A DNA stretch of 64,000 nucleotides from Geothrix limicola (GTDB taxonomy: Bacteria; Acidobacteriota; Holophagae; Holophagales; Holophagaceae). This document shows positions 1 through 64,000 of the stretch, in pieces (position 1 is the first letter of the stretch; each line of letters begins with the position of its first letter). The notes under the pieces were generated by a model, which saw nothing but the letters and a program-made list of their open reading frames with translations, was not told where the DNA came from and searched no databases. The stretch is taken from the NCBI RefSeq assembly GCF_030268085.1, contig NZ_BSDE01000001.1, positions 310,001-374,000 of the forward strand, read 5' to 3'. The position numbers and the translations under genes are program-made.

Positions 1-1762
1 GCGTTCTTGGTGAGGCGATGCGGAGGGTGGCCCAGCCCTGGTGGTTGGTGATGCGCACGGGCAGCGCCCCGGAGGATGAGCGGGCCGAAACCTGGCTGAT
101 CTCGAAGTTCTGGCCCCGCGGAAAGGCGAAGTGCAGCTCGTAGGGATCGTCCTTGATGACCTTGCTCCGGCCGGAAAAGCCGCTGCCCGTGCGGTGCAGC
201 GCCTGCAGATCCACCCAGCCCTGGGTGAGGTGGCGGTTGGTGGATACCAGCTGGATCTGTCCGTCGCTGGGCACGAGGCTGAGCACACGGCAGCTCGTCG
301 GCGCGAGATCCAGGGCCAGGCCGGCTTCCCAGGCGCCCAGGTATTCCTGGTTCCAGAAATCGAAGACATGGACGGGGCCGTTCGCGGGCAGGCCCAGTTC
401 CTGCCAGTTCAGGTAGAGCGGGTCGGGCCTGTCCTGGCGGAAGTTGAAGGCGCCCACCACGTCGTAGCCGCGGCCCAGGTGCTGGATCTTGAGATCCCAG
501 ATGCGCTTGTTCCGCACGGCGGGGAAGAGATCCAGCGGGCGGATATCGGTGGCGGGGAAGACCTTGTGCAGGATGTCCACGCGTTCCCGCGACAGATCGG
601 GAAGGCGGTCGCTGGCGAACAGGGCCTGGCCCGTGAGGCCATGGAGCGAAGCCCAGACGCGGGCCTGATCCAGGGAGAGCGGCGCGCGCAGCAGCATCAC
701 GTCGGGATCGGTGTACCAGGCGATGTTGTGCTGGTAGTAGGACTGCAGGGTGGGGGCCAGGGCCGTGAGGAAGCCTTCCCAGCCCAGCACCACATCGCCG
801 CCCGTGCGAGAGCCGTTCATGAGGCCCATACCCTCCACGGGCAGGCCCCAGCAGCCCAGGAGGTAGCGCTTGGGCCCGATGCCCGAGCGGATGGCATCCA
901 GGGTGTGGCGGTAGAGCTTGTCTGGCTCCGCGGGATGCTGCATGAAGGCCTGGGTCTTGCCGTACTCGTCCACCACGATGGGCTGGCCGTCGATCTTCAG
1001 GTAGTCGTAGCCCCAGGCGGTGAATTTGGAAAAGAGGTCTTTCAGGTAGGCCTGGGAGGCTTCCGAAGAGGGATCCACCAGCCACTTGCCTTCCCACGTG
1101 TCGGAGGGGCTGGTGCCATCGGGCTTGCGCAGGAACACACCCGGGAGGCTTTGCACCACCTGGTCGTTGGACTGGCCGTGGGGCGCGATCCAAAGGCCGG
1201 GAGTGAAGCCCTTGCTTTTGATGTAGTGCGCCAGGCTGGCCAGGCCGCTGGGGAAGTGGCGGTCGATGCTGCTCCAATCCCTGGAACCGTGGCCCCCATC
1301 GGCCTTCTCGGCCTGCCAGCCATCGTCGATCTGGATGATCTGGGCGCCGTAATCCTTGAGGTTCTGGGCGATCCAATCGGTGTTGCGCCGCACCTCTCCT
1401 TCATCGAGGTTTTGATAGTAGTAGTACCAGGTGCAGAACCCCGAGGGCGCCACCGGGAAGATGGATTTATCCAGGGGCCGAAAGAACTTCAGCTTCAACG
1501 TGTCGCGGTAGTAGTGCGGCAGCAGGGTTCCGTCCAACAAGGTGAGCTCGTCCTTGGTCGGGTCGTAGCTGCCTTGGGACAGGGGCGTCTGGACATCGCC
1601 GAGGGTCATGACGAACAGATCCCCGTTGCTGCCGTCCTTCACGCGGGCGGGGATGGGGTGGGGCCAGGTCTGGGTTTGGGGCTTGGCCTGGGGTTTGGCT
1701 TGGCCCGAAGCCAGGGCGCAGCCCAGCGCCATGATCAAGGCGGTGCGGGAAAGGGCGGGCAT
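1..1762 (-). CDS. GH36-like alpha-galactosidase-type glycosidase, secreted, 3' end cut by window edge
   Basis: The reading frame stays open to the window edge, giving about 587 residues; the C-terminus lies outside. It starts with a hydrophobic signal peptide (MPALSRTALIMALGCALASG). The fold signature is that of clan GH-D: a FCTWYYYY segment near residue 110, QIDDGWQ near 145, and YLKIDG near 254, where the Asp would be the nucleophile; the Asp in TDPDV near 350 is a possible acid/base. This fits alpha-galactosidase; a beta-L-arabinopyranosidase activity is possible given the arabinan locus. The stop of the upstream metallopeptidase lies inside this gene's ribosome site (CAGGAG-TAG-TCC-ATG), so the two are translationally coupled. 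Family assignment is fairly sure, substrate is not. Confidence 0.8.
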   Translation of the reverse strand, partial: MPALSRTALIMALGCALASGQAKPQAKPQTQTWPHPIPARVKDGSNGDLFVMTLGDVQTPLSQGSYDPTKDELTLLDGTLLPHYYRDTLKLKFFRPLDKSIFPVAPSGFCTWYYYYQNLDEGEVRRNTDWIAQNLKDYGAQIIQIDDGWQAEKADGGHGSRDWSSIDRHFPSGLASLAHYIKSKGFTPGLWIAPHGQSNDQVVQSLPGVFLRKPDGTSPSDTWEGKWLVDPSSEASQAYLKDLFSKFTAWGYDYLKIDGQPIVVDEYGKTQAFMQHPAEPDKLYRHTLDAIRSGIGPKRYLLGCWGLPVEGMGLMNGSRTGGDVVLGWEGFLTALAPTLQSYYQHNIAWYTDPDVMLLRAPLSLDQARVWASLHGLTGQALFASDRLPDLSRERVDILHKVFPATDIRPLDLFPAVRNKRIWDLKIQHLGRGYDVVGAFNFRQDRPDPLYLNWQELGLPANGPVHVFDFWNQEYLGAWEAGLALDLAPTSCRVLSLVPSDGQIQLVSTNRHLTQGWVDLQALHRTGSGFSGRSKVIKDDPYELHFAFPRGQNFEISQVSARSSSGALPVRITNHQGWATLRIASPRT

Positions 1763-1765
1763 GGA

Positions 1766-3349
1766 CTACTCCTGATGACGAGGGCAGGGCTGGAAGCGCC
1801 AGTCCACGTGTTCGTGATAGGCCATGGTCGTATCCACGATCTTGTACAGTTCGGGATCATGGGCCTTGAGGGCCTCGTGAGTGGTGATGGGCCGGTGCGC
1901 GCCCACGGGGGCGAAGCCGTCACCCGAGCCATCGAAATAGGCCACCACGCCCGCGGTCCAGTAGGTGAAGCGATCCTGGGCAGCTGGCGTGCCAGCCCAG
2001 ATCCGTTTCTTGGCGGCGCGGGAAAAGGCGGCCTGGACCTGGCGGTCAAAGCGAGTGTCCATGCGCTGCACCCGCAGCTCGTACTGCTGAACGTTGTCGC
2101 CCTTCTTGGCGAAGGCTGGGTCCATGGGCCTCAGGCCGGCGGCAAGGTACATGGCCTTGGCGAACACGCTGAGGGTCATGCATTCCCCCGAGAAGGGGTC
2201 GCCGGGCAGGTTGAGCACGTTCTCTTCGGGCACCACCAGCAGCTTCAGCTCTGGCGTGTAATCGAGGTAGCGCACTTCGTCGAAATCAAGGGTGTCTTTA
2301 CGCCCCTTGAACTCCGGCAGGTCGCTCAGCCGCTCGCCCCGGCCCAATACCACCAGGCGTGCGCCTTGGCTGATGAGCACCTTGAGGATGTCGTGCCGGT
2401 AGGCGAACAGTTTACGGATGGTGTCGTTGGCCTTGAGCAGGGCCGCGTCGCTCACCTTGGCGGTGCCCAGCACCGGGAATTCGCGTGCGTAGGTGAACTT
2501 GGTGTACGTGGCATCCGCGCCGAAGGCGGGCGGCGGAGGGAAAACGGAGGGCTGGCGGCGCAGGGGGCGGAGCCGCCAATCCTGGGTGGGACTGAGGCGG
2601 AAGGTCCGGTGGACGAAGGCGTAGGCTTCGGGTTGGTAACGCTTCAGCTCCTCACGGGTGACCACGGGGCCATGGTTCCAGTTGTTGGCCCGCTCACAAT
2701 CGAAGTACATGGTCACCAGCTCCGCCCAGTACTCAGTGGCATTGGATCCGGCGTAGGTGTGGTGGAAGAGGCCCTGGGCGACGGCCCGTCGATAGAGGGC
2801 CTCCAGCTCCTTCTGCCACCGTGGATCCATGCGGGTGAGGGTGGCATCGATGGTGTGGGCGAATTCGTGGAGGCCCACGCTCATGTCGTCGTAGCGGTCG
2901 TTGGCGAGGTTCAGCAGGTTCTCTTCCCCGAAGCTGGTGACGTCATCTCCCCCGGTACCGCGCACCCGCTCGTTCCAGAAGGCGGGGTCGGGGGTGTCGC
3001 GGTAGTCGGGAAGATCCGTATAGACCTGATCCTTGCCGATGATCACCAGCCGGGTGCCGAAGTCGGACATGGCCCGGATGATGTCGGGTCGCCCCGCCAG
3101 GACATGGGTGACGATGTCATAGGTGCGCTGCAGGGCCTCGTCGGCCACCGCCTCGCCCGCCAGCACCGGCATGCCTTCGATATCCAGCGCCTTCCGGTAG
3201 AAGGTTCGGGCGTTCTCCCGGAATTTGACATCCACCTTCATGAACATTTTTTCTGTGGGAGCCATGACCACCGGAGGCGTTTGAGCCAGGCCGGAAAAAG
3301 TGGTGCCGAGGGCGAGCAGAGCCGCCTGGATGGGCCGGGGGATGTTCAC
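1766..3349 (-). CDS. Secreted putative zinc metallopeptidase with a duplicated domain
   Basis: About 527 residues. A GTG start at 3349 is chosen because GGAGA lies 8-9 nt upstream and longer starts would overlap the GH127 gene. A signal peptide (IQAALLALGTTFSGLAQ) is visible. The first half carries GLHEFAHTID near residue 160, an HExxH zinc site of the MtfA/lethal-factor type, followed by an Asn-Ala-Thr-Glu-Tyr-Trp-Ala-Glu stretch that may give the third ligand. The second half repeats the layout (a DLP-containing segment, then E-E-N-(L/V)-L-N-L), but where HEFAH should be it has FSGECMTLSVFAK, so it has lost the zinc ligands. The gene sits inside a glycoside hydrolase operon. The substrate is unknown; cleavage of plant cell-wall glycoproteins or of a cell-surface partner are guesses. 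Confidence 0.72.
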   Translation of the reverse strand: MNIPRPIQAALLALGTTFSGLAQTPPVVMAPTEKMFMKVDVKFRENARTFYRKALDIEGMPVLAGEAVADEALQRTYDIVTHVLAGRPDIIRAMSDFGTRLVIIGKDQVYTDLPDYRDTPDPAFWNERVRGTGGDDVTSFGEENLLNLANDRYDDMSVGLHEFAHTIDATLTRMDPRWQKELEALYRRAVAQGLFHHTYAGSNATEYWAELVTMYFDCERANNWNHGPVVTREELKRYQPEAYAFVHRTFRLSPTQDWRLRPLRRQPSVFPPPPAFGADATYTKFTYAREFPVLGTAKVSDAALLKANDTIRKLFAYRHDILKVLISQGARLVVLGRGERLSDLPEFKGRKDTLDFDEVRYLDYTPELKLLVVPEENVLNLPGDPFSGECMTLSVFAKAMYLAAGLRPMDPAFAKKGDNVQQYELRVQRMDTRFDRQVQAAFSRAAKKRIWAGTPAAQDRFTYWTAGVVAYFDGSGDGFAPVGAHRPITTHEALKAHDPELYKIVDTTMAYHEHVDWRFQPCPRHQE

Positions 3350-3384
3350 GCCGAATCTCCAATCAGAAATCGCCAAGATAGCCG

Positions 3385-5853
3385 CTACTGCACGGCCCAT
3401 TCGTAGAGGCCTGCGGACAATCCAGGCCTGAGGCGCAGTTCCAGGCGCAGCGCCGATGTGGTCACTGGCGTGAAGGCTGTGGTGAGGACGGCGCTCCGTG
3501 TGGTGGCATAAGGCGCCTTCGCCTCCACGGGCTGCCAGGCACCATCCTTGGTTCGATACAGCAGGCGCCAGGATTCCGGCACGGCGCAACCGCCTCCCGA
3601 GGGCTGATCATCGAACCAGCAGACTGAAACATGGGACACGGTGGCGGGGGCCTTGAACTGGTAATCCACCCATTCCACGCCGCCGTTGTGAGGCCAGAAA
3701 TCGAAGTGGGGCGCGAAGCCATCCGTGGCGTTCTGGGGTACCAGCTGATCGTTCAGGGCCTCGGTGCCCATGCCCTCGCGGGCGAAGGAAACCGTGACCT
3801 TGCTTTCCGAAGCCAGGGTGGGTTTGGGTGGCAGGGGTACGTCCTTTTCGGAAGTGGGAAGCCAGACCTGCATGGGGGAAGGCCCGCGGTTGGCCCAGGC
3901 GAAGTAGGGAATGGCCGTGAGGGACGCCGTCGCCGAGCTGGTGCCTCCATCCTTGAGGCGGGAGACGCGGTGGGCGCCCTGGATATCCAGCACGGTCACT
4001 CCACCCAGGAGTTCAGGCCGGCTCACAGGCTTCACCTTTTGGAGGGAGGGGACGGTCACATCGAAGACATCTCCGCCGTTGTCGCTGCCCTCCAGGCAGT
4101 AGACCACCGGGCCTCGCTCCAGCGCGATGCGGCCGCGAGTCGCCGCCACCTGGGCATGGCCCAGGACCGTGCGCACAGGCATGGGCAGGTTCACCTCCAC
4201 CGCGTCGCCCTTCTGCCAGGTACGCGTGAGAACGGCGTAGCCGTCGCGCAGTTCGGCCTTCACCGCTTTTCCGTTGATCGAAATGTGCCACCCATCGGCC
4301 TTCGCATCGCGGTAGGTGTAGAGGTCGCTGGGCAGGGGGTGGCCTTGAGTCCACCCGGGGATGCGGATGCAGACGCTGAACACGCCCGGCCGCACGGGGT
4401 CCACGCCCAGGCGGATGCGGCCGGACCAGGGATAGTCCGTGGTCTGGTTCAGGCTCACGGCCGTGCCCGCGACCTCGGTCGTGGCCTGGCTTTGGGCGAA
4501 GAGGTTCACGTAGAGGCGATCCTCTTTCGTCGCGTACATGTAACCCGAGAGGGCGGCCAGGGTGCGCAGGACATTGGGGGGGCAGCAGGCGCAGCCGAAC
4601 CAGGGCGCGCGGCCCGCGTATCCGTGGTTGTTCCGGCTCTTGCCGTCATAGACCAGGGGATTGGGATAGAAGAATCGGTCGCCGCTGAGGGAGACGCCGC
4701 TGAGGAAGCCGTTGTAGAGCGTCCGCTCGAACACATCGATGAACCGGGATTCGCCGGTCATGAGAAACATGCGGTGGTTCCACATGAGGTTGGCGATGGC
4801 CGCGCAGGTCTCGTTATAGGCGCGCTGGGGCAATTCGTAGTCGTCGCCGAAGGCCTCGCCTGAGCCCCGGGCGCCGATGCCGCCGGTGAGGTAGAGCTTG
4901 CGCCCCACCACGTTGTCCCAGATCCGCGAGATGGCCTTGAGGTAGCTTGGATCGCCGGTGAGGGCGGCCACGTCGGCCATGCCCGAGTACATGTAGCCCG
5001 CCCGCACGGCGTGGCCCACGGCCTCGTCCTGGTCCACCACGCGCTTGTGCATCTGGGCGTAGGTGTCCCCGCCGGGGCCGCGCACATCCAGGAAGAACTT
5101 GGCCAGCTTGATCCAGCGTTCGTCTCCTGTCTGGCGATAGAGCTTGGCCAGGCCCATCTCCACCACCTGGTGGCCCGGCGCGATCTTCAGGTCACCCTTG
5201 CCGAAATCCTTCCAGAGGAGTTCGGCGCTCTTGAGGCAGACGTCCAGCAGGGCCCGCTTGCCCGTGGCTTGGAAGTAGGCCGTGCCAGCTTCGTAAAGGT
5301 GGCCCAGGTTGTAGAGTTCGTGGCTGAGGTCGGGGTCGTTGAGCCAGCGCTTTTCATGGATCCAGGGATGGGCGGGGGAATCCGGATGCATGGTCCGCCA
5401 GGTGTAGAGGTAGCCATCGGGCTCCTGGGCGGCGGCGATGCGCGTGATGATGCCGTCGCAAAGGGCCTCGAGGGCGGGATCCCGCTGGATGCTGAGGGCG
5501 TAGGCGGCGCCCTCGATGCTCTTGTAGGCATCCGAATCATCGAAGGTGTATTCCGTGAGGGGCTTCATCTGGAAGTCCTTCTCACCGGCCGCGCGCCGCC
5601 TCATGACCTCGGCGGCCTGATCGAAATTCTTGATGCGTCCCGTTTTTTCGCACTGCTCGAAGGCGAAGGGCAGGGTTACCCGGCGATTCACTTCCTGGCG
5701 GGGCTGCCAGAAACCGCCGGTGATGCGCACGGACGTGAACGGTACGGGCTTGACCGGATAGTCTGCGGCGGGGGCGAAGGTGGCGCAGAGCGTGAGGGCG
5801 GTACCCCAGGCTCTGCCTGATAGGCGAGGGAAGGTGGGCAGGGAGAAGGGCAT
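3385..5853 (-). CDS. GH127 beta-L-arabinofuranosidase
   Basis: 822 residues with a signal peptide (ALTLCATFAPAA). The N-terminal segment FTSVRITGGFWQPRQEVN and the catalytic core match DUF1680/GH127. The Cys-rich block FGCACCPPN at about 419-427 supplies the nucleophilic Cys and zinc-binding Cys known for the bifidobacterial HypBA1 enzyme, in which the nucleophile is Cys417. A C-terminal extension of roughly 170 residues resembles a carbohydrate-binding beta-sandwich. Its role would be release of L-arabinofuranose from beta-linked arabino-oligosaccharides, as found on hydroxyproline-rich plant glycoproteins. It is 33 bp from the upstream GH146-like gene, in the same operon. The family call is strong; exact linkage preference is inferred. 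Confidence 0.9.
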   Translation of the reverse strand: MPFSLPTFPRLSGRAWGTALTLCATFAPAADYPVKPVPFTSVRITGGFWQPRQEVNRRVTLPFAFEQCEKTGRIKNFDQAAEVMRRRAAGEKDFQMKPLTEYTFDDSDAYKSIEGAAYALSIQRDPALEALCDGIITRIAAAQEPDGYLYTWRTMHPDSPAHPWIHEKRWLNDPDLSHELYNLGHLYEAGTAYFQATGKRALLDVCLKSAELLWKDFGKGDLKIAPGHQVVEMGLAKLYRQTGDERWIKLAKFFLDVRGPGGDTYAQMHKRVVDQDEAVGHAVRAGYMYSGMADVAALTGDPSYLKAISRIWDNVVGRKLYLTGGIGARGSGEAFGDDYELPQRAYNETCAAIANLMWNHRMFLMTGESRFIDVFERTLYNGFLSGVSLSGDRFFYPNPLVYDGKSRNNHGYAGRAPWFGCACCPPNVLRTLAALSGYMYATKEDRLYVNLFAQSQATTEVAGTAVSLNQTTDYPWSGRIRLGVDPVRPGVFSVCIRIPGWTQGHPLPSDLYTYRDAKADGWHISINGKAVKAELRDGYAVLTRTWQKGDAVEVNLPMPVRTVLGHAQVAATRGRIALERGPVVYCLEGSDNGGDVFDVTVPSLQKVKPVSRPELLGGVTVLDIQGAHRVSRLKDGGTSSATASLTAIPYFAWANRGPSPMQVWLPTSEKDVPLPPKPTLASESKVTVSFAREGMGTEALNDQLVPQNATDGFAPHFDFWPHNGGVEWVDYQFKAPATVSHVSVCWFDDQPSGGGCAVPESWRLLYRTKDGAWQPVEAKAPYATTRSAVLTTAFTPVTTSALRLELRLRPGLSAGLYEWAVQ

Positions 5854-5886
5854 GATCGGTACTCCGGAGCGAGGGGGATTCGGCGG

Positions 5887-8235
5887 TCAGCGCTGGGAAT
5901 CGGAACGGATGGTGCGGACGCCGAAGATGGCCGGCGTTTCGCTGTCCTTGGCGGCTTCGATGCGGACGGTGACGGTTTTCTTGCCCTGGACCAGCGCAGG
6001 GGGAATGGCGTATTCGCGATCGAAGAAATGCGGCACGCCGCCCCGGTCGATGACTTCGTCGGCGATCTTCTGGCCGTCCACCTGGATCGTGAAGGTGCGC
6101 TTGCGCCACTCATCCTGGAAATAGGTCAGCACGACAGCGGCGGGATGAGCCGCGTCCACGGGCATGTCAAAGGAGAACCACTGCTTCGAGTGCCGGAAGG
6201 GACGGCCCTGGATGCGCCGCATTTCATCGAGGATCAGGCCTTCGCCCTTGAAGTTGAAGTCGCGCTCCGGCTGCATCTCCCCGGGCTGGGCATAGGCCAC
6301 GGTGGCGAGCTGGAGCTTGCGCTGCCGCTCCATGGCCTGGGCGTACTCGGCGGAACGGGCCTGCCATTCCTTGGGCGTGAACAGATCGAAATAGACCGCA
6401 TAGGAACGGCGGTGCAGCTGGAAGAAGGGCACCAGATCCACCTCGTGGGGATTGCCCGCGCCTTCGGTGCGGAAATGGCCGGGCTTTCCGGCCACGGGCT
6501 TGAGCCACTGATCCAGGGGGCGTTCCGCGGCCACCAGGACGGGCACGCTGCCTTCCTTCCAGGTTTCGAAGTCTTCCTCGGGCCCCAGGTTTCCAGCCAG
6601 CACCAGGGGTCCCCACAGGATGGCGGCGCGGCGCGGATTGTCCGGCAGGGGCTCCAGGCGCAGCGTCTTGGGCAAGACCAGGTGCACCACATCTCCCGTC
6701 TTCCAGGTGCGGGTGATTTCCACGTAATCGCCCGCCTTGGCCAGGGAGGCGACAGCTTGCCCGTTGACCTGGACCTGGAACCCTTCGTGGGCCCAGGCCG
6801 GGCGGCGCAGATTGAGCGTGAACGTCTTCGGTTTTTTCAACGTGAAGGCGAGGGAGGCCTCATCGCCGATGGGCAGATCGGTGGTGGTGGCCAGGCTCAG
6901 GCCCGCGGCGGCCCAGGTGGCCGTGGAGGGGGCATAGAGGTTGACCCAGAGCCGGTCTCCGGCCTCGTAGTAGATGCCGAAGGCGTGCAGGGCATGGCTC
7001 TCCATGCCCGATCCCACGCAGCAGGTGAAAGACTCCTCCATGTCCTGGTACTCGTGCTGCACGCCGCGTCCCACGGGCACCATGTAGCAGGTGCGGCCGT
7101 CCTGGGGATCCATGGAGGCCAGGATGTGGTTGAACAGGGCCCGCTCGTGGAATTCGGCGTAATAGGGATCGGGCCGCAGGGCGAAGAGCTTCCGGGCCAT
7201 CTTGATCATGTTGTAGACGTTGCAGGTCTCGGCGGTGCGGCCATCCACGCTGTCGGACATGCGGTCGGCGTCGAAGAAGTATTCATTCTTGCCGTGGCCG
7301 CCGGTGGCGAAGGTGTGGTGCTGCACCACCCGGTCCCAGAAGAAGGAGGCCGCATAGCCGTCACCGGGATCGCCGGTGTAGGCGTAGCGGGCCAGGTTGC
7401 CCATGAGCTTGGGCACCTGGGTGTTGCCGTGCAGACCGCTGAGCTTGTCCTGGTGGCGCTTCAGGGGATCGAGTACGGCTTTGTGCTCGAACTTATATGA
7501 AAGATCGAGCCAGCGACGGTCTCCGGTATCGGCGTAGAGATCCGCCAGCACTTCGTTCATGGCACCGAATTCCGTGTTGAGCATTTTCTGGAGCTGGGCC
7601 TCGTTCAATCCGGCTAGGGTGCGCTCGGCCCATCCCGCGAACTCGATCTCGATGGCCAGGGCCAGCGGGTTCCCCGTGCAGCGGTAGGCATCACGCAGCC
7701 CGGCGAAGATCTTGTGCTGGACGTACCAGGGCGACCAGAGGCCGTTGAGGTCGAAGCCGCCGGAGCGGATGTCGCCTCGCGCAACTTCCTGGAACCGCTC
7801 CTTGCCTTGCTCCAGGGCGCCGAGGTAGCCATCGCCTTGCTTGTCCTGCACCACCTTGAGCTCGGAAAGGATGGTGTCCACCCGTGCCTTGAACCGCGGG
7901 TCGCCCGTGGCGCTGCTCATGAGGCTGACGGCAGACAGGTAGTGGCCCAGGATGTGCCCGGAGAGGTTCTTCCCATCCCCATCCCAGCCTCCGTAGGGTT
8001 GGGCCTTGGGCTGCATCCCGGCGCGCTTGCGGAAGTTGGCCAGCATGCGATCCGGCTCGAGCCGAAGCAGGTAGGCGGCATCCAGATCCTGGGCATGCTT
8101 GAGGGGGCCGCCCGTGAGACGAACATCCTGAAGAGGAAGGGGCCGCGCCACATCGGCGATGACGGGCTGGATGGGGTGGACCCCCTGGGCCGAGGCCAGG
8201 AGGGTGACCAGGAAGATCGGGAAGATGGCCTTCAT
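5887..8235 (-). CDS. GH146-like (DUF1680) beta-L-arabinofuranosidase
   Basis: 782 residues with a signal peptide (AIFPIFLVTLLASAQG). The N-terminus LQDVRLTGGPLKHAQDLD and the DGKNLSGHILGHYLSA segment are typical of the second DUF1680 subgroup, now GH146. The TCCVGSGMESH block near residue 402 gives the catalytic and zinc Cys pair. A C-terminal beta-sandwich region (about 580-780) follows. The start ATG overlaps the stop of the GH51 gene (ATGA), so translation is coupled. With GH51 and GH127 the cell has three different exo-acting arabinofuranosidases, enough to trim alpha- and beta-linked arabinan side chains. GH146 versus GH127 is decided by eye and is less certain than the superfamily. Confidence 0.88.
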   Translation of the reverse strand: MKAIFPIFLVTLLASAQGVHPIQPVIADVARPLPLQDVRLTGGPLKHAQDLDAAYLLRLEPDRMLANFRKRAGMQPKAQPYGGWDGDGKNLSGHILGHYLSAVSLMSSATGDPRFKARVDTILSELKVVQDKQGDGYLGALEQGKERFQEVARGDIRSGGFDLNGLWSPWYVQHKIFAGLRDAYRCTGNPLALAIEIEFAGWAERTLAGLNEAQLQKMLNTEFGAMNEVLADLYADTGDRRWLDLSYKFEHKAVLDPLKRHQDKLSGLHGNTQVPKLMGNLARYAYTGDPGDGYAASFFWDRVVQHHTFATGGHGKNEYFFDADRMSDSVDGRTAETCNVYNMIKMARKLFALRPDPYYAEFHERALFNHILASMDPQDGRTCYMVPVGRGVQHEYQDMEESFTCCVGSGMESHALHAFGIYYEAGDRLWVNLYAPSTATWAAAGLSLATTTDLPIGDEASLAFTLKKPKTFTLNLRRPAWAHEGFQVQVNGQAVASLAKAGDYVEITRTWKTGDVVHLVLPKTLRLEPLPDNPRRAAILWGPLVLAGNLGPEEDFETWKEGSVPVLVAAERPLDQWLKPVAGKPGHFRTEGAGNPHEVDLVPFFQLHRRSYAVYFDLFTPKEWQARSAEYAQAMERQRKLQLATVAYAQPGEMQPERDFNFKGEGLILDEMRRIQGRPFRHSKQWFSFDMPVDAAHPAAVVLTYFQDEWRKRTFTIQVDGQKIADEVIDRGGVPHFFDREYAIPPALVQGKKTVTVRIEAAKDSETPAIFGVRTIRSDSQR

Positions 8236-10241
8236 GGATGGGCTCGCTTCATAGAGAGTCGGAGGACGGTCAGGGAATAGGGGGGGAAGGTTTGAGAGAA
8301 GGCGGGGCCCGGCACGGACACGTCGCTGGTCACGGGGGTGGCCTTGGGAGGCGCGCCGAGGGAATTTTCATCGGCCAGCCCGGCGCTCAGCACGGTCTTC
8401 CGTGCCGTTCCGCCCAGGCCTTGCACGCCTTGGATGCGCAGATCGAGATCCGCGGGACGCCTGGCGGCGTTGACCACTTTGAGCACCACTTCCCCGGTGG
8501 CATCATCCACCGCGGCGGAGGCGTAGAGGGCGGCGGTGGCCGTGGCGGAAGGGGGGATGGCGAGCTGGACCGGGAGGATGCGGCTGGCGCGGTTCCTGGA
8601 GAAGGTCTGCTGGACCCAGTAAGAGGGGGTCGGTGCGGCCTGTAGGCTGTCGAACCAGATGAGGTTGGGCGACCACTGCCAGGCGTCCACATTCGCCAAG
8701 AGGGGCGCGTACGAGGCCAGGCGCACCACGTCCGCGTTGCGCTCGAGACCCGTCATGAAGGCCGCTTCCGCCATCGCGGCTTCCCAAGTGTTTGGCCTGG
8801 GGGTGCCTGGGGCGGGCCGTTCGGGGTGGGCCGCATATTCGCCGGCGAACACCTTCGGCCCGCTGCGGGGATAATGGTCGTAGCGATGGGCATTGGCGAG
8901 AAACCAGCCCGGCGGCGCGTAGTAGTGCTCGTCCACGAGGTCGGCGCGGAGTTCCCGCATGCCCGCCCAGAGGGTGTCGAAATCGGCGCCGCCGCTCCAG
9001 GGGCCGGAGCTGCCGATGATCTGGATCTGCGGATACCGGGCTCGGATGGCCTTCTCGAAGCGCTGGAAGCGGTCGAGGTATTCGGGGCCCCATTGCTCGT
9101 TGCCCACGGCCAGGAACTTCAGGCCGAAGGGCGCCGCGTGGCCCATGTGGGCGCGCACCTTTCCCCAGGGGCTGTCGGGCGCGCCGTTGGCGAACTCGAT
9201 GAGATCGAGGGCATCCTGGATGAAGGGGTCCAGGCTTTCGGCTGGCACCATCTCGCCCGATTCAAACTGGCAGGCCATGCCACAGCTGAGCACGGGCAGG
9301 GGCTCGGCGCCAAGATCCGCGCAGAGCTGGAAGAATTCGAAGAAGCCCAGCTGGAAGGACTGCTGGTAGTCCGGGGCGAAGCGCCCTTCGCCGGCCATGT
9401 TGTCCAGCCAGCGATTGGGCATGGGACGGCGGGCATCGGCGGGCCCCAGGGTGCGCTTCCACTGGTAACGGTTGGCGAGGTCGTGGCCTTCCACGACGCA
9501 GCCCCCGGGGAAGCGCACGAAACCGGGCTTCAGGTCCCTGAGGAGGCCCATGAGGTCGGGGCGGAAGCCGTGGGTGGCTGTGGTGGGCATCAGGGAAACT
9601 GCATCCAGGTCCACCTGGCCCGGGTGTTCCAGCGTGAGTTCCAGCCGGCTCCCAGGGTCGGTGAGGGTGGGGTTCAAGGTCAGGCTGTACGGGGTCCAGG
9701 CGGTCTTGTCGACCTGGATGCTTCCCTCGGTCAGGAGGCGGTTTTCGGCGCCCCGCAGGGCCACCCGAAGGGCGACGGACGCATCGGGGCCACGGCGGGC
9801 CCAGAAGGAAAAGCGAAGACCCTCCCCCGCTCGAATTCCCATGCCTCGAAAGCCTTCGTTTCCGACTCCATACCCTTCGCCCGGAGCCTGAGATGTGATC
9901 CTGAGATAGTGGGGATTTTCGGGAATGGCCGGTGAATCTTCATGAATGGTCAGGGTGCCGCGGGCATTCTTCCTTCTCACCTCGAACCAGCCTTGGAGGC
10001 GATGGGGAAATTCGAAGGAGCGGTTCTTCACCAGCTCGGCCCAGAGGCCTCCGTCCGCGGCGAAATTGATGTCTTCAAAAAAAACACCCCACATGGCGGG
10101 GTTGATGGCGGCGCCGGGTTGGTGTGCATCCACCGTCAGAGTGGCTGCGGGCACGCGTGGATGCTGGCTTGGAACCTGGGCCGCCAGCCACGGAATGCTT
10201 GCCGCCAATACGAAGAGGAGCGCAAAGAAGGGGGATCTCAC
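8232..10241 (-). CDS. GH51 alpha-L-arabinofuranosidase, secreted
   Basis: 669 residues. The start is a GTG (GTGAGATCC), followed by a signal peptide (FFALLFVLAASIPWLAAQ). After an N-terminal carbohydrate-binding-like region containing WGVFFEDINFAADGGLWAEL, the TIM barrel shows AVGNEQWG near residue 378 (Glu is the acid/base) and FAGEYAAH near 464 (Glu is the nucleophile). This is the larger bacterial/plant-type GH51 with an extra N-terminal module. It cleaves terminal alpha-L-arabinofuranosyl residues of arabinan or arabinoxylan. It is the first hydrolase gene of the operon, after a hairpin that separates it from the outer-membrane genes. Confidence 0.92.
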   Translation of the reverse strand: MRSPFFALLFVLAASIPWLAAQVPSQHPRVPAATLTVDAHQPGAAINPAMWGVFFEDINFAADGGLWAELVKNRSFEFPHRLQGWFEVRRKNARGTLTIHEDSPAIPENPHYLRITSQAPGEGYGVGNEGFRGMGIRAGEGLRFSFWARRGPDASVALRVALRGAENRLLTEGSIQVDKTAWTPYSLTLNPTLTDPGSRLELTLEHPGQVDLDAVSLMPTTATHGFRPDLMGLLRDLKPGFVRFPGGCVVEGHDLANRYQWKRTLGPADARRPMPNRWLDNMAGEGRFAPDYQQSFQLGFFEFFQLCADLGAEPLPVLSCGMACQFESGEMVPAESLDPFIQDALDLIEFANGAPDSPWGKVRAHMGHAAPFGLKFLAVGNEQWGPEYLDRFQRFEKAIRARYPQIQIIGSSGPWSGGADFDTLWAGMRELRADLVDEHYYAPPGWFLANAHRYDHYPRSGPKVFAGEYAAHPERPAPGTPRPNTWEAAMAEAAFMTGLERNADVVRLASYAPLLANVDAWQWSPNLIWFDSLQAAPTPSYWVQQTFSRNRASRILPVQLAIPPSATATAALYASAAVDDATGEVVLKVVNAARRPADLDLRIQGVQGLGGTARKTVLSAGLADENSLGAPPKATPVTSDVSVPGPAFSQTFPPYSLTVLRLSMKRAHP

Positions 10242-10283
10242 GAGCAGCCTTGTCGCCCGGCCGGGGTGGCCGAATCAGAAAAG

Positions 10284-10317
10284 AATGACGGGAAGGACCG
10301 AAGCGCTTCCCGTCATT
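10284..10317 (-). terminator. Intercistronic hairpin between barrel gene and GH51
   Basis: AATGACGGGAAG and CTTCCCGTCATT form a perfect 12-bp stem around a 10-nt loop. On the minus strand the stem is followed by CTTTTCT, a weak T-tract. It would end part of the transcripts after the receptor and barrel genes, or protect their 3' end, so that receptor mRNA exceeds hydrolase mRNA. Confidence 0.6.
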
Positions 10318-10327
10318 TTGAGGCCAT

Positions 10328-11020
10328 CTAGAAGTGGTAGGACGCCGTCAGCGTCAGGTAAGCGGGACGACTCGGATTGCCGCCCTTCTCGTAGGTCATC
10401 GTGGCGGAATTCTTGGAGCGCCACTCCGTGAAGACGTAGGCCAGGTTGAGGTCGACATCCTTGGTGACGGGATAGCCGAGGCCCAAGCGCCAACCGGCTC
10501 GCCAGTTCCGATCTCCCTGCGTCGCGTTGGGGTTCACGCGCGTGACGAACCACTGATGGAGGGAGGGGCCCAGGAAGGCCGTGAAGGACTGGCTGCCCAC
10601 CGTGAAGGGGTGGATCATGTCGAAGCCGAAGAAGTTGCCGCGCAGGTCGTACGAGAACTTCTGCTCGAAGACGGTCATGGAACTCTGCTGGCTGGCGCTC
10701 ATGGCCTGGTATTCAGAATAGGGGATGACTTCGCTGCCGTTCCCCTGGTCCACCCGGAGCCAGGGTTTGAATCCGGCATCCCCCGGCATGGTTACCATGC
10801 CCGCATAGACTCGGTACTGCAGCCCTTTCCAGGACTCAGGCGCCCCGGTGTACCCGAACTCGAGGGTGTAGCCGTGGCCATTGTTGGTCATATCGCGGGC
10901 ATCGCCCTGGCTGCTGACCAGGCCGCCTTTGACATACAGGTTGAGCGGTCCCTCAGCGAAGAGGGGAGTGGCGGCGGCGGCCAGGGCCAACCCCGCGATC
11001 ATGATGGCAGTTCGTTTCAT
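10328..11020 (-). CDS. Small outer-membrane beta-barrel protein, putative
   Basis: 230 residues with a clear signal peptide (MKRTAIMIAGLALAAAATPLFAEG). The mature part has alternating hydrophobic strands (LNLYVKGGLVSSQG, YTLEFGYTG, FTAFLGPSLHQWFV, DVDLNLAYVFTEW) and ends in YLTLTASYHF, with the terminal aromatic residue typical of outer-membrane barrels. A strong ribosome site (GAGGAG) precedes the ATG. It follows the TonB receptor by 17 bp. It may be a substrate-specific barrel or surface accessory of the receptor; no family is recognised. Confidence 0.72.
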   Translation of the reverse strand: MKRTAIMIAGLALAAAATPLFAEGPLNLYVKGGLVSSQGDARDMTNNGHGYTLEFGYTGAPESWKGLQYRVYAGMVTMPGDAGFKPWLRVDQGNGSEVIPYSEYQAMSASQQSSMTVFEQKFSYDLRGNFFGFDMIHPFTVGSQSFTAFLGPSLHQWFVTRVNPNATQGDRNWRAGWRLGLGYPVTKDVDLNLAYVFTEWRSKNSATMTYEKGGNPSRPAYLTLTASYHF

Positions 11021-11037
11021 GTTGATCTCCTCAGGCC

Positions 11038-14000
11038 TCAGAACTTGATTCCGGTTTCAACCGTGAAGTAGCGTCCCCCTGGCATGCCGGCGTAATAGGG
11101 CCCCTTGTATTGCATGGCCGAAGGATCCATGAAGTAGCCGTTCTTGCCGTACATGTTCGCGGGGTGGCTTCCGTCGGCCATGTTCGGGCCGACGCCGAGG
11201 GTGGCGCCCGTATCTCCCACCTGGTTCTGACTGTAGACATGGTTGAAGGGGTTGGAGACCTCCACGCCGAGCCACCAGCGGACCAGGGGGCCGATGGGAA
11301 TCTCCAGGTTGTAGCGGAGGTTCAGTTCCATGGAATCCGGATACTGGAAGCCCCCGACGGAGGTGCCGCGCTGCGCCTTGAAGATGTAGGTGCCCGCCCC
11401 GCCATTGATCATGTTCGTCGTGGCGTAGTTCGCCGGGGCATTGGCCATCACCGCCTGGTACGCCGCGGAGTAGGGATCGAGGTTCCACTGCTCCTGCTGG
11501 GTGTAGGTGCTACCCGTGGTGTACTTGCCACGAAGCACGACGGAAGATTTCACCGCACCGTGGCTGAGGTCGTAAGAGAACCAGAAATTGGTGACCTGGT
11601 TCGTGGTGACGCTGGGCTCGGTGATGTCCTCGGTGTTGTAGCCGAAGCGCTTCCAGAGGTCCTCCCACCTCAGGCCCCAGACCCAGTGGTTGGTGCCGAT
11701 GTTATCCACGCGCAGGTTGGACTGGGCAGACCAGTACTGGAGGTTCTGATGGTTGCGGCTGTAGACGTAGTTGCCGCCAAAGGTCAGATCCTTGGTAAGC
11801 CTGAAGTCCCACTCGAGTTCCGCCGAGGTGTAGTCGTGGTAGAGGCCGGGATCATTGGCCAGGAGGTTCCGGTAGCTGCTGACTGTGGTTCCGTTGGTGT
11901 AGGCGTTGTTGACGGAGTACTGGTAGGGATCGGCCAGCCACTGGTAGTTGTTCTTCCAGTCCCTTCGCACCAACGTGAACCGGATGCTCGATCCGTTCTC
12001 GTAGGCGCGGCGGAAGGAAATGCTGTGCTCGTCCGAATATTCGGCCTTGAAATTGGGATCGAGCTTGATGAAATCGGGCGACCAGAGGCTGCGGAAGTAG
12101 GTGTAGTTGGATGGATCCAGCAGCTGCGAGGTGGTGGCCAGGGTGAATCCGCCGTTGGCCAGGTTGGTGCCGTCATAGGGCTGGCCGTTGGTGGTGGGAT
12201 CCCAGCTGTAGTTGGCGACATAAGGTTTGCGGCGGTGGACGAAGGCCATGTACATGGCCGCGGGGATGCGGTTGTGGAAGCGGCCGAAGGAGTAGCTGAA
12301 GAGTCGCTTCTGATCACCCCCGAGATCCCATTTCATTTCGAAGCGCGGGGTCAGGATGCTGTAGGAGAGGACGCTGCCCGTGTCGTCGCCCAGTTTGAAG
12401 CGATCGTAGCGGACGCCGCCCATGATGGAGAATTTGGAATTCAAGGCCCAGCGATCGTTGACATAGAGACTTGTGGTGGGCTGGTTGAAGCTGCCGCTGT
12501 CGGGACCCATGAAGTTCCGCATGCTGGCGACCTGATACCACTGATAGGCGTAGGGACGGCTCGCGGAGACGGCATCGGTGGTGCCGGGCCATAGGGTGGT
12601 GAGGTTGGCGTGGGCGGACCACATGACCCATTTGCCGGCGTAGGCGGAGGGGTCAAGTGGTTGGGGCCCCGTGTAGCCTGTCGGGTAGAGGATGTCGGCT
12701 GCGGTGAGGTTTGGAGAGATCTGGCCGCCCGGGGTGTAGAACTGCCTGGGGGCTGCCCCGGTGGAGGTATCCCAGTCGGTGCGCTCGTAGTTCACGCCCC
12801 AGTCGATCTGATGGTCTCCGAGGAGCGACTGCACGTTGACGTAGAAGGTCGTGTTGGACTTCTTGTCCCCCTGGTCGTAGGGGCTGCCCATCACGGCTTC
12901 ATCCCGCGTCCAGCCCTGCATGTGGCGGGCCTGGAGGAGATTGGTGTAGGGATACCAGGCTCCCGTGGCAGTGGGGCTGCCGGGGTGGAGGAAGGCGCCG
13001 GGAATGCCGCTGGCCCCATCGGAATAGTGGCCGTTCTCCCAGGTGCGGTTCGAACCGGAGGTGACCAGGTATCCGCTGCTGGGAGGAACGATCGTTTCGC
13101 TGGTGTGTCTGGCTAGGCGGGCTTCCACGAGGTGGGTGCCGAAGACACCCTTGTAGCCAAGGTTCCAGACGCGATTAGCCTCGCCGGTGTTGCCGTAAAG
13201 GCCTGGACTGATGGAGGCATTCCAGTCCCGGTTGTACATGTCCGTGGTGGCGCTTCGAGCCTGAGAGTAGGACCACTCCAGGGTTTGATCCTGGGTGATC
13301 TGGTAGAACAGGGAATACTGGTTGAAGGTGTCCTCTTGGCTGGTTTGGTAAGTCTTCCCCTGGTCCCATAGATTCGCCCTGCGGATCTGTGCGCCGCCCG
13401 GAGTCACGAACAAAGTGCCGTCGGTGGAGTTGGCGTAGTCGTGGCTGATGGCGTTGCTGCCGCCGTTATAATCGGACCACCATCGGGGGACGTAATTGCT
13501 GCTGCTCACGTTGGGCTTGAATCGGCCGCCCCAGGCGAAGGTGATGTGGTCCTTCCAGAGCGGTCCGCTCACCGTGGCTTCATAGGTTCGATTGATGGCG
13601 TCATCACCCGGAGTGATTTGGTGGGTGTTCCAGTCGGAACCGAATCTGGAGACCTGACGTCCGGGATAGCCGGGATCGGCCGTCGCCCCGAGGGTCGATC
13701 GGCCGTAGCTGGCACGCAAGGTGCCCTTGAATTCGTTGGTGCCGCGGGTGGTGACGTACGAGACCATGCCGCTTTCGGTGTTGCCGTAGCGTGCATTGAG
13801 AGGCGATTGGATGAGCGACACGGATTCGATCATGTCCGTGACCATGAGCTGGTCGCCCTTGAAATTTCCCCAGCCGGCGTCACCTGCGGACATGCCATTC
13901 ACGAGGAATTTGCCGCCCACAGTGTTGCCGCCGCGAATGTGGACGGTGGTCCCCTTGTCGTTGCTATCCGTTGTGATGCCTGGAGCGATGGAGGTGATAG

Positions 14001-14466
14001 AGAGCAAGTCCGAGGCGGGCATCAGTGTCGTGAGCGCTTCCATGGGGTAGACCGACTGGGTGACCGTCTCTGTCTTGTCGACCTGTGAAGCAAGCGAAAC
14101 GACCTCGACCACGGCTTGCTGTACGGTGGTGTCCAGGACGTCCACGCGCATGTTCTGGCGGACGGTCTGTCCGGGGCTCACAAAACATTTGGTGCTGCCG
14201 GATACGTACCCATCCTTCGAGAAGGACAGGGAATACTCGCCGTTTGGCAAGAGGGGGATGCGGTAACCCCCTTCGCCATCGGTGATTACCGTCCTGTCGG
14301 TCAGGATCTTGGGGGATTTCAAGACGAGGCGGGCGCCTTGGATCGGTTTACCCGATTTCCGATCCGTGATGGTGCCGACGAGGGTGCCGACGGTTTCCTG
14401 TGCCATGAGGGAAGTGACCCCGGCCAGGATGAGGGTGAGGGTTGAGAAGCGAGAGAATGGGCGCAT
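11038..14466 (-). CDS. TonB-dependent receptor with carboxypeptidase-regulatory N-terminal domain (Oar-like)
   Basis: 1142 residues with a signal peptide (LTLILAGVTSLMAQ). Residues about 24-110 form a carboxypeptidase-regulatory-like domain (VGTLVGTITDRKSGKPIQGA). A plug domain with VHIRGGNTVGGKFLVNGMSA follows at about 150-260, then a long 22-strand-type barrel ending in ETGIKF. AAGGAG precedes the ATG by 8 nt. In this operon it would import arabino-oligosaccharides across the outer membrane with energy from TonB/ExbBD, which are not in the window. No SusD-like partner gene is present; the two small barrels on either side occupy that place. Specificity is inferred from context. Confidence 0.9.
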   Translation of the reverse strand: MRPFSRFSTLTLILAGVTSLMAQETVGTLVGTITDRKSGKPIQGARLVLKSPKILTDRTVITDGEGGYRIPLLPNGEYSLSFSKDGYVSGSTKCFVSPGQTVRQNMRVDVLDTTVQQAVVEVVSLASQVDKTETVTQSVYPMEALTTLMPASDLLSITSIAPGITTDSNDKGTTVHIRGGNTVGGKFLVNGMSAGDAGWGNFKGDQLMVTDMIESVSLIQSPLNARYGNTESGMVSYVTTRGTNEFKGTLRASYGRSTLGATADPGYPGRQVSRFGSDWNTHQITPGDDAINRTYEATVSGPLWKDHITFAWGGRFKPNVSSSNYVPRWWSDYNGGSNAISHDYANSTDGTLFVTPGGAQIRRANLWDQGKTYQTSQEDTFNQYSLFYQITQDQTLEWSYSQARSATTDMYNRDWNASISPGLYGNTGEANRVWNLGYKGVFGTHLVEARLARHTSETIVPPSSGYLVTSGSNRTWENGHYSDGASGIPGAFLHPGSPTATGAWYPYTNLLQARHMQGWTRDEAVMGSPYDQGDKKSNTTFYVNVQSLLGDHQIDWGVNYERTDWDTSTGAAPRQFYTPGGQISPNLTAADILYPTGYTGPQPLDPSAYAGKWVMWSAHANLTTLWPGTTDAVSASRPYAYQWYQVASMRNFMGPDSGSFNQPTTSLYVNDRWALNSKFSIMGGVRYDRFKLGDDTGSVLSYSILTPRFEMKWDLGGDQKRLFSYSFGRFHNRIPAAMYMAFVHRRKPYVANYSWDPTTNGQPYDGTNLANGGFTLATTSQLLDPSNYTYFRSLWSPDFIKLDPNFKAEYSDEHSISFRRAYENGSSIRFTLVRRDWKNNYQWLADPYQYSVNNAYTNGTTVSSYRNLLANDPGLYHDYTSAELEWDFRLTKDLTFGGNYVYSRNHQNLQYWSAQSNLRVDNIGTNHWVWGLRWEDLWKRFGYNTEDITEPSVTTNQVTNFWFSYDLSHGAVKSSVVLRGKYTTGSTYTQQEQWNLDPYSAAYQAVMANAPANYATTNMINGGAGTYIFKAQRGTSVGGFQYPDSMELNLRYNLEIPIGPLVRWWLGVEVSNPFNHVYSQNQVGDTGATLGVGPNMADGSHPANMYGKNGYFMDPSAMQYKGPYYAGMPGGRYFTVETGIKF

Positions 14467-14504
14467 GGGGATGTCTCCTTGAGTGGGAGCCGGGTGGCCG
14501 CGGG

Positions 14505-15329
14505 TCAGAGCCGGACGCCCAAGGCGACTTCAAGCACCAGTCCATTTTTGGTGGACTCGCTGTACCTGGGCGCCGCGCCGGTCGTGGAGAAGGGGTGGTA
14601 GTAGATGCCGTTGAACGTGGTTTCGCGGAGGTTCAGCTCCAGGCGGAAGATGTCCGAGAAAGTCCTGCTCACGCCGGCATAGGCGCCAGGCTGGACCTTC
14701 TTTACGTCCTTGGAGTAGTTCGCGCCCTCGTAGTAGTACCAGTCGCCATAGCCGCTTGTGCGGGGAATGACCTGGAATGTGTGGGTCGAGTCGTAGTACC
14801 CCGGTGTCAGCGTCATGAAGATTTCGTGGTGGGTCTGGCGGTAGTCGAGACTGAGGCCCGCCTGCCAGTCCCAGCCCTCGGCCCAGGAGAAGGGAAGGGG
14901 GGCCTGGTAGCCCACCTTCAGCCCGAAACCCTTGAAGGTCATGGATTCGCCCTGGAGGGACATTTCCGGACCGATGACGACGGGGAAGGAGTTGGTCCCA
15001 TCCGAGTAGGTTCGGGTGATGCCGGTGGGGTTCCAGGGATCCTGGTTCGCGGCGTAGAACGCCGATCCGTACTGCGTGGTGTCCCGGCGGTAGCCGTTGA
15101 ACACGTCGTAGGTGATTTCGGTGGTCAAACGCCCCTTGCTCAGGGGGAAGGCCGCCTCCACGCCGAAGCCGGTGGTGCGGTTGCCGAGGGAATCCTTCGA
15201 CACCGGGCCGGAGAGGTTGCCCGCCCGGATTTTGAATGAAATGTCGGGAAACGATTGCGCCTTGGCTGGCAGGGCCAAGCCTACCGCCAGTGCGAGGCTG
15301 AAAGCCGCGATTCGAACGCGGGTGGTCAT
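14505..15329 (-). CDS. Outer-membrane beta-barrel protein, putative, first gene of arabinan operon
   Basis: 274 residues with a signal peptide ending near LPAKAQ. The mature part has repeated amphipathic strands (TTGFGVEAAFPLSKGR, TTEITYDVFNGYRR, FGLKVGYQAPLP, IFRLELNLRETTF) and ends in LEVALGVRL. GGAGG precedes the ATG by 6 nt. It is the first gene after the operator and promoter at 15559-15615, with a 5' leader of about 250 nt. The third barrel in the cluster, it may form a pore or a surface accessory of the receptor. No family is recognised. Confidence 0.72.
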   Translation of the reverse strand: MTTRVRIAAFSLALAVGLALPAKAQSFPDISFKIRAGNLSGPVSKDSLGNRTTGFGVEAAFPLSKGRLTTEITYDVFNGYRRDTTQYGSAFYAANQDPWNPTGITRTYSDGTNSFPVVIGPEMSLQGESMTFKGFGLKVGYQAPLPFSWAEGWDWQAGLSLDYRQTHHEIFMTLTPGYYDSTHTFQVIPRTSGYGDWYYYEGANYSKDVKKVQPGAYAGVSRTFSDIFRLELNLRETTFNGIYYHPFSTTGAAPRYSESTKNGLVLEVALGVRL

Positions 15330-15558
15330 GTGGAACCTCCGAGGTGAGTGGGGTGGAGGAAAAGGGACAACGGGACCGTTGGGATGGCCGCCATCGGGGG
15401 ATTAGTGCAGGTGAGGGATTGATGCTGGTGGGGAATCCGCTTAGGCATGGAGCGCCGGCGCCGGCCCATTTCTGAAGGCTCGGGCCGCAAAGTTGTGCAG
15501 GCGCGTGTCCGGTGGGACACAGCGCCGACTTCATGGGGCTGGGAAGGATCTCGCGAAA
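15330..15558 (-). other. 5' untranslated leader of the arabinan operon
   Basis: About 230 nt lie between the operator and the first start codon. I see one small stem (GTGTCC with GGACAC, near 15507-15522) and a GC-palindromic stretch near 15455, but no recognised riboswitch and no terminator. The rest of this gap (15616-15732) holds only a T/A-rich run and the 3' flank of the transaldolase gene. Confidence 0.5.
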
Positions 15559-15585
15559 TGCAATCGGTTTCTGAAATCGGTTTCA
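15559..15585. promoter_or_regulatory. Tandem LacI-type operator of the arabinan operon
   Basis: TGAAATCGGTTTCA at 15572-15585 is a palindrome of the LacI/GalR class with central CG. A second, weaker site, TGCAATCGGTTTCT, lies at 15559-15572, 13 bp away on the same DNA face pattern. The pair sits directly downstream of the -10 element, a repression position. The same 14-mer occurs upstream of araD at 22973. Confidence 0.8.
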
Positions 15586-15615
15586 TTATTGCGCTCAAAC
15601 CAGCGCCCAGGTCAA
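15585..15615 (-). promoter_or_regulatory. Sigma70-like promoter of the arabinan operon
   Basis: On the minus strand TTGACC (15615-15610) is followed after 19 bp by AATAAT (15590-15585). The operator begins at the last base of the -10, so a bound repressor would cover the start site. Confidence 0.6.
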
Positions 15616-15732
15616 CAGTCTTTTTTACTTATTTTTTTGAAGTGCGTTTCTTCGTTGTTCCATCGCTGTGGCTGGGCCCGCTTCTCCGCTTGGAGACTGG
15701 GGCAGGCTGGTGGAATACGTGAAATTCAAGGC

Positions 15733-16380
15733 CTAGCGGCCGCTCTTCTTCCAGTCCGCGAGAAAGCCTTCAATGCCTTTGTCGGTCAAGGGGTGCGCCA
15801 GCATCTGATCGAACACCTTGGTGGGAATGGTGGCCACGTGCGCCCCCGCGAGGGCCGCATCGGTTACGTGCCTGGGGCTGCGGATGGAGGCGGCGAGGAC
15901 TTGGGTGGGCAGATCATAGTTCGCGAAGATGGCCGTCAGTTCCGCGATGAGATCCATCCCCGGGAGGTTGATGTCATCCAGCCGGCCGATGAAGGGGGAT
16001 ACATAGGTGGCGCCTGCCTTGGCCGCCATCAAGCCCTGGGTGGCGCTGAAGCAAAGCGTCACGTTGGTCCTGATGCCTTCTTCCTGGAAGGCCCGCGTGG
16101 CCTTGAGCCCTTCGGAGGTCAGAGGCACCTTCACCACGATGTTCCGGTGGATTTTCGCCAGCTTCCGGCCTTCCTCGATCATTCCGGGCGCGTCGAGGGC
16201 GATGACTTCCGCGGAAATGGGGCCATCCACGATGGCGCAGATTTCTTCGATGATCGCTTCAAAGGGGCGGCCGGATTCCTTGGCGATAAGGCTGGGATTG
16301 GTGGTGACACCATCAAGGATGCCCCATTCGCTGATCCGGCGGATCTCGGTGACATTGGCGGTGTCGATGAAGAATTTCAT
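15733..16380 (-). CDS. tal: Transaldolase / fructose-6-phosphate aldolase-like, short type
   Basis: 215 residues, the size of the short TalC/Fsa class. [20 protein letters not shown] and [11 protein letters not shown] are family hallmarks; the Schiff-base Lys is expected in [12 protein letters not shown] near residue 85. AGGAA precedes the ATG. As last gene of the araD operon it would return pentose phosphates to glycolysis together with the transketolase encoded at 23861. True transaldolase and Fsa activity cannot be told apart by eye. Confidence 0.9.
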
Positions 16381-16440
16381 GTGGGGTTCCTGTGCGTGGT
16401 CAGCCTCGTGACAGAGGCAGGGAATGGGTTTCGGGGAATG

Positions 16441-17094
16441 TCATACCTGAATGAGGGCGGCCAACTCGTCGGGGGTGTCCACGAGGGCATCAAAAGGCAG
16501 CGATTCCATCTCCGCCCTGGAATGGGTGCCCCAGGTCACACCGATGGCCCGCATTCCGGCGTGCCGGGCCGTGGCCAGGTCCGCAGAGCTGTCGCCGACA
16601 TAGACGGCTCGTTGAGGTGGGATGGCCCCCAGGGCGGCAAGGAGCCCCCGTGGATCGGGCTTGGGGGCGGGCATGTCATCTTCGCCCACGATCACGGCAA
16701 AGTGAGGGGCCACACCCAGGCGGTCGAGGATGCTGCGGATGAAGGCTCCGCGGCTGTTGCTGACCACGCCCAGGAGGAGATCCCGGCGGGACAGGGCTTG
16801 AAGCAACTTCGGGATGCCCGGATAGAGCGATGCCAGCACCGCGTTTTCGAGAGCCAGCTGACTGTATCGATGAGCCATTTGTTCCTGGATGAATCGACTC
16901 TCTTCTTTTGCGAGCAGGCCCAGCCGCTGAGCCGTCGGATGGACCATGCCCGCGATGATCTGACTCCAGGACGCCGGGGCAAGCCCCATCTCCCTCAACA
17001 CGCCATTGGACGCGGAGACCACCGTGGGGAGGGAGTCGACGAGGGTGCCATCGTGATCGAACATCACGGCCAGGATGGGGTTGAGATGATCCAA
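16441..17094 (-). CDS. HAD-family phosphatase, phosphoglycolate phosphatase-like
   Basis: 217 residues. FDHDGTLVD near residue 12 carries the catalytic Asp pair, VVSNSRG is motif II, and VYVGDSSADLATARHAG is motif IV; the helical cap lies between. The start is a TTG at 17094, preceded by AGGAG at 6 nt; no ATG fits as well. In the arabinose operon it probably removes a dead-end sugar phosphate, as HAD proteins in sugar operons often do, but the substrate is not readable from sequence. Confidence 0.82.
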   Translation of the reverse strand: MDHLNPILAVMFDHDGTLVDSLPTVVSASNGVLREMGLAPASWSQIIAGMVHPTAQRLGLLAKEESRFIQEQMAHRYSQLALENAVLASLYPGIPKLLQALSRRDLLLGVVSNSRGAFIRSILDRLGVAPHFAVIVGEDDMPAPKPDPRGLLAALGAIPPQRAVYVGDSSADLATARHAGMRAIGVTWGTHSRAEMESLPFDALVDTPDELAALIQV

Positions 17095-17123
17095 GACAGG
17101 CTCCTAGGTTGGATGGTGAGGCA

Positions 17124-18956
17124 TCAACCCCGGAAATACAGATACGCAGCCGCGATCAGCGCGACCACCAGGAGGGAGACCGCCACATCGCGGCGGCTCC
17201 AGGAGCTGCGGCTCTCCGCCCGCTGCTCTCCCGTGATGGTGCTGAAGGTGAGGCCCACGAGCTGAGCCTCGTCAGGTGCTGCGGTGAGATAGCTCACCAC
17301 CACCATGGCGACGGCGCTCACCACCAGGATGATCATGCTGAAGTACTGGAAGTAGATGTGATTGATGATCCAGAGCCAGGAGCCAGGGGCGTAGCTGAAG
17401 CCGTGGACCAAGGCCCCAGGCGTATCCACGGCCAGGCGGAACAGGCCGAGGATGAAGCCGATGGTGAGCGCGGCCAGACAGCCCTTCGCATTGAGGCGCT
17501 TCCAGTAGATCCCCATGAAGAAGACCACGAAAATGGGGGGCGCCAGGTAGCCCTGCACCGATTGCAGGTAATCGTAGAGACCGTGGGAGCCCTTGATGAC
17601 GGGGATCCACATGATTCCGATGAGGACCATCACCATGGTGGCCGTCCGTCCCATGCGCACCAGGGAATGCTGGCTGGCCTGGGGCCGCATCTTGGCGTAG
17701 CAATCCAGGGTGAACAGGGTGGAGCTGGCGTTGAACACGCCCGCCAGCGAACTCATCAGCGCGGCGATGAGGCCCGCCACCACGAGGCCGCGGACGCCCA
17801 CGGGCAGCACATAGGCCACCATGGAGGGGAAGGCGTACTGCAGCTGGGACCGCACGGGCTGGCCCGTGGCGTCGATCATGCCGTTCAGGGCGGGAACGGA
17901 ACCGCCCTTGGCCAGCGCGAAACAGATCATCCCGGGGATGATGAAGATGAACACGGGAAGCAGCTTGAGCAGGGCGGCGAAGATGGAGCCACGACGGGCA
18001 TGCTGTTCGTTCTTGGCGCCCAGGGTGCGCTGAACGATGTACTGGCAGGTGCACCAGTACCAAAGGCCGATGACGGGGGCGCACACGATCATGCCCAGCC
18101 AGGGGTAGTGGCCGTTGAAGTACCAGGCCATGCGGGTGACCACGCCTGCTTGGTTGGCTTCGATGACGGGCGCCCAGGTGCTTTGCACGCCATGGGGCAC
18201 CATGGGCTTCCAGAGGTTGAACATGTCCGCAGGCAGCGCCTGGTGGAGGGCGTGCCAGCCCCCGAGCTTGTGCAGACCCAGGACGGTGACGAGCAGGGAG
18301 CCGAGGATGAGCACCACCACTTGGATGGTCTCGGTGTAAGCCACGGCGCGCATGCCCCCGATCACTGTGTAGATGCCCGTGAGCAGCAGCAGGGTGAGGC
18401 ATCCCACCCAGAAACTGTCGAGGTAGATGAAGCCGAGGTTCAGGTGCATTTCCGGCAGCAGGAAGCCGAAGACCACGCCGCCGGCGAAGATGCCCACCGC
18501 CACCTTGGAAAGCACGTAGAGCACCAGGGAGACGATGGAGAGCATCCAGCGCGAGGCGGGTGAGAACCTCCTCTCCAGGAATTCCGGCATGGTGTAGACC
18601 CGGCTTCGCATGTAGAAGGGCACCATCACCCAGGCCAGGACCAGGAGGCACCAGGCATGCAGTTCGTAGTGGGCCATGGCTACGCCATCCGTGGCTCCGG
18701 ATCCCGCCAGCCCCACCACGTGTTCAGAGCCGATGTTGGAGGCGAAGATGGAAGCGCCGATGATCCACCAGCTCAGGTTCCGCCCGGCCAGGAAGTAATC
18801 GTCCGTGGTTTCGCGGTTCTTGCGGATCACCCACCAGGAGACGGCGAGGAGGACGCTGAAGTAGAGGGCGATGACCAACCAGTCGAGCGCTTGCAGGGCT
18901 GATCTGGATTGAGTCAAGGCCGTGGCCGTATCGCCTGTGATGAATGAGAGGAACAT
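17124..18956 (-). CDS. Sodium/solute symporter family sugar transporter (SGLT-like)
   Basis: 610 residues with about 14 hydrophobic segments. TTDDYFLAGRNLSWWIIGASIFASNIGSEHVVG is the classical SSS start, and the RSRVYTMPEFLERRF loop after the third helix is also conserved. GAAGGA precedes the ATG. Located between araA and the HAD gene, it is the inner-membrane L-arabinose (or arabino-oligosaccharide) importer by context. Monosaccharide specificity is inferred. Confidence 0.88.
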   Translation of the reverse strand: MFLSFITGDTATALTQSRSALQALDWLVIALYFSVLLAVSWWVIRKNRETTDDYFLAGRNLSWWIIGASIFASNIGSEHVVGLAGSGATDGVAMAHYELHAWCLLVLAWVMVPFYMRSRVYTMPEFLERRFSPASRWMLSIVSLVLYVLSKVAVGIFAGGVVFGFLLPEMHLNLGFIYLDSFWVGCLTLLLLTGIYTVIGGMRAVAYTETIQVVVLILGSLLVTVLGLHKLGGWHALHQALPADMFNLWKPMVPHGVQSTWAPVIEANQAGVVTRMAWYFNGHYPWLGMIVCAPVIGLWYWCTCQYIVQRTLGAKNEQHARRGSIFAALLKLLPVFIFIIPGMICFALAKGGSVPALNGMIDATGQPVRSQLQYAFPSMVAYVLPVGVRGLVVAGLIAALMSSLAGVFNASSTLFTLDCYAKMRPQASQHSLVRMGRTATMVMVLIGIMWIPVIKGSHGLYDYLQSVQGYLAPPIFVVFFMGIYWKRLNAKGCLAALTIGFILGLFRLAVDTPGALVHGFSYAPGSWLWIINHIYFQYFSMIILVVSAVAMVVVSYLTAAPDEAQLVGLTFSTITGEQRAESRSSWSRRDVAVSLLVVALIAAAYLYFRG

Positions 18957-18997
18957 GGCGGATTCCTTCGGGGAGGCTGGTGGGTGTGTGGATGCTG

Positions 18998-20491
18998 CTA
19001 GCGGAAGGAGGTTTCATTCCAGCGAAGCTGGTTCTTGAAATCAGGGATGCGGGTGGCTTCGTCGATGCAGAGGTACTCGATGCCTGCCATGGCCGTGAAA
19101 TCTTCAAGGTGGCCGGCGTGGGCCGCCTGGCTGAAAGCCGCATGATGGGCTCCACCTGCGTAGATCCAGGCGGCCGCCGCGACCTTCAGGTTCGGGCGGG
19201 GCTCCCACAGGGCGCGCGCCACCGGTAGGCGGGGCAGGGCGTGCTGCGGCTTCACGACATCAAGGACGCTGACGATCATGCGGAAGCGGTTACCCATGTC
19301 AATGAGGGAGGCGTTGATGGCCGGGCCTGAAGGCGTGCCAAAGACCAAGCGGGGCGGATCATCCTTGCCTCCGATGCCCAGGCGGTGGATCTCCAGGGCG
19401 GGCTTCGGCGTATCTGCGATTGAAGCACAGACCTCCAGCATATGGGCACCGAGCACCTGGGATCTCGAGGGATCGAGGTGGTAGGTGTAGTCCTCCATGA
19501 ACGAGGTGCCTCCGGGGAGGCCGGCGCCCATGACTTTCATGGCCCGGACCAGGGCCGCCGTCTTCCAGTCGCCTTCGGCGCCGAAGCCGTAGCCGTCAGC
19601 CATGAGGCGCTGCACGGCCAATCCAGGGAGCTGGCTCAGCCCGTGCAGATCCTCGAAATTGGTGGTGAAGCCCTTGAATCCACCTTCGGCCAGGAAGGCC
19701 CGCATGCCCAATTCGATCCGGGCCGCATCCTGAAGCGAAGCCCGCCGCTCCCCGCCGGGACGCAGGCAGGACATGAGTTCGTACTGGTCGTCGAATTCCC
19801 TGCAGAGGCGTTCCACCTCGGCGTCGGCCACGGACTGCACCGAGGCGGCGAGGCTGCCCATGGCGTGGGCGCTCACGGAGTAGCCGAGGCGGATCTGGGC
19901 CTCCACCTTGTCGCCTTCGGTGACGGCCACTTCCCGCATGTTGTCGCCGAAGCGCGCGATCTTCGCGCCTTGGGCATCCTGCCAGGCGCAGGCGGCCCGG
20001 GCCCACACGCCCACTTCTTCCTGGACCGAAGCCTCGGTCCAGTGCCCCACCACCACCTTCCGCTCCTTGCGCATGCGCGTGGCGATGAAGCCGAATTCCC
20101 GGTCCCCATGGGCGGCCTGGTTCAGGTTCATGAAGTCCATATCGATGGTGGCCCAGGGCACGTCGCGGTTGTGCTGGGTGTGCAGGTGCAGAAAGGGCTT
20201 GCGCAGCACGGACAGTCCGCGGATCCACATCTTGGCGGGCGAGAATGTGTGCATCCACAGCACCAGACCCGCGCAGGCGGGGGCGCTGCTGGCCTCCTCG
20301 CACAACGCGGTGATGGCCTCCGGCGTGGTGAGCACGGGCTTGAATACCACCCTGGTGGGAATGTGCGGGGATGCGTCGAGGGCCTGGGCAATCTCCTGGG
20401 AATTCGCCCGCACCTTCTCGAGGGTGCTCGGCCCATAGAGGTGCTGGCTTCCGGTCACGAACCAAATTTCCTGCTTCTTCAAGTCGATCAT
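18998..20491 (-). CDS. araA: L-arabinose isomerase
   Basis: 497 residues, against about 500 for the E. coli enzyme. The start at 20491 is set by [20 protein letters not shown], with AGGAG 5 nt upstream; the longer frame upstream runs through ara[16 protein letters not shown] and [13 protein letters not shown] are AraA signatures, and the metal-binding Glu/His residues lie in the central and C-terminal parts. It converts L-arabinose to L-ribulose in the cytoplasm. The ATG overlaps the araB stop as ATGA. Confidence 0.96.
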
Positions 20492-22185
20492 GCTTGCTCC
20501 TGGGGTTGGCACTGCTGGTCCCGGATGGTGAGGAGCTCCTTCATGACGTTGGCCATGGAGCCGTTCCAGGACACTGTCCCGAAACCGTCGTGGAGCTGGC
20601 GATAGAGGCGGTACATGTCGTGGTAGACGGCATGATGTTGGGGATTGGGTTGATAGATCTTGCGGATCCCGCAGAGGCATTCCTGGGCCTTGCGGATGGA
20701 GGGGAAGGCGCCCGCGGCCATGGCGCCGAAGATGGCGGCTCCGAGCGCCGGAGTCTGCTCGCTCCGCGTGATCTTCATGGGCCGCCCAGTGATATCTGCG
20801 TAGGCCTGCATGAGGAACGCGTTCTTGGCTGCGAGTCCGCCGCAGTTCACCACCTCATGAATGGGCACCCCGAATTCCTCGATGCGCTCAATGATCGTCA
20901 AGGCTCCAAAGGCGGTGGCCTCGATGAGGGCCCTGTAGATTTCGTGTGGCTTGGTGTGGAGCGTCTGACCCAGGAGGAGTCCCGTGAGGCGGGCATCCAC
21001 GAGGATGGTGCGATTTCCGTTGTTCCAATCCAGGGCCATGAGGCCGCTTTCTCCTGGGCCCTGCTGGGAAGCCAATTCTTCGAGGGCCCTGAACTTTTCG
21101 TCGAGACTGGTCCCCAATGTGTCGGGCGCCAGATTGCGCACGAACCACAGGAATAGATCTCCAACGGCGGACTGGCCGGCCTCGATGCCGTAGTACCCGG
21201 GCAGGACGGATCCATCCACGATGCCGCAGACTCCCGGGATGTCTGCCAGGGGCTGGCCGCTCGGCCAGACCATGATGTCGCAGGTGGAGGTGCCCATGAT
21301 CTTCACCAAGCTGCCGATACCGACACCTGCGCCCACCGCGCCCATGTGAGCGTCGAAGGCGCCCACCGCCACGGCGATGCCCACACGGAGACCCAGGCGG
21401 GCCGCCCACTCAGGGCTGAGCCCGCCCGCCTGATGGTCCGCGGGATGGGCTTCCGAGAACAGGTGTGGGCGCAGGCCCGCGAGAGCCGGATCCAGCTGGC
21501 GGAGGAAGTCCTCGTCAGGCAGACCGCCCCACTTGGGATTGAACATGGCCTTGTGACCGGCTGCGCAGATGCCGCGCACGATGCGATCGGGTTGCTGGTT
21601 GCCCGTGAGCACGGCCGGAAGCCAATCGCAGATCTCCACCCAGGTGGCAGCGGCCTCAAAGACTTCTGGGGCCACGCGGCTGCAGTGCAGGATCTTGCTC
21701 CAGAACCATTCGGAACTGTAGGTGCCGCCGACTTGTGCGAGGTACTCCGGGCGGATCCGGGCCGCCAGATCTGTGATCTGGGCCGCCTCTTCGAAGGAGG
21801 TGTGATCGCGCCAGAGCCAAACGTAGGCGGCGGGATTGTCTTTGAACCGCGGCTGGAGGCTGAGGGGATCGCCGTGGCCATCGATGGGCATGGGACTGCT
21901 TCCCGTGGTGTCGACACCCAGGCCCACCACATAGGCCGGATCGAAATCCGGATCCTGCTCCTGGGCTTGGGCCAGGATAGAACGGACCGTCACTTCGATT
22001 CCATTGAGGTAGTCCGAGGCGTTCTGCCTGGCGAGATGCGGGTCCCTGGGGTGGGTGATGATGCCTGCTTCGCCTGATGGGTAGTTGAATACCTCGGTGG
22101 CTTTTTCCTCTCCGGTGTGGAGATCCACCAGCAGGGCACGGCAGCTGTTGGTGCCGAAATCCAGTCCGATTGAGTAGATGGTCAT
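20488..22185 (-). CDS. araB: Ribulokinase
   Basis: 565 residues, the E. coli AraB length. It is a FGGY-type carbohydrate kinase: [16 protein letters not shown] is the N-terminal phosphate motif, [13 protein letters not shown] follows, and the C-terminal half has [20 protein letters not shown] and the [11 protein letters not shown] stretch. It phosphorylates L-ribulose to L-ribulose 5-phosphate. It is 7 bp after araD and overlaps araA by 4 bp. Confidence 0.96.
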
Positions 22186-22192
22186 GGGAGTC

Positions 22193-22888
22193 TCACTTCT
22201 GGCCGTAATAGGCGCCGCTGCCGTGCTTCCGCTGGAAATGCTTCTGCACCAGGGAATCCTTCAGGGGCGCGATGTTGGGGTTGATCTGCAGCGTCAGCAG
22301 GGCCATCCGGGCGATCTCTTCCAGCACGCCGCTATTCAGAACCGCCTGCATCGGGGTGGAGCCCCAGGTGAAGGGGCCGTGCCCGCCCACCAGGATCATC
22401 TGGGGGTGAGGTTGGGGCAGGGCGTCCAGGGTCTTGAGGATTAGCTTTCCGGTCTCTTCTTCGTAGTCGCCTTGGATGGCGGAGTCGGAAAGGAGCGGGG
22501 TGACGGGAATGGAGGCGGGGAGCTGGTCTGCGTGGGTGGTGCCCAGGAGGGGGATGGATCGCTGGGCTTGGGCCCAGGCCACGGCGTGGGTGGAATGCGT
22601 GTGGGCGACCCCGCGAATGTTGGGAATGCCCTTGTACAGCACTGCGTGGGTTTTGGTGTCCGAGGAGGGCCGGCGGGATCCTTCCACCACCCGGCCATCC
22701 AGATCCACCACCACCATGTCCGTGGGTTTCAGGTGGGCGTAGGGTACGCCACTGGGCTTGATGGCGAAAAGGCCCTCCGCCGGATCGAAGGCGCTGACGT
22801 TTCCGAATGTCTGGATGACCAGACCATCCTGCTGGAGCTGCATGTTCGCGTCCCAGGCGGCTACCTTCAAATCATGGCGCGCACTCAT
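22193..22888 (-). CDS. araD: L-ribulose-5-phosphate 4-epimerase
   Basis: 231 residues, class II aldolase/adducin fold. The zinc site is visible as AHTHSTHAVAWAQ and GHGPFTWG. GGAGAGG lies 6 nt upstream of the ATG. It makes D-xylulose 5-phosphate, the entry to the pentose phosphate pathway. It is the first gene of the araD-araB-araA-symporter-HAD-tal operon, behind the operator at 22973 and a terminator-like hairpin in its leader. Confidence 0.95.
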   Translation of the reverse strand: MSARHDLKVAAWDANMQLQQDGLVIQTFGNVSAFDPAEGLFAIKPSGVPYAHLKPTDMVVVDLDGRVVEGSRRPSSDTKTHAVLYKGIPNIRGVAHTHSTHAVAWAQAQRSIPLLGTTHADQLPASIPVTPLLSDSAIQGDYEEETGKLILKTLDALPQPHPQMILVGGHGPFTWGSTPMQAVLNSGVLEEIARMALLTLQINPNIAPLKDSLVQKHFQRKHGSGAYYGQK

Positions 22889-22925
22889 CTTTGCCTCTCC
22901 CTGGCTGGAAGCCAGTCGTACAGAG

Positions 22926-22951
22926 AAAAACCCGACCTGAATCAGGCGGGT
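22926..22951 (-). terminator. Terminator-like hairpin in the araD leader
   Basis: On the minus strand ACCCGCCTG / CAGGTCGGGT form a 9-bp stem with one bulged T and a 3-nt loop, followed by five T. It lies between the inferred start site (about 22990) and araD, so all araD transcripts must cross it. A second small stem (CTGGCT / AGCCAG) lies just before the ribosome site. This could be an attenuator; no leader ORF is evident. Confidence 0.55.
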
Positions 22952-22972
22952 GGAGCAGATTCTCGATGGAAA

Positions 22973-22999
22973 TGAAATCGGTTTCAGAAACCGATACCA
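22973..22999. promoter_or_regulatory. Tandem LacI-type operator upstream of araD
   Basis: TGAAATCGGTTTCA at 22973-22986 is identical to the site at 15572. The overlapping second site, on the minus strand TGGTATCGGTTTCT (22999-22986), resembles the second site of the other operon. Spacing between sites is 13 bp in both. It abuts the -10 element. It also faces the decayed GH27 gene on the other side. Confidence 0.8.
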
Positions 23000-23027
23000 A
23001 TCTACTGGTCCGAGAGTAGGTGGTCAA
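22999..23027 (-). promoter_or_regulatory. Sigma70-like promoter of the araD operon
   Basis: Minus-strand TTGACC (23027-23022), 17-bp spacer, TAGATT (23004-22999). The operator starts at the end of the -10, the same layout as at 15585-15615. Confidence 0.6.
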
Positions 23028-23110
23028 GTATCCTCTTGAGAATTCCCCAACTCCTTGGAGGAATGCCGCGCGGTGCCTCGGCCAGATGGTGGATTCATTT
23101 TGGAGTGCCC

Positions 23111-23778
23111 ATGCGCACTAGGCTTCTTGTTGCGATGTTGTGTGCCGTGCCTCTTCTTTCCGCTGGGGAATGGTCCTGCGCTCCATTGGATTACCCCGGA
23201 GCCGAGCCGAGTCGGCAGAAGGCCGCATTCCAGGAGCAAAGCTCTCTTGAACCGCTAAGCGCGGCACACACGGCCATGGTGGCCGCAGCCCAGGAGGGTG
23301 CGGCGCCAGCCTTCCACGGGGCGTCTCGGGCGGGCGTTCGTCCTGGCAGCCCACTCCTCCACCGGGTTTCCGTCACGGGTGAGTGGCCCATCCGATTTTC
23401 GGCGGCGGGGCTTCCGGAAGGCCTGTCCGGGCCTGCCCCTGGAACCGGGACGTGTGGGGAGTCGATGCCGCCACAGAGGCCGGAAAAGCTTGGTACAACG
23501 CCCTCTATGCGCACGTTGCCGCCTGGGGGGTGGACTCTGTGAAGGTGGACGATCTGTCCCAAATCAACGGCGCGTATTCCACTGCCGAGGTGGAAGCCAT
23601 CCAAGCGGCACTCCGGAAGGGAGGGCGCTCCATCGCGCTGAGCCTGTCCCCTGGCGAGGCCCCCATCGCCGAAGCGAATCTCCGCGATCTTTGGGCCCGG
23701 AAGAATCACGGCCATCAGAAGCGCTACCGCGCCATGCTGGCTGGGCACGGCTGCGTGATGCTGAGAGTTGGTGGGTAA
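23111..23778 (+). pseudogene. Decayed GH27 alpha-galactosidase-like gene
   Basis: An intact beginning (GGAG, ATG at 23111, signal peptide MRTRLLVAMLCAVPLLSAGE) is followed by sequence without recognisable content. From about 23440 another frame reads PWNRDVWGVDAA, then AAWGVDSVKVDDLSQ and LSLSPGEAPIAEAN, the GH27 barrel around the nucleophile Asp, before stopping at 23776. The TPPMGWNSW segment and the C-terminal half are missing. At least one frameshift and two deletions are needed. It was probably part of the arabinose regulon, since GH27 includes beta-L-arabinopyranosidases. Confidence 0.7.
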
Positions 23779-23860
23779 GTGGGTCCGTAGCTTGGATCGG
23801 GCCGTGGAAGGCCATGACATGACGTTCTTGATGATCAACAACAAACCGACAGGAGTAGCT

Positions 23861-25840
23861 GTGAGCAATCTCGACAAGCTCTGCATCGATACCATCCGCT
23901 GCCTCGCCATGGACGCCGTGCAGAAGGCCAACAGTGGCCATCCGGGCACCCCCATGGCCCAGGCTCCTGCGGCCTACGCCCTCTGGACGCAGGTGCTGAA
24001 GCACAACCCCGGGAATCCTCAGTGGCCAGACCGGGACCGCTTCGTGCTTTCCTGCGGCCACGCGTCGATGCTCATCTACAGCCTGCTCTACCTCGCGGGC
24101 TACGGCCTGGAACTCGATGATCTGAAAGCCTTCCGCCAGTGGGGGTCCAAGACTCCCGGCCATCCGGAATTTGGACATACGGTGGGCATCGAAACCACCA
24201 CGGGCCCTCTGGGGCAGGGCATCGGGAACGCGGTGGGCATGGCCATCGCCGAGCGCTGGCTGGCGGACCGATTCAACCGCCCCGGCCACGAAATCGTGAA
24301 CCACCGTACCTTCGCCTTCGCGGGCGATGGCTGCCTGATGGAGGGGGTCGCCTATGAGGCAATCAGCCTGGCGGGCCACCTCGGTTTGGAAAAGCTCCTG
24401 GTGCTTTGGGACAACAACAAGATCACCATCGAAGGCGAAACGAACCTGGCCTGGAGTGAGAACGTTCCAGCCCGCTTCGAAGCCATGGGCTGGCGCGTCC
24501 TGAAGGTGTCCGATGGCGAGGATCTCGAGGCCCTGGTGAAGGCCTTCCAGGAAAAGCCCTGCGGCAAGCCCACCCTCATCGACTGCACCACGGTGATCGG
24601 CTTCCCCGCCCCCACCAAGCAGAACACCCACCACGCCCATGGCGCGCCCCTGGGCGACGCCGAAATTCGCGCCACCAAGGAAATCCTCGGCTTCGATCCC
24701 GACGTCCGGTTCGCCGTGCCTGAAGAAGCCCTAGCCCATTGGCGCGGACAGTGCGCCTCCCGCGGTTCTGCGGCGGAGCTCGATTGGAAGGTCCGCTTCG
24801 AAGCCTACCGGAAGGCCTACCCCGAGCTGGCGACCGAATACGAAGCCTTCCTCAAAGGCGAGCTGCCTGCGGAATGGCAACATGCCCTGCCCACCTTCGA
24901 AACCACCGGCACATTCGCCACGCGGGAAGCCAGCGGCAAGGTGCTCAACGCCCTGGCGACGGTCATTCCCAACCTCATCGGCGGCAGTGCCGATCTGGCG
25001 CCATCCAACAACACGCACCTGAAGGATGGGGGCGATTTCGGTCCCCAGGAGAGTGGCCGCAACTTCCACTTCGGCATCCGCGAGCACGCCATGGGCGCCG
25101 TGCTGAACGGCATGTGTCTCCATGGAGGCGTGAAGGCCTTCGGCGCCACCTTCTTCATCTTCTGCGACTACATGCGGCCCACTGTGCGTCTGGCCTCGCT
25201 CATGAAGATACCTGTCACCTACGTGTGGACCCACGATTCCATCGGGGTGGGCGAGGATGGCCCCACTCATCAGCCCATCGAGCAGATGATGAGCATGCGC
25301 CTCATCCCCGGCTTCACCATGATTCGCCCCGCGGATGCCAACGAAACCGTCCAGGCCTGGTCCATCGCCGTGTCCAAGACGGATGGCCCCGTGGGCCTGG
25401 CCCTCACCCGCCAGAAGCTGCCCACCCTGGACGCCGAAAAGGCCAAGGGCGCCGCCCGGGGCGCCTACATCCTGGAGGAAGCCAGTGCCGTGCCCCGGCT
25501 GCTCCTTCTGGCCTCGGGCTCGGAAGTCCACCTGGCTGTTGCAGCCCGAAAAGTGCTGGAAGGCCAAGGCGTGCCCACCCGCGTGATTTCCATGCCCTGT
25601 TGGGAGCTGTTCGAGGCCCAGAGCGCCGAATACAAGGCGAGCGTCTTGCCCGCTTCCGTCACCGCACGCGTCTCCATCGAAGCCGGCGTGACCACGGGCT
25701 GGCAGCGCTACACCGGCACCCGGGGAGCCTGCATGGGTCTGGACCATTTCGGCGCCAGCGCCCCGGCGGACATCCTCTTCGAGCAGTTCGGCCTCACCGT
25801 GGACAACGTGGTGAAAACCGCCAAAGCCTTATTGGCCTGA
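23861..25840 (+). CDS. tkt: Transketolase
   Basis: 659 residues. The GTG at 23861 is chosen because AGGAG lies 5 nt before it and translation then begins [29 protein letters not shown], the normal start. [13 protein letters not shown] is the thiamine-diphosphate motif, and [15 protein letters not shown] and RPADANE are typical of the pyrimidine domain. It moves two-carbon units between pentose and triose/hexose phosphates, the step after AraD. It reads away from the araD operon, with the pseudogene between. Confidence 0.96.
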
Positions 25841-26109
25841 TGGGTTCATGGATGCGCCCAATGAGTGAGTGGATCGGTTTTATGGCAGCCTTCTGCACGA
25901 CAGCAAGCTTCCTCCCGCAGGTCTGGCGGGTTTGGAAAACCCGAAGCGTGAACGATATCTCGCTCGGGATGTACGTCCTGTTTGTGCTGGGTGTCGCCCT
26001 ATGGTTTATCTTCGGCCTCGCCATCCACTCCCTTCCGGTGGTCCTGGCCAACGGAATCACGCTGATTCTCGCCGCCCTGGTTCTTGTTGCAAAAATCAGA
26101 TTTGGCTGA
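25840..26109 (+). CDS. SemiSWEET-like PQ-loop sugar transporter
   Basis: 89 residues if the ATG overlapping the transketolase stop (TGATG) is used; the ATG at 25861 (MSEWIGFM) would give 82 and fits family starts better, but neither has a strong ribosome site. Three helices are visible; the first carries the PQ motif in SFLPQVWRVWKTRSVNDIS. SemiSWEETs dimerise to move small sugars by facilitated diffusion. Coupling to transketolase suggests sugar export or uptake linked to pentose metabolism. Confidence 0.82.
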   Translation: MGSWMRPMSEWIGFMAAFCTTASFLPQVWRVWKTRSVNDISLGMYVLFVLGVALWFIFGLAIHSLPVVLANGITLILAALVLVAKIRFG

Positions 26110-26146
26110 CCCGCAAAGCAGAAAACCGATCATCTGATCGGCATCA

Positions 26147-26257
26147 GGGCTTACGGGAGAGCGCATCCGCGACAAGATCGCCGCCTCCAAGAAGGAGGGC
26201 ATGTGGACGGGCGGTATCGTCCACATGGGCTATGACCTGAAGGCTCGAAAGCTCGTG
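26147..26257 (+). pseudogene. Serine recombinase fragment
   Basis: The frame reads ERIRDKIAASKKEGMWTGG and continues IVHMGYDLKARKLV, a segment conserved just after the resolvase domain of large serine recombinases. About 35 residues remain; there is no start and both flanks are lost. It marks a former mobile element next to tRNA-Ser. Confidence 0.75.
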
Positions 26258-26284
26258 GGTAAGAAGATGGGTAATAGAAAGACA

Positions 26285-26322
26285 GATCGCCAAGATGTTT
26301 GTTTTTCGACATCTTGGCGATC
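26285..26322. repeat. Perfect 14-bp inverted repeat
   Basis: GATCGCCAAGATGT and ACATCTTGGCGATC enclose a 10-nt loop. No T-tract follows on the plus strand, so it is not an ordinary terminator. It ends 5 bp before a copy of the tRNA-Ser 3' end. Confidence 0.75.
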
Positions 26323-26324
26323 CC

Positions 26325-26346
26325 GCTGGCGGAGAGAGAGGGATTC
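26325..26346. repeat. 22-bp copy of the tRNA-Ser 3' end, possible attachment-site remnant
   Basis: These 22 bp are identical to 26517-26538, the 3' acceptor/T-arm end of tRNA-Ser(CGA). Direct copies of a tRNA 3' end are the usual footprint of integrase-mediated insertion; here a recombinase fragment lies beside it. Confidence 0.65.
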
Positions 26347-26482
26347 CCTCCAGGGCCACCGCGGCGTCCCTTCCGGCCGCACGAATCGCTGGCACGCCGC
26401 TTCACGTCTCCGGCAGTCCACAGGACTGCCTCCGCCTGCGGCTACCTGCCAGCGATTCTGTGACTTCGAATCCCTCTCCGCC
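26328..26482. repeat. Nested inverted-repeat element
   Basis: Three inverted repeats are nested: the outer arms 26328-26346 and 26468-26482 are both tRNA-Ser 3'-end-like (right arm lacks 4 bp); a perfect 12-bp pair GAATCGCTGGCA (26383) and TGCCAGCGATTC (26447); and an inner 8-bp stem GGCAGTCC/GGACTGCC (26412-26430). No gene is visible in 26110-26518 apart from the recombinase fragment. Confidence 0.65.
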
Positions 26483-26493
26483 GGGATATGAAT

Positions 26494-26514
26494 GCGCCCC
26501 GCATCGCGGGGCGC
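26494..26514 (-). terminator. Hairpin downstream of tRNA-Ser
   Basis: GCGCCCCGC and GCGGGGCGC form a 9-bp stem with 3-nt loop, 5 nt past the tRNA 3' end on the minus strand, followed by ATTCATAT. A T-tract is poor, so it may act in 3'-end processing or as a weak terminator. Confidence 0.5.
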
Positions 26515-26518
26515 CGGC

Positions 26519-26608
26519 TGGCGGAGAGAGAGGGATTCGAACCCCCGAACAGGTTTCCCCGTCTCCGCATTTCGAGTGCGGTGCCATCAACCACTCGGCC
26601 ATCTCTCC
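26519..26608 (-). tRNA. tRNA-Ser (anticodon CGA)
   Basis: 90 nt including an encoded CCA. The acceptor arms GGAGAGA and TCTCTCC pair, with G as discriminator. The anticodon arm reads GCACTCGAAATGC, giving CGA for the UCG codon. The long variable arm and the T-loop GTTCGAATC are typical of class II tRNA-Ser. Confidence 0.95.
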
Positions 26609-26660
26609 GGAACGCTCATTCTAGCAAACTGGCCGCTAGAATCCAGCCTCAGGGGGCCGT

Positions 26661-27728
26661 ATGCGATGGGCGAGGGCTTTTGGGGCGGGTTTGGCCATGA
26701 TTGCGGTGGCCCAGGCACAGGATGTGGATCTGGTGCAGTCGGACGCGCAGGCGGACCGTTTCGCGGCGCTGGCGCTCAAGTGTGTGCGACAGGAATACCC
26801 CAACAAGCTGGATCACGTGATGAACGGGGCAGGGGAGGTGAAGGGGCCGAAGGAGCTGCACCCGGCCTTCTATGGCTGCTTCGATTGGCATTCCTCGGTG
26901 CATGGCCACTGGATGCTGGTGAAGCTGCTGCGGGAGCATCCGGGGATGGCCCGGGCAGCCGAGGTTCGCCAGGTGCTGGATGAGAATCTCAGGCCAGAGC
27001 GCATGGCTGTGGAGGTGGCCTACCTGGGCCAGGAGAACCGGCGGAGCTTCGAACGCACCTACGGTTGGGCCTGGCTGTTGAAACTGGCGGCGGAGCTGCG
27101 CACCTGGAATGATCCCAACGCGCTGCGCTGGGGAACCGCCCTCCAGCCCCTGGCGGACGAACTGGCCCTGCGCTGGACATCCTTCCTGTCCAAGGCGACC
27201 TATCCCATCCGCACGGGCGTCCACCCCAATACGGCCTTCAGCCTGGATCTGGCCCTGGACTATGCCCGCGCCATCAAGGATGCCAAGTTGGAGGCGATGA
27301 TCCTGGAGCGGGCCCGGTCCTGGTTTGGCGCGGATCGCAAGGGGCCGTTGGCCTGGGAACCCGGAGGCGAGGATTTCCTCTCGCCCTGCCTGGAGGAGGC
27401 GGCGCTCATGTCCCGCGTGCTGCCGCGCCCGGCTTATGGCCGCTGGCTGACGGGCTTCCTGCCCGGCTTCCCCGCTGGCCTCGTGCCTGCCACGGTCTCG
27501 GATCGGACGGATCCGAAGATCGTTCATCTCGATGGCCTCAACCTCAGCCGAGCCCGGGCCCTGCTCCGTATCGCCGCCGTGCTGGGCCCAGCCGATCCGC
27601 GTTCGGCCGGATTGAAACGGCTGGCTGACCGCCATGCCCGGGCCTCCCTGCCGCACCTGGCTTCGGGAAGCTACGAGGGAGAGCACTGGCTCGCGACCTT
27701 CGCCGTCCGGACGCTGACGGAGCGTTGA
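26661..27728 (+). CDS. DUF2891 family protein, exported
   Basis: 355 residues, with a signal peptide (ARAFGAGLAMIAVAQA). KELHPAFYGCFDWHSSVHGHW is the family hallmark; further conserved stretches are YGWAWLLKL and RTGVHPNTAFSLDLALDYA. The alpha-helical barrel type of fold and the paired His and Trp suggest a carbohydrate-binding or hydrolase role, but no activity is established for the family as far as I know. It stands alone between tRNA-Ser and tadA. Confidence 0.85.
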   Translation: MRWARAFGAGLAMIAVAQAQDVDLVQSDAQADRFAALALKCVRQEYPNKLDHVMNGAGEVKGPKELHPAFYGCFDWHSSVHGHWMLVKLLREHPGMARAAEVRQVLDENLRPERMAVEVAYLGQENRRSFERTYGWAWLLKLAAELRTWNDPNALRWGTALQPLADELALRWTSFLSKATYPIRTGVHPNTAFSLDLALDYARAIKDAKLEAMILERARSWFGADRKGPLAWEPGGEDFLSPCLEEAALMSRVLPRPAYGRWLTGFLPGFPAGLVPATVSDRTDPKIVHLDGLNLSRARALLRIAAVLGPADPRSAGLKRLADRHARASLPHLASGSYEGEHWLATFAVRTLTER

Positions 27729-27952
27729 AGCCGGGACCCGTTTCTCTGGCCAGTGGTTCCGCCCAGCCGGCCTGGCAGAGGGACCCATCGGCCTGGGAGA
27801 TCGAGGCCTGGCGTGATTCCACCCCCTCGGTATTCGGCGATGCAGATGCGGAGGGTCCTGGATTCGGCGCCGGTCCCAGCTTCCCCTGAGGTGACCGGAG
27901 TCGGCGAGCGCCACCGAACGTCCCAAGGATCACTGGCGAGGAGCCGTGACCG

Positions 27953-28411
27953 TCATGACGATCGGCGTCGCCTAAAGAAGGCCTGGATCTGCTCGCGGCA
28001 CTCGGGCTCCATCAGGCCGCCCTGGAACTCGAAGCGGTGGTTCAGGGCCGCGCCGTCGAGGGTGTCCAGCCAGCGGCTGACGCCCACCTTGGGATCGGAG
28101 GCGCCGAAGACCACGCGTCCCACGCGGGCGTGGATGAGCGCGCCGAAGCACATGAGGCAGGGCTCCAGCGTGACGTAGAGCGTGGCGCCGGTGAGGCGGT
28201 AGTTCTTGGCCCAGGCGCCGGCGCTGCGCAGGGCGAGCACTTCGGCGTGGGCGGTGGGATCGTTCAGCTTCACGGGGTGGTTGTGCCCGCGGCCCAGCAG
28301 GGCGCCCTCGGAGACCAGCACGGCGCCCACGGGCACTTCGTCCAGGCGGTCCGCCTTCTCGGCCTCTTCGAGGGCGAGCTTCATGAAGTAGATGTCGTCA
28401 CCGGTCCACAT
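27953..28411 (-). CDS. tadA: tRNA-specific adenosine deaminase
   Basis: 152 residues when started at the ATG at 28411 (MWTGDDIYFMKLALEEA); the longer frame upstream has no support. The zinc and catalytic motifs are HAEVLAL near residue 54 and PCLMC near 85. It converts adenosine to inosine at the wobble base of tRNA-Arg(ACG). The ribosome site is weak. Guanine deaminase-like relatives are an alternative, but size and motifs favour TadA. Confidence 0.85.
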   Translation of the reverse strand: MWTGDDIYFMKLALEEAEKADRLDEVPVGAVLVSEGALLGRGHNHPVKLNDPTAHAEVLALRSAGAWAKNYRLTGATLYVTLEPCLMCFGALIHARVGRVVFGASDPKVGVSRWLDTLDGAALNHRFEFQGGLMEPECREQIQAFFRRRRSS

Positions 28412-28505
28412 GATTGGGATAGTGTGGCAAGAAAGTCGAGAGACTGAAGGTGGGCGAGGAATGTGCTGGGCCAATCTGATGTGATTGGGCTCAACGCCGC
28501 GATAC

Positions 28506-29177
28506 TCAACGGCCAACTCGCGCCCCCTCCAGCACCGCCTTTAGACATCCAAGCAGTACATGGGTGGCTTCCTCTGGTTTGAGCAGGGCCGAACTGACGA
28601 AGGCGCCATTGATCAACAACGCCAATTGTGCGGCCAGTTGGTCGGGCCGGGGGACGCGCAGCCGTTTGGCAATGTCGTGTAGGCGGTTTCGCAGCACCTG
28701 CATGTGTCGCTTCGAGACTTGGCGCGCCGGGTGGTCCTGTTCAGCAAACTCGGCGGCCACATTGATTTGGGGGCATCCGCGGTAATTCGAGCGGGCAAGG
28801 CGTTCGCCGATCCAGCGCATGTGGGCGTCGAGTTCGCCGACGGGGTCGTTAGGGTGTTGTTGGGCCACGCCGTCCCACTGCGCCCAGAACTCGAGGTCCT
28901 CGCGCTCTAAGAAAGCGACGACGAGGTCATCCTTGGTGGGGAAGTAGCGATACAGGCTTGTCTTCGCTACTGCGGCTTCCTGCACGACCAGGTCGACGCC
29001 GACCGCGCGCACGCCGCGCTGATAGAAGAGGGTGGAAGCGGTTTCGAGGATGTGTTCTCGGATGTCGAGCACTGGCTTGGCCGCTGCTCTCGCTGAGCGT
29101 TTCGTCGCTGCGAGGGTGCGGCCGGTCGATGCAGGACTTCGCGGAGTATGGGTCGATGCAATGCGCATGTTTGACAT
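28506..29177 (-). CDS. TetR/AcrR family transcriptional regulator
   Basis: 223 residues from the ATG at 29177 (MSNMRIAST); the ATG at 29168 is also possible. After a basic, probably disordered tail, the helix-turn-helix lies at about residues 40-85 (ILETASTLFYQRGVRAVGVD, then VAKTSLYRYFPTKDDLV). A C-terminal ligand domain with an ANYRGCPQINVAAEF-type Cys segment (here SNYRGCPQINVAAEF) follows. It is divergent from the dehydrogenase-like gene and lies over paired operators, so it most likely represses both. Confidence 0.9.
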   Translation of the reverse strand: MSNMRIASTHTPRSPASTGRTLAATKRSARAAAKPVLDIREHILETASTLFYQRGVRAVGVDLVVQEAAVAKTSLYRYFPTKDDLVVAFLEREDLEFWAQWDGVAQQHPNDPVGELDAHMRWIGERLARSNYRGCPQINVAAEFAEQDHPARQVSKRHMQVLRNRLHDIAKRLRVPRPDQLAAQLALLINGAFVSSALLKPEEATHVLLGCLKAVLEGARVGR

Positions 29178-29180
29178 GCT

Positions 29181-29220
29181 ACAGACCTGTCTGTAATGTG
29201 TGAAGAACAGACAGGTCTGT
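29181..29220. promoter_or_regulatory. Paired TetR-type operators between divergent genes
   Basis: ACAGACCTGTCTGT at 29181-29194 and its exact reverse complement ACAGACAGGTCTGT at 29207-29220 are separated by 12 bp. Each is itself nearly palindromic around AGAC..GTCT, a common TetR-family core. The left copy is 3 bp from the regulator's ATG. Confidence 0.8.
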
Positions 29221-29241
29221 ATCTGTCTTCGGAGGGCCCCA

Positions 29242-30261
29242 ATGCATTCCACAGCAAAGTCCGTTGCCGTATATGGCGCCAGCGGCCACACCGGTCAATT
29301 TGTCGTCCAAGAAGCGCGGCGGCGAGGGCTGTCGGTAGTGGCGATCGGGCGCAGCGCCACGCGGCTCAATGCGGTGTTTCCTTTGGCCGTTACCCGGCGC
29401 GTGGCAGCGCTCGACGACCCGGTCAGTCTCGAGCAGGCCTTCGCCGATTGTGCGTTGGTCATTAACTGCGCAGGTCCATTTCTCGACACCGCAGCGCCTT
29501 TGGCGCGGGCAGCGCTACAAGCCGGCTGCCACTATATCGACGTGACGGCAGAGCAGGCCAGCGCACAAGCCACCTTCGCCGACTTCGATGCGCCGGCGCG
29601 CGCAGCCAGCCGGGTCGTGATTCCTGGGGCCGGCTTTTATGGCGGCCTGGCTGATCTGCTGGCCAGCGCACTGGCACCTGACGGTGACATCGACGAGATC
29701 ACAGTTGCGATTGCGCTCGACCGCTGGTGGCCCACCGCCGGTACGCGCAGGACAGGTGAGCGCAACAATGTGCCTCGTGTGGTGGTGAAGCACGGGAAGC
29801 TTGTGCCTCTGATACCCCCGGCGGAGGTGCCGGACTGGGTTTTCTCCCCAGTGCTGGGTCATCAGCCAATGGTCGAAATGCCGTTCAGCGAGATCATCAC
29901 CTTGGCCCATCACCTGAAGGTCGGCTCGATTCGGTCACTCCTCAACCGCTCTGCGCTTGACGACATCCGCGATGGTACGACGCCACCGCCCACTGCCGTG
30001 GACGACAGCGGGCGCTCGGCGCAGCGTTTCGAATTGGAGGTGCGACTCGTGCAAGGTAGCGTGATCAAGACAGCCAGGGTGCGTGGGCAGGACATCTATG
30101 CCGTGACGGCGCCCATCGTGATCCAAGCCGGACTGCGTTTGCTGTCGCCCTCGTACCGGCACAGTGGCGCGTTGGCACTGGCCGAGGCGATCGATCCCGT
30201 TGAATTGTTAGGCGCCCTGCATGGTCAGTCGCTGGAGGTGTTTGGAGACGTCTTGCGCTGA
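29242..30261 (+). CDS. Saccharopine dehydrogenase-like NAD(P)-binding protein
   Basis: 339 residues from the ATG at 29242, preceded by GGAGG. VAVYGASGHTGQFVVQEARR is a Rossmann nucleotide-binding start; VINCAGPFLDTAAPLARAAL and GCHYIDVTAEQ are shared with trans-acting enoyl reductase and saccharopine dehydrogenase-like proteins. The reaction is unknown. Residue choice and the TetR partner resemble proteobacterial versions, and codon GC at third positions looks lower than in the neighbours, suggesting transfer of the pair. Confidence 0.82.
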   Translation: MHSTAKSVAVYGASGHTGQFVVQEARRRGLSVVAIGRSATRLNAVFPLAVTRRVAALDDPVSLEQAFADCALVINCAGPFLDTAAPLARAALQAGCHYIDVTAEQASAQATFADFDAPARAASRVVIPGAGFYGGLADLLASALAPDGDIDEITVAIALDRWWPTAGTRRTGERNNVPRVVVKHGKLVPLIPPAEVPDWVFSPVLGHQPMVEMPFSEIITLAHHLKVGSIRSLLNRSALDDIRDGTTPPPTAVDDSGRSAQRFELEVRLVQGSVIKTARVRGQDIYAVTAPIVIQAGLRLLSPSYRHSGALALAEAIDPVELLGALHGQSLEVFGDVLR

Positions 30262-30659
30262 AGATACGGAAACCTCGCTTCTCGTGGATATTTCCGAAGA
30301 CACGCATGTCATCCATCGCGTGTCGGCATAAGTGAGCAATTCCAAGGCTCGTCGCGATGCCGAACCAAGGAATTGGGTCGGCGCCTGGACCGAACGAAAA
30401 ACGCGGCGCATGCCACCGCAGCAGACATCAGTGCCTCTAATCTCCAGCCGCCAGACTCCGGCCGAACGAAAAAGCCCATCAGGCACCTTGGGAGCAAAGG
30501 AGCAGGGTGGCTGAATCAGGCCCCATCCACTCGATGGAGACCATCTGGCACCAACCATCATCTGGAGTCGGAAAGTCTCGCGCCCAGGTTCTGTTCTGTG
30601 GATCCGGGCCTGGTCGGGCCGTGATTCCAGGAAAGTCCGTTCGGTACGTCGGAAACAAA
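30262..30659. other. Intergenic stretch without a gene
   Basis: About 400 bp after the dehydrogenase-like gene. Frames on either strand are short and lack ribosome sites or recognisable content. A motif CCGAACGAAAAA occurs twice (near 30390 and 30460). It probably marks the right border of the transferred segment. Confidence 0.4.
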
Positions 30660-30667
30660 GGAGTAGT

Positions 30668-30712
30668 ATGCCTGAGTTCCCCTTGAAGAAAAAGGCTGAT
30701 CCTCGTTTTTAG
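30668..30712 (+). CDS. Putative carAB leader peptide
   Basis: A 14-codon ORF, MPEFPLKKKADPRF, with AAAGGAG 5 nt before its ATG, stronger than many real genes here. Its stop codon (30710-30712) touches the antiterminator arm of the structure that follows. Leader-peptide attenuation of carAB is known in Pseudomonas; the peptide here is different, with Lys-Lys-Lys and a final Arg-Phe. Translation is inferred. Confidence 0.55.
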   Translation: MPEFPLKKKADPRF

Positions 30713-30792
30713 GGGTCGCTACACTCACTTCTGGTCCCTAAGACCGAGTCATTCTCACGACCCCGCGAAGGCCTGGCCCTCGCGGGGTTTTT
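30712..30792 (+). terminator. Attenuator (terminator/antiterminator) upstream of carA
   Basis: Terminator: ACCCCGCGA (30760-30768) pairs with TCGCGGGGT (30780-30788), followed by TTTTT. Antiterminator: GGGGTCG at 30712-30718 is the reverse complement of CGACCCC at 30758-30764, which overlaps the 5' arm of the terminator. The two folds exclude each other. carA starts 89 nt further on. Confidence 0.7.
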
Positions 30793-30880
30793 GCAGAGGC
30801 TTTGACATGGTCCGTGGGGGACCGCCAGCTCACGCTGTTCCCGAGGCCCTCCGGGCTCGGTCTGACAACGAAGGAGGCAC

Positions 30881-31963
30881 ATGCGCGCGCACCTGATCCT
30901 GAAGGACGGAACCATTTTCCGGGGACGGGCGCCGTTGGGATTTGGCGGGGGCGGCGAAGCGGTGTTCACCACCGCCATGGCCGGCTACCAGGAGATCCTC
31001 ACGGATCCGAGCTTCGCGGGGCAGATGGTCTGCATGACCTTCCCCGAGCAGGGGATCTACGGCATCCATGCCGACCTCAACGAAGGCACGCGGCCCTGGG
31101 CCACGGGCCTGCTCTGCCGGCGCCTCACCTTCGCGCCGGACCATCACCGCTGCGAAGGCGATCTGCCGAGCTGGCTGAAGCGCCACCACATCCCCGTGAT
31201 GACCGACCTCGATACGCGGGCGCTGACCCAGCACCTGCGTGACCAGGGTTCCCAGCCCTCCCTCATCTGGACCGAGGTGGACGGCAGCCTCGACGCCGGT
31301 GTGGCCAAGGCGAAGGCCCTGCCGGACATGACGGGCCAGGCCCTCTGCGGCGAGGTGAGCTGCAGGGACCGCTACGAACTGAACCCCGGCGGCGCACTGA
31401 AGGTGGCCGTGCTCGACGGCGGCATCAAGCTGAGCATCCTGAACCAGCTGGTGGGCGTGGGCCTGAACCTCGAAGTCTTCCCCTGGGACACGCCCGCGAG
31501 CGAGCTCACGGACAAGCGCTTCCACGGCCTCTTCCTCAGCAACGGGCCCGGCGACCCCGCGGCGCTGCCCGGCATGCAGAAGGAGGTCGAAGCCTGCATC
31601 GGGAAGCTGCCCATCTTCGGCATCTGCCTGGGCCACCAGCTGCTGGGCCAGGCCTTCGGCGGCAAGACCTTCAAGCTCAAGTTCGGCCACCGCGGCGCCA
31701 ACCAGCCCGTGCACGACCTGATGACCGGCCGCATCGAGATCACCGCCCAGAACCACGGCTTCGCCGTGGACGAGAACGGCCTGCCCGGCGATCTCGTGGT
31801 CACCCACAAGCACCTCAGCGATGGCACCGTCGAGGGCCTGCGGCACACCAAGCTGCCCATCTTCTCGCTGCAGCACCACCCCGAGGCGAGCCCCGGGCCT
31901 CATGATGCGCACCCGGCCTTCCATCGCTTCGTCGCCCTGCTCAAGGAGTTCCACCATGCCTAA
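30881..31963 (+). CDS. carA: Carbamoyl-phosphate synthase, small (glutaminase) subunit
   Basis: 360 residues, slightly shorter than the usual 380. AAGGAGG precedes the ATG. The N-terminal domain starts [13 protein letters not shown] and contains [15 protein letters not shown]; the class I amidotransferase has [15 protein letters not shown] with the nucleophilic Cys near 249 and HHPEASPGP with the catalytic His/Glu. It supplies ammonia from glutamine to CarB for pyrimidine and arginine synthesis. Confidence 0.97.
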
Positions 31964-34900
31964 GCGGACGGATCTGAAGAGTGTGCTGGTGCTGGGCTCC
32001 GGGCCCATCCAGATCGGGCAGGCCTGCGAGTTCGACTACTCGGGAACCCAGGCGCTGAAGGCCCTGCGGGAAGAGGGCATCCGCACCATCCTGCTGAACT
32101 CCAACCCGGCCTCGATCATGACGGACGCGAACCGCGCCGACGCCACCTACATCGAGCCCCTGACGCTGGCGGTGCTGGAGAAGGTCATCGAGGCCGAGAA
32201 GCCCGATGCCATCCTGCCCACGGTGGGCGGCCAGACGGCGCTCAACCTCGCCATGGAAGCCCACGAGAGCGGCCTGCTGGAACGCACGGGCGTGCTGCTC
32301 ATCGGCGCCCAGCCCGAGGCCATCAAGCGCGGCGAGGATCGCCAGCTCTTCAAGGCCCTCATGGACGACCTGGGCCTGGAGACCTGCCGCGGCGGCTTCG
32401 CGCACAACATGAGCGAGGCAAGAGATCTGCTCAAGCTCACGGGCTTCCCCGCCATCATCCGCCCCAGCTTCACGCTCGGCGGCAGCGGCGGCGGCATCGC
32501 CTACAACGTCGACGAGTTCGAGACCATCGTGGCCCGCGGTCTGGATCTGAGCCCCACCAAGCAGGTGCTCATCGAGGAGAGCATCCTGGGCTGGAAGGAG
32601 TTCGAGCTCGAAGTGGTGCGCGACCTCGACGACAACGTCGAAGTGATCTGCTCCATCGAGAACTTCGATCCCATGGGCATCCACACCGGCGACAGCATCA
32701 CGGTGGCCCCCGCGCTCACGCTCACGGATCCCGAGTACCAGAAGATGCGCGACGCCGCGCTGGCTGTCATCCGCGCGGTGGGCGTGGAGACCGGTGGATC
32801 GAACATCCAGTTCGCGCTGCAGCCCGAGACCAGCCGCATCATCGTCATCGAGATGAACCCCCGCGTGAGCCGCAGCTCCGCGCTGGCCTCGAAGGCGACG
32901 GGCTTTCCCATCGCCTGGGTGGCCACCAAGCTGGCCCTGGGCTACCGGCTCTGGGAGCTGCCCAACGCCATCACGCGCATGACCAAAGCGGCCTTCGAGC
33001 CGGTGCTGGACTACGTGGTGGTGAAGATCCCGCGCTTCACCTTCGAGAAGTTCCCCCAGGCCGACAAGGTGCTGGGCACGCAGATGAAGAGCGTGGGCGA
33101 AGTGATGAGCATCGGCCGCAGCTTCCAGGAGGCGCTGCAGAAGGCCGTGCGCTCGCTGGAGGAGGGGCACAAGGGCCTTTCCGGCGCGCTCGAAGGCAAG
33201 CTCGATCTGGGCCGCCTCAAGGAACACCTGATCATTCCCGGCTCCCAGCGCATCTTCTGGATCTACCACGCCCTCAAGGCCGGCCACAGCGTCGAGGAGC
33301 TGCACCGCCTCACGAAGATCACGCCCTGGTTCCTGCGCGAGATCGAGGAGATCGTTGTGCTCGAAGGACGCCTGCGCAGCTTCCCCGTGGACCGCCTGCC
33401 GGAGGAACTGCTGGAGAAGGCCAAGCGCGCGGGTTTCGCCGACAACCAGATCGCCGTGTTCTGTTCGGGCACGGAGGCCGAAGTCGCCGCCCGGCGCGAG
33501 GCCCTGGGCCTGCGCCCCGCCTACAAGCGCGTGGACACCTGCTCGGGCGAGTTCAAGGCGGAGACGCCCTACCTCTACGGCACTTGGGAAGAGACGAGCG
33601 AGGCTGAACCCACGGACCGCCCGAAGGCCATCGTGCTGGGCAGCGGGCCCAACCGCATCGGGCAGGGCGTGGAATTCGACTGCTGCTGCGTGCAGGCGGT
33701 GGAAGCCATCCGCGCCAGCGGGGTCGAAGCCATCCTCATCAACTGCAACCCCGAGACGGTGAGCACGGATTTCGACACCAGCGACCGCCTCTACTTCGAG
33801 CCGCTCACCTACGAGCATGTGAAGGCCGTGGTGGATCGCGAAGCCGCGGGCGGCAAGCTGCTGGGCGTCTTCGCCCAGTTCGGCGGCCAGACGCCCCTGA
33901 AGCTGGCCTCGCCCCTGCACGAGGCGGGCGTGAAGCTGCTGGGCACGCCGCTGAATACGATCATGGACGCGGAAGACCGCGAGCGCTTCGGCCAGGCCCT
34001 CAAGCGCCTGAATATCCCGGCGCCCCAGTGGGGCATGGCCACCAGCTTCGAGCAGGCCAAGGATGTGGCCCACCGGCTTTCGTACCCGGTGATGGTGCGG
34101 CCCAGCTTCGTGCTGGGGGGACGCGCCATGGCGGTGGTCTTCGACGATGCGGGGCTGGAAAAGTACATGCGCGAGGCCGTGGCGGTGAGCAACGACCAGC
34201 CCGTGCTGCTGGACCGCTTCCTGGACGGCGCGCAGGAGCTGGACATCGACGTGGTCTGCGACGGCGAGGACGTGGCCATCGCGGGCCTGCTGGCCCACAT
34301 CGAGGAGGCGGGCATCCACAGCGGCGACAGCTACGCGGTGATCCCGGCCCTGGGCGTGCCCGAAGAGATCCTGGAGACCGTGAAGGGCTATGCCCGGAAA
34401 CTGGCTCTGGATCTCGGTGTGCGCGGCCTCATGAACCTGCAGTTCGCCGTGAAGGACGGCATCGCCTACTGCCTGGAGGCCAACCCCCGGGCCAGTCGCA
34501 CGGTGCCCTTCGTCAGCAAGGCGACGGGCGTGGATTGGGCGGGCGTCGCCGCCCGCATCGGTCTTGGCCAGAGCCTGAAGGCCCAGGGCATCACGGACGG
34601 CGTGCCCCGCGCCGTCTCGGTGAAGGGCGTGGTCTTCCCCTTCGCCAAGTTCCCGGGCGTCGATCCGGTGCTCGGCCCCGAGATGAAGAGCACGGGTGAG
34701 GTCATGGGCATCGGCGACACCTTCGGTGAGGCCTACGCCAAGTCCCTGCTGGCGGCGGGCATTCCGCTGCCGCTGTCGGGCACGGTGTTCCTCACGGTGA
34801 ACGATGCGGACAAGGCGAGACTGCCCGAACTGGCCCAGAAGCTGGTCGCCCTCGGTTTCGGCCTCTGCGCCACCGAAGGCACGGCCCGCACGCTGGATGC

Positions 34901-35162
34901 GGTCGGCATCAAGGTGCGCAAGATCTTCAAGGTGAACGAGGGCCGGCCCAACGCGGTGGATCTGCTGAAGAACGGCGAGGTGCAGTGGGTCATCAACACG
35001 CCCCTGGGCCGCGACGCCTTCTTCGACGAAAGCGCCATCCGCCGCGAGGCCCTGCGTCTGAAGATCCCCTGCCTCACGAACCTCAGCGCGGCCCTGGCGG
35101 CCTGCGAGGCCGTCGAGACGCTGCGAGGCGAGATGAAGGTCCGGGCCATCCAGTCGCTTTGA
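31956..35162 (+). CDS. carB: Carbamoyl-phosphate synthase, large subunit
   Basis: 1068 residues. The ATG at 31956 overlaps the carA end by 8 bp and has AAGGAG in the carA 3' end; it begins [30 protein letters not shown]. The two ATP-grasp halves are visible (the second starts [20 protein letters not shown] near residue 553), with a C-terminal MGS-like regulatory domain. It makes carbamoyl phosphate from bicarbonate, ammonia and two ATP, in a tunnel complex with CarA. Confidence 0.98.
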
Positions 35163-35266
35163 GCCAGTCCGATTGAAAGGGCTGGGTCCGGACCGGATTA
35201 ATTAATTTGACCCAAGGGTCGTTAAGCACATAGCGTATAGCCTCGCCATCCGATTGGGCGTGATCC

Positions 35267-38200
35267 GTGGCAGCTTCCGGGTATCCGACATCTACGGTGC
35301 TCCGCCGGCCCCTCCGGTCGCCGTGGCCCTGGCTGGGCCTGGGCATCAGCCTGGCGCTCACGCTGCTGGTCTGGCAGGTGGTCCGGCGGGCCGAGCGGGA
35401 CCGCCTGAACGACCTGCAGGCGGCGCAGGCCACGGCCATGGCCAGGCAGCTGCAGGCCCGTACCGAGGACATGACGCTGCTGCTCCGGAGCGCCTCGGGC
35501 TACCTGGGCAGGGGCAGCCTGCCCACCCGCGCCGAGTGGCGCGCCTACGTCGAGCATCTGGGACTGACGACCTTCCATCCGGGCATCCAGGGCATGGGCT
35601 TTGCGGAATGGATCCCCCGCTCTGAATTGAATGCCCACATCGAGCGGCTCCGGAAGGAAGGCTTTCCGGACTACCGCGTCCTACCTGGCGGGCCACTCCC
35701 GGAAGATCCCGATGGGTGCAGCTCGATCATCTACCTCGAACCCATGGATGCCCGCAACCCGCCGGCCTTCGGCAAGGACATGCTCAGAGAGACGGTCCGG
35801 CGCGAGGCCATGGCCCGGGCCCGGGACCAGGATCTGGTCTCCCTTTCCGCACCCGTCACGCTGTTCCAGGAAACCGCCACCGAGGTCCAGGCCGGAACCC
35901 TCCTCTTCGCGCCGGTCTACCGCCAAGGGGCGCCCCTGGAAACCGTGGCGGACCGCCGGAAGGCCTTCAGGGGCTGGGCCTACTTCCCCCTCCGCATGTC
36001 GGATCTGGTGACGGCGGTGCTGGCTCGCAACCTGAAGCTGAGCGATCTGCGGGTGTCGGACCGCGCCGTGGCCGACGCGCCCCTCTTCGATTCAGAGTCC
36101 GTGGCGGCCTCGAAGGGGCCGGTGCCCGCCACGGAGGAGTCCATCGAGGTCGCGGGTCGCACCTGGATTCTTCGGATGCGCCCCAACGCGCTCTTCTTCG
36201 AAGAAGCGGGACGGAAGCACCACTGGGAGATCCTGATCGGGGGGTGCGCCGGAAGCCTGCTGCTCTTCGCCGGCCTGGTGGCGGTCATGGGTTCGGAAAG
36301 CCGGGCCCGCCAATTGGCCCAGCGGCGGGCGGACGAACTCCTGGCGACGGAATCCAGGTTCCGCGCGCTGTTCGAGAAGGCGCCCATGGGCATGGCCATC
36401 GTGGATTCGAACACGGGCCAGTTCCTGTCCGCGAATCCGCGCCTGGGAGAGATCCTCGGCTACTCGCATGAAGCGCTGCTGGCCTGCACCTTCCGGGATG
36501 TGACCCATCCCGATCATTTGAAGGCTGACCTCGAATCCGCACACCAGCTGGCGCTGGGCACCGTGGCCGAAGTCCAGAAGGAGAAGCGCTACCTGCACAA
36601 GGATGGCCACGTGGTCTGGGGCCGCCTCACCATGGCCAAACTGCCCACGGAGCCCGGGCAGCCTCCGAGGCATTTCGCCGTGGTGGAAGACATCTCCCTG
36701 GCCCACCAGGCCGAGGAGGAGCGGCGCGCCAGCGAGCAGCGATTCAAGGGCATGTTCGAGCTTTCGCCGGATCCCATCACCCTGTCCCGGCTATCCGACG
36801 CCACCCTGGTCATGGCCAACCCCGCCTGGTGCGGCCTCACGGGCATCCCCCTGGAGGAAGCGCTGGGACGCCCCCTCACGGACCTGGGGATCTGGCCCCA
36901 GGCAGAGGCGCGGGAAAGCCTCATTCAGGAGATCCGCGTCAGCGGCCGGGTCATGGGGCGGGAGGCCCTGCTCCGCCACCGCGGAGGATCCGAGCGCCAT
37001 GTGCTGGTGACCGCGCAGGCTCTCCGCCTGGGAGACGAGGACCTGGTCCTGATGCTGGGCAAGGATGTCACCGCCTTCATGGAGATGGAGCGGTCGCTGC
37101 AGGACAGCGAATCGAGGCTCAGGACCCTGGGAAACCAGTTGCCGGATGGCTTCCTCTTCACGTTCCTCGAGGTGCCCGGAGGAACTTCGCGGTTCACCTA
37201 CCTCAGCAGCGGCGTGGAAAGGCTTTGCGGGGTGACCGTCGAGGCGGCGCTGGAGGATCCCCGGCGCCTCTTCCACCTGATGGACCCGGACCAGGTGGCG
37301 GCCTTCCGGGAGGCCACCACTGCCAGTTCCCGCGAACTCACCCCTTTCATCATGGACCTCCGCCAGAAGGGGCCGAACGGGGACCGGCGGTGGCTCCGCG
37401 TGAGCTCGATGCCCCGGGCCCAGGCTGGCGGCGCCGTGATCTGGGATGGCGTGTCCATCGATATCACGGAACAGCAGCAAGCCCTGGCAGCCATTGAGGA
37501 GAGCCGGTTCCGCCTGGAGCGACAGGCGAAGCGCTATGCGCGGCTCCTGGCCACGTCGAGGGATGCGATCCATGTCATCGATCCCCGGGGGCGTCTGCGG
37601 GAATGGAACCCCGCTTTCCTGGAACATCTGGGCTACTCCGAGACGGAGGCCCCCGGCCTGCGGGTGTTCGACTGGGATCACCAGTGGAGCGAGGCCGAAC
37701 TCCTTGAGAAGATCGCCGCGGCCATCCATGCGCCGCAGCGCTTTGAAACAGTCCACCGTCGCAAGGACGGCACCTTGCGCCATGTGGAGCTCAACGCCAC
37801 GGGCATCGAACTGGATGGGGAGAAACTGCTCTACGTATCGGCCCGCGACATGACCGACGCGACGGTGGCGCGGCAGGCCCTGGATGCGAGCCGGCGGCGG
37901 TACCAGGGACTCTTCGACCTCTGTCCCGACGGCATCAGCGTGACCCGCCTGCGGGACGGGACCCTGGTGGAGGTGAACGCCGCCTGGGAAGCGATGTTCG
38001 GATTCACGCGGGAAGAAGCGCTGGGCCGGACCACAGGGGATCTGGGTGTCTACGCCCGCCTGGAGGATCGCCAGGCCCTCCTCGATCAGATCTCCAGAAG
38101 CGGCGCGGTTTCGACGGTGATGCTCAACCTGCGGCGAAAGGACGGAACGCCCCTGATCGCCGAAGTGAACGGTCGCGTGACGGAGGTCGGCGACGAGCGC

Positions 38201-40129
38201 TGCCTGGTGGTGGTGCTCCGGGACGAGACGCTCAAGGAAACGATGAAAGCGTCGCTGCAGGAGAGCGAGGCCCGCTTCCGCACGGTGGTGGAGGAAAGCC
38301 CCGTGGCGCTCTTCATCCACCGCCAAGGCCGCTTCGTCTACCTCAACCCGGCGGCCACGGCGATGCTCCGCGCCAGCCGCCCCGAAGACCTCGTGGGCCA
38401 GAGCGTGCTGGACCGCATCCACCCCGAAGACCTCGAAGCCGTGCGGGAGCGCATGCGCCTCGGGGCGGAGCAGGGGCAGGTCGCGCCGCCCATGGAGGAG
38501 CGCTTCTTCACGCTGGACGGCGAGGTGATGACCGGTGAAGTCCAGGCCCGGCCCATCATCTACGAAGGACAACCGGCCACCCTCGTCTACGCCCAGGACA
38601 TCGGCCCACGAAAGGCGGCCGAAGCGGCTTTCCGGGAGAGTGAATCCCGGTTCCGCACGGTGGCTGAGGAAAGCCCCGTGGCCATCTTCGTCTATCGTGA
38701 GGATCGATTCATCTACGTCAATCCCGCCGGGGTGGCCTTGATGAAGGCCCGCGTTCCCGAGGATCTGCTGGGGACTTCGATGATCGAGCGCGTCCACCCC
38801 GCGCGCCGGGAACTGGTCCGGAGCCGGGTGTCCGAGGCCGTCCGGACAGGGCAGCCCAAGCCGGTCGGAGAAGAGCAGCTCCTGGCGCTGGACGGAACGG
38901 TGCTCGACGTCGAAGTGCAGGGGCGGCCCATCGTCTACGGAGGGCTTCCGGCGGTGATGGCCTTCGTCCAGGACATCAGCCAGCGCAAGCGGGCCACCGA
39001 GGCCCTGGTGGAAAGCGAGGCTCGATTCCGCAGCCTGGCGGACACGGCCCCGGTACTCATCTGGCTGTCGGATCCGAATGGCCTCTGCACTTACTTCAAT
39101 CAGAGCTGGATCGCCTGGACGGGGCTGGATCCCGAACTCGCCTACGGCAAGGGATGGGCTGCCTTCATCCATCCGGAGGACCTGCCGCGCTGCGCGGAGG
39201 CTGCTGCCGCCCAATTCGAGGCCAAGGCACCGTTCACGCTGGAATTCCGCCTTCGCCACCACAGCGGGGCCTACCGCTGGATCTCGGACCGGGGCACGCC
39301 GCGTTTCGCCGCCGACGGGAGTTTCCTCGGCTACATCGGCGCAGGCATCGACATCCAGGATCTGAAAGACGCGGAGGCCGCGGTCTGGAACAGCGAATTC
39401 CGCGCTCGGAAGGCCGAAAGCCTGGTGCTGATGGCCGGGGGCATCGCCCACGACTTCAACAACCTGTTCCAGGGCGTGCTCGGCTACCTGGAGATCGCGA
39501 CCTCCAAGGCCGGCGACAATGCGCCCCTGGTGCGCACGCTCAACAAGGCGGTAGACACCCTCCGGAAGGCCATCGGCCTTTCCTGGAAGATGCTGGACTT
39601 CTCCGGTCGCGGGCTCATGAGGCTGGAAAGCCTGGATCTGGAAACCTGGCTGCCGGCCTGTCTGGCGACGCTGCACCTGGAACTGCCGCCCAACTTCCAG
39701 CTGGACCTGGCCTGCGAATCGGTGCCCTTCATCGATGCGGATCCGTCCAAGCTGGAGCAGGTCCTGAAGGCCGTGGTGGACAACGCGCGGGAGGCCGCCG
39801 GGGGCGAGGGCGGCTGCGCGCATGTGCGGCTGCGCGCGGATTTCGGCGAGGATCATCCAGGGCCGACCTCGCCCGGAGTCTGGCCTCTGGCGCGCCCGGA
39901 CTGCCCGGCGACGGTCTGTCTCGAGATCTTCGACGAGGGACCGGGTCTGCGGGCCGACCAGCTCAACCTCATCTGCGATCCCTTCTACACGACGAAGGAA
40001 CTGGGGCGCGGCCTGGGCCTGGCGGCCGCCGTGGGCATCCTCCGGGCCCACCGCGCGGGCCTCCATATCCTGAGCGGGGAAGGGAAGGGACTGATCCTGC
40101 GGATGCACTTCCCGCCCGGCGGAGCCTGA
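35267..40129 (+). CDS. CHASE-domain, eight-PAS sensor histidine kinase
   Basis: 1620 residues from a GTG start with no clear ribosome site. Order: a membrane helix at about 20-38; a periplasmic CHASE domain (about 60-300); a second helix (about 322-345); then eight PAS domains starting near 362, 490, 615, 755, 875, 1000, 1123 and 1248. The sixth and seventh PAS are close copies. The kinase core has MAGGIAHDFNNLFQGVLG with the phospho-acceptor His near 1390, the N-box VVDNAREAA, and the FDEGPGL and GRGLGLAAAVGI ATP motifs. No receiver domain is fused and no response regulator is adjacent. The signal is unknown. Confidence 0.88.
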   Translation: MAASGYPTSTVLRRPLRSPWPWLGLGISLALTLLVWQVVRRAERDRLNDLQAAQATAMARQLQARTEDMTLLLRSASGYLGRGSLPTRAEWRAYVEHLGLTTFHPGIQGMGFAEWIPRSELNAHIERLRKEGFPDYRVLPGGPLPEDPDGCSSIIYLEPMDARNPPAFGKDMLRETVRREAMARARDQDLVSLSAPVTLFQETATEVQAGTLLFAPVYRQGAPLETVADRRKAFRGWAYFPLRMSDLVTAVLARNLKLSDLRVSDRAVADAPLFDSESVAASKGPVPATEESIEVAGRTWILRMRPNALFFEEAGRKHHWEILIGGCAGSLLLFAGLVAVMGSESRARQLAQRRADELLATESRFRALFEKAPMGMAIVDSNTGQFLSANPRLGEILGYSHEALLACTFRDVTHPDHLKADLESAHQLALGTVAEVQKEKRYLHKDGHVVWGRLTMAKLPTEPGQPPRHFAVVEDISLAHQAEEERRASEQRFKGMFELSPDPITLSRLSDATLVMANPAWCGLTGIPLEEALGRPLTDLGIWPQAEARESLIQEIRVSGRVMGREALLRHRGGSERHVLVTAQALRLGDEDLVLMLGKDVTAFMEMERSLQDSESRLRTLGNQLPDGFLFTFLEVPGGTSRFTYLSSGVERLCGVTVEAALEDPRRLFHLMDPDQVAAFREATTASSRELTPFIMDLRQKGPNGDRRWLRVSSMPRAQAGGAVIWDGVSIDITEQQQALAAIEESRFRLERQAKRYARLLATSRDAIHVIDPRGRLREWNPAFLEHLGYSETEAPGLRVFDWDHQWSEAELLEKIAAAIHAPQRFETVHRRKDGTLRHVELNATGIELDGEKLLYVSARDMTDATVARQALDASRRRYQGLFDLCPDGISVTRLRDGTLVEVNAAWEAMFGFTREEALGRTTGDLGVYARLEDRQALLDQISRSGAVSTVMLNLRRKDGTPLIAEVNGRVTEVGDERCLVVVLRDETLKETMKASLQESEARFRTVVEESPVALFIHRQGRFVYLNPAATAMLRASRPEDLVGQSVLDRIHPEDLEAVRERMRLGAEQGQVAPPMEERFFTLDGEVMTGEVQARPIIYEGQPATLVYAQDIGPRKAAEAAFRESESRFRTVAEESPVAIFVYREDRFIYVNPAGVALMKARVPEDLLGTSMIERVHPARRELVRSRVSEAVRTGQPKPVGEEQLLALDGTVLDVEVQGRPIVYGGLPAVMAFVQDISQRKRATEALVESEARFRSLADTAPVLIWLSDPNGLCTYFNQSWIAWTGLDPELAYGKGWAAFIHPEDLPRCAEAAAAQFEAKAPFTLEFRLRHHSGAYRWISDRGTPRFAADGSFLGYIGAGIDIQDLKDAEAAVWNSEFRARKAESLVLMAGGIAHDFNNLFQGVLGYLEIATSKAGDNAPLVRTLNKAVDTLRKAIGLSWKMLDFSGRGLMRLESLDLETWLPACLATLHLELPPNFQLDLACESVPFIDADPSKLEQVLKAVVDNAREAAGGEGGCAHVRLRADFGEDHPGPTSPGVWPLARPDCPATVCLEIFDEGPGLRADQLNLICDPFYTTKELGRGLGLAAAVGILRAHRAGLHILSGEGKGLILRMHFPPGGA

Positions 40130-40184
40130 GGCCCTGAGCCTGTCACGCTGCGGAAGGCCGCGGCATCAAAAAAGAGGAGGCCCC

Positions 40185-40592
40185 ATGGCAAGCAGCATCC
40201 AGCAGAAGATCGATTCCTTTTTGAGCGCGGATTCCTTCGCCGTCGTGGGTGCGAGCACGGACCGCTCGAAGTACGGCAACAAGGTGCTGCGCTGCTACCA
40301 GCAGCACGGCAGGGTGGTCTACCCCATCAATCCGAAGGCCCCCGACGTCGAAGGCCTGAAGGCCTATCCGTCGCTCGCCTCGCTGCCCGCGAAGGTGAAG
40401 GCCATCTCGGTGATCACGCCGCCGGCCGCCACCGAGCAGGTGGTGCGCGAAGCCGCCGCCGCGGGTGTCTCACACATCTGGATGCAGCCCGGCGCCGAAA
40501 GCGACGCGGCCATCCGTACCGCCGAATCCCTGGGCATGTCCGTCATCGCCGAGGGGCCCTGCCTGCTCGTGGTGATGGGCTATCACGAGTGA
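40185..40592 (+). CDS. CoA-binding domain protein, YccU-like
   Basis: 135 residues. GAGGAGG precedes the ATG. FAVVGASTDRSKYGNKVLRCY is the start of the Rossmann CoA-binding domain shared with the succinyl-CoA synthetase alpha subunit; WMQPGAESDAA and GPCLLVVMGYHE match YccU-type proteins. It likely binds CoA; a cellular role is not established. Confidence 0.88.
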   Translation: MASSIQQKIDSFLSADSFAVVGASTDRSKYGNKVLRCYQQHGRVVYPINPKAPDVEGLKAYPSLASLPAKVKAISVITPPAATEQVVREAAAAGVSHIWMQPGAESDAAIRTAESLGMSVIAEGPCLLVVMGYHE

Positions 40593-40610
40593 TCGAGTCG
40601 GCATCTTGAA

Positions 40611-40759
40611 CGTAAAAACGGAGCCGCGAATGCCCGCTTCGCGGGCCGCGAAAGAACAGCCCGTACTGCCGAGCCACGGCAAGGTCGAGGTGCCAGAGCA
40701 GTTCATTCGCGTGGCTTGCGGAGCAAGCCTTTAGCGTCATTCGCGGTTCAATTCTTTTG
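40611..40759. repeat. Imperfect palindromic repeat element, copy 1
   Basis: The ends carry inverted CCGCGAATG / CATTCGCGG, inside flanking A- and T-rich tails. Two internal stems are visible: CCCGC/GCGGG and GGCTTGC/GCAAGCC. A second copy with the same order lies at 49391-49543. It sits between convergent genes. Confidence 0.8.
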
Positions 40760-40762
40760 CAT

Positions 40763-41782
40763 TCAGCCTAGGCCAGTCCCAGGTTCCGCCGCACTTCCAG
40801 GCGATGCTCCTCGTGGGCCTGGATCACCTTCGGCACTTCGTTCAGCCACAGCCTGGAAAAATCGGCGAAGGAGATGGTCGGCCTCGCTTCGGCGCCAAGG
40901 GTCGACTGTTCGGTTGAGTCCTGCGAGCACATCTCGCGGGTACCAGGCTTGGGGGTCATGGGTGGGGTTCCTCAGAAGAGAAAGGTAAGCGGTCTGAAGC
41001 TGGTAGGCAACCACGGATTCGGCGGGCTTGGGCTTGGCGCGCACGCTGTCCAGCGCGTCCTGGCCCTCGGTCATGCGGCCCGGTCCCTCCTCGTCCACGC
41101 GCACGTGGTAGAGCTGCAGGGAGCGGCCCACCCGCGGCGCCAGGCCGAGGAAGGTGAAGGGCGCCCAGGCATGGGCCCGGGCCATGCGGTCCAGGGGCAC
41201 GTAGCGGCCCTCGCGTTCTGAGCGCGCGAGCATGGCCTTCAGCGAACCTTCGGGATCCCGGTCGGTGTAGGCCAGGTGCACTTCGCGGCAACCCGCCTGG
41301 CGGATGCGTCCCAGCAGGAAGGCCACGCCTTCGGGATCCGTGTGGGGGGCGTCGAACACGGCGCCGAAAGCCGGGCCCAGTGCGAGGGCGCCCGTCGTCT
41401 TGCCCGTGGCCTGGCCGCCCATGAAGATGATCACCGGGTCGCCCTGGGCCCGCGCGAGGGCCCGATCGCGCAGGCGCTTGCCCAGGAAGTTGAGGTGCAC
41501 CGCGGCGCGGCCGGCGGGATCTTCCAGCGCCTCGTAGCCCTGGGTGGGGTTGCGCCGCAGGCTGGGCAGCAGGGTGGCGAGCACGTCGCCGTTCACGAGC
41601 TGGCCCTCCAGGGTGCCGGAAAAGCCGGCATAGACCTCCAGGGCCTGCTCCGACCGGCGCGCCAATCCGGCGGCCTCCCGCTCCAGGGCCTCCCGCAGAT
41701 CGCGGCGCTCGTCTTCCGCCAGCTCCCAATAGGAGCGGCGCTCGTGCCAGGCCACGTGCTGCCAGGTGGATGCGGGGGTCAT
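40763..41782 (-). CDS. Zeta-toxin-like P-loop kinase, possible 3' frameshift
   Basis: 339 residues as read. IIFMGGQATGKTTGALALG near residue 115-135 is a Walker A of the zeta-toxin/shikimate-kinase kind; VHLAYTDRDPEGSLKAMLARS follows the zeta-toxin pattern for the nucleotide lid region. From about 40960 onward this frame loses its GC-rich third positions while another frame (40768-40959) gains them, so the C-terminal 60 residues are doubtful. No antitoxin is adjacent, so a toxin role is not shown. Confidence 0.65.
   Translation of the reverse strand: MTPASTWQHVAWHERRSYWELAEDERRDLREALEREAAGLARRSEQALEVYAGFSGTLEGQLVNGDVLATLLPSLRRNPTQGYEALEDPAGRAAVHLNFLGKRLRDRALARAQGDPVIIFMGGQATGKTTGALALGPAFGAVFDAPHTDPEGVAFLLGRIRQAGCREVHLAYTDRDPEGSLKAMLARSEREGRYVPLDRMARAHAWAPFTFLGLAPRVGRSLQLYHVRVDEEGPGRMTEGQDALDSVRAKPKPAESVVAYQLQTAYLSLLRNPTHDPQAWYPRDVLAGLNRTVDPWRRSEADHLLRRFFQAVAERSAEGDPGPRGASPGSAAEPGTGLG
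40768..40959 (-). other. Alternative-frame coding segment at the 3' end of the P-loop kinase gene
   Basis: A 63-codon frame from an ATG at 40959, with GAGGA 9 nt upstream. It ends FADFSRLWLNEVPKVIQAHE and LEVRRNLGLA, which looks like natural helical protein, and its third positions are mostly G or C. It is either a small overlapping gene or the true C-terminus of the kinase displaced by a one-base insertion in the C-rich run at 40960-40970. Confidence 0.45.
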
Positions 41783-41814
41783 CGGGACACAGTACTCGAT
41801 TTATGCTGTCGGAT

Positions 41815-42714
41815 ATGTCCGCGTCGATGCCCTCCGTCCTCCTCTTCCCCGGCCAGGGCACGGAGGCCGTGGGCATGTCCTCGGGCTGGGAATCGCACGG
41901 GGCCTGGGTGGACACGCTGCAGGCAGCCGAATCGCACACGGGCTATCCTCTGCGCCGCCTCATGGCCGAAGGCCCGCTGGAGGCGCTCCGTTTCCAGCGC
42001 CACGCCCCCTGCGCGGTGCTGGCCCATTCGGTGGGCCTGTTCCGGGCCTGGCGCGCGGCGGGGATGCCCCTTCCCGTGGCGGCGGCGGGGCACAGCATGG
42101 GTTTCTATTCGGCCCTGGTGGCGGCCGGCGTGGTGCCCCTGGAAGCCGCGCTGGATCTGATCTCGGCGGTGGAGGATCTGAGTGGGGCCGCCTTCGCGGA
42201 CCGGCCCATGGGCATGGCCTTCGCCATCGGCGTGCCCGAACTGGACCTGCGCCGAGCCCTGCTGGCCCATCCTGAGCTGGCCCTCTCGAACCGCAATGGC
42301 CAGGCCCAGTTCACGATTTCAGGGCCCGTCGCGGCGCTGGAGCCCCTGGTGGAGACGCTGCGGCCTTCGGCTCTCAAGGCCGGGCTGCTGCCCGTGAAAC
42401 ATCCCCTGCATGGCCCTCACATGGCGGCGCTCCTCCCGGCCATCAGCCGGCGCCTGGCGACGGTGAAGCCCGTTCCGCCGGCCTTTCCCCTGATTTCCCA
42501 TTTCGACGGCAGGCTGCTGAACACGGGGGCCGAAGCCTGGGATGACGGGGTGGCCTCGGTGGCCCTGCCGGTGGATTGGCTGGCCGTCGTGGCGCGGTTG
42601 CGCTCGCTGGGGGCGCCCCTGGCCGAATGCGGTCACGGCAACCAGTTGACGGGGCTGACCCGCTGGGCCGAGCGGAGCCTTTCGGTGACCAGCCTCCAGG
42701 CGCGGCCCTGCTAG
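41815..42714 (+). CDS. Malonyl-CoA:ACP transacylase-like acyltransferase
   Basis: 299 residues from the ATG at 41815 (MSASMPSVLLFPGQGTE); ATGs at 41803 and 41827 are alternatives. FPGQGTE and AAGHSMGFYSAL near residue 90, with the nucleophilic Ser, are FabD hallmarks; the catalytic His is expected in KHPLHGPHM. It is not in a fatty-acid synthesis cluster and is shorter and more divergent than typical FabD, so it may serve a side pathway. Confidence 0.78.
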   Translation: MSASMPSVLLFPGQGTEAVGMSSGWESHGAWVDTLQAAESHTGYPLRRLMAEGPLEALRFQRHAPCAVLAHSVGLFRAWRAAGMPLPVAAAGHSMGFYSALVAAGVVPLEAALDLISAVEDLSGAAFADRPMGMAFAIGVPELDLRRALLAHPELALSNRNGQAQFTISGPVAALEPLVETLRPSALKAGLLPVKHPLHGPHMAALLPAISRRLATVKPVPPAFPLISHFDGRLLNTGAEAWDDGVASVALPVDWLAVVARLRSLGAPLAECGHGNQLTGLTRWAERSLSVTSLQARPC

Positions 42715-42840
42715 GGACTAACCTCATTAAAGAATCACCCTGAAAAAGACGTTCGGGGGAAGAGGCGATTCGTTGGATCGTCCGTGCTCCGCTCTGCCAT
42801 GATTGGGAATCCCACCTCCACCGACCAGGATCCTTCCGCC

Positions 42841-44676
42841 ATGTCGCCCTCCACCCTGATTCTTGGTGATGCCCTCGCCAACCGGTGCTCGCAGGTGCTC
42901 TACCGCTGCCTGGAAGAAGTCGGCAGCACCAAGGGGGCCCTCTACCTCCGGGCACCGGGACAGGGCGGCTTCGAGGTGGTGAGCTTCTACGGCTGGCCCC
43001 GGGGCACCCGGCCGCCGGTCTCCATTCCCGAAACCCATCCCCTGGTGATCCACACCCAGCGGATGCGCCGCACCTTCGTGGTGAACGACGCCTCGGAATC
43101 GCCCGAGCTCGCGGCCTTCGGCCAGGGCGGCGAATGGCCGCGCTACCTCATCACGCCCGTCTACCTGGCGGGGGACTGGGTGGGCCTGCTGATCCAGCGC
43201 GATCTCATCAAGGGCGGCACCTTCAACGTGGACCGGGACGAACCGCCCACCCTGGCCATCTGCGGGGACCTGGTGCAGGCCCTGCGCGAATTCCGGCTGT
43301 ACGGGGCGACGCCCCAATCCGTGCCCGCACCGCCTCCGGCATCCGAGGCGCCCGCGGCGGGGCCAGGTGCGGGGTCTGACACGGGGTCAGCCGTGGGCCC
43401 GGGCGTCGTGCCCGAGGGCCTGCCCACGGCCTCGGCCATCATCGACGAAGTGGCGCCCATGGCCGAGCGCCTGCTGCCCCCCGCGCCCATGACGGCGCCG
43501 CCCATGCACACGACCGGCGTCCACATCCCATCAGGCGGCCCCAGCGCTCGGGAGCGGATGTACGGCTTTCCCGGTGGGCAGGACGGCTACACGGCGCTGC
43601 CCTGGGAGGCGGACCGCACGCTCAGCGGCTGGGTAGCGCCCCCGCCCGTGAACCCCGAGCGCAAGCGCGGCATGGTGCCGCCCGAGCAGCGGCTCTTCTT
43701 CTGGGAGATCGCGGGCCTGCTGAGCCAGATCCTGTCGGCCTCGGCGGTGGCGCTGTGGATCGAGGATCCCGAAGAGATCCGCCCCATCCTCGCCTACAGC
43801 ACGCTGCCCCTGTCGCCGGACCTGCAGCAGCAGATCCTGGCCCACGCCACCTTCCACCTGCCGACGGTGCGGGAGCAGGACCTGAGGCTCATCACGCGGG
43901 CCGAAATGCCCGAGTCGGCGCCGATCACCGGGGCCTTCTCCACCTACATGCCGCTGCTGCTCAACGAGACCCTGCAGGGCCACGACCTGCTGCTGGTGTT
44001 CCGGCAGGAGGACCACTCCTTCTCCATCGCCGAGATCGAGGCCATCCAGCAGCTGGGGCGCATCCTGGGCCTGCACATGCAGGAGGCCCGCCTCCACGAG
44101 CGGTACCACCACGCCTTCCTGTCGGTGAGCCACCGGATCCTCCAGTCCAGCGAAAGCCGCCTCCCCACGCTGCGCCCCCACAGCCTCGCCACGGCGCGGC
44201 TGGCGCGGGACCTGGCCCTCAAGCTGGAACTCACCACCGAGGAGGTGGAAGCCGTCAGCATCGCTGCCATCCTCCACGATGTGGGCCTGCTCATGCTGGA
44301 TCCGGCCATGCTCAACAAGCCCGAACTGAGCGCCGAGGAGCTGAAGAAGGTCCGCAGCCATCCTGAGATGGCCGCCGTGTTCCTGAAGGATCTGCGCTTC
44401 CCCTTCGACGTGGTGAAGATGATCCGGCACCACCACGAGCGCTGGGATGGCCGCGGCTACCCTGAGGGACTGCGCGAAACGAGTATCCCCATCGGCAGCC
44501 GCATCATCGGCCTGATCGAAGCCTACGAGGTGATGACGAGCGGCAAGGGCTACCGGCGTCCCAAGGGGTTCCGCCAAGTGTTGGCGGAACTGGAGAACGA
44601 GGCCGGTTCCCAGTTCGATCCCAAGGTGGTGGAAGCCTTCCGCGAACTCATGGCACGCAAGGGTGAACAGGGGTAG
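42841..44676 (+). CDS. GAF and HD-GYP-like domain protein
   Basis: 611 residues from the ATG at 42841, with AGGA 11 nt before; starts at 42799 and 42784 are possible. A GAF-like domain (about 1-140) is followed by a Pro/Ala-rich linker (about 155-270), a second GAF-like domain (about 280-435), and an HD-GYP domain with ILHDVG and HHHERWDGRGYPEGL. The usual HD.GK lysine is Leu (HDVGLL) and the distal VADAFDALT is LIEAYEVMT. Cyclic-di-GMP hydrolysis is therefore possible but not assured; it may act as a sensor or binding protein. Confidence 0.83.
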   Translation: MSPSTLILGDALANRCSQVLYRCLEEVGSTKGALYLRAPGQGGFEVVSFYGWPRGTRPPVSIPETHPLVIHTQRMRRTFVVNDASESPELAAFGQGGEWPRYLITPVYLAGDWVGLLIQRDLIKGGTFNVDRDEPPTLAICGDLVQALREFRLYGATPQSVPAPPPASEAPAAGPGAGSDTGSAVGPGVVPEGLPTASAIIDEVAPMAERLLPPAPMTAPPMHTTGVHIPSGGPSARERMYGFPGGQDGYTALPWEADRTLSGWVAPPPVNPERKRGMVPPEQRLFFWEIAGLLSQILSASAVALWIEDPEEIRPILAYSTLPLSPDLQQQILAHATFHLPTVREQDLRLITRAEMPESAPITGAFSTYMPLLLNETLQGHDLLLVFRQEDHSFSIAEIEAIQQLGRILGLHMQEARLHERYHHAFLSVSHRILQSSESRLPTLRPHSLATARLARDLALKLELTTEEVEAVSIAAILHDVGLLMLDPAMLNKPELSAEELKKVRSHPEMAAVFLKDLRFPFDVVKMIRHHHERWDGRGYPEGLRETSIPIGSRIIGLIEAYEVMTSGKGYRRPKGFRQVLAELENEAGSQFDPKVVEAFRELMARKGEQG

Positions 44677-44699
44677 TACCCTGAAGACTCGGAGTGCGC

Positions 44700-45266
44700 A
44701 TGTCCTTCCCCCGATCCCAGCGCGGATTCACCATGGCCCTGGCCCTGGCCATGGCGGTGGTGATGGGAATCCTGCTGCTGAAGGCGGCGCCCAGCGTGAT
44801 CGCCGAGGTGCAGCGCGAGAACGAATCCGAACTGATCTTCCGGGGAGAGGCCATCGCCAACGCCTTGCGGATCTACGGCGCCAAGATGGGCCACTATCCC
44901 CAGAACCTGGACGAGGTGATGAAGGTCCGCCCCCGCATCCTCCGCCAGAAATACCTGGATCCCATGACGCCCGACGGCGAGTGGGACTACATCACCCAGG
45001 TCCAGCCCGGCGCCTCCGGCAGCAAGGCCGGGCTTCCCATCGTGGGCGTGCGCAGCCACAGCCAGCTGAACAGCATCCACATCTACCAGAACAAGACGCT
45101 CGTCCGGGATTGGCAGTTCGCCGCCGAACAGAACCTGCTGGGCATCACGGACGACCTCTCCAAGGCCCAGAACCTGCTCAACGGCGCGGCACCGGGGTCC
45201 AGCCCCATCGTCCCCCCCGGCGGCACCAAGCCCGGATCCACCCCGAACCCCGCGGAGCCGAAGTAG
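44700..45266 (+). CDS. Pseudopilin-like type II secretion protein
   Basis: 188 residues. GGAG lies 5 nt before the ATG. The N-terminus PRSQRGFTMALALAMAVVMG has the prepilin cleavage pattern (Gly-Phe) and a hydrophobic helix, but the +5 Glu is missing. The globular part (YGAKMGHYPQNLDEVMK and YLDPMTPDGEWDYI) matches general-secretion pseudopilin-like proteins; the tail is Pro/Gly-rich. No other secretion gene is adjacent. Confidence 0.75.
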   Translation: MSFPRSQRGFTMALALAMAVVMGILLLKAAPSVIAEVQRENESELIFRGEAIANALRIYGAKMGHYPQNLDEVMKVRPRILRQKYLDPMTPDGEWDYITQVQPGASGSKAGLPIVGVRSHSQLNSIHIYQNKTLVRDWQFAAEQNLLGITDDLSKAQNLLNGAAPGSSPIVPPGGTKPGSTPNPAEPK

Positions 45267-46423
45267 TGCGGAGGCTGAGCCTTGTCGCTCTGCTCGCGGT
45301 GTCGGGCTTGGCCCTCGGCGCCCAGGATATCCAGAGCTGGGCCCGGCGCCTGGAGGCGCGCGGCGTCAGCGTATCTGCGGGCCTCTGGGAGGTCGGCTCA
45401 GGCAAGGTGCTCGAGCGGCATCGCGAGGATCTGGCGCTCATTCCCGCCAGCACCACCAAGGTGGTCAGCACCTACGCGCTGCTGAAGACGCTCAAGCCCG
45501 ATTCGACCATCGATACCGAGATCTGGGGCGATCTGAAGGACGGCGTGGTGCAGGGCGACCTCACCTTCAAGGGGGACGGCGATCCGCTGCTCACCAGCGA
45601 GCGCATCTGGCTCATCGCCCAGTCCCTCAAGCGCCTGGGCGTCCAGCGGATCACGGGGAGCATCCGGCTGGACCAGAGCGCCTTCGACAGCCAGCGGGAG
45701 CCGCCGGGCTGGGAGAACACCTCGACAGATACCCTGCCGCCCGTGCTTCCGCTTTCGGTGAACTTCAACCGGGACGAGGCGGGCCGCCTGGTGGCGGATC
45801 CTGAGCGCCAGTCCCGGGAGATCATCCAGCGCACCCTCCAGGAGGCCGGCATCGCCATCGAAGGCCGGGCCAATTTCGAAGGCAGGCCCAATGGGCTCGG
45901 GGCCCCGCGGAAGCTCATGGCCTGGACTTCGCCGCCCCTGCGAGCCCTGGTGCTCGACATCAACAAGTGGTCGAACAATTTCATGGTCGAGATGCTCGTG
46001 CGCCGGTATGGCGCGGGCTCCTGGTCCCGCGGCGTGCAGCGGATCCAGGGCTTCTACCGCAGCGTCTTCGGCCTGGGACCCGAGGACATCCACATCACGG
46101 ATGGATCGGGCCTCAGCAAGGAGAACCGCCTCTCGGCGCGCACCCTGGCCATCATCCTGCGGGGTGCCTACCACGATTTCGAGGTGGGGCCGGAATTCGT
46201 GTCGTCGCTCAAGATCATCGGGGGCGAACCCTGGAGACTGAAGATCAAGGATCCCAACCTGACGCGCCGGGTGCGCGTGAAGTCCGGGCACCTGGACCAG
46301 GTCAACAGCCTCTGTGGCTATGTGCAGCGGCTGGACGGCGAGGTCCGTGTCTTCGCCATCGTGCTCAACGGCCCCTGCCACGACGAGGACATCTGGGAGC
46401 AGGTCTCGCGCTGGGCCAACTAG
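45266..46423 (+). CDS. dacB: D-alanyl-D-alanine carboxypeptidase, PBP4 type (S13)
   Basis: 385 residues from a GTG that overlaps the previous stop (TAGTG), with GGAG upstream; signal peptide LSLVALLAVSGLALGAQ. The active-site motifs are STTK near residue 63, SNN in INKWSNNFMVE, and KSG in VRVKSGHLDQ. It is shorter than E. coli PBP4 (477), so the inserted domains are reduced. It trims or cleaves peptidoglycan cross-links in the periplasm. Confidence 0.9.
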   Translation: MRRLSLVALLAVSGLALGAQDIQSWARRLEARGVSVSAGLWEVGSGKVLERHREDLALIPASTTKVVSTYALLKTLKPDSTIDTEIWGDLKDGVVQGDLTFKGDGDPLLTSERIWLIAQSLKRLGVQRITGSIRLDQSAFDSQREPPGWENTSTDTLPPVLPLSVNFNRDEAGRLVADPERQSREIIQRTLQEAGIAIEGRANFEGRPNGLGAPRKLMAWTSPPLRALVLDINKWSNNFMVEMLVRRYGAGSWSRGVQRIQGFYRSVFGLGPEDIHITDGSGLSKENRLSARTLAIILRGAYHDFEVGPEFVSSLKIIGGEPWRLKIKDPNLTRRVRVKSGHLDQVNSLCGYVQRLDGEVRVFAIVLNGPCHDEDIWEQVSRWAN

Positions 46424-46505
46424 AACCTTCAGGCCCCATCCAGCACCCATAGGCCCATTGTTGATCCCCAGGTTCTGGAGGACGATGAGAGCCAGAGGAG
46501 TGGAC

Positions 46506-46877
46506 ATGCACCGCATCGCCATCGTGGACGACAGCCGTTTGGTCCGGGCCTTCGCCGCGGCGGCTCTGCGGGCAAAGGGCTTCGAAGTCGTGGAGGTGGC
46601 GCCAACCTCGCTGTTCGACGTGCTGAACCAGCTGCGGGAACGCCCGCTGGACCTGCTGGTGGTGGATGTCCTCATGCCCGAGTGCCCGGGGGAGACCCTG
46701 GTGCGGGCTGTGCGCGAGGACGCGGTGCTGAAGGACCTGCCGATCCTCGTGGTGTCTGCCCACCGGGATGACACGACCCTGCAGACCGTGCAGCAGCTCG
46801 GCATCTCGGGATTCCTGCTGAAGCCGGTGGATGCGGCGACCTTGGCGGCCAAGGTAGCGGAGACGATCGAGGCCTGA
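46506..46877 (+). CDS. Single-domain response regulator (receiver only)
   Basis: 123 residues. AGAGGAG precedes the ATG. IAIVDDSRLVRAF has the acidic pair, LLVVDVLMPE the phospho-acceptor Asp near residue 52, VSAHRDD the switch Ser and FLLKPVD the Lys. CheY-like, with no output domain. The partner kinase is not in the neighbourhood, unless the PAS kinase at 35267 uses it. Confidence 0.9.
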   Translation: MHRIAIVDDSRLVRAFAAAALRAKGFEVVEVAPTSLFDVLNQLRERPLDLLVVDVLMPECPGETLVRAVREDAVLKDLPILVVSAHRDDTTLQTVQQLGISGFLLKPVDAATLAAKVAETIEA

Positions 46878-46909
46878 ATCGTCCTCGGCATGGCAGGAAG
46901 GCTGGTCCC

Positions 46910-47791
46910 ATGAGTTCAAAGAAAACGCCGGATCCGCGGGGCCTCGCAGCCCTGATCCTGGGGGCCTCCCTGCTCGGTTTCGCCGCCATGCTCGTACGCT
47001 GGGCCACGCCGGCCGGGCCCCTGGCCGTAGGCTTCTACCGCATGGCCTTCGCGCTGCCCTTCGTGGCCTGGATGGCCCGGGACACGGCCCGGCCTGGCAC
47101 GGGCCGTGCGCGGATCTGGGCCCTGCTCGCCGGAACCTGTTTCGTGCTGGATCTGTGGATGTGGCACTCGGCCCTCCACCATACGAGCGCCGCCAACGCC
47201 ACCCTGCTGGTCACGCTGGCGCCCATCTGGGTGGCCGTCGTGTCGGTGCTGTGGCTAGGCGCGAAGCTGCGGCGCCGTTTCTGGATGGGCGTGCTGCTGG
47301 CCATGTCCGGGGCCCTCGTGCTGGGCCTCGCCAAGGGCGCCCGCTGGGGCACGGGCCTGGGCGAGCTGCTGGGGGCCCTGGCCTCCCTCGCCTACGGCGC
47401 CTTCACGCTGGCCCTGGGCCGCGCGCGGCGCGACCTCAGCGCGCCCGAGGCCCTCTTCTGGGTGGTGCTGTGCTGCACGGTGCTCTTCGGGGCCCTCGGC
47501 TGGGCCCGGGGCGAGGCCTTCTACGGGTATCCCGCAAGGTCCTGGTGGGCCCTGTTGGGCTTGGGCATCTTCGTCCAGGTGGTGGCCTGGTGGTTCATCA
47601 CCTGGGGCCTGGGCCACGTGCCCACCAACCTGGGCGCCATGGGCCTGATGGTCCAGCCCGTGGCCACGGTGATCCTGGGCTGGCTGCTGCTCTCGGAATC
47701 CGTCCGCCCCTTGCAGGGTGTGGGCACGCTGCTGGTCCTCGCGGGCATCGCCCTCTGTGCCTTCGCGCCGCCGGTGCAGAGCCCGGCCTGA
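46910..47791 (+). CDS. EamA/DMT family permease
   Basis: 293 residues with ten hydrophobic helices in two repeats (first starts LGASLLGFAAMLVRWA; second LGALASLAYGAFTLALG). GFYRMAFALPFVAW and HHTSAANATLLVTLAPIWVAV match EamA repeats. It probably exports or imports a small metabolite; the substrate is not readable. Confidence 0.88.
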   Translation: MSSKKTPDPRGLAALILGASLLGFAAMLVRWATPAGPLAVGFYRMAFALPFVAWMARDTARPGTGRARIWALLAGTCFVLDLWMWHSALHHTSAANATLLVTLAPIWVAVVSVLWLGAKLRRRFWMGVLLAMSGALVLGLAKGARWGTGLGELLGALASLAYGAFTLALGRARRDLSAPEALFWVVLCCTVLFGALGWARGEAFYGYPARSWWALLGLGIFVQVVAWWFITWGLGHVPTNLGAMGLMVQPVATVILGWLLLSESVRPLQGVGTLLVLAGIALCAFAPPVQSPA

Positions 47792-47877
47792 GGTGTCGCC
47801 GGATCCATCAGAAGCCGCACCAATGCTGAGTCTGGATGGTGCCGATGCCGTCCGGTAGAATCAATGCCTGGCCGAAA

Positions 47878-47923
47878 GGAGGTTGCGATGAAGACGATAT
47901 CTGCGCTCGCTGAACCTCCGTCG
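47878..47923 (+). promoter_or_regulatory. SD/anti-SD leader structure, copy 1
   Basis: GGAGGTT at 47878-47884, the ribosome site of the leader ORF, is complementary to AACCTCC at 47913-47919 inside the ORF. The latter belongs to a 12-nt block GAACCTCCGTCG (47912-47923) that recurs exactly in copy 2 at 52906-52917. A DNA palindrome GTGCGT/ACGCAC follows. Confidence 0.65.
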
Positions 47924-47944
47924 TGCGTCACGCACCTGGGCTAG
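47888..47944 (+). CDS. Leader peptide with EPPS motif, copy 1
   Basis: 18 codons, MKTISALAEPPSCVTHLG, with AAAGGAGGTT ending 3 nt before the ATG, one of the strongest ribosome sites in the window. EPPS occupies codons 9-12, exactly as in the second leader (minus strand, 52888-52941), although the rest differs. A -10-like TAGAAT lies about 30 nt upstream. The porin gene starts 106 nt after its stop. The Pro-Pro pair could slow ribosomes. Translation and function are inferred. Confidence 0.65.
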   Translation: MKTISALAEPPSCVTHLG

Positions 47945-48050
47945 CCTTCTCGCGCAATCGCAGCGTGGCGGCCTGATTTGAGCGTGTTCCGTGCCTCGGC
48001 CTTCACGGCTTCGTCACGGCTCGGACCTTCCTTCCTGTCACGGTGTTTCC

Positions 48051-49376
48051 ATGTCCTGCCCTCGATCGACCTTTCGTGTCTCGCTGATCTCCCTCTTTCT
48101 GGCTTGTGGTGCGGGCCTGATGGGCCAGACTGCCGATCCGGCCCCCGAGGCCTGGAACCTCCACGGCCAGGCGACGGTCGTCACGCAGTCGCACGGCGAT
48201 TTCACGTCTCCCTACCAGGGACCCAACTCTCTGCGTCCGGGCGCCGAGCGGGCCACGTCGTTCACCACGACGCTCATGGCGGGGTGGCGGCCCTGGCAGG
48301 GCACCGAGGCCTATGTGGATCTGGAAGGCGCCGCAGGGAAGGGCGTCAGCAGCGTGCTGGGGCTGGCGGGGGCGCCCAATGGCGAGACCTACCGCGTGGG
48401 CAATCCGGATTTCCGCGCGGCCGTGGCCCGCGTGCTGATCCGCCAGACGCTCAACCTGGGCGGCGAGTCCCAGAAGGTCGAAGATGATGCGCACCAGGTG
48501 GCCGGGGTGCGGGATTCGCGCCGGATCGTTCTCCACGTCGGCAAGTTCAGCGTGATGGATGTCTTCGATGCCAACGCCCACGCCCACGATCCGCGCGCCC
48601 AGTTTCTCAACTGGACTCTGATGGGCCACGGCGCCTGGGACTATCCCGCCGACACCCGCGGCTACACCTGGGGCGGCGCCGCCGAGCTGTACTGGGACGC
48701 CTGGGCCCTCCGCTACGGCCGTTTCGCCGAGCCGCTGGAGGCCAACCAACTGGCCATGGATCACGGCTTCGCGCGGGCCCACGGCGACGTGGCCGAAGCG
48801 GAGCACGATCATGTCCTCGGCGATCAGCCGGGCGCCGTGCGGGTGATGGTCTTCCGCAACACCACGCGGATGGGGGACTACCGCCAGAGCCTCGCCGAAT
48901 CGCCCGCCGCGCCGGATGTCACCGCCACCCGTGCCTACGGCCGCGTGAAGGAGGGTTGGGGCCTCAACCTGGAGCAGGGCCTCACGGCGGATCTGGGGGC
49001 TTTCGCACGCTGGAGCTGGAGCGACGGTCGCACGGAATCCTGGGCCTTCACCGAAGTGGATCGCTCCGTCTCCGCGGGGTTCACCTGGAAGGGAAGCGCC
49101 TGGGCCCGCTCGCAGGATCGCCTGGGCGCCGCCTTCGTACAGAACGGCCTGAGCCCCGATCACCGCGATTACCTGGCGGCCGGCGGCCTCGGGTTCCTGC
49201 TGGGGGATGGTCGCCTGAACTACGGCTCCGAGCGGATCTTCGAGGCCTACTACGCCGCGGCGATGGGGCGCTTCCTCACCCTTTCCCTGGACGCCCAGCG
49301 CATCTGGAACCCCGGCTACAACCGGGACCGCGGCCCTGTGAACCTCCTGGCCCTGAGGCTGCACGCGCAGTTCTGA
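48051..49376 (+). CDS. OprB-like carbohydrate-selective porin
   Basis: 441 residues from the ATG at 48051; signal peptide FRVSLISLFLACGAGLMGQ. AWNLHGQATVVTQSHGDFTSPYQG and the C-terminal NPGYNRDRGPVNLLALRLHAQF, with terminal Phe, are typical of OprB-like barrels; RIVLHVGKFSVMDVFDANAHAHDPRAQFLNW is a conserved inner region. His-rich loops (AEAEHDHVLGD) are notable. It would let a small solute cross the outer membrane. It shares a leader type with the convergent ABC importer, so both may serve one substrate. Confidence 0.85.
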   Translation: MSCPRSTFRVSLISLFLACGAGLMGQTADPAPEAWNLHGQATVVTQSHGDFTSPYQGPNSLRPGAERATSFTTTLMAGWRPWQGTEAYVDLEGAAGKGVSSVLGLAGAPNGETYRVGNPDFRAAVARVLIRQTLNLGGESQKVEDDAHQVAGVRDSRRIVLHVGKFSVMDVFDANAHAHDPRAQFLNWTLMGHGAWDYPADTRGYTWGGAAELYWDAWALRYGRFAEPLEANQLAMDHGFARAHGDVAEAEHDHVLGDQPGAVRVMVFRNTTRMGDYRQSLAESPAAPDVTATRAYGRVKEGWGLNLEQGLTADLGAFARWSWSDGRTESWAFTEVDRSVSAGFTWKGSAWARSQDRLGAAFVQNGLSPDHRDYLAAGGLGFLLGDGRLNYGSERIFEAYYAAAMGRFLTLSLDAQRIWNPGYNRDRGPVNLLALRLHAQF

Positions 49377-49390
49377 TCCCGCCTTAGTGA

Positions 49391-49543
49391 AGATAAAAAA
49401 TGTAACCGCGAATGGCGCGAATGCCCGCTTCGCGGGCCGCGAAAGGGGTACCAGAACGGCCGTGGCGCCTTGATCCAGAACGACCCCATTCGCGTGGCTT
49501 GCGAAGCAAACCTTTCGCGTCATTCGCGGTTCAATGTTTTTAA
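49391..49543. repeat. Imperfect palindromic repeat element, copy 2
   Basis: Same architecture as 40611-40759, better preserved: ends AACCGCGAATGGCGCGAA and the inverted TTCGCGTCATTCGCGGTT within A/T tails, plus internal stems CCCGC/GCGGG and GGCTTGC/GCAAACC. It lies between the convergent porin and ABC genes and may work as a bidirectional terminator. Confidence 0.82.
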
Positions 49544-49570
49544 GGCACCTCGGTCTGGCACGAGTTCGGC

Positions 49571-49635
49571 CTACTCCGGAGTCAAGACGCCTCGGTCTTC
49601 GCGGAAGGCGAAGAGTTCGCCGAAGCGGCCCCACG
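49571..49635. repeat. 65-bp duplicate of the ABC ATPase gene 3' end
   Basis: 61 of 65 bases match 49733-49797, the last codons and stop of the ABC ATPase gene. The copy lies 97 bp past the true end. Between them is an 8-bp stem CACGCGAC/GTCGCGTG at 49674-49694. The rest of 49377-49732 holds no gene. Confidence 0.85.
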
Positions 49636-49732
49636 GGGCCCCCTCCGCGACCGAGCGAAGCGAGGAGCGGGAGCACGCGACTGAATGTCGCGTGCGATCG
49701 GGGCGGTAGTCGGGTGGGGCCTGGCGCTGCTG

Positions 49733-51034
49733 CTACTCCGGCGTGAGCACGCCTCGGTCTTCGCGGAAGGCGAAGAGTTCGCCGAAGCGGCCCCACGTGA
49801 CCAGGGTCTCGAAGGTCTGTTCGGGGTTCTCCATGGGCAGGCGCTGCTGCAGCTCGGAGAGGAGTTCGTTCTCCTTGAGTTCGCCGTGGTGCAGGTCGAT
49901 GAGCTCCTGCACCAGGCGGAAGAGGCGCAGTTCGAGGAGCTGGGCCTTCCAGATGTCCTTGCGGTCGTCCATGTTGGCGCGGATGAAGCGCTGGCCCAGG
50001 GCCGTGAGGATCACCTGGCGCTTGGGCGTGTCGACGAAGTCGAGCATCTCGGCGCCCTTCACGGAGGCCAGCACCTTCTCGAAGGTCACGTGGGTGGCCG
50101 TGGCCACCTGGAAGAGATCCGAGGTGCCGCCCTGGGTCTCCAGGTATTCAAGCAGACCCAGGATGTCCGAAGAAGGCGCGTTGGGCAGGGGTTCCACCAG
50201 GTCCACGAGGAGGCTGGGCTCGGGGGCGCTCACCTCGATGTCGGGCAGCTCGGCGCTGGTGATGATGTCGTGCAGCTGGTCCACCAGGCGGAGGAACTCG
50301 GGGCTGCGCATGTCGCGAGGCCGGGGCAGGGGGTTCTCCACGATGGTTCGCACGCGGCCGGGATTGGCCGACAGCACGACGATGCGGTCGGCCATGTAGG
50401 CCACTTCCTTGATGTCGTGGCTCACCATGAGGATCGACGAGGGGTTGCGCTCGGCGTCGTCCCAGATGTCGAGGATTTCGGCGCGGAGGCCTTCCGCCGT
50501 GAGGGCGTCCACGTGGCTGAAGGGCTCGTCCATGAAGAGGATCTCGGGATCCACGCTGAGGGCGCGGGCCATGCCCACGCGCTGCTTCATGCCGCCGGAA
50601 AGCTCGCGGGGATAGGCTTCCTCGAAACCCTCAAGGCCCACCAGGCGGATGGCGCGATGGGCCTTGGCCTTGATGGTCTCGTCGTCCAGACCCTGGGCCT
50701 GGAGCACGGTCTTCACGTTGGCTTCCACCGTCATCCAGGGGTAGAGCGCGAAGTTCTGGAAGACGATGGCCACGCCGGGGTTGAGGCCCTCCATCTTTTC
50801 GCCGTGGTAGAAGGTCTTGCCCTTCGTCGGCTTGATGAGACCCGCGAAGATGCGCAGGATGGTCGACTTGCCGCAGCCCGAGGGGCCGATGAGGCAGACC
50901 ACCTCGTTGGCGCGGATGTCGAGGTTGATGTCTTCCAGCACGCGCAGGGCGTGGCCGGTCTCCCGGTCGAAGGACTTCTGGATGCCCTTCAGTTCGCAGA
51001 TGACTTCGTGAGTGGCGTGGATGGCGTGCTTCAT
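49733..51034 (-). CDS. ABC transporter ATPase, NitT/TauT type, with C-terminal AAA-associated domain
   Basis: 433 residues. GPSGCGKST near residue 45 is Walker A, LSGGMKQRVGMARAL the signature and ILFMDEPFSHVD Walker B. The N-terminal 260 residues are the nucleotide-binding domain; the remaining 170 (from SDILGLLEYLETQGG on) form an AAA-associated, winged-helix-like domain found in a subset of these transporters. It lies 7 bp after the permease gene. No periplasmic binding protein is in the window. Confidence 0.9.
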   Translation of the reverse strand: MKHAIHATHEVICELKGIQKSFDRETGHALRVLEDINLDIRANEVVCLIGPSGCGKSTILRIFAGLIKPTKGKTFYHGEKMEGLNPGVAIVFQNFALYPWMTVEANVKTVLQAQGLDDETIKAKAHRAIRLVGLEGFEEAYPRELSGGMKQRVGMARALSVDPEILFMDEPFSHVDALTAEGLRAEILDIWDDAERNPSSILMVSHDIKEVAYMADRIVVLSANPGRVRTIVENPLPRPRDMRSPEFLRLVDQLHDIITSAELPDIEVSAPEPSLLVDLVEPLPNAPSSDILGLLEYLETQGGTSDLFQVATATHVTFEKVLASVKGAEMLDFVDTPKRQVILTALGQRFIRANMDDRKDIWKAQLLELRLFRLVQELIDLHHGELKENELLSELQQRLPMENPEQTFETLVTWGRFGELFAFREDRGVLTPE

Positions 51035-51041
51035 GGCTGCC

Positions 51042-52793
51042 TCACTTCGACAGGGAATAGTGGGTCTCGGCGATCTTGTAGAGCGGCTTCCAGACCAGGC
51101 GGTTGAACAGCACCACAGTGCCGGCCAGGACGAGCGTGGAGGCCGCCAGCAGCGGGAAGTTCCGCGATTCGCCGGCTTGGCTCACGATGGCGCCGAGGCC
51201 GAAGGTCTGCAAGGTGGGGCCGCTGATGTTGTAGTACTCGGAAACGATGCTGGCGTTCCAGGCGCCGCCTGCCGCCGTGAGGCAGCCGGTCACCAGGTAG
51301 GGGAAAATGGCGGGCAGGTAGAGGTTGCGGAAGCGCTGCCAGCGGCTGAACCCGAAGGCCGTGCCCACTTCGCGGAGGTCGCTGGGGATGGCGCTGGCCC
51401 CGGCGATGACATTGAAGAGGATGTACCACTGGGTGCCCAGCAGCATGAGCACGATGCTGCCCCAGCCCAGGCCGATCTTGAAGGAGGCGAGGATCGCCAC
51501 CACCACGGGGAAGAGCATGGGCGCGGGGAAGGAGGCCGCCACCTGGACGATGGGCTGGAAGATGCGGGACAGGCGCTGGGACAGCCCGATGGCGAGGCCC
51601 GCGGGCAGGGTCCAGCAAAGGCCGATGAGGATCGAGGCCATCACGCGGGAAAGCGTGAGGCCCGCGGCCTTCAGCAGGGTCCACCAGGCGCCGGAGTGGA
51701 GGCGGTTCAGGAGATGCACCACGCCGAAGCCGCCCAGCACCAGGAAGCCCGAGAGGATGATGAGTGCAACGAGAGCGAGCAACGGTGCCACATGGGCGGC
51801 CCTTTCGGCACCCTTGTCCCCCTGGGGTTTTTCCTTCGCCGGATGGCGGTGCTGCTGCTTCCGGCGCCGCTTCGCGCGCCAGCGATCCCAGCGGCGGATG
51901 AGGCGCGATCCGCGGATGAGGTTGAGGAACCAGCTCTGCGAATCGGCGTTCTGGACCGTGTCCTCGATGCGGAAGCGCTGCGCCCAGACGACGATGGGCC
52001 GCCAGAGCACCTGGTCGAGCAGCACGATCATGATGATCATCGCCGCCACGGCGCAGAGCTGGGCCCGCACGTCGTGATGTTCGACGGCCATGCTCATGTA
52101 CGAGCCCAGGCCCGGCACACGGAAATCCTTGTCGCCCAGCTTGAAGGCCTCTACCAGCATGAGGAAGAACCAGCCGCCGGCCATGCTCATCATGCTGTTC
52201 CAGGCCAGCCCCGTCGTGGCGAAGGGCAGTTCGATCCACTTGAAGCGCTGCCACCAGTTGAAGCGGTACACGGTGCCGGCCTCCTGCAGCTCGGCGGGCA
52301 CGCTCTTCAGCGAGTGGTAGAGGCTGAAGGTCATGTTCCAGGCCTGGCCTGTGAAGATGGCGATGATGGCCGTGAGTTCGATGCCCACATTGCTGTGGGG
52401 GAAGGCCGCCACCAGGGCGAGCATCAGAGGCACGATGAAGGTCATCACCGGGATGCTCTGCAGGATGTCCAGGAGGGGCACCAGTAGCCGCTCGGAGCGG
52501 GCGTCCTTGGCGGCCCAGTAGGCGTAGGCGAGGGTGAAGAAGAACGAGATGAGGTAGGCCGCCAGGCCCCGCATCATCGAGAAGAAGGTGTATTTGGGAA
52601 GCGCCATCGGCGAGAGGTCGATCTCCAGCACGGGGCGTTGGATATCGGCCCATTGCCGGCCCAGGAGGATCAGCCCGTAGAGCATGCCAAAGGCGGCGGC
52701 GACGAGGAGCAGGTCCACCCAGCGCCGTCGCCGCAGGGGCGCGAAGAGGGCGTTGGCCTGCCCCCACATGGTGTCGAGAAAGCGGTGCATCAT
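51042..52793 (-). CDS. Fused double ABC permease
   Basis: 583 residues with about 12 membrane helices. Two EAA-loop motifs are visible, EAGTVYRFNWWQRFKWIELP near residue 170 and EVGTAFGFSRWQRFRNLYLP near 480, so two permease units are fused around a basic linker (RAKRRRKQQHRHPAKEK). Such fusions act as the whole membrane part of the importer with the ATPase dimer. Nitrate, sulfonate or bicarbonate-type substrates are common for this group; the real one is unknown. Its mRNA starts with the EPPS leader. Confidence 0.88.
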   Translation of the reverse strand: MMHRFLDTMWGQANALFAPLRRRRWVDLLLVAAAFGMLYGLILLGRQWADIQRPVLEIDLSPMALPKYTFFSMMRGLAAYLISFFFTLAYAYWAAKDARSERLLVPLLDILQSIPVMTFIVPLMLALVAAFPHSNVGIELTAIIAIFTGQAWNMTFSLYHSLKSVPAELQEAGTVYRFNWWQRFKWIELPFATTGLAWNSMMSMAGGWFFLMLVEAFKLGDKDFRVPGLGSYMSMAVEHHDVRAQLCAVAAMIIMIVLLDQVLWRPIVVWAQRFRIEDTVQNADSQSWFLNLIRGSRLIRRWDRWRAKRRRKQQHRHPAKEKPQGDKGAERAAHVAPLLALVALIILSGFLVLGGFGVVHLLNRLHSGAWWTLLKAAGLTLSRVMASILIGLCWTLPAGLAIGLSQRLSRIFQPIVQVAASFPAPMLFPVVVAILASFKIGLGWGSIVLMLLGTQWYILFNVIAGASAIPSDLREVGTAFGFSRWQRFRNLYLPAIFPYLVTGCLTAAGGAWNASIVSEYYNISGPTLQTFGLGAIVSQAGESRNFPLLAASTLVLAGTVVLFNRLVWKPLYKIAETHYSLSK

Positions 52794-52887
52794 GGCCGTT
52801 CCGGAGGAGCGGACGCGGCGCGCGGGTGCGGGCCGGCATCCCGTTCAGGGTGCGGATTCGGGGAGCGAAAGAGCGGAGGATGCCGCC

Positions 52888-52941
52888 TCAGCGGGCGGCG
52901 CGACTCGACGGAGGTTCGGAGAAGTCGGCTTGCTGTCCCAT
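52888..52941 (-). CDS. Leader peptide with EPPS motif, copy 2
   Basis: 17 codons, MGQQADFSEPPSSRAAR, with AAAGGAGGTT ending 2 nt before the ATG. EPPS is at codons 9-12, as in copy 1. The stop lies in a GCCGCC/GGCGGC stem, followed by a C-rich, G-poor stretch before the permease ATG 94 nt downstream. An upstream TTGACC near 52998 may be its -35. Confidence 0.65.
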   Translation of the reverse strand: MGQQADFSEPPSSRAAR

Positions 52942-52950
52942 GGAACCTCC
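52906..52950 (-). promoter_or_regulatory. SD/anti-SD leader structure, copy 2
   Basis: On the minus strand GGAGGTTC (ribosome site, from 52950) can pair over 8 bp with GAACCTCC in the conserved block GAACCTCCGTCG (52917-52906). Distance from the start codon to the block is 24 nt, identical to copy 1. Confidence 0.65.
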
Positions 52951-53084
52951 TTTCCGCCTTCTAGGCCAAGGTCAGTCTGCCCTTCGGCCCCAGCCCGGTC
53001 AACCCAGAGTACCTTCTCGGAAGGCCCCGGCGGCCTCACCATGGATTGTTCACATGGGAGTCACAAGCATGGGCAAGGGCGGTC

Positions 53085-56000
53085 ATGGCCACCTCTGACG
53101 AGCGGGTGCTCGCCCTGGCCGTGGCCCGTGGACTGCTTGAGCCCGGCGAGGTCCACGGCGCCGAGCTGGGAGAGCTCGTGTCTTCCGGGCGTCTGTCCGA
53201 GGCCGACCGGCACCTGCTGGAGCAGGACCTGGCGGATCTGGAGGCGGACGAAGCCAGCCACTGGTCCATGGAAATCACGGCCCAGGCCCCCACCCATCCG
53301 GATTCGGACTTCACCCATCCCGGGCCTCCGACGCCCATGTCCGACCCCTCCATGCCCACCAAGGGCTTCCGCCAGGGCGGCGTGTTCCGGGCCCAGACCC
53401 TGGAGCGCTGGGGCCGTTTCGAGCACCTCGAACTCCTAGGCGAAGGCGGCATGGGCCGCATCTTCAAGGCCGTGGATCCGCGCCTCCGGCGAGATGTGGC
53501 CTTGAAACTGCTGCGCCGCGACGATCCGGATCTGATCCAGCGCTTCCTGCAGGAGGCCCAGCTCCAGGCCCGGGTGGATCATCCCAACGTGTGCCGCGTC
53601 TACGAAGTGGGCGAATGGCGTGGCCAGCCCTACATCGCCATGCAGTTCCTTCGGGGCGAGACACTGCAGAAAGCCGCCCCGACTCTGCCCCTGGAAGCTC
53701 TGCTCCGGCACATGGTCGAGGTCTGCGAAGGCGTCCACGCGGCGCACCGGGTGGGCCTGGTCCACCGCGATCTGAAGCCGGCCAACCTGATGATCGACCG
53801 CCTGGAGGACGGCTCCACCCGCGCCTGTGTGCTGGATTTCGGCCTGGCCCGCGGCGCCGAGGGCGCGGGGCTCACTGAGACGGGCCGGGTGATGGGCACC
53901 GTGAGCTACATGTCCCCCGAGCAGGCGCGAGGGCAGACGGCCCTGCTGGACCGCCGCTCCGACGTCTACTCGCTGGGCGCGACCCTCTACACGCTGCTGA
54001 CCGGCGCGCCGCCCTTCGGTGGCGACGGGCTCGAATGCATGGGACGCATCGTGAAGGATGATCCGGTGCCGCTGCGCCGGAAGATCCCCACCCTTCCGGC
54101 GGATCTCGACACCGCCGTGCTCACCTGCCTGCAGAAGGATCCCCGCAAGCGCTACACCTCGGCCCGGGCCCTCGGCGAGGACCTGCAGCGCATCCTGGAC
54201 GGCGAGCCCATCCAGGCCCGCGCCGCCACGCCGCTGGAACGGCTCGCGCACTGGGCCCGCAAGCACAAGGTGCTCGTCTCGGCTTCGGCGGCGGTGTTCC
54301 TCTCCATCGTGATCTTCGGGGGCTTTGCCGTGCGGGAGCGCCTGCGGGCCAGCGCCCGGGCCGCCCACGCCCAGCGCTTCGCCCAGGCGGCGGAGCGGAT
54401 CGAGGCCCTGGCGCGCTACCTGCGGCTGCAGCCGGCGCGGGATCTGACGCGGGATCAGGCTGATTTGCGAGCCCGCGTGGAGGCGCTGTCTCGGGAGGTG
54501 CTCGCGGCGGGCCCCCTCGCGGAAGCGCCGGGCGCCTACGCCCTGGGGCGTGCCCGCCTGGCCCTGGATGATCCCGCCGGCGCCCGCGCCCAGCTGGATC
54601 GGGCCTGGGCCATGGGTTTCCACGCACCCGAAGCGGCGCATGCCCTGGGGCGCGCCCTGGCGGCGATCTACCAGGTCGAACTCGGAAAGGCCTATGCGCT
54701 GCCGGATCCAGATCTGCGGCAGAAGCGCTTGGACGATCTGAAGAAGACCCTGCGGATGCCCGCCGCGGATTGGCTGCGACGCGGCGCCGGCGCCAGCCTG
54801 GAGCCGCCCGCCTTCCGCGCGGGCCTGCTCATGCTCATGGAAGGCCAGCCCCATGCCGCGGCAAAGCTGGCCCGCGAGGCCCAGGCTCAGGCTCCCTGGT
54901 TCTACGAGGCCCTGCGGCTGGAGGCCGAAGCCTGGCTGGCGGAAGCCCACGGCGCGCCCACGGCCCGCGAAGCCGAACCGGCCATCCAGACCGCGGGCCG
55001 CCTGCTGGCGGAGGCCGAGCTGCGCGCCCCCTGCGACGTGGACCTGCTGCGCCTCGACATGCGGCGCTGGCAGGAGGTGGTGGCCCTGGGCTGGCAGTCC
55101 GGCGCCGATCCCAAGGTCCCCGTGCTGGCGGAAGTGGCGGTGGCGGATCGCTGGGCCCAACTCGAACCCACCGCCGCCCAACCCCTCGCCTGGCGCGCCC
55201 GCGCCCGTGGTGAGATGGCGCGGTACCTGGCCTTGAGGGAGATCGACCCGGCCGCCTGGTTGGCTCAGGCCAAAGCGGATGCGTCGGAGGCCATGAAGCG
55301 GGACCCGAAGGAGGTCGAGGCCTGCACGGCCGAGGCTTCTGTATTGAGGACGGAAGGCATTCGTAAGCTAAGCCGGGGCGAGGATCCCACGACGCGTTTG
55401 AAGGAAGCCATCGCGGTGTCGGATATAGGTCTGCGGCTGGACCCCGGCCACATCGTCCTTCGGAACATTCGCTACTCGGCCCTGCTGCTTTGGATTGATG
55501 GCACTCGCCTGAGGGGCACCTACGATGCGGCTATTGTGGCGCCCTACATTCGGGAGGCGCGGGAAATGGCGGATGCCCACCCGGAAGAGGCCTACTTCCT
55601 CGCAAATCTCGGGGGCTTGGCACAGGCAGCAGCTCGGGCAGAGGTCGCTTCCGGTGGGAATCCCACGGTAGAAGCTGAAGAAGCCGTGCGAGCCTATGAA
55701 GCGGGATTGAAAACACAGCCTCGTCATGTCGGATTTCACCGAGGCATCCTTCTGGCTCGTGCGGCTCAGGCCAAGGCTCTCGCTCGGGATAAGCAGAATC
55801 CAAAAACCAGGATTGATCAGGCGCGATCTGCCTTCGAGAAAGCCCAGGAAGCCCACGTGCCTATGGCGACCCTTGCACCCTATTTTATGGATGCGCTTGT
55901 ATCAGGAGCCACGTTCCTCGCAGAACAACAAGGGGATGCATCCCCGTATCTAGAAGAGGCCGACAATCTCTTGCCGCACCTCGTAGCCACACCGGAAGAT

Positions 56001-56246
56001 CCGGTGGAACTGGGATCGATCAGGCTTCGTTACTTGGCTCTGGTGCTACGTTTGGGGTATTCACCACAACCCGCTCAATTGAAAAATCGGGGTGAGGGGC
56101 TCGCAAAAAAGTTGCTCCGGTTGAATCCGATCGATCCAGATTTCTGGACCGCCTTGGCCCAGTTTCACGAAGCATGCGGAAACCCTGCTGCGGCAGCCAG
56201 AGAGCGGGCGCACAGCAGGGTTCGGGACTTCAAGAAGGTGAATTGA
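53085..56246 (+). CDS. Transmembrane serine/threonine protein kinase with TPR-like C-terminal region
   Basis: 1053 residues from the ATG at 53085; the longer TTG frame has no support. After an acidic N-terminus the Pkn-type kinase domain covers about 115-380: LGEGGMGRIFKAVDP, VALKLLRR, HRDLKPANLM near 226, DFGLARG and MSPEQARG are all intact. A membrane helix (VLVSASAAVFLSIVIFGGFAV) is near 400, followed by a long helical, TPR-like region. From about codon 740 to the end the GC content and third-position bias fall markedly, as if the 3' third came from another source. Confidence 0.88.
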   Translation: MATSDERVLALAVARGLLEPGEVHGAELGELVSSGRLSEADRHLLEQDLADLEADEASHWSMEITAQAPTHPDSDFTHPGPPTPMSDPSMPTKGFRQGGVFRAQTLERWGRFEHLELLGEGGMGRIFKAVDPRLRRDVALKLLRRDDPDLIQRFLQEAQLQARVDHPNVCRVYEVGEWRGQPYIAMQFLRGETLQKAAPTLPLEALLRHMVEVCEGVHAAHRVGLVHRDLKPANLMIDRLEDGSTRACVLDFGLARGAEGAGLTETGRVMGTVSYMSPEQARGQTALLDRRSDVYSLGATLYTLLTGAPPFGGDGLECMGRIVKDDPVPLRRKIPTLPADLDTAVLTCLQKDPRKRYTSARALGEDLQRILDGEPIQARAATPLERLAHWARKHKVLVSASAAVFLSIVIFGGFAVRERLRASARAAHAQRFAQAAERIEALARYLRLQPARDLTRDQADLRARVEALSREVLAAGPLAEAPGAYALGRARLALDDPAGARAQLDRAWAMGFHAPEAAHALGRALAAIYQVELGKAYALPDPDLRQKRLDDLKKTLRMPAADWLRRGAGASLEPPAFRAGLLMLMEGQPHAAAKLAREAQAQAPWFYEALRLEAEAWLAEAHGAPTAREAEPAIQTAGRLLAEAELRAPCDVDLLRLDMRRWQEVVALGWQSGADPKVPVLAEVAVADRWAQLEPTAAQPLAWRARARGEMARYLALREIDPAAWLAQAKADASEAMKRDPKEVEACTAEASVLRTEGIRKLSRGEDPTTRLKEAIAVSDIGLRLDPGHIVLRNIRYSALLLWIDGTRLRGTYDAAIVAPYIREAREMADAHPEEAYFLANLGGLAQAAARAEVASGGNPTVEAEEAVRAYEAGLKTQPRHVGFHRGILLARAAQAKALARDKQNPKTRIDQARSAFEKAQEAHVPMATLAPYFMDALVSGATFLAEQQGDASPYLEEADNLLPHLVATPEDPVELGSIRLRYLALVLRLGYSPQPAQLKNRGEGLAKKLLRLNPIDPDFWTALAQFHEACGNPAAAARERAHSRVRDFKKVN

Positions 56247-56257
56247 CCCGCTATGGA

Positions 56258-56608
56258 TCAGCCGTTGACGATGTTGACCGGCGACTTGCAGAGATAGGCC
56301 GGGGTGTTCCCATCTTCCTTGGGATGGTTCCAGATCTGGTTCACGACATCCGGGGTCACGGTCAGGTGGGGCTGCTCGCCGATGATGGGCGCGCCGTGGG
56401 GGAAGTGCTGCAGGAATTCCTCGCGGGCCATCTGCTTGCCTTCGGCCGGGCCGCCCTTGTCGTAGTACTTCCCGAGGATCTGGACGGCGCGGTCGCTCCA
56501 GGCGAGGGCCTCGGCAGCCTTGGGGTCGATGGTGTGCACACGGGTGGTGCCATCGGGCATGAGTACGTTCAAGGTGATGCCGGTGATCCGGGGGCGGTTC
56601 GCGGCCAT
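56258..56608 (-). CDS. Conserved hypothetical protein, 116 residues
   Basis: Not recognised. GGAGG lies 6 nt before the ATG and third positions are GC-rich, so it is a real gene. It starts MAANRPRITGITLNVLMPDG, has a central acidic/basic helix (ALAWSDRAVQILGKYYD) and ends in YLCKSPVNIVNG. No signal peptide or membrane segment. It is 38 bp downstream of the MoxR ATPase gene and probably in its operon. Confidence 0.75.
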   Translation of the reverse strand: MAANRPRITGITLNVLMPDGTTRVHTIDPKAAEALAWSDRAVQILGKYYDKGGPAEGKQMAREEFLQHFPHGAPIIGEQPHLTVTPDVVNQIWNHPKEDGNTPAYLCKSPVNIVNG

Positions 56609-56646
56609 GAGGCCTCCTTCGGAGTGGGGTTGGAATGGGGCCCTGG

Positions 56647-57600
56647 TCAGGGCCGGGGAACGGCCTGAAGCAGCTGGGCGATCACCTGGTCGGTGGTGGC
56701 GCCGTCGGCCTCGCTTTCGAAGGTGAGCAACATGCGGTGGCGCAGCACGTCGGGCGCGAGGTCCACCACGTCCTGAGGCAGCACGTGATCGCGGCCCTGC
56801 AGGAAGGCCAGCGCGCGCGAGGAGGATTGGAGCGACAGGGAGGCCCGGGGACTGGCGCCGCAGCGCAGCAGTTCCTTGCCCTTCCAGACCTTGCCGTGGC
56901 CGGGTCGCGTGGCCTGCACGAGCCGCACGATGTAGCCGCGGATGGCCTCGTCGAGGCGCACCTGCTGGGCCTCGCGGCCGGCGGCCAGAAGGCTGGTGGC
57001 ATCCACCACCGGGCGCACGTCGTCGCCGTTCAGGTGGGCGCGGCGGAGCACCTCGACCTCCTCCTCCTGCTTGGGGTAGTCCACCCGGAGCTTGAAGAGG
57101 AAGCGGTCCATCTGCGCCTCGGGCAGGGGGAAGGTGCCCTCCTGTTCCAGCGGGTTCTGGGTGGCCAGCACGAGGAAGGGATCGGGCAGCCGGAAGCTTT
57201 CATCGCCCAGCGTGACCTGGCGTTCTTCCATGGCCTCCAGCAGCGCGGCCTGGACCTTCGACGGCGCGCGGTTGATCTCGTCCGCGAGCACCAGGTTGGC
57301 GAAGATGGGGCCCCGCTTCGGGGTGAAGGTGAGCTGCTTGGGATCGAAGATGAGCGTGCCCACCACATCGCTGGGCAGGAGGTCCGGCGTGAACTGGATG
57401 CGGTTGAAGCTGGTGTGGCTGGCTGCGGCCAGCGTCTTGATGGTGCGCGTCTTCGCCAGGCCCGGCAGGCCTTCCAGCAGCACGTGGCCGCGGCAGAGCA
57501 GGGCCACCAGGAGGCGATTGAGCAATTGCGGCTGCCCCACGATCACCTTTCGGCATTCGGCGAGAAGCGGTTCCAGGTCGTGGGCGAAGGGGGCGGCCAT
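56647..57600 (-). CDS. MoxR-family AAA ATPase
   Basis: 317 residues from the ATG at 57600; the upstream extension is not supported. Walker A is GLPGLAKTRT, Walker B VLADEINRAP, sensor 1 ATQNPLEQEGTFPLPEAQ, all typical of MoxR. The C-terminal lid domain contains GASPRASLSLQ. MoxR proteins remodel or activate partner proteins, often with VWA-domain proteins encoded next door, but here only the small hypothetical follows. Confidence 0.92.
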   Translation of the reverse strand: MAAPFAHDLEPLLAECRKVIVGQPQLLNRLLVALLCRGHVLLEGLPGLAKTRTIKTLAAASHTSFNRIQFTPDLLPSDVVGTLIFDPKQLTFTPKRGPIFANLVLADEINRAPSKVQAALLEAMEERQVTLGDESFRLPDPFLVLATQNPLEQEGTFPLPEAQMDRFLFKLRVDYPKQEEEVEVLRRAHLNGDDVRPVVDATSLLAAGREAQQVRLDEAIRGYIVRLVQATRPGHGKVWKGKELLRCGASPRASLSLQSSSRALAFLQGRDHVLPQDVVDLAPDVLRHRMLLTFESEADGATTDQVIAQLLQAVPRP

Positions 57601-57977
57601 GTGGTATCCCGTAGGTCTTACCCATCTTGACTGGAATTTGAAACATTCGCGCAAGAGATCGGTGCATAAAATTCTTGTAAAAGGCCTGGAGCTACAGATT
57701 TTACACATTCATTCGCGGGGAACTTCTGCGTATGTGGAGGCATGAAAACCGGCCTTGTTTTCGCCCGGATCGGGGGGCCTGAAAGGTTCGTTCCTTCGAC
57801 GCTGATGCCGAAAGGCTGATGGGTTCCTCCCTGCGAGCGGTCCTTGGGAAAGGGCCTGCGGTCCGCGGGCCCGCATGGACATGGACCTCGCAGCGACCGA
57901 GGGAGATCCCTGGGAACGCGAGGCCAGCGATATCGCAGCGGGATCTCCGCCCATAGAGGGGCGGCCGGAGGTTCCGC
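57601..57977. other. Divergent intergenic region without a gene
   Basis: About 380 bp between the MoxR and thiolase genes. The left part (57640-57720) is AT-richer than its surroundings and may carry the MoxR promoter, but no clear -35/-10 pair is visible. A 25-codon ORF at 57742 has GGAGG only 1 nt before the ATG, too close for use. Confidence 0.4.
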
Positions 57978-58018
57978 TGACCCCTGGTAGGTGTGCATGA
58001 CCCACGGTAAGTGCTTAC
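57978..58018. promoter_or_regulatory. Tandem 20-bp repeat with palindromic core upstream of fadA
   Basis: Two head-to-tail 20-bp units start TGACCCCTGG (57978) and TGACCCACGG (57998); 14 of 20 bases agree, with consensus TGACCC..GGTA.GTG. The second unit overlaps the palindrome GTAAG-TG-CTTAC at 58007-58018. Spacing of two helical turns suggests a dimer-of-dimers regulator site for the fatty-acid genes. Confidence 0.5.
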
Positions 58019-58083
58019 GCCGGTCTCAGCGGATGCTAGGCTCCTAAAAAACCAAGACATCCCCTTCCCATTTTGGAGGACCC

Positions 58084-59232
58084 ATGCGATCTGCCGTCAT
58101 CGTCGAAGCCAAGCGCACGCCCATCGGTCGGGGCATCAAGGGCGCCTACGCCGCCACCCGGCCCGAAGCCCTCGGCGCCGCCGTGCTCGAAACGATCAAG
58201 CCCCTGCTGAAGGACTGGTCGGGTCTGGAGGATGTGCTGGTGGGCTGCGCCATGCCCGAGGGCGAACAGGGCATGAACATGGCCCGCCTCATCAGCTTCC
58301 GCGCCGGCCTGCCCATCACGGCGGGCGCGGCCACCATCAACCGCTTCTGCGGCAGCAGCCAGGAGGCCATGCTCATGGCGGCCCGGGCCATCATGACGAA
58401 CCAGGGTGACCTCTTCCTCGCGGGCGGCGTGGAAAGCATGTCCAAGGTGCCCATGATGGGCTTCAACCCCAGCGTGGACCCCTACATCAGCGAGCACTAT
58501 CCCGAGGCCTACTGCTCCATGGGCATCACCGCCGAGAACCTGGCGAAGGAATACAAGATCAGCCGCCGGGATCAGGATGAGTTCGCCTTCAACAGCCACC
58601 AGAAGGCCGCCGCGGCCTGGAAGGCCGGAAAGTTCGAACGGGAAGTGGTGCGCTTCGAGACCAAGGGCCTCGACGGCAAGCCCGTCACCCTGCAGCAGGA
58701 CGAGTGCGTCCGCGCCGACACCAGCCTGGAGAAGCTGGGTGAGCTGAAGGCGGCCTTCCTGGTGGATGGAAACGTCACGGCGGGCAACAGCTCGCCCGTG
58801 ACCGACGGCGCGGCCTTCCTGCTGGTGATGGAAGAAGGCCTGGCCAAGTCGCTCGGCCTGAAGCCCCGCGCCCGCATCCTCGGCGGCGCCGTGGCGGGCG
58901 TCGAGCCCGACCGCATGGGCATCGGCCCCGTGCCCGCCGTGAAGAAGGCGCTGGACCGCTTCGGCCTCAAGCTGGATCAGATCGATGCCATGGAACTGAA
59001 CGAAGCCTTCGCCGCCCAAAGCCTCGCCGTGATCCGCGAAGGCGGCTACGACCCCGCCAAGGTGAACGCCTGGGGCGGCGCCATCGCCGTGGGCCACCCC
59101 CTCGGCGCCAGCGGCGCGCGCATCCTCACCACCCTGCTCAACCGCCTTGAAACCGACGGTGGCAAGTACGGCATCGCCACCATGTGCATCGGCGGCGGCC
59201 AGGGCATCGCGTCCATCATCGAAAAGATTTGA
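58084..59232 (+). CDS. fadA: Acetyl-CoA acyltransferase (3-ketoacyl-CoA thiolase)
   Basis: 382 residues. GGAGG lies just before the ATG. The nucleophilic Cys is in RFCGSSQEAM near residue 90, the catalytic His in AVGHPLGASGAR and the second Cys in MCIGGGQG. ELNEAFAAQSLAV is also conserved. It cleaves 3-ketoacyl-CoA in the last step of beta-oxidation. It is followed after 33 bp by the multifunctional partner gene. Confidence 0.94.
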   Translation: MRSAVIVEAKRTPIGRGIKGAYAATRPEALGAAVLETIKPLLKDWSGLEDVLVGCAMPEGEQGMNMARLISFRAGLPITAGAATINRFCGSSQEAMLMAARAIMTNQGDLFLAGGVESMSKVPMMGFNPSVDPYISEHYPEAYCSMGITAENLAKEYKISRRDQDEFAFNSHQKAAAAWKAGKFEREVVRFETKGLDGKPVTLQQDECVRADTSLEKLGELKAAFLVDGNVTAGNSSPVTDGAAFLLVMEEGLAKSLGLKPRARILGGAVAGVEPDRMGIGPVPAVKKALDRFGLKLDQIDAMELNEAFAAQSLAVIREGGYDPAKVNAWGGAIAVGHPLGASGARILTTLLNRLETDGGKYGIATMCIGGGQGIASIIEKI

Positions 59233-59265
59233 TCCAACCACACGACACGAGACTGGAGGTTGGAC

Positions 59266-61629
59266 ATGAATATCAAAAAGATCGGCGTACTGGGTTCGGG
59301 TGTGATGGGCTCGGGAATCGCGGCGCATGTGGCGTCGGCGGGCTGTCAGGTGGAGCTGCTGGACATCGTCATCGACGAGGCGGCGCCGGACAAACTGGCC
59401 GAAGGGGCGCTGGCCGCGCTGGCGAAGTCCAAGCCCGCGCTGGCCATGCACGCTTCGTTCCTGAAGAAGATCCGTCCGGGCAACCTGCGGGATCACCTGG
59501 ATCGCCTGTCGGACTGCGACTGGGTGGTGGAGGTGGTGAAGGAGGATCTGGCCATCAAGCGCGAGCTGTACGGTCGCCTGGAGCCCAAGCTCAAGGCCGG
59601 TGCCTGGATCAGCTCGAACACCTCGGGCATCCCGCTCAAGCTGCTGGTGGAAGGCCGCAGCGACGCCTTCCGAAAGCACTTCGTCATCACCCACTTCTTC
59701 AATCCCGTGCGCTATCTGCGCCTGCTGGAATTCGTGAAGGGCCCCGAGGTCGATGAGGCCGAGGCCCAGGCCTTCCGCACCTGGCTGGAAGAAGGCCTCG
59801 GCAAGGAGGTGGTGCCCGCTTTTGATAGCCCCACCTTCATCGGCAACCGCATCGGCATCCACGGCATCATGGCCACGATGCACTTGGCCCTGGCCGAGAA
59901 GATCCCCTTCGAGGTGCTGGACCTGGTGCTGGGCGATGCCGCGGCCCGCGCCAAGAGCGCCGCATTTCGCACGGCGGATCTGGCGGGCGTGGACATCCTC
60001 GCCGCCACCGCGAAGAACGTCTACGACCTGTGCCCCAACGACGAGGTGCGCGACGTCTTCAAGTTCCCCGAGTTCCTCCAGTGGATGCTGGACAACAAGC
60101 TGCTGGGCAACAAGACGAAGCAGGGATTTTTCAAGAAGGGCCCCAAGGACGCCAAGGGCAAGAAGACCTTCCTCGCCATCGATCCCGATACCCGCGAGTA
60201 CGTCCCGCAGGTGAAGAAGGATTGGCCGATTCTGAAGGAACTGAAGGGCATCGACGATCCTGCGGAAAAGGTGAAGACGCTGCTCACCAGCGATACCGAA
60301 GCGGGCCGCCTGGCCTGGCGCTGCATCGCGCCCAACCTCACCTACGCGGTGAACCGCCTGGGCGAGGTGACGGACGGCCCCCTGAACGTGGATCGCGCCA
60401 TCAAGAACGGCTTCGCCTTCGAGCTGGGGCCCTTCGAACTGTGGGACACGCTCGGCGTGGAGCGCGTCGCGGCCCGCATGAGGTTCGAGGAGCAGCCCCT
60501 TCCGCCTCTCGTGGAGCAGATGCTCGCCAAAGGCATCACCAGCTTCTACCGCTGGGAGCACGGCGTCCCCGTGGCCCAGCTGAACCCGAAGACGCTGGCC
60601 TTCGACGCGATCCTCGAAGACAAGCGGGTGATCATCCTCAAGCGCGAGGAGGGCAAGGGCAAAGTCGTGGCGGAGAACGGCAGCTGCCAGCTCATCGACC
60701 TCGGCGACGATGTGGCCTGCCTCGCCTTCCGCAGCAAGATGAACGCGCTGGACGACGGCATCATCGGCCTCATGGAAGACACCGTGCAGAAGCACGTGCC
60801 GGGACGCTTCAAGGGCCTGGTGGTGGGCAACCAGGGGCAGCACTTCAGCGCCGGCGCCAACCTGGTGATGGTGCTGAATGCCGCCAAGGACAAGCAGTTC
60901 GATCTGATCGAGGAAGTGGCGAGGCGCCTGCAGTACGCGGGCCGCATGCTCACCTACGCGCCGTTCCCGACGGTGGCGGCGCCCTTCAACCTGGCCCTGG
61001 GCGGCGGCTGCGAGATGTCCATGGCCTGCCAGCGCGTGGTGGGCCACGCCGAGCTCTATATCGGCCTGGTGGAAGTGGGCGTGGGCGTCATCCCCGCGGG
61101 CGGCGGCTGCCTGCAGATGCTTTTGAGGATGGAAGACGCCATGGCGGCCAAGGGCGAGCTGGGCCCCATGCCCAAGGTGAAGGCCAGCTTCCAGGGCATC
61201 GGCACCGCCACCGTGCACACCAGCTTCGACGAGGCCCAGCGCAACGGCTACCTGCGCCGCACGGACCGCCGCGTGATGAACAAGGCCTTCCTCCTGAACG
61301 AGGCCAAGCAGGAAGTCCTCAAGATGGCCGCGGACTTCCAGCCCGTGAAGGAGCGCACCCTGCGCCTGCCGGGCCGCGGCGGCGCCGAGGCCCTCAACTT
61401 CGCCGTGCGGGATTTCAAGCTGCAGGGCCTCGCCAGCGAGCACGACGGCATCATCATGGGCGAACTGGCGACCATCCTCACGGGTGGCGACGTGAGCCCG
61501 GTCCAGGAGATCAGCGAGGAGCGCATCCTCGAACTGGAACGCCAGGCCTTCGCCCGCCTGTGCAGCTATGAAAAGACCCAGGCCCGCATGGACGCCATCC
61601 TCAAGACGGGCAAGCCCCTGCGCAATTAG
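59266..61629 (+). CDS. fadN: 3-hydroxyacyl-CoA dehydrogenase / enoyl-CoA hydratase, FadN-like
   Basis: 787 residues from the ATG at 59266, with GGAGG 7 nt upstream. The dehydrogenase comes first (KIGVLGSGVMGSGIAAHVAS, then HFFNPVRYL), the crotonase-type hydratase second (about 470-650, with FSAGANLVMVL and ALGGGCEMSMAC). This reversed order and the length match B. subtilis FadN (YusL, 789) rather than E. coli FadB. It performs hydration and oxidation of enoyl-CoA and feeds FadA. Confidence 0.92.
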   Translation: MNIKKIGVLGSGVMGSGIAAHVASAGCQVELLDIVIDEAAPDKLAEGALAALAKSKPALAMHASFLKKIRPGNLRDHLDRLSDCDWVVEVVKEDLAIKRELYGRLEPKLKAGAWISSNTSGIPLKLLVEGRSDAFRKHFVITHFFNPVRYLRLLEFVKGPEVDEAEAQAFRTWLEEGLGKEVVPAFDSPTFIGNRIGIHGIMATMHLALAEKIPFEVLDLVLGDAAARAKSAAFRTADLAGVDILAATAKNVYDLCPNDEVRDVFKFPEFLQWMLDNKLLGNKTKQGFFKKGPKDAKGKKTFLAIDPDTREYVPQVKKDWPILKELKGIDDPAEKVKTLLTSDTEAGRLAWRCIAPNLTYAVNRLGEVTDGPLNVDRAIKNGFAFELGPFELWDTLGVERVAARMRFEEQPLPPLVEQMLAKGITSFYRWEHGVPVAQLNPKTLAFDAILEDKRVIILKREEGKGKVVAENGSCQLIDLGDDVACLAFRSKMNALDDGIIGLMEDTVQKHVPGRFKGLVVGNQGQHFSAGANLVMVLNAAKDKQFDLIEEVARRLQYAGRMLTYAPFPTVAAPFNLALGGGCEMSMACQRVVGHAELYIGLVEVGVGVIPAGGGCLQMLLRMEDAMAAKGELGPMPKVKASFQGIGTATVHTSFDEAQRNGYLRRTDRRVMNKAFLLNEAKQEVLKMAADFQPVKERTLRLPGRGGAEALNFAVRDFKLQGLASEHDGIIMGELATILTGGDVSPVQEISEERILELERQAFARLCSYEKTQARMDAILKTGKPLRN

Positions 61630-61655
61630 TTTCAACCCTCGCCATTTTGTGACTT

Positions 61656-61685
61656 AAGCCGCCTTTTCCCGGGCGGCTTTTTTTC
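61656..61685 (+). terminator. Rho-independent terminator after fadN
   Basis: AAGCCGCC (61656-61663) pairs with GGCGGCTT (61672-61679), followed by a run of eight T (61678-61685, the first two within the stem arm). Confidence 0.9.
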
Positions 61686-61758
61686 GCTGTTGCCAGCGTG
61701 TAACAACGTCGGAACACTTGGGTCGGTCCACATCGGAACCAGACAATCAGGAGGCACT

Positions 61759-63798
61759 GTGAGCGGAAATTCTCAGTCAACTCCACGCGTAGCGGCCATC
61801 GTGGGTCCCTACCTCTCCGGAAAGACCTCCTTGATGGAGAGTCTTCTCTTCGTGGCAGGCGCGCTGCCGCGTAAGGGCTCCGTCAAGGAGGGAAACACCG
61901 TCGGCGATGCGTCCATGGAGGCCAAGGCCCGCCAGATGAGCGTCGAGGCCAGCCTTGCGGCCTGTTCGTACCAGGGTGAGGCCTGGACCCTCATCGACTG
62001 CCCCGGGTCGGTCGAATTCAGCCAGGAGACGGCCCACGCCCTGATGGCCGCCGACATCGCCGTGGTGGTCTGCGATCCCGACCCCAACCGCGCCCTCATG
62101 GTGGCGCCCACCCTCAAGTTCCTCGACGATCACAAGGTGCCCCACGTGGTCTTCATCAACAAGATGGAGGCCGCCGGCAGCGCCGGGAAGCTGAAGGACG
62201 TGCTCAACGCCCTGCAGGTGGTATCCGAGCGCCCCCTCGTGCTGGTGGAGATCCCCATCCGCGAAGGCGACCAGGTCACGGGCTACGTCGACCTCATCAG
62301 CGAGCACGCCTACAAGTACGAAGCCGGCAAGGACGCGGACCTTATGCAGCTGCCGGAATCCGTCCTGCCCGAGGAGCACGAGGCCCGCCAGCTCATGCTG
62401 GAAAAGCTCGCCGACTTCGACGATCACCTCATGGAGGAACTGCTCAGCGACGTGGTGCCGCCCCTGGAGGAGGTCAGCGAGGATCTCGCCAAGGATGTGC
62501 AGGAGGACCTGCTGGTGCCCGTGCTCTTCGGCTCGGCCGACCGGGATTCCGGCGTGCGCCGCCTCTTCCAGGCCCTCTGTGACGAGGCGCCCCGTGTGGA
62601 TGCCACGGCGGCCCGCCTCGGCATCCCCGAAGGCAAGGATGCCCTCGTGCAGGTCTTCAAGACGGTCCACGCGCAGCATGTGGGCAAGCTGAGCATCTCC
62701 CGCGTGTGGCGCGGCGAGGTGGTGGACGGCGCCTCCATGGCCGGGAACCGCATCAGCGGCATCAACAAGCTCTTCGGCGCCCAGCAGATCAAGCAGCAGA
62801 AGGCCACCGCGGGCGAGGTCGTGGCCCTGGGGCGCATGGATGAGGTGAAGACCAGCGAAGCGCTCACCCCGGCCGCGAAGGTTGAGCTGGCCTGGCCCGA
62901 ACCGCTCCAGCCCATGCTGGCCCTCAGCCTGCACACCACCAAGAGCGGTGACGATGTGAAGCTCTCGCTGGCCCTGCAGAAGCTCTGCGAGGAGGACGCC
63001 TCCCTGCAGGTGGAGCAGAACGCCGAGACCCAGGAGCGCATCCTCTGGGGTCAGGGCGAGGTGCACCTCAAGTGTGCGCTGGACCGGCTCAAGAGCCGCT
63101 TCGGCCTCGATGTGCTGCAGCACCCGCCGATGGTTCCCTACCGGGAGACCTTCACGAAGGCCGCCAAGGTGCACGGCCGCCACAAGCATCAGACCGGCGG
63201 CCACGGCCAGTTCGGCGACGTGTGGCTGGAGGTGAAGCCGAGGCAGCGCGGTGAAGGCTTCGAATTCGAAGAGAAGATCGTGGGTGGCGTGGTGCCCAAG
63301 AACTTCTTCGGCGCCGTGGAGCACGGCATCGTGGACTGGATGAAGCGCGGCCCCCTGGGATTTCCCGTCGTCGACATCTACGTGGCCCTGGTGGACGGCA
63401 GCTACCACACGGTGGACAGCTCCGACATGGCCTTCAAGACCGCCGCCCGCATCGGCATGACCGAGGCCGGCAATGTCTGCCATCCGGTGCTGCTGGAACC
63501 CATCTGCGAGGTGAACATCTGCGTGCCCAGCGAGTTCACGCCCAAGGCCCAGCGCCTCGTCACCGGAAGGCGCGGCGGCCAGGTGCTCGGCTTTGACGCC
63601 AGGCCCGGCTGGACGGGCTGGGACGTGGTGTCGGCCTACATCCCCCAGGCCGAGATGGGGGACGTGGTGGTGGAACTCCGCAGCCTCACCATGGGTGTCG
63701 GTTCCTTCACCTGGGCGTTCCACCACCTGCAGGAGCTGATCGGGCGGGATGCCGACAAGGTGGTCGAGGCAAGGAAGCAGGCGAAGACCACGGCCTGA
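61759..63798 (+). CDS. Elongation factor G-like translational GTPase
   Basis: 679 residues. The GTG at 61759 is chosen because AGGAGG lies 4 nt before it and the protein then begins SGNSQSTPRVAAIVG. G1 is GPYLSGKTS; G3 is DCPGSVEF where EF-G has DTPGHVDF, so the catalytic His is Ser; G4 is NKME instead of NKxD. Domains III-V are complete (TGGHGQFGDVWLEV, VPKNFFGAVEHG, TGRRGGQVLGFDAR). This is the EF-G-like paralogue group, not the main fusA; its role in translation is not settled. It is monocistronic, between two terminators. Confidence 0.9.
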   Translation: MSGNSQSTPRVAAIVGPYLSGKTSLMESLLFVAGALPRKGSVKEGNTVGDASMEAKARQMSVEASLAACSYQGEAWTLIDCPGSVEFSQETAHALMAADIAVVVCDPDPNRALMVAPTLKFLDDHKVPHVVFINKMEAAGSAGKLKDVLNALQVVSERPLVLVEIPIREGDQVTGYVDLISEHAYKYEAGKDADLMQLPESVLPEEHEARQLMLEKLADFDDHLMEELLSDVVPPLEEVSEDLAKDVQEDLLVPVLFGSADRDSGVRRLFQALCDEAPRVDATAARLGIPEGKDALVQVFKTVHAQHVGKLSISRVWRGEVVDGASMAGNRISGINKLFGAQQIKQQKATAGEVVALGRMDEVKTSEALTPAAKVELAWPEPLQPMLALSLHTTKSGDDVKLSLALQKLCEEDASLQVEQNAETQERILWGQGEVHLKCALDRLKSRFGLDVLQHPPMVPYRETFTKAAKVHGRHKHQTGGHGQFGDVWLEVKPRQRGEGFEFEEKIVGGVVPKNFFGAVEHGIVDWMKRGPLGFPVVDIYVALVDGSYHTVDSSDMAFKTAARIGMTEAGNVCHPVLLEPICEVNICVPSEFTPKAQRLVTGRRGGQVLGFDARPGWTGWDVVSAYIPQAEMGDVVVELRSLTMGVGSFTWAFHHLQELIGRDADKVVEARKQAKTTA

Positions 63799-63878
63799 TG
63801 CTGTCCGGGGGTTCCCCTTGCAGCGCATGCGCCGCAAGGATCTAGTGGCGCGCTGCGCGCACACCCCCGGGCCCCCGC

Positions 63879-63909
63879 GAAGAAGCCCGGCTGAGCTGGG
63901 CTTCTTCTT
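63879..63909 (+). terminator. Terminator-like hairpin after the EF-G-like gene
   Basis: GAAGAAGCCC (63879-63888) and GGGCTTCTTC (63898-63907) form a 10-bp stem, followed by TTATTA. The remaining bases to 64000 hold no recognisable gene. Confidence 0.75.
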
Positions 63910-64000
63910 ATTAATCCCCGTCTTTGGGCTCTGGGCTGGGCTTGTTGTTCTAATCCTGACTTGCCCGGTCAACCAAATCCCCCCAGACTGGAAGGTCGGG

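Follow-up and report, generated by a model that had tools for sequence, protein, structure and literature searches.

A candidate leader-peptide attenuator whose proline codons pair with its own Shine–Dalgarno sequence, upstream of predicted metal-uptake operons in the Holophagaceae

Why do two tiny open reading frames of Geothrix limicola, in front of two different membrane-transport operons, share a strong Shine–Dalgarno sequence (SD) and an identical block of coding sequence? Both lie in the window, a 64,000-nt stretch of contig NZ_BSDE01000001.1. Leader ORF 1 (47888..47944, plus strand; MKTISALAEPPSCVTHLG, 18 codons) stands upstream of an OprB-family porin (PF04966; 48051..49376, plus strand), the first gene 3' of it, with about 106 nt between its stop codon and the porin ATG at 48051. 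Leader ORF 2 (52888..52941, minus strand; MGQQADFSEPPSSRAAR, 17 codons) ends about 94 nt before the ATG (52793) of the first gene behind it, a duplicated-permease ABC subunit with two BPD_transp_1 domains (51042..52793, minus strand). The ATPase partner of this permease (49733..51034, minus strand) has a C-terminal AAA_assoc_C domain (PF09821) and resembles nitrate/sulfonate types in sequence. In both leaders the SD, AAAGGAGGTT (47875..47884, plus strand; 52944..52953, minus strand), is followed by an ATG (at 47888 and 52941, respectively) and, beginning 24 nt after the A of that ATG, by the block GAACCTCCGTCG (47912..47923, plus strand; 52906..52917, minus strand), which encodes E-P-P-S. An earlier note had described the SD, ATG, spacing, block, EPPS motif, adjacent repeats and distance of about 100 nt to each operon, and every detail was correct when re-checked. 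It had also called the two ORFs unlinked, which does not apply to their origin, as they are paralogous leaders of adjacent, functionally linked operons. Its suggestion that the porin and the ABC transporter form one system is borne out by a relative (G057) in which permease, ATPase and OprB genes follow in a row behind a single leader.

The pattern of SD, ATG and block occurs exactly twice in the 4.23-Mb host genome and not once in a reversed control. Among 77 Holophagaceae/Geothrix genomes the strict pattern was found in 43, again with no reversed-control matches, and a covariance model placed the leader family in 63 of them, across 9 of 11 genera; the two copies in the window scored 62.4 bits (47871-47923, plus strand) and 59.7 bits (52906-52957, minus strand). 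When the gap between ATG and block was freed to 12–42 nt, it was still 21 nt, with single cases of 18 and 33 nt, the latter a genuine leader variant. A pattern scan of 84,980 GTDB species gave 40 matches, 38 of them in Holophagaceae/Geothrix/Holophaga/Acidobacteria, while the other two (Flavobacteriales, Streptomyces) were the starts of longer, unrelated reading frames. The two-leader observation is real, and the reversed-pattern controls together with the genome-wide scans rule out chance or composition as its origin. The search of related genomes that had been proposed, with a covariance model and for block, spacing and EPPS, found all three conserved, and the comparison across the family bears out the idea of a leader-type element.

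Beyond the family, 272 further genomes of the phylum contained no convincing leader copy, save one likely variant. Three weak model matches in other acidobacteria (E 0.002–0.007) were rejected, as they are not SD-led uORFs before transporters. Upstream of about 50 out-of-family permease genes there was no [D/E]PP uORF except in one genome (G131), where MSEPGSSRTTEPPSPLTIVND lies about 119–150 nt 5' of the permease; this uORF is suggestive only, because the covariance model does not detect it. Plasmids of other phyla had no [D/E]PP uORF before ABC or Nramp genes. Within the relatives, one genome (G061) has the permease without a leader.

Coding, pairing and targets were compared across 61 distinct leader copies. 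A hairpin covers the leader's own SD and start codon, and its 3' arm consists of the E-P-P codons: in leader 1, GGAGGTTGCGA pairs with TCGC-TG-AACCTCC, and in leader 2 the SD lies in the corresponding 5' arm (GGAGGTTC/GAACCTCC). Helix cells are paired in 86.9% of cases, compared with 32–58% in slid controls, and 15 helix cells carry double changes, compared with 6.3 in shuffles. The compensatory swaps include G-C to U-A in 10 sequences and U-A to C-G in four, and the minimum-free-energy fold pairs GGAGG fully with the proline codons in 55 of the 61 copies. The same segment is constrained as a peptide. In all 61 copies [E/D]PP shares its reading frame with an SD-led start codon, at about codons 8–11 of ORFs of 13–23 codons, and all 122 proline codons remain proline across 15 synonymous differences, with CCT and CCC present at one position and CCG, CCT, CCC and CCA at the other. 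The 18- and 33-nt loop variants are multiples of three and keep the reading frame, and in one copy (L183) a 1-nt insertion is offset by a start codon moved to TTG. The expectation that RNA pairing and peptide are under constraint at once is thus upheld on both sides.

These data also bear on two readings in which no leader peptide is at work. A pure RNA element, in which an SD-sequestering hairpin serves as RNA thermometer or binds a protein or ligand and the short ORF is incidental, would account for the hairpin's mean stability of −18 kcal/mol and its compensatory changes. We regard it as quite improbable, given the unbroken frame, the codon-position-specific variation, the frame-keeping loops and the rescued start codon; moreover, the G of GAA never varies, yet in the majority form it is bulged and unpaired, and the folds of the two window copies are only modestly better than those of shuffles (z −2.0 and −0.7). 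Conversely, the ORF products could be small peptides with a function of their own, such as regulation of the neighbouring transporter, which would suit the coding constraint and the constant presence of a membrane transporter next to them. Against this, only [E/D]PP(S/L) is constant, everything else varies, including C terminus and length (13–23 aa), the peptides are hydrophilic and the conserved proline codons double as the anti-SD, so that this reading seems very improbable.

The surroundings of the leaders are conserved in part. A promoter-like CTGGAT-N18-TAGAAT (47832..47861, plus strand) lies about 15–20 nt 5' of the leader 1 SD, and OprB-type relatives have CTGGACA...TAGGAT at this position; upstream of leader 2 is TTGACC-N17-CAGACT (52974..53002, minus strand). 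A TTGAC box occurs about 44–55 nt 5' of the SD in 44 of the 61 leaders, and anywhere in the 75 nt upstream in 48/61, versus 1/61 control windows. Sequence inspection found an inverted repeat, GTGCG-TCA-CGCAC (47923..47935, plus strand), directly 3' of the leader 1 block; its sequence is not kept among relatives. In leader 2 a GCCGCC-CGCTGA-GGCGGC hairpin (52882..52899, minus strand) holds the stop codon in its loop, an arrangement common among Geothrix permease leaders. The spacers behind the permease leaders are rich in C (0.42, vs 0.29 for G), which fits Rho action and is not evidence of it. RNAalifold found no structure common to the spacers of the three target types.

Those targets suggest what is being regulated. 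Every leader copy with an assignable downstream gene precedes a permease ABC (40 copies), OprB-like porin (13) or NRMT-type (5) operon, and of the three remaining copies two precede OprB and a second NRAMP-like gene. The third target is an Nramp protein (PF01566) whose closest PDB chain is the Mg2+/Mn2+ transporter 7QIA (E 1.9e-62, versus 4e-14 for the next-best chain and 1e-13 for MntH). Its helix 1 metal site is NDAGG (D..G), as in 7QIA, and its helix 6 reads GTTIAPWM, also as in 7QIA, with T and A replacing A and M, and W replacing H. It thus carries the metal-site signature of NRMT (NRAMP-related Mg2+ transporters). The NRMT-type gene is followed by MgtE_N-CBS and in several genomes stands behind OprB; MgtC adjoins the permease at one locus (L229) and lies upstream of the NRMT leader at another (L231). 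Plasmid homologues of the ABC in several phyla are found beside CDF and MgtC, VIT, a carbohydrate porin or Nramp. From these gene neighbourhoods, the leader-controlled operons probably import Mn2+ or Mg2+. The comparative data thus point to divalent metal as the ligand class, which the earlier note did not contain. Because the E-P-P codons hide their own SD and probable metal-import genes adjoin, leader translation very likely controls metal uptake.

Which ion, and whether a metal at all, can be weighed on the same evidence. A Mg2+-specific, MgtL-like sensor, in which low Mg2+ causes drop-off at the acidic-proline codons, refolding and continued transcription, is unlikely but carries some weight. 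It would explain why a short uORF has acidic and proline codons early in its sequence, with DEPP or EEPP in several genera, the uORF SD within a stem, like stem A of mgtA/corA (PMC11552253), the MgtC and MgtE_N neighbours and the lack of CorA and MgtE in the window genome. The absence of the M-box (RF00380) from all 77 family genomes would also suit it. However, numerous copies have a single acidic residue (MKTISALAEPPS, MSSGSSIAEPPS), the neighbours of the ABC outside the family are of Mn type, namely VIT and, in Thermus, a canonical DPGN/MPH Nramp, and CorA is present in about half of the family (33/77; MgtE in 1/77). A complementary distribution of CorA/MgtE was rejected as proof of Mg2+, as it is not clean: CorA also occurs in some genomes that carry the leader. 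The NRMT homologue from Acidobacterium capsulatum mainly rescued uptake of Mn2+, not Mg2+ (PMC4072509), which makes a ribosome-based Mg2+ mechanism uncertain. Proline attenuation, or a leader responding to an anion or organic substrate of a NitT/TauT-type ABC, could draw on the Pro-Pro codons and on the resemblance of the ATPase to nitrate/sulfonate types. It appears improbable, as there are just two proline codons, the same type of leader precedes the NRAMP-type metal transporter and the ABC has metal-transport neighbours in several phyla. Rfam gave no gathering-threshold match at either element, with weak unrelated matches only (E up to 5), and a search around the permease homologues of other acidobacterial families turned up no metal riboswitch.

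By analogy, the best reading is that the leader works like enterobacterial MgtL, CorL and MgtQ, without homology to them. In the mgtA leader of Salmonella and E. coli, the acidic/proline uORF mgtL precedes a divalent-cation importer, and because a stem can sequester the SD of mgtL, ribosomes must load co-transcriptionally (PMC11552253, PMC11282234). Likewise, all 61 Holophagaceae leaders are SD-led uORFs 5' of a transporter operon, nearly all directly upstream, with acidic and proline codons near the start, and the compensatory helix would hold the SD in one state. However, mgtL has EPDP at codons 2–5, whereas these leaders have E-P-P at codons ~9–11, often with one acidic residue; sequence, phylum and targets differ, Rfam indicates no sequence or structure homology to the mgtA/corA leaders, and in the Holophagaceae leaders the anti-SD is made up of the diagnostic codons themselves. 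Intrinsic ribosome destabilisation tends to require several acidic residues (PMC11282234). At least two closely spaced ones (DE or EE) occur in a subset of copies only, and because leader 1 has a single E, the classical form may not apply. We infer that Pro-Pro pausing, not an acidic run, is the common denominator of the copies.

Other known leaders share parts of this design. The uORF corL, in stem A of the corA leader, is translated inversely to transporter expression, with Rho involved (PMC11552253); it has few acidic or proline codons and is not homologous, and corA is not a target here. The 8-aa mgtQ, behind AGGAGG between mgtC and mgtB, switches stems through destabilising D/E codons and controls a Mg2+ transporter (PMC8092293); it releases the mgtB ribosome-binding site, whereas the Holophagaceae leaders sequester their own. 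CutF and CruR are metal-responsive uORFs with a proline-rich stalling-like motif, an SD-hiding stem-loop and metal-gene targets, and CruR uses Rho (PMC9973294). CutF differs from the Holophagaceae leaders in being a larger protein that is exported and binds Cu, with CxxxC, a signal sequence and a C-terminal motif. The M-box, a riboswitch aptamer, shares only leader control upstream of NRMT-type transporter genes (PMC4072509).

We therefore favour, as a reasonably likely account, a translation-dependent cis-acting leader-peptide attenuator of a Mn2+/Mg2+ uptake regulon that comprises the ABC transporter, the OprB-like porin and, in some relatives, the NRAMP-related gene; its metal response, pausing and use of Rho are what we infer. 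During transcription the SD would emerge first, so that a ribosome could load before the anti-SD of E-P-P codons exists. A ribosome that slowed or aborted at acidic-Pro-Pro would prevent the anti-SD arm from pairing, so that SD and start codon stayed accessible; one that ran through and departed would let the hairpin close, leaving the leader untranslated. About 100 nt further on, the transporter gene would respond to this difference in occupancy, most likely via Rho in the C-rich spacer or via translation. Low metal would be the probable signal, because elongation through [E/D]PP is then expected to be inefficient, as in MgtL. Against this account stand the absence of NRMT from the window genome, the leaderless permease of G061 and the lack of a structure common to the spacers of the three target types. 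As the pause codons would be their own anti-SD, the position of one ribosome would decide the start of the next. More tentatively, the element may be a self-gating ribosome-based metal sensor of independent Acidobacteriota origin, in which one leader type runs porin, ABC and NRAMP import and assigns a metal to an orphan ABC family (PF09821-type ATPase plus duplicated permease).

The hypothesis is directly testable, because cultured Geothrix strains carry the leader element. Ribosome-read metal leader peptides have so far come mainly from enterobacterial Mg2+ genes. If true, a non-homologous Acidobacteriota version, compact in that pause codons double as the SD-blocking strand, would mean that the mechanism had more than one evolutionary origin. 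An ABC family now annotated as nitrate/sulfonate would also gain a testable Mn2+/Mg2+ substrate, as would its OprB-like 'carbohydrate' porin.

The two tiny ORFs of the earlier note, one of 18 codons (47888-47944, +) before an OprB-like porin gene (48051-49376, +) and one of 17 codons (52888-52941, -) before an ABC permease gene (51042-52793, -), have the same Shine-Dalgarno sequence (SD) and the same GAACCTCCGTCG block 24 nt past the A of the start codon, as a sequence check confirmed. This SD-ATG-block pattern occurs at only these two sites in the whole 4.23 Mb genome, and its reversed form at none. Among related genomes, where the earlier note had suggested looking for the block and its spacing, the pattern is conserved in 43 of the 77 Holophagaceae/Geothrix family genomes, with no reversed-control matches. 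With the spacer allowed to range from 12 to 42 nt, matches were found at 21 nt only, apart from one at 18 nt and one at 33 nt; the last is a true diverged member before an OprB gene, recovered by the covariance model. A collection-wide scan returned 40 matches, 38 of them from Holophagaceae, Geothrix, Holophaga or Acidobacteria. Covariance model R1 detected the leader in 63 of 77 family genomes and 9 of 11 genera; one genome (G061) has the permease without it. Three reduced family genomes of 0.9-1.2 Mb (G001-G003) retain the permease leader (L194-L196) with a diverged flank and the ATG shifted by one codon. Among the 272 genomes outside the family in our phylum sample of 297, the model gave just three weak matches (E 0.002-0.007), none being an ORF led by an SD and followed by a transporter. 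A genome of another acidobacterial family (G131) has an SD-led short upstream ORF (uORF), MSEPGSSRTTEPPSPLTIVND, with in-frame GAACCTCC, upstream of a permease (L219:8724-8791). This is likely a relative of the leader, possibly an ancient or transferred homologue; leader-like uORFs were absent from all 40 further out-of-family upstream regions.

Judged from its sequence, the leader element is a coding sequence. Acidic-Pro-Pro codons ([E/D]PP) lie in frame with an SD-preceded start codon in all 61 distinct copies, and 122 of 122 proline codons stay proline, the first changing from CCT to CCC once and the second being CCG, CCT, CCC or CCA. At position +4, 55 copies have Ser and 6 have Leu. The loop-length variants of 18 and 33 nt (versus 21) are both multiples of three, and a one-base insertion in L183 is offset by a TTG start that preserves the frame. 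Flanking residues, C terminus and peptide length (13-23 aa) are all free to vary.

The same element is predicted to be an RNA hairpin as well. The majority pairing joins GGAGGTT(GCGAT) with (ATCGC)-TG-AACCTCC, and the two-base-spacer form pairs GGAGGTTCG with CGAACCTCC; as the GGAGG-side strand pairs with the block strand, the SD and start codon would be buried. Helix cells are paired in 86.9% of cases, versus 32-58% with the partner slid. Cells changed on both sides number 15 versus 6.3 in shuffles. Together this is good evidence for the hairpin, though short of absolute, since shuffling takes no account of relatedness and the structure itself guided the alignment. The clearest covariations are a G-C to U-A change seen in 10 sequences at the inner helix and, in four sequences, U-A to C-G adjoining GGAGG, the latter via synonymous GAA to GAG. 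Taken alone, the folding energies of the two window copies are unremarkable (z -2.0 and -0.7). Pairing, double changes and retained prolines together bear out the earlier claim that constraint acts on RNA pairing and a Pro-Pro peptide at once.

Upstream sequences suggest that the element is the 5' leader of the transcript. A TTGAC box lies within 75 nt upstream in 48 of 61 copies versus 1 of 61 control windows, and in 44 of those 48 the distance from box to SD is about 44-55 nt. In porin-type leaders its place is taken by CTGGACA...TAGGAT. Promoter geometry would put the RNA 5' end about 15-20 nt ahead of the SD. In the enterobacterial leaders mgtL, corL and mgtQ, acidic and Pro codons of a short uORF cause poor elongation at low Mg2+; in the model for these leaders the uORF SD is in a stem, which obliges ribosomes to load co-transcriptionally, and Rho or refolding passes the outcome on (PMC11552253, PMC11282234, PMC8092293). 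Our working model is borrowed from them by analogy: with codon 10 or so in its P site, a ribosome would stand some 27 nt away from the start codon, leaving the SD and start free. Between leader and transporter gene the spacer is rich in C (0.42 C against 0.29 G in the permease set), which is compatible with Rho action. As the constant feature is [E/D]PP and not multiple acidic residues, pausing at Pro-Pro would be the broader explanation, and classical ribosome destabilisation would apply less generally. The ingredients are those of mgtL, corL and mgtQ, arranged more tightly because the problem codons double as the SD-blocking strand. The leader may work like MgtL/CorL/MgtQ or CutF/CruR, but it belongs to none of these, as peptide and targets differ. 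Rfam has no match at the leader elements, its sole match in the window being a tRNA gene (26522-26608, -), and no earlier description was found in the literature searched. The leader is best called a new form of uORF attenuation.

The gene after the leader encodes a duplicated-permease ABC transporter in 40 of the 61 copies, an OprB-like porin in 13 and an NRAMP-like protein in 5. The three copies outside this tally are L068, which precedes OprB; L067 (G069:C213), an 18-nt-loop leader separated by about 690 nt and a small ORF from a second NRAMP-like paralogue downstream (44% identical); and L195, left unassigned at a short contig end. That porin and ABC genes might form one uptake system, as previously proposed, is supported by G057, where a single leader is followed by permease, ATPase and porin consecutively. 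The NRAMP-like gene comes after the porin in five genomes (G031, G036, G037, G044, G047), has its own leader in G025 and G059, and replaces the porin in G042. The window's permease/ATPase pair (49733-52793; ATPase 49733-51034, -) is of PF09821 type, with no adjacent solute-binding protein gene. Repeated sequences lie within 49376-49733, between the convergent operons, and several relatives (loci L069, L073, L075, L079) have a second copy of 20 residues from the ATPase C terminus (414-433), about 100 nt past its stop. A large Ser/Thr protein kinase gene (53079-56246, +) is divergent from the ABC operon, a place conserved in several Geothrix genomes.

The NRAMP-like protein is nearest to the Mg2+/Mn2+ transporter EleNRMT (7QIA; E 1.9e-62, versus about 1e-13 for canonical MntH) and has the complete metal-site signature of NRAMP-related Mg2+ transporters (NRMT; PMC8806188). 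An MgtE_N-CBS-PRC protein gene is next after it, and MgtC adjoins the permease in G276 and, in G072, precedes the leader-NRMT operon. In other phyla, the genes beside the ABC pair suggest a metal rather than nitrate/sulfonate as its substrate: plasmid homologues adjoin CDF and MgtC in Azospirillum, VIT in Paraburkholderia, canonical Nramp in Thermus and a carbohydrate porin in Methylobacterium, and those of Pantoea and Legionella have neighbours uninformative on substrate. An acidobacterial NRMT relative complemented Mn2+ (PMC4072509). The MgtE_N and MgtC neighbours, with the absence of both CorA and MgtE from the window genome, suggest Mg2+; CorA is present in about half of the family. Given the NRMT signature and the MgtE_N, MgtC, CDF, VIT and Nramp neighbours, the ABC, porin and NRAMP-like set is most likely a divalent-metal import system, for either Mn2+ or Mg2+.
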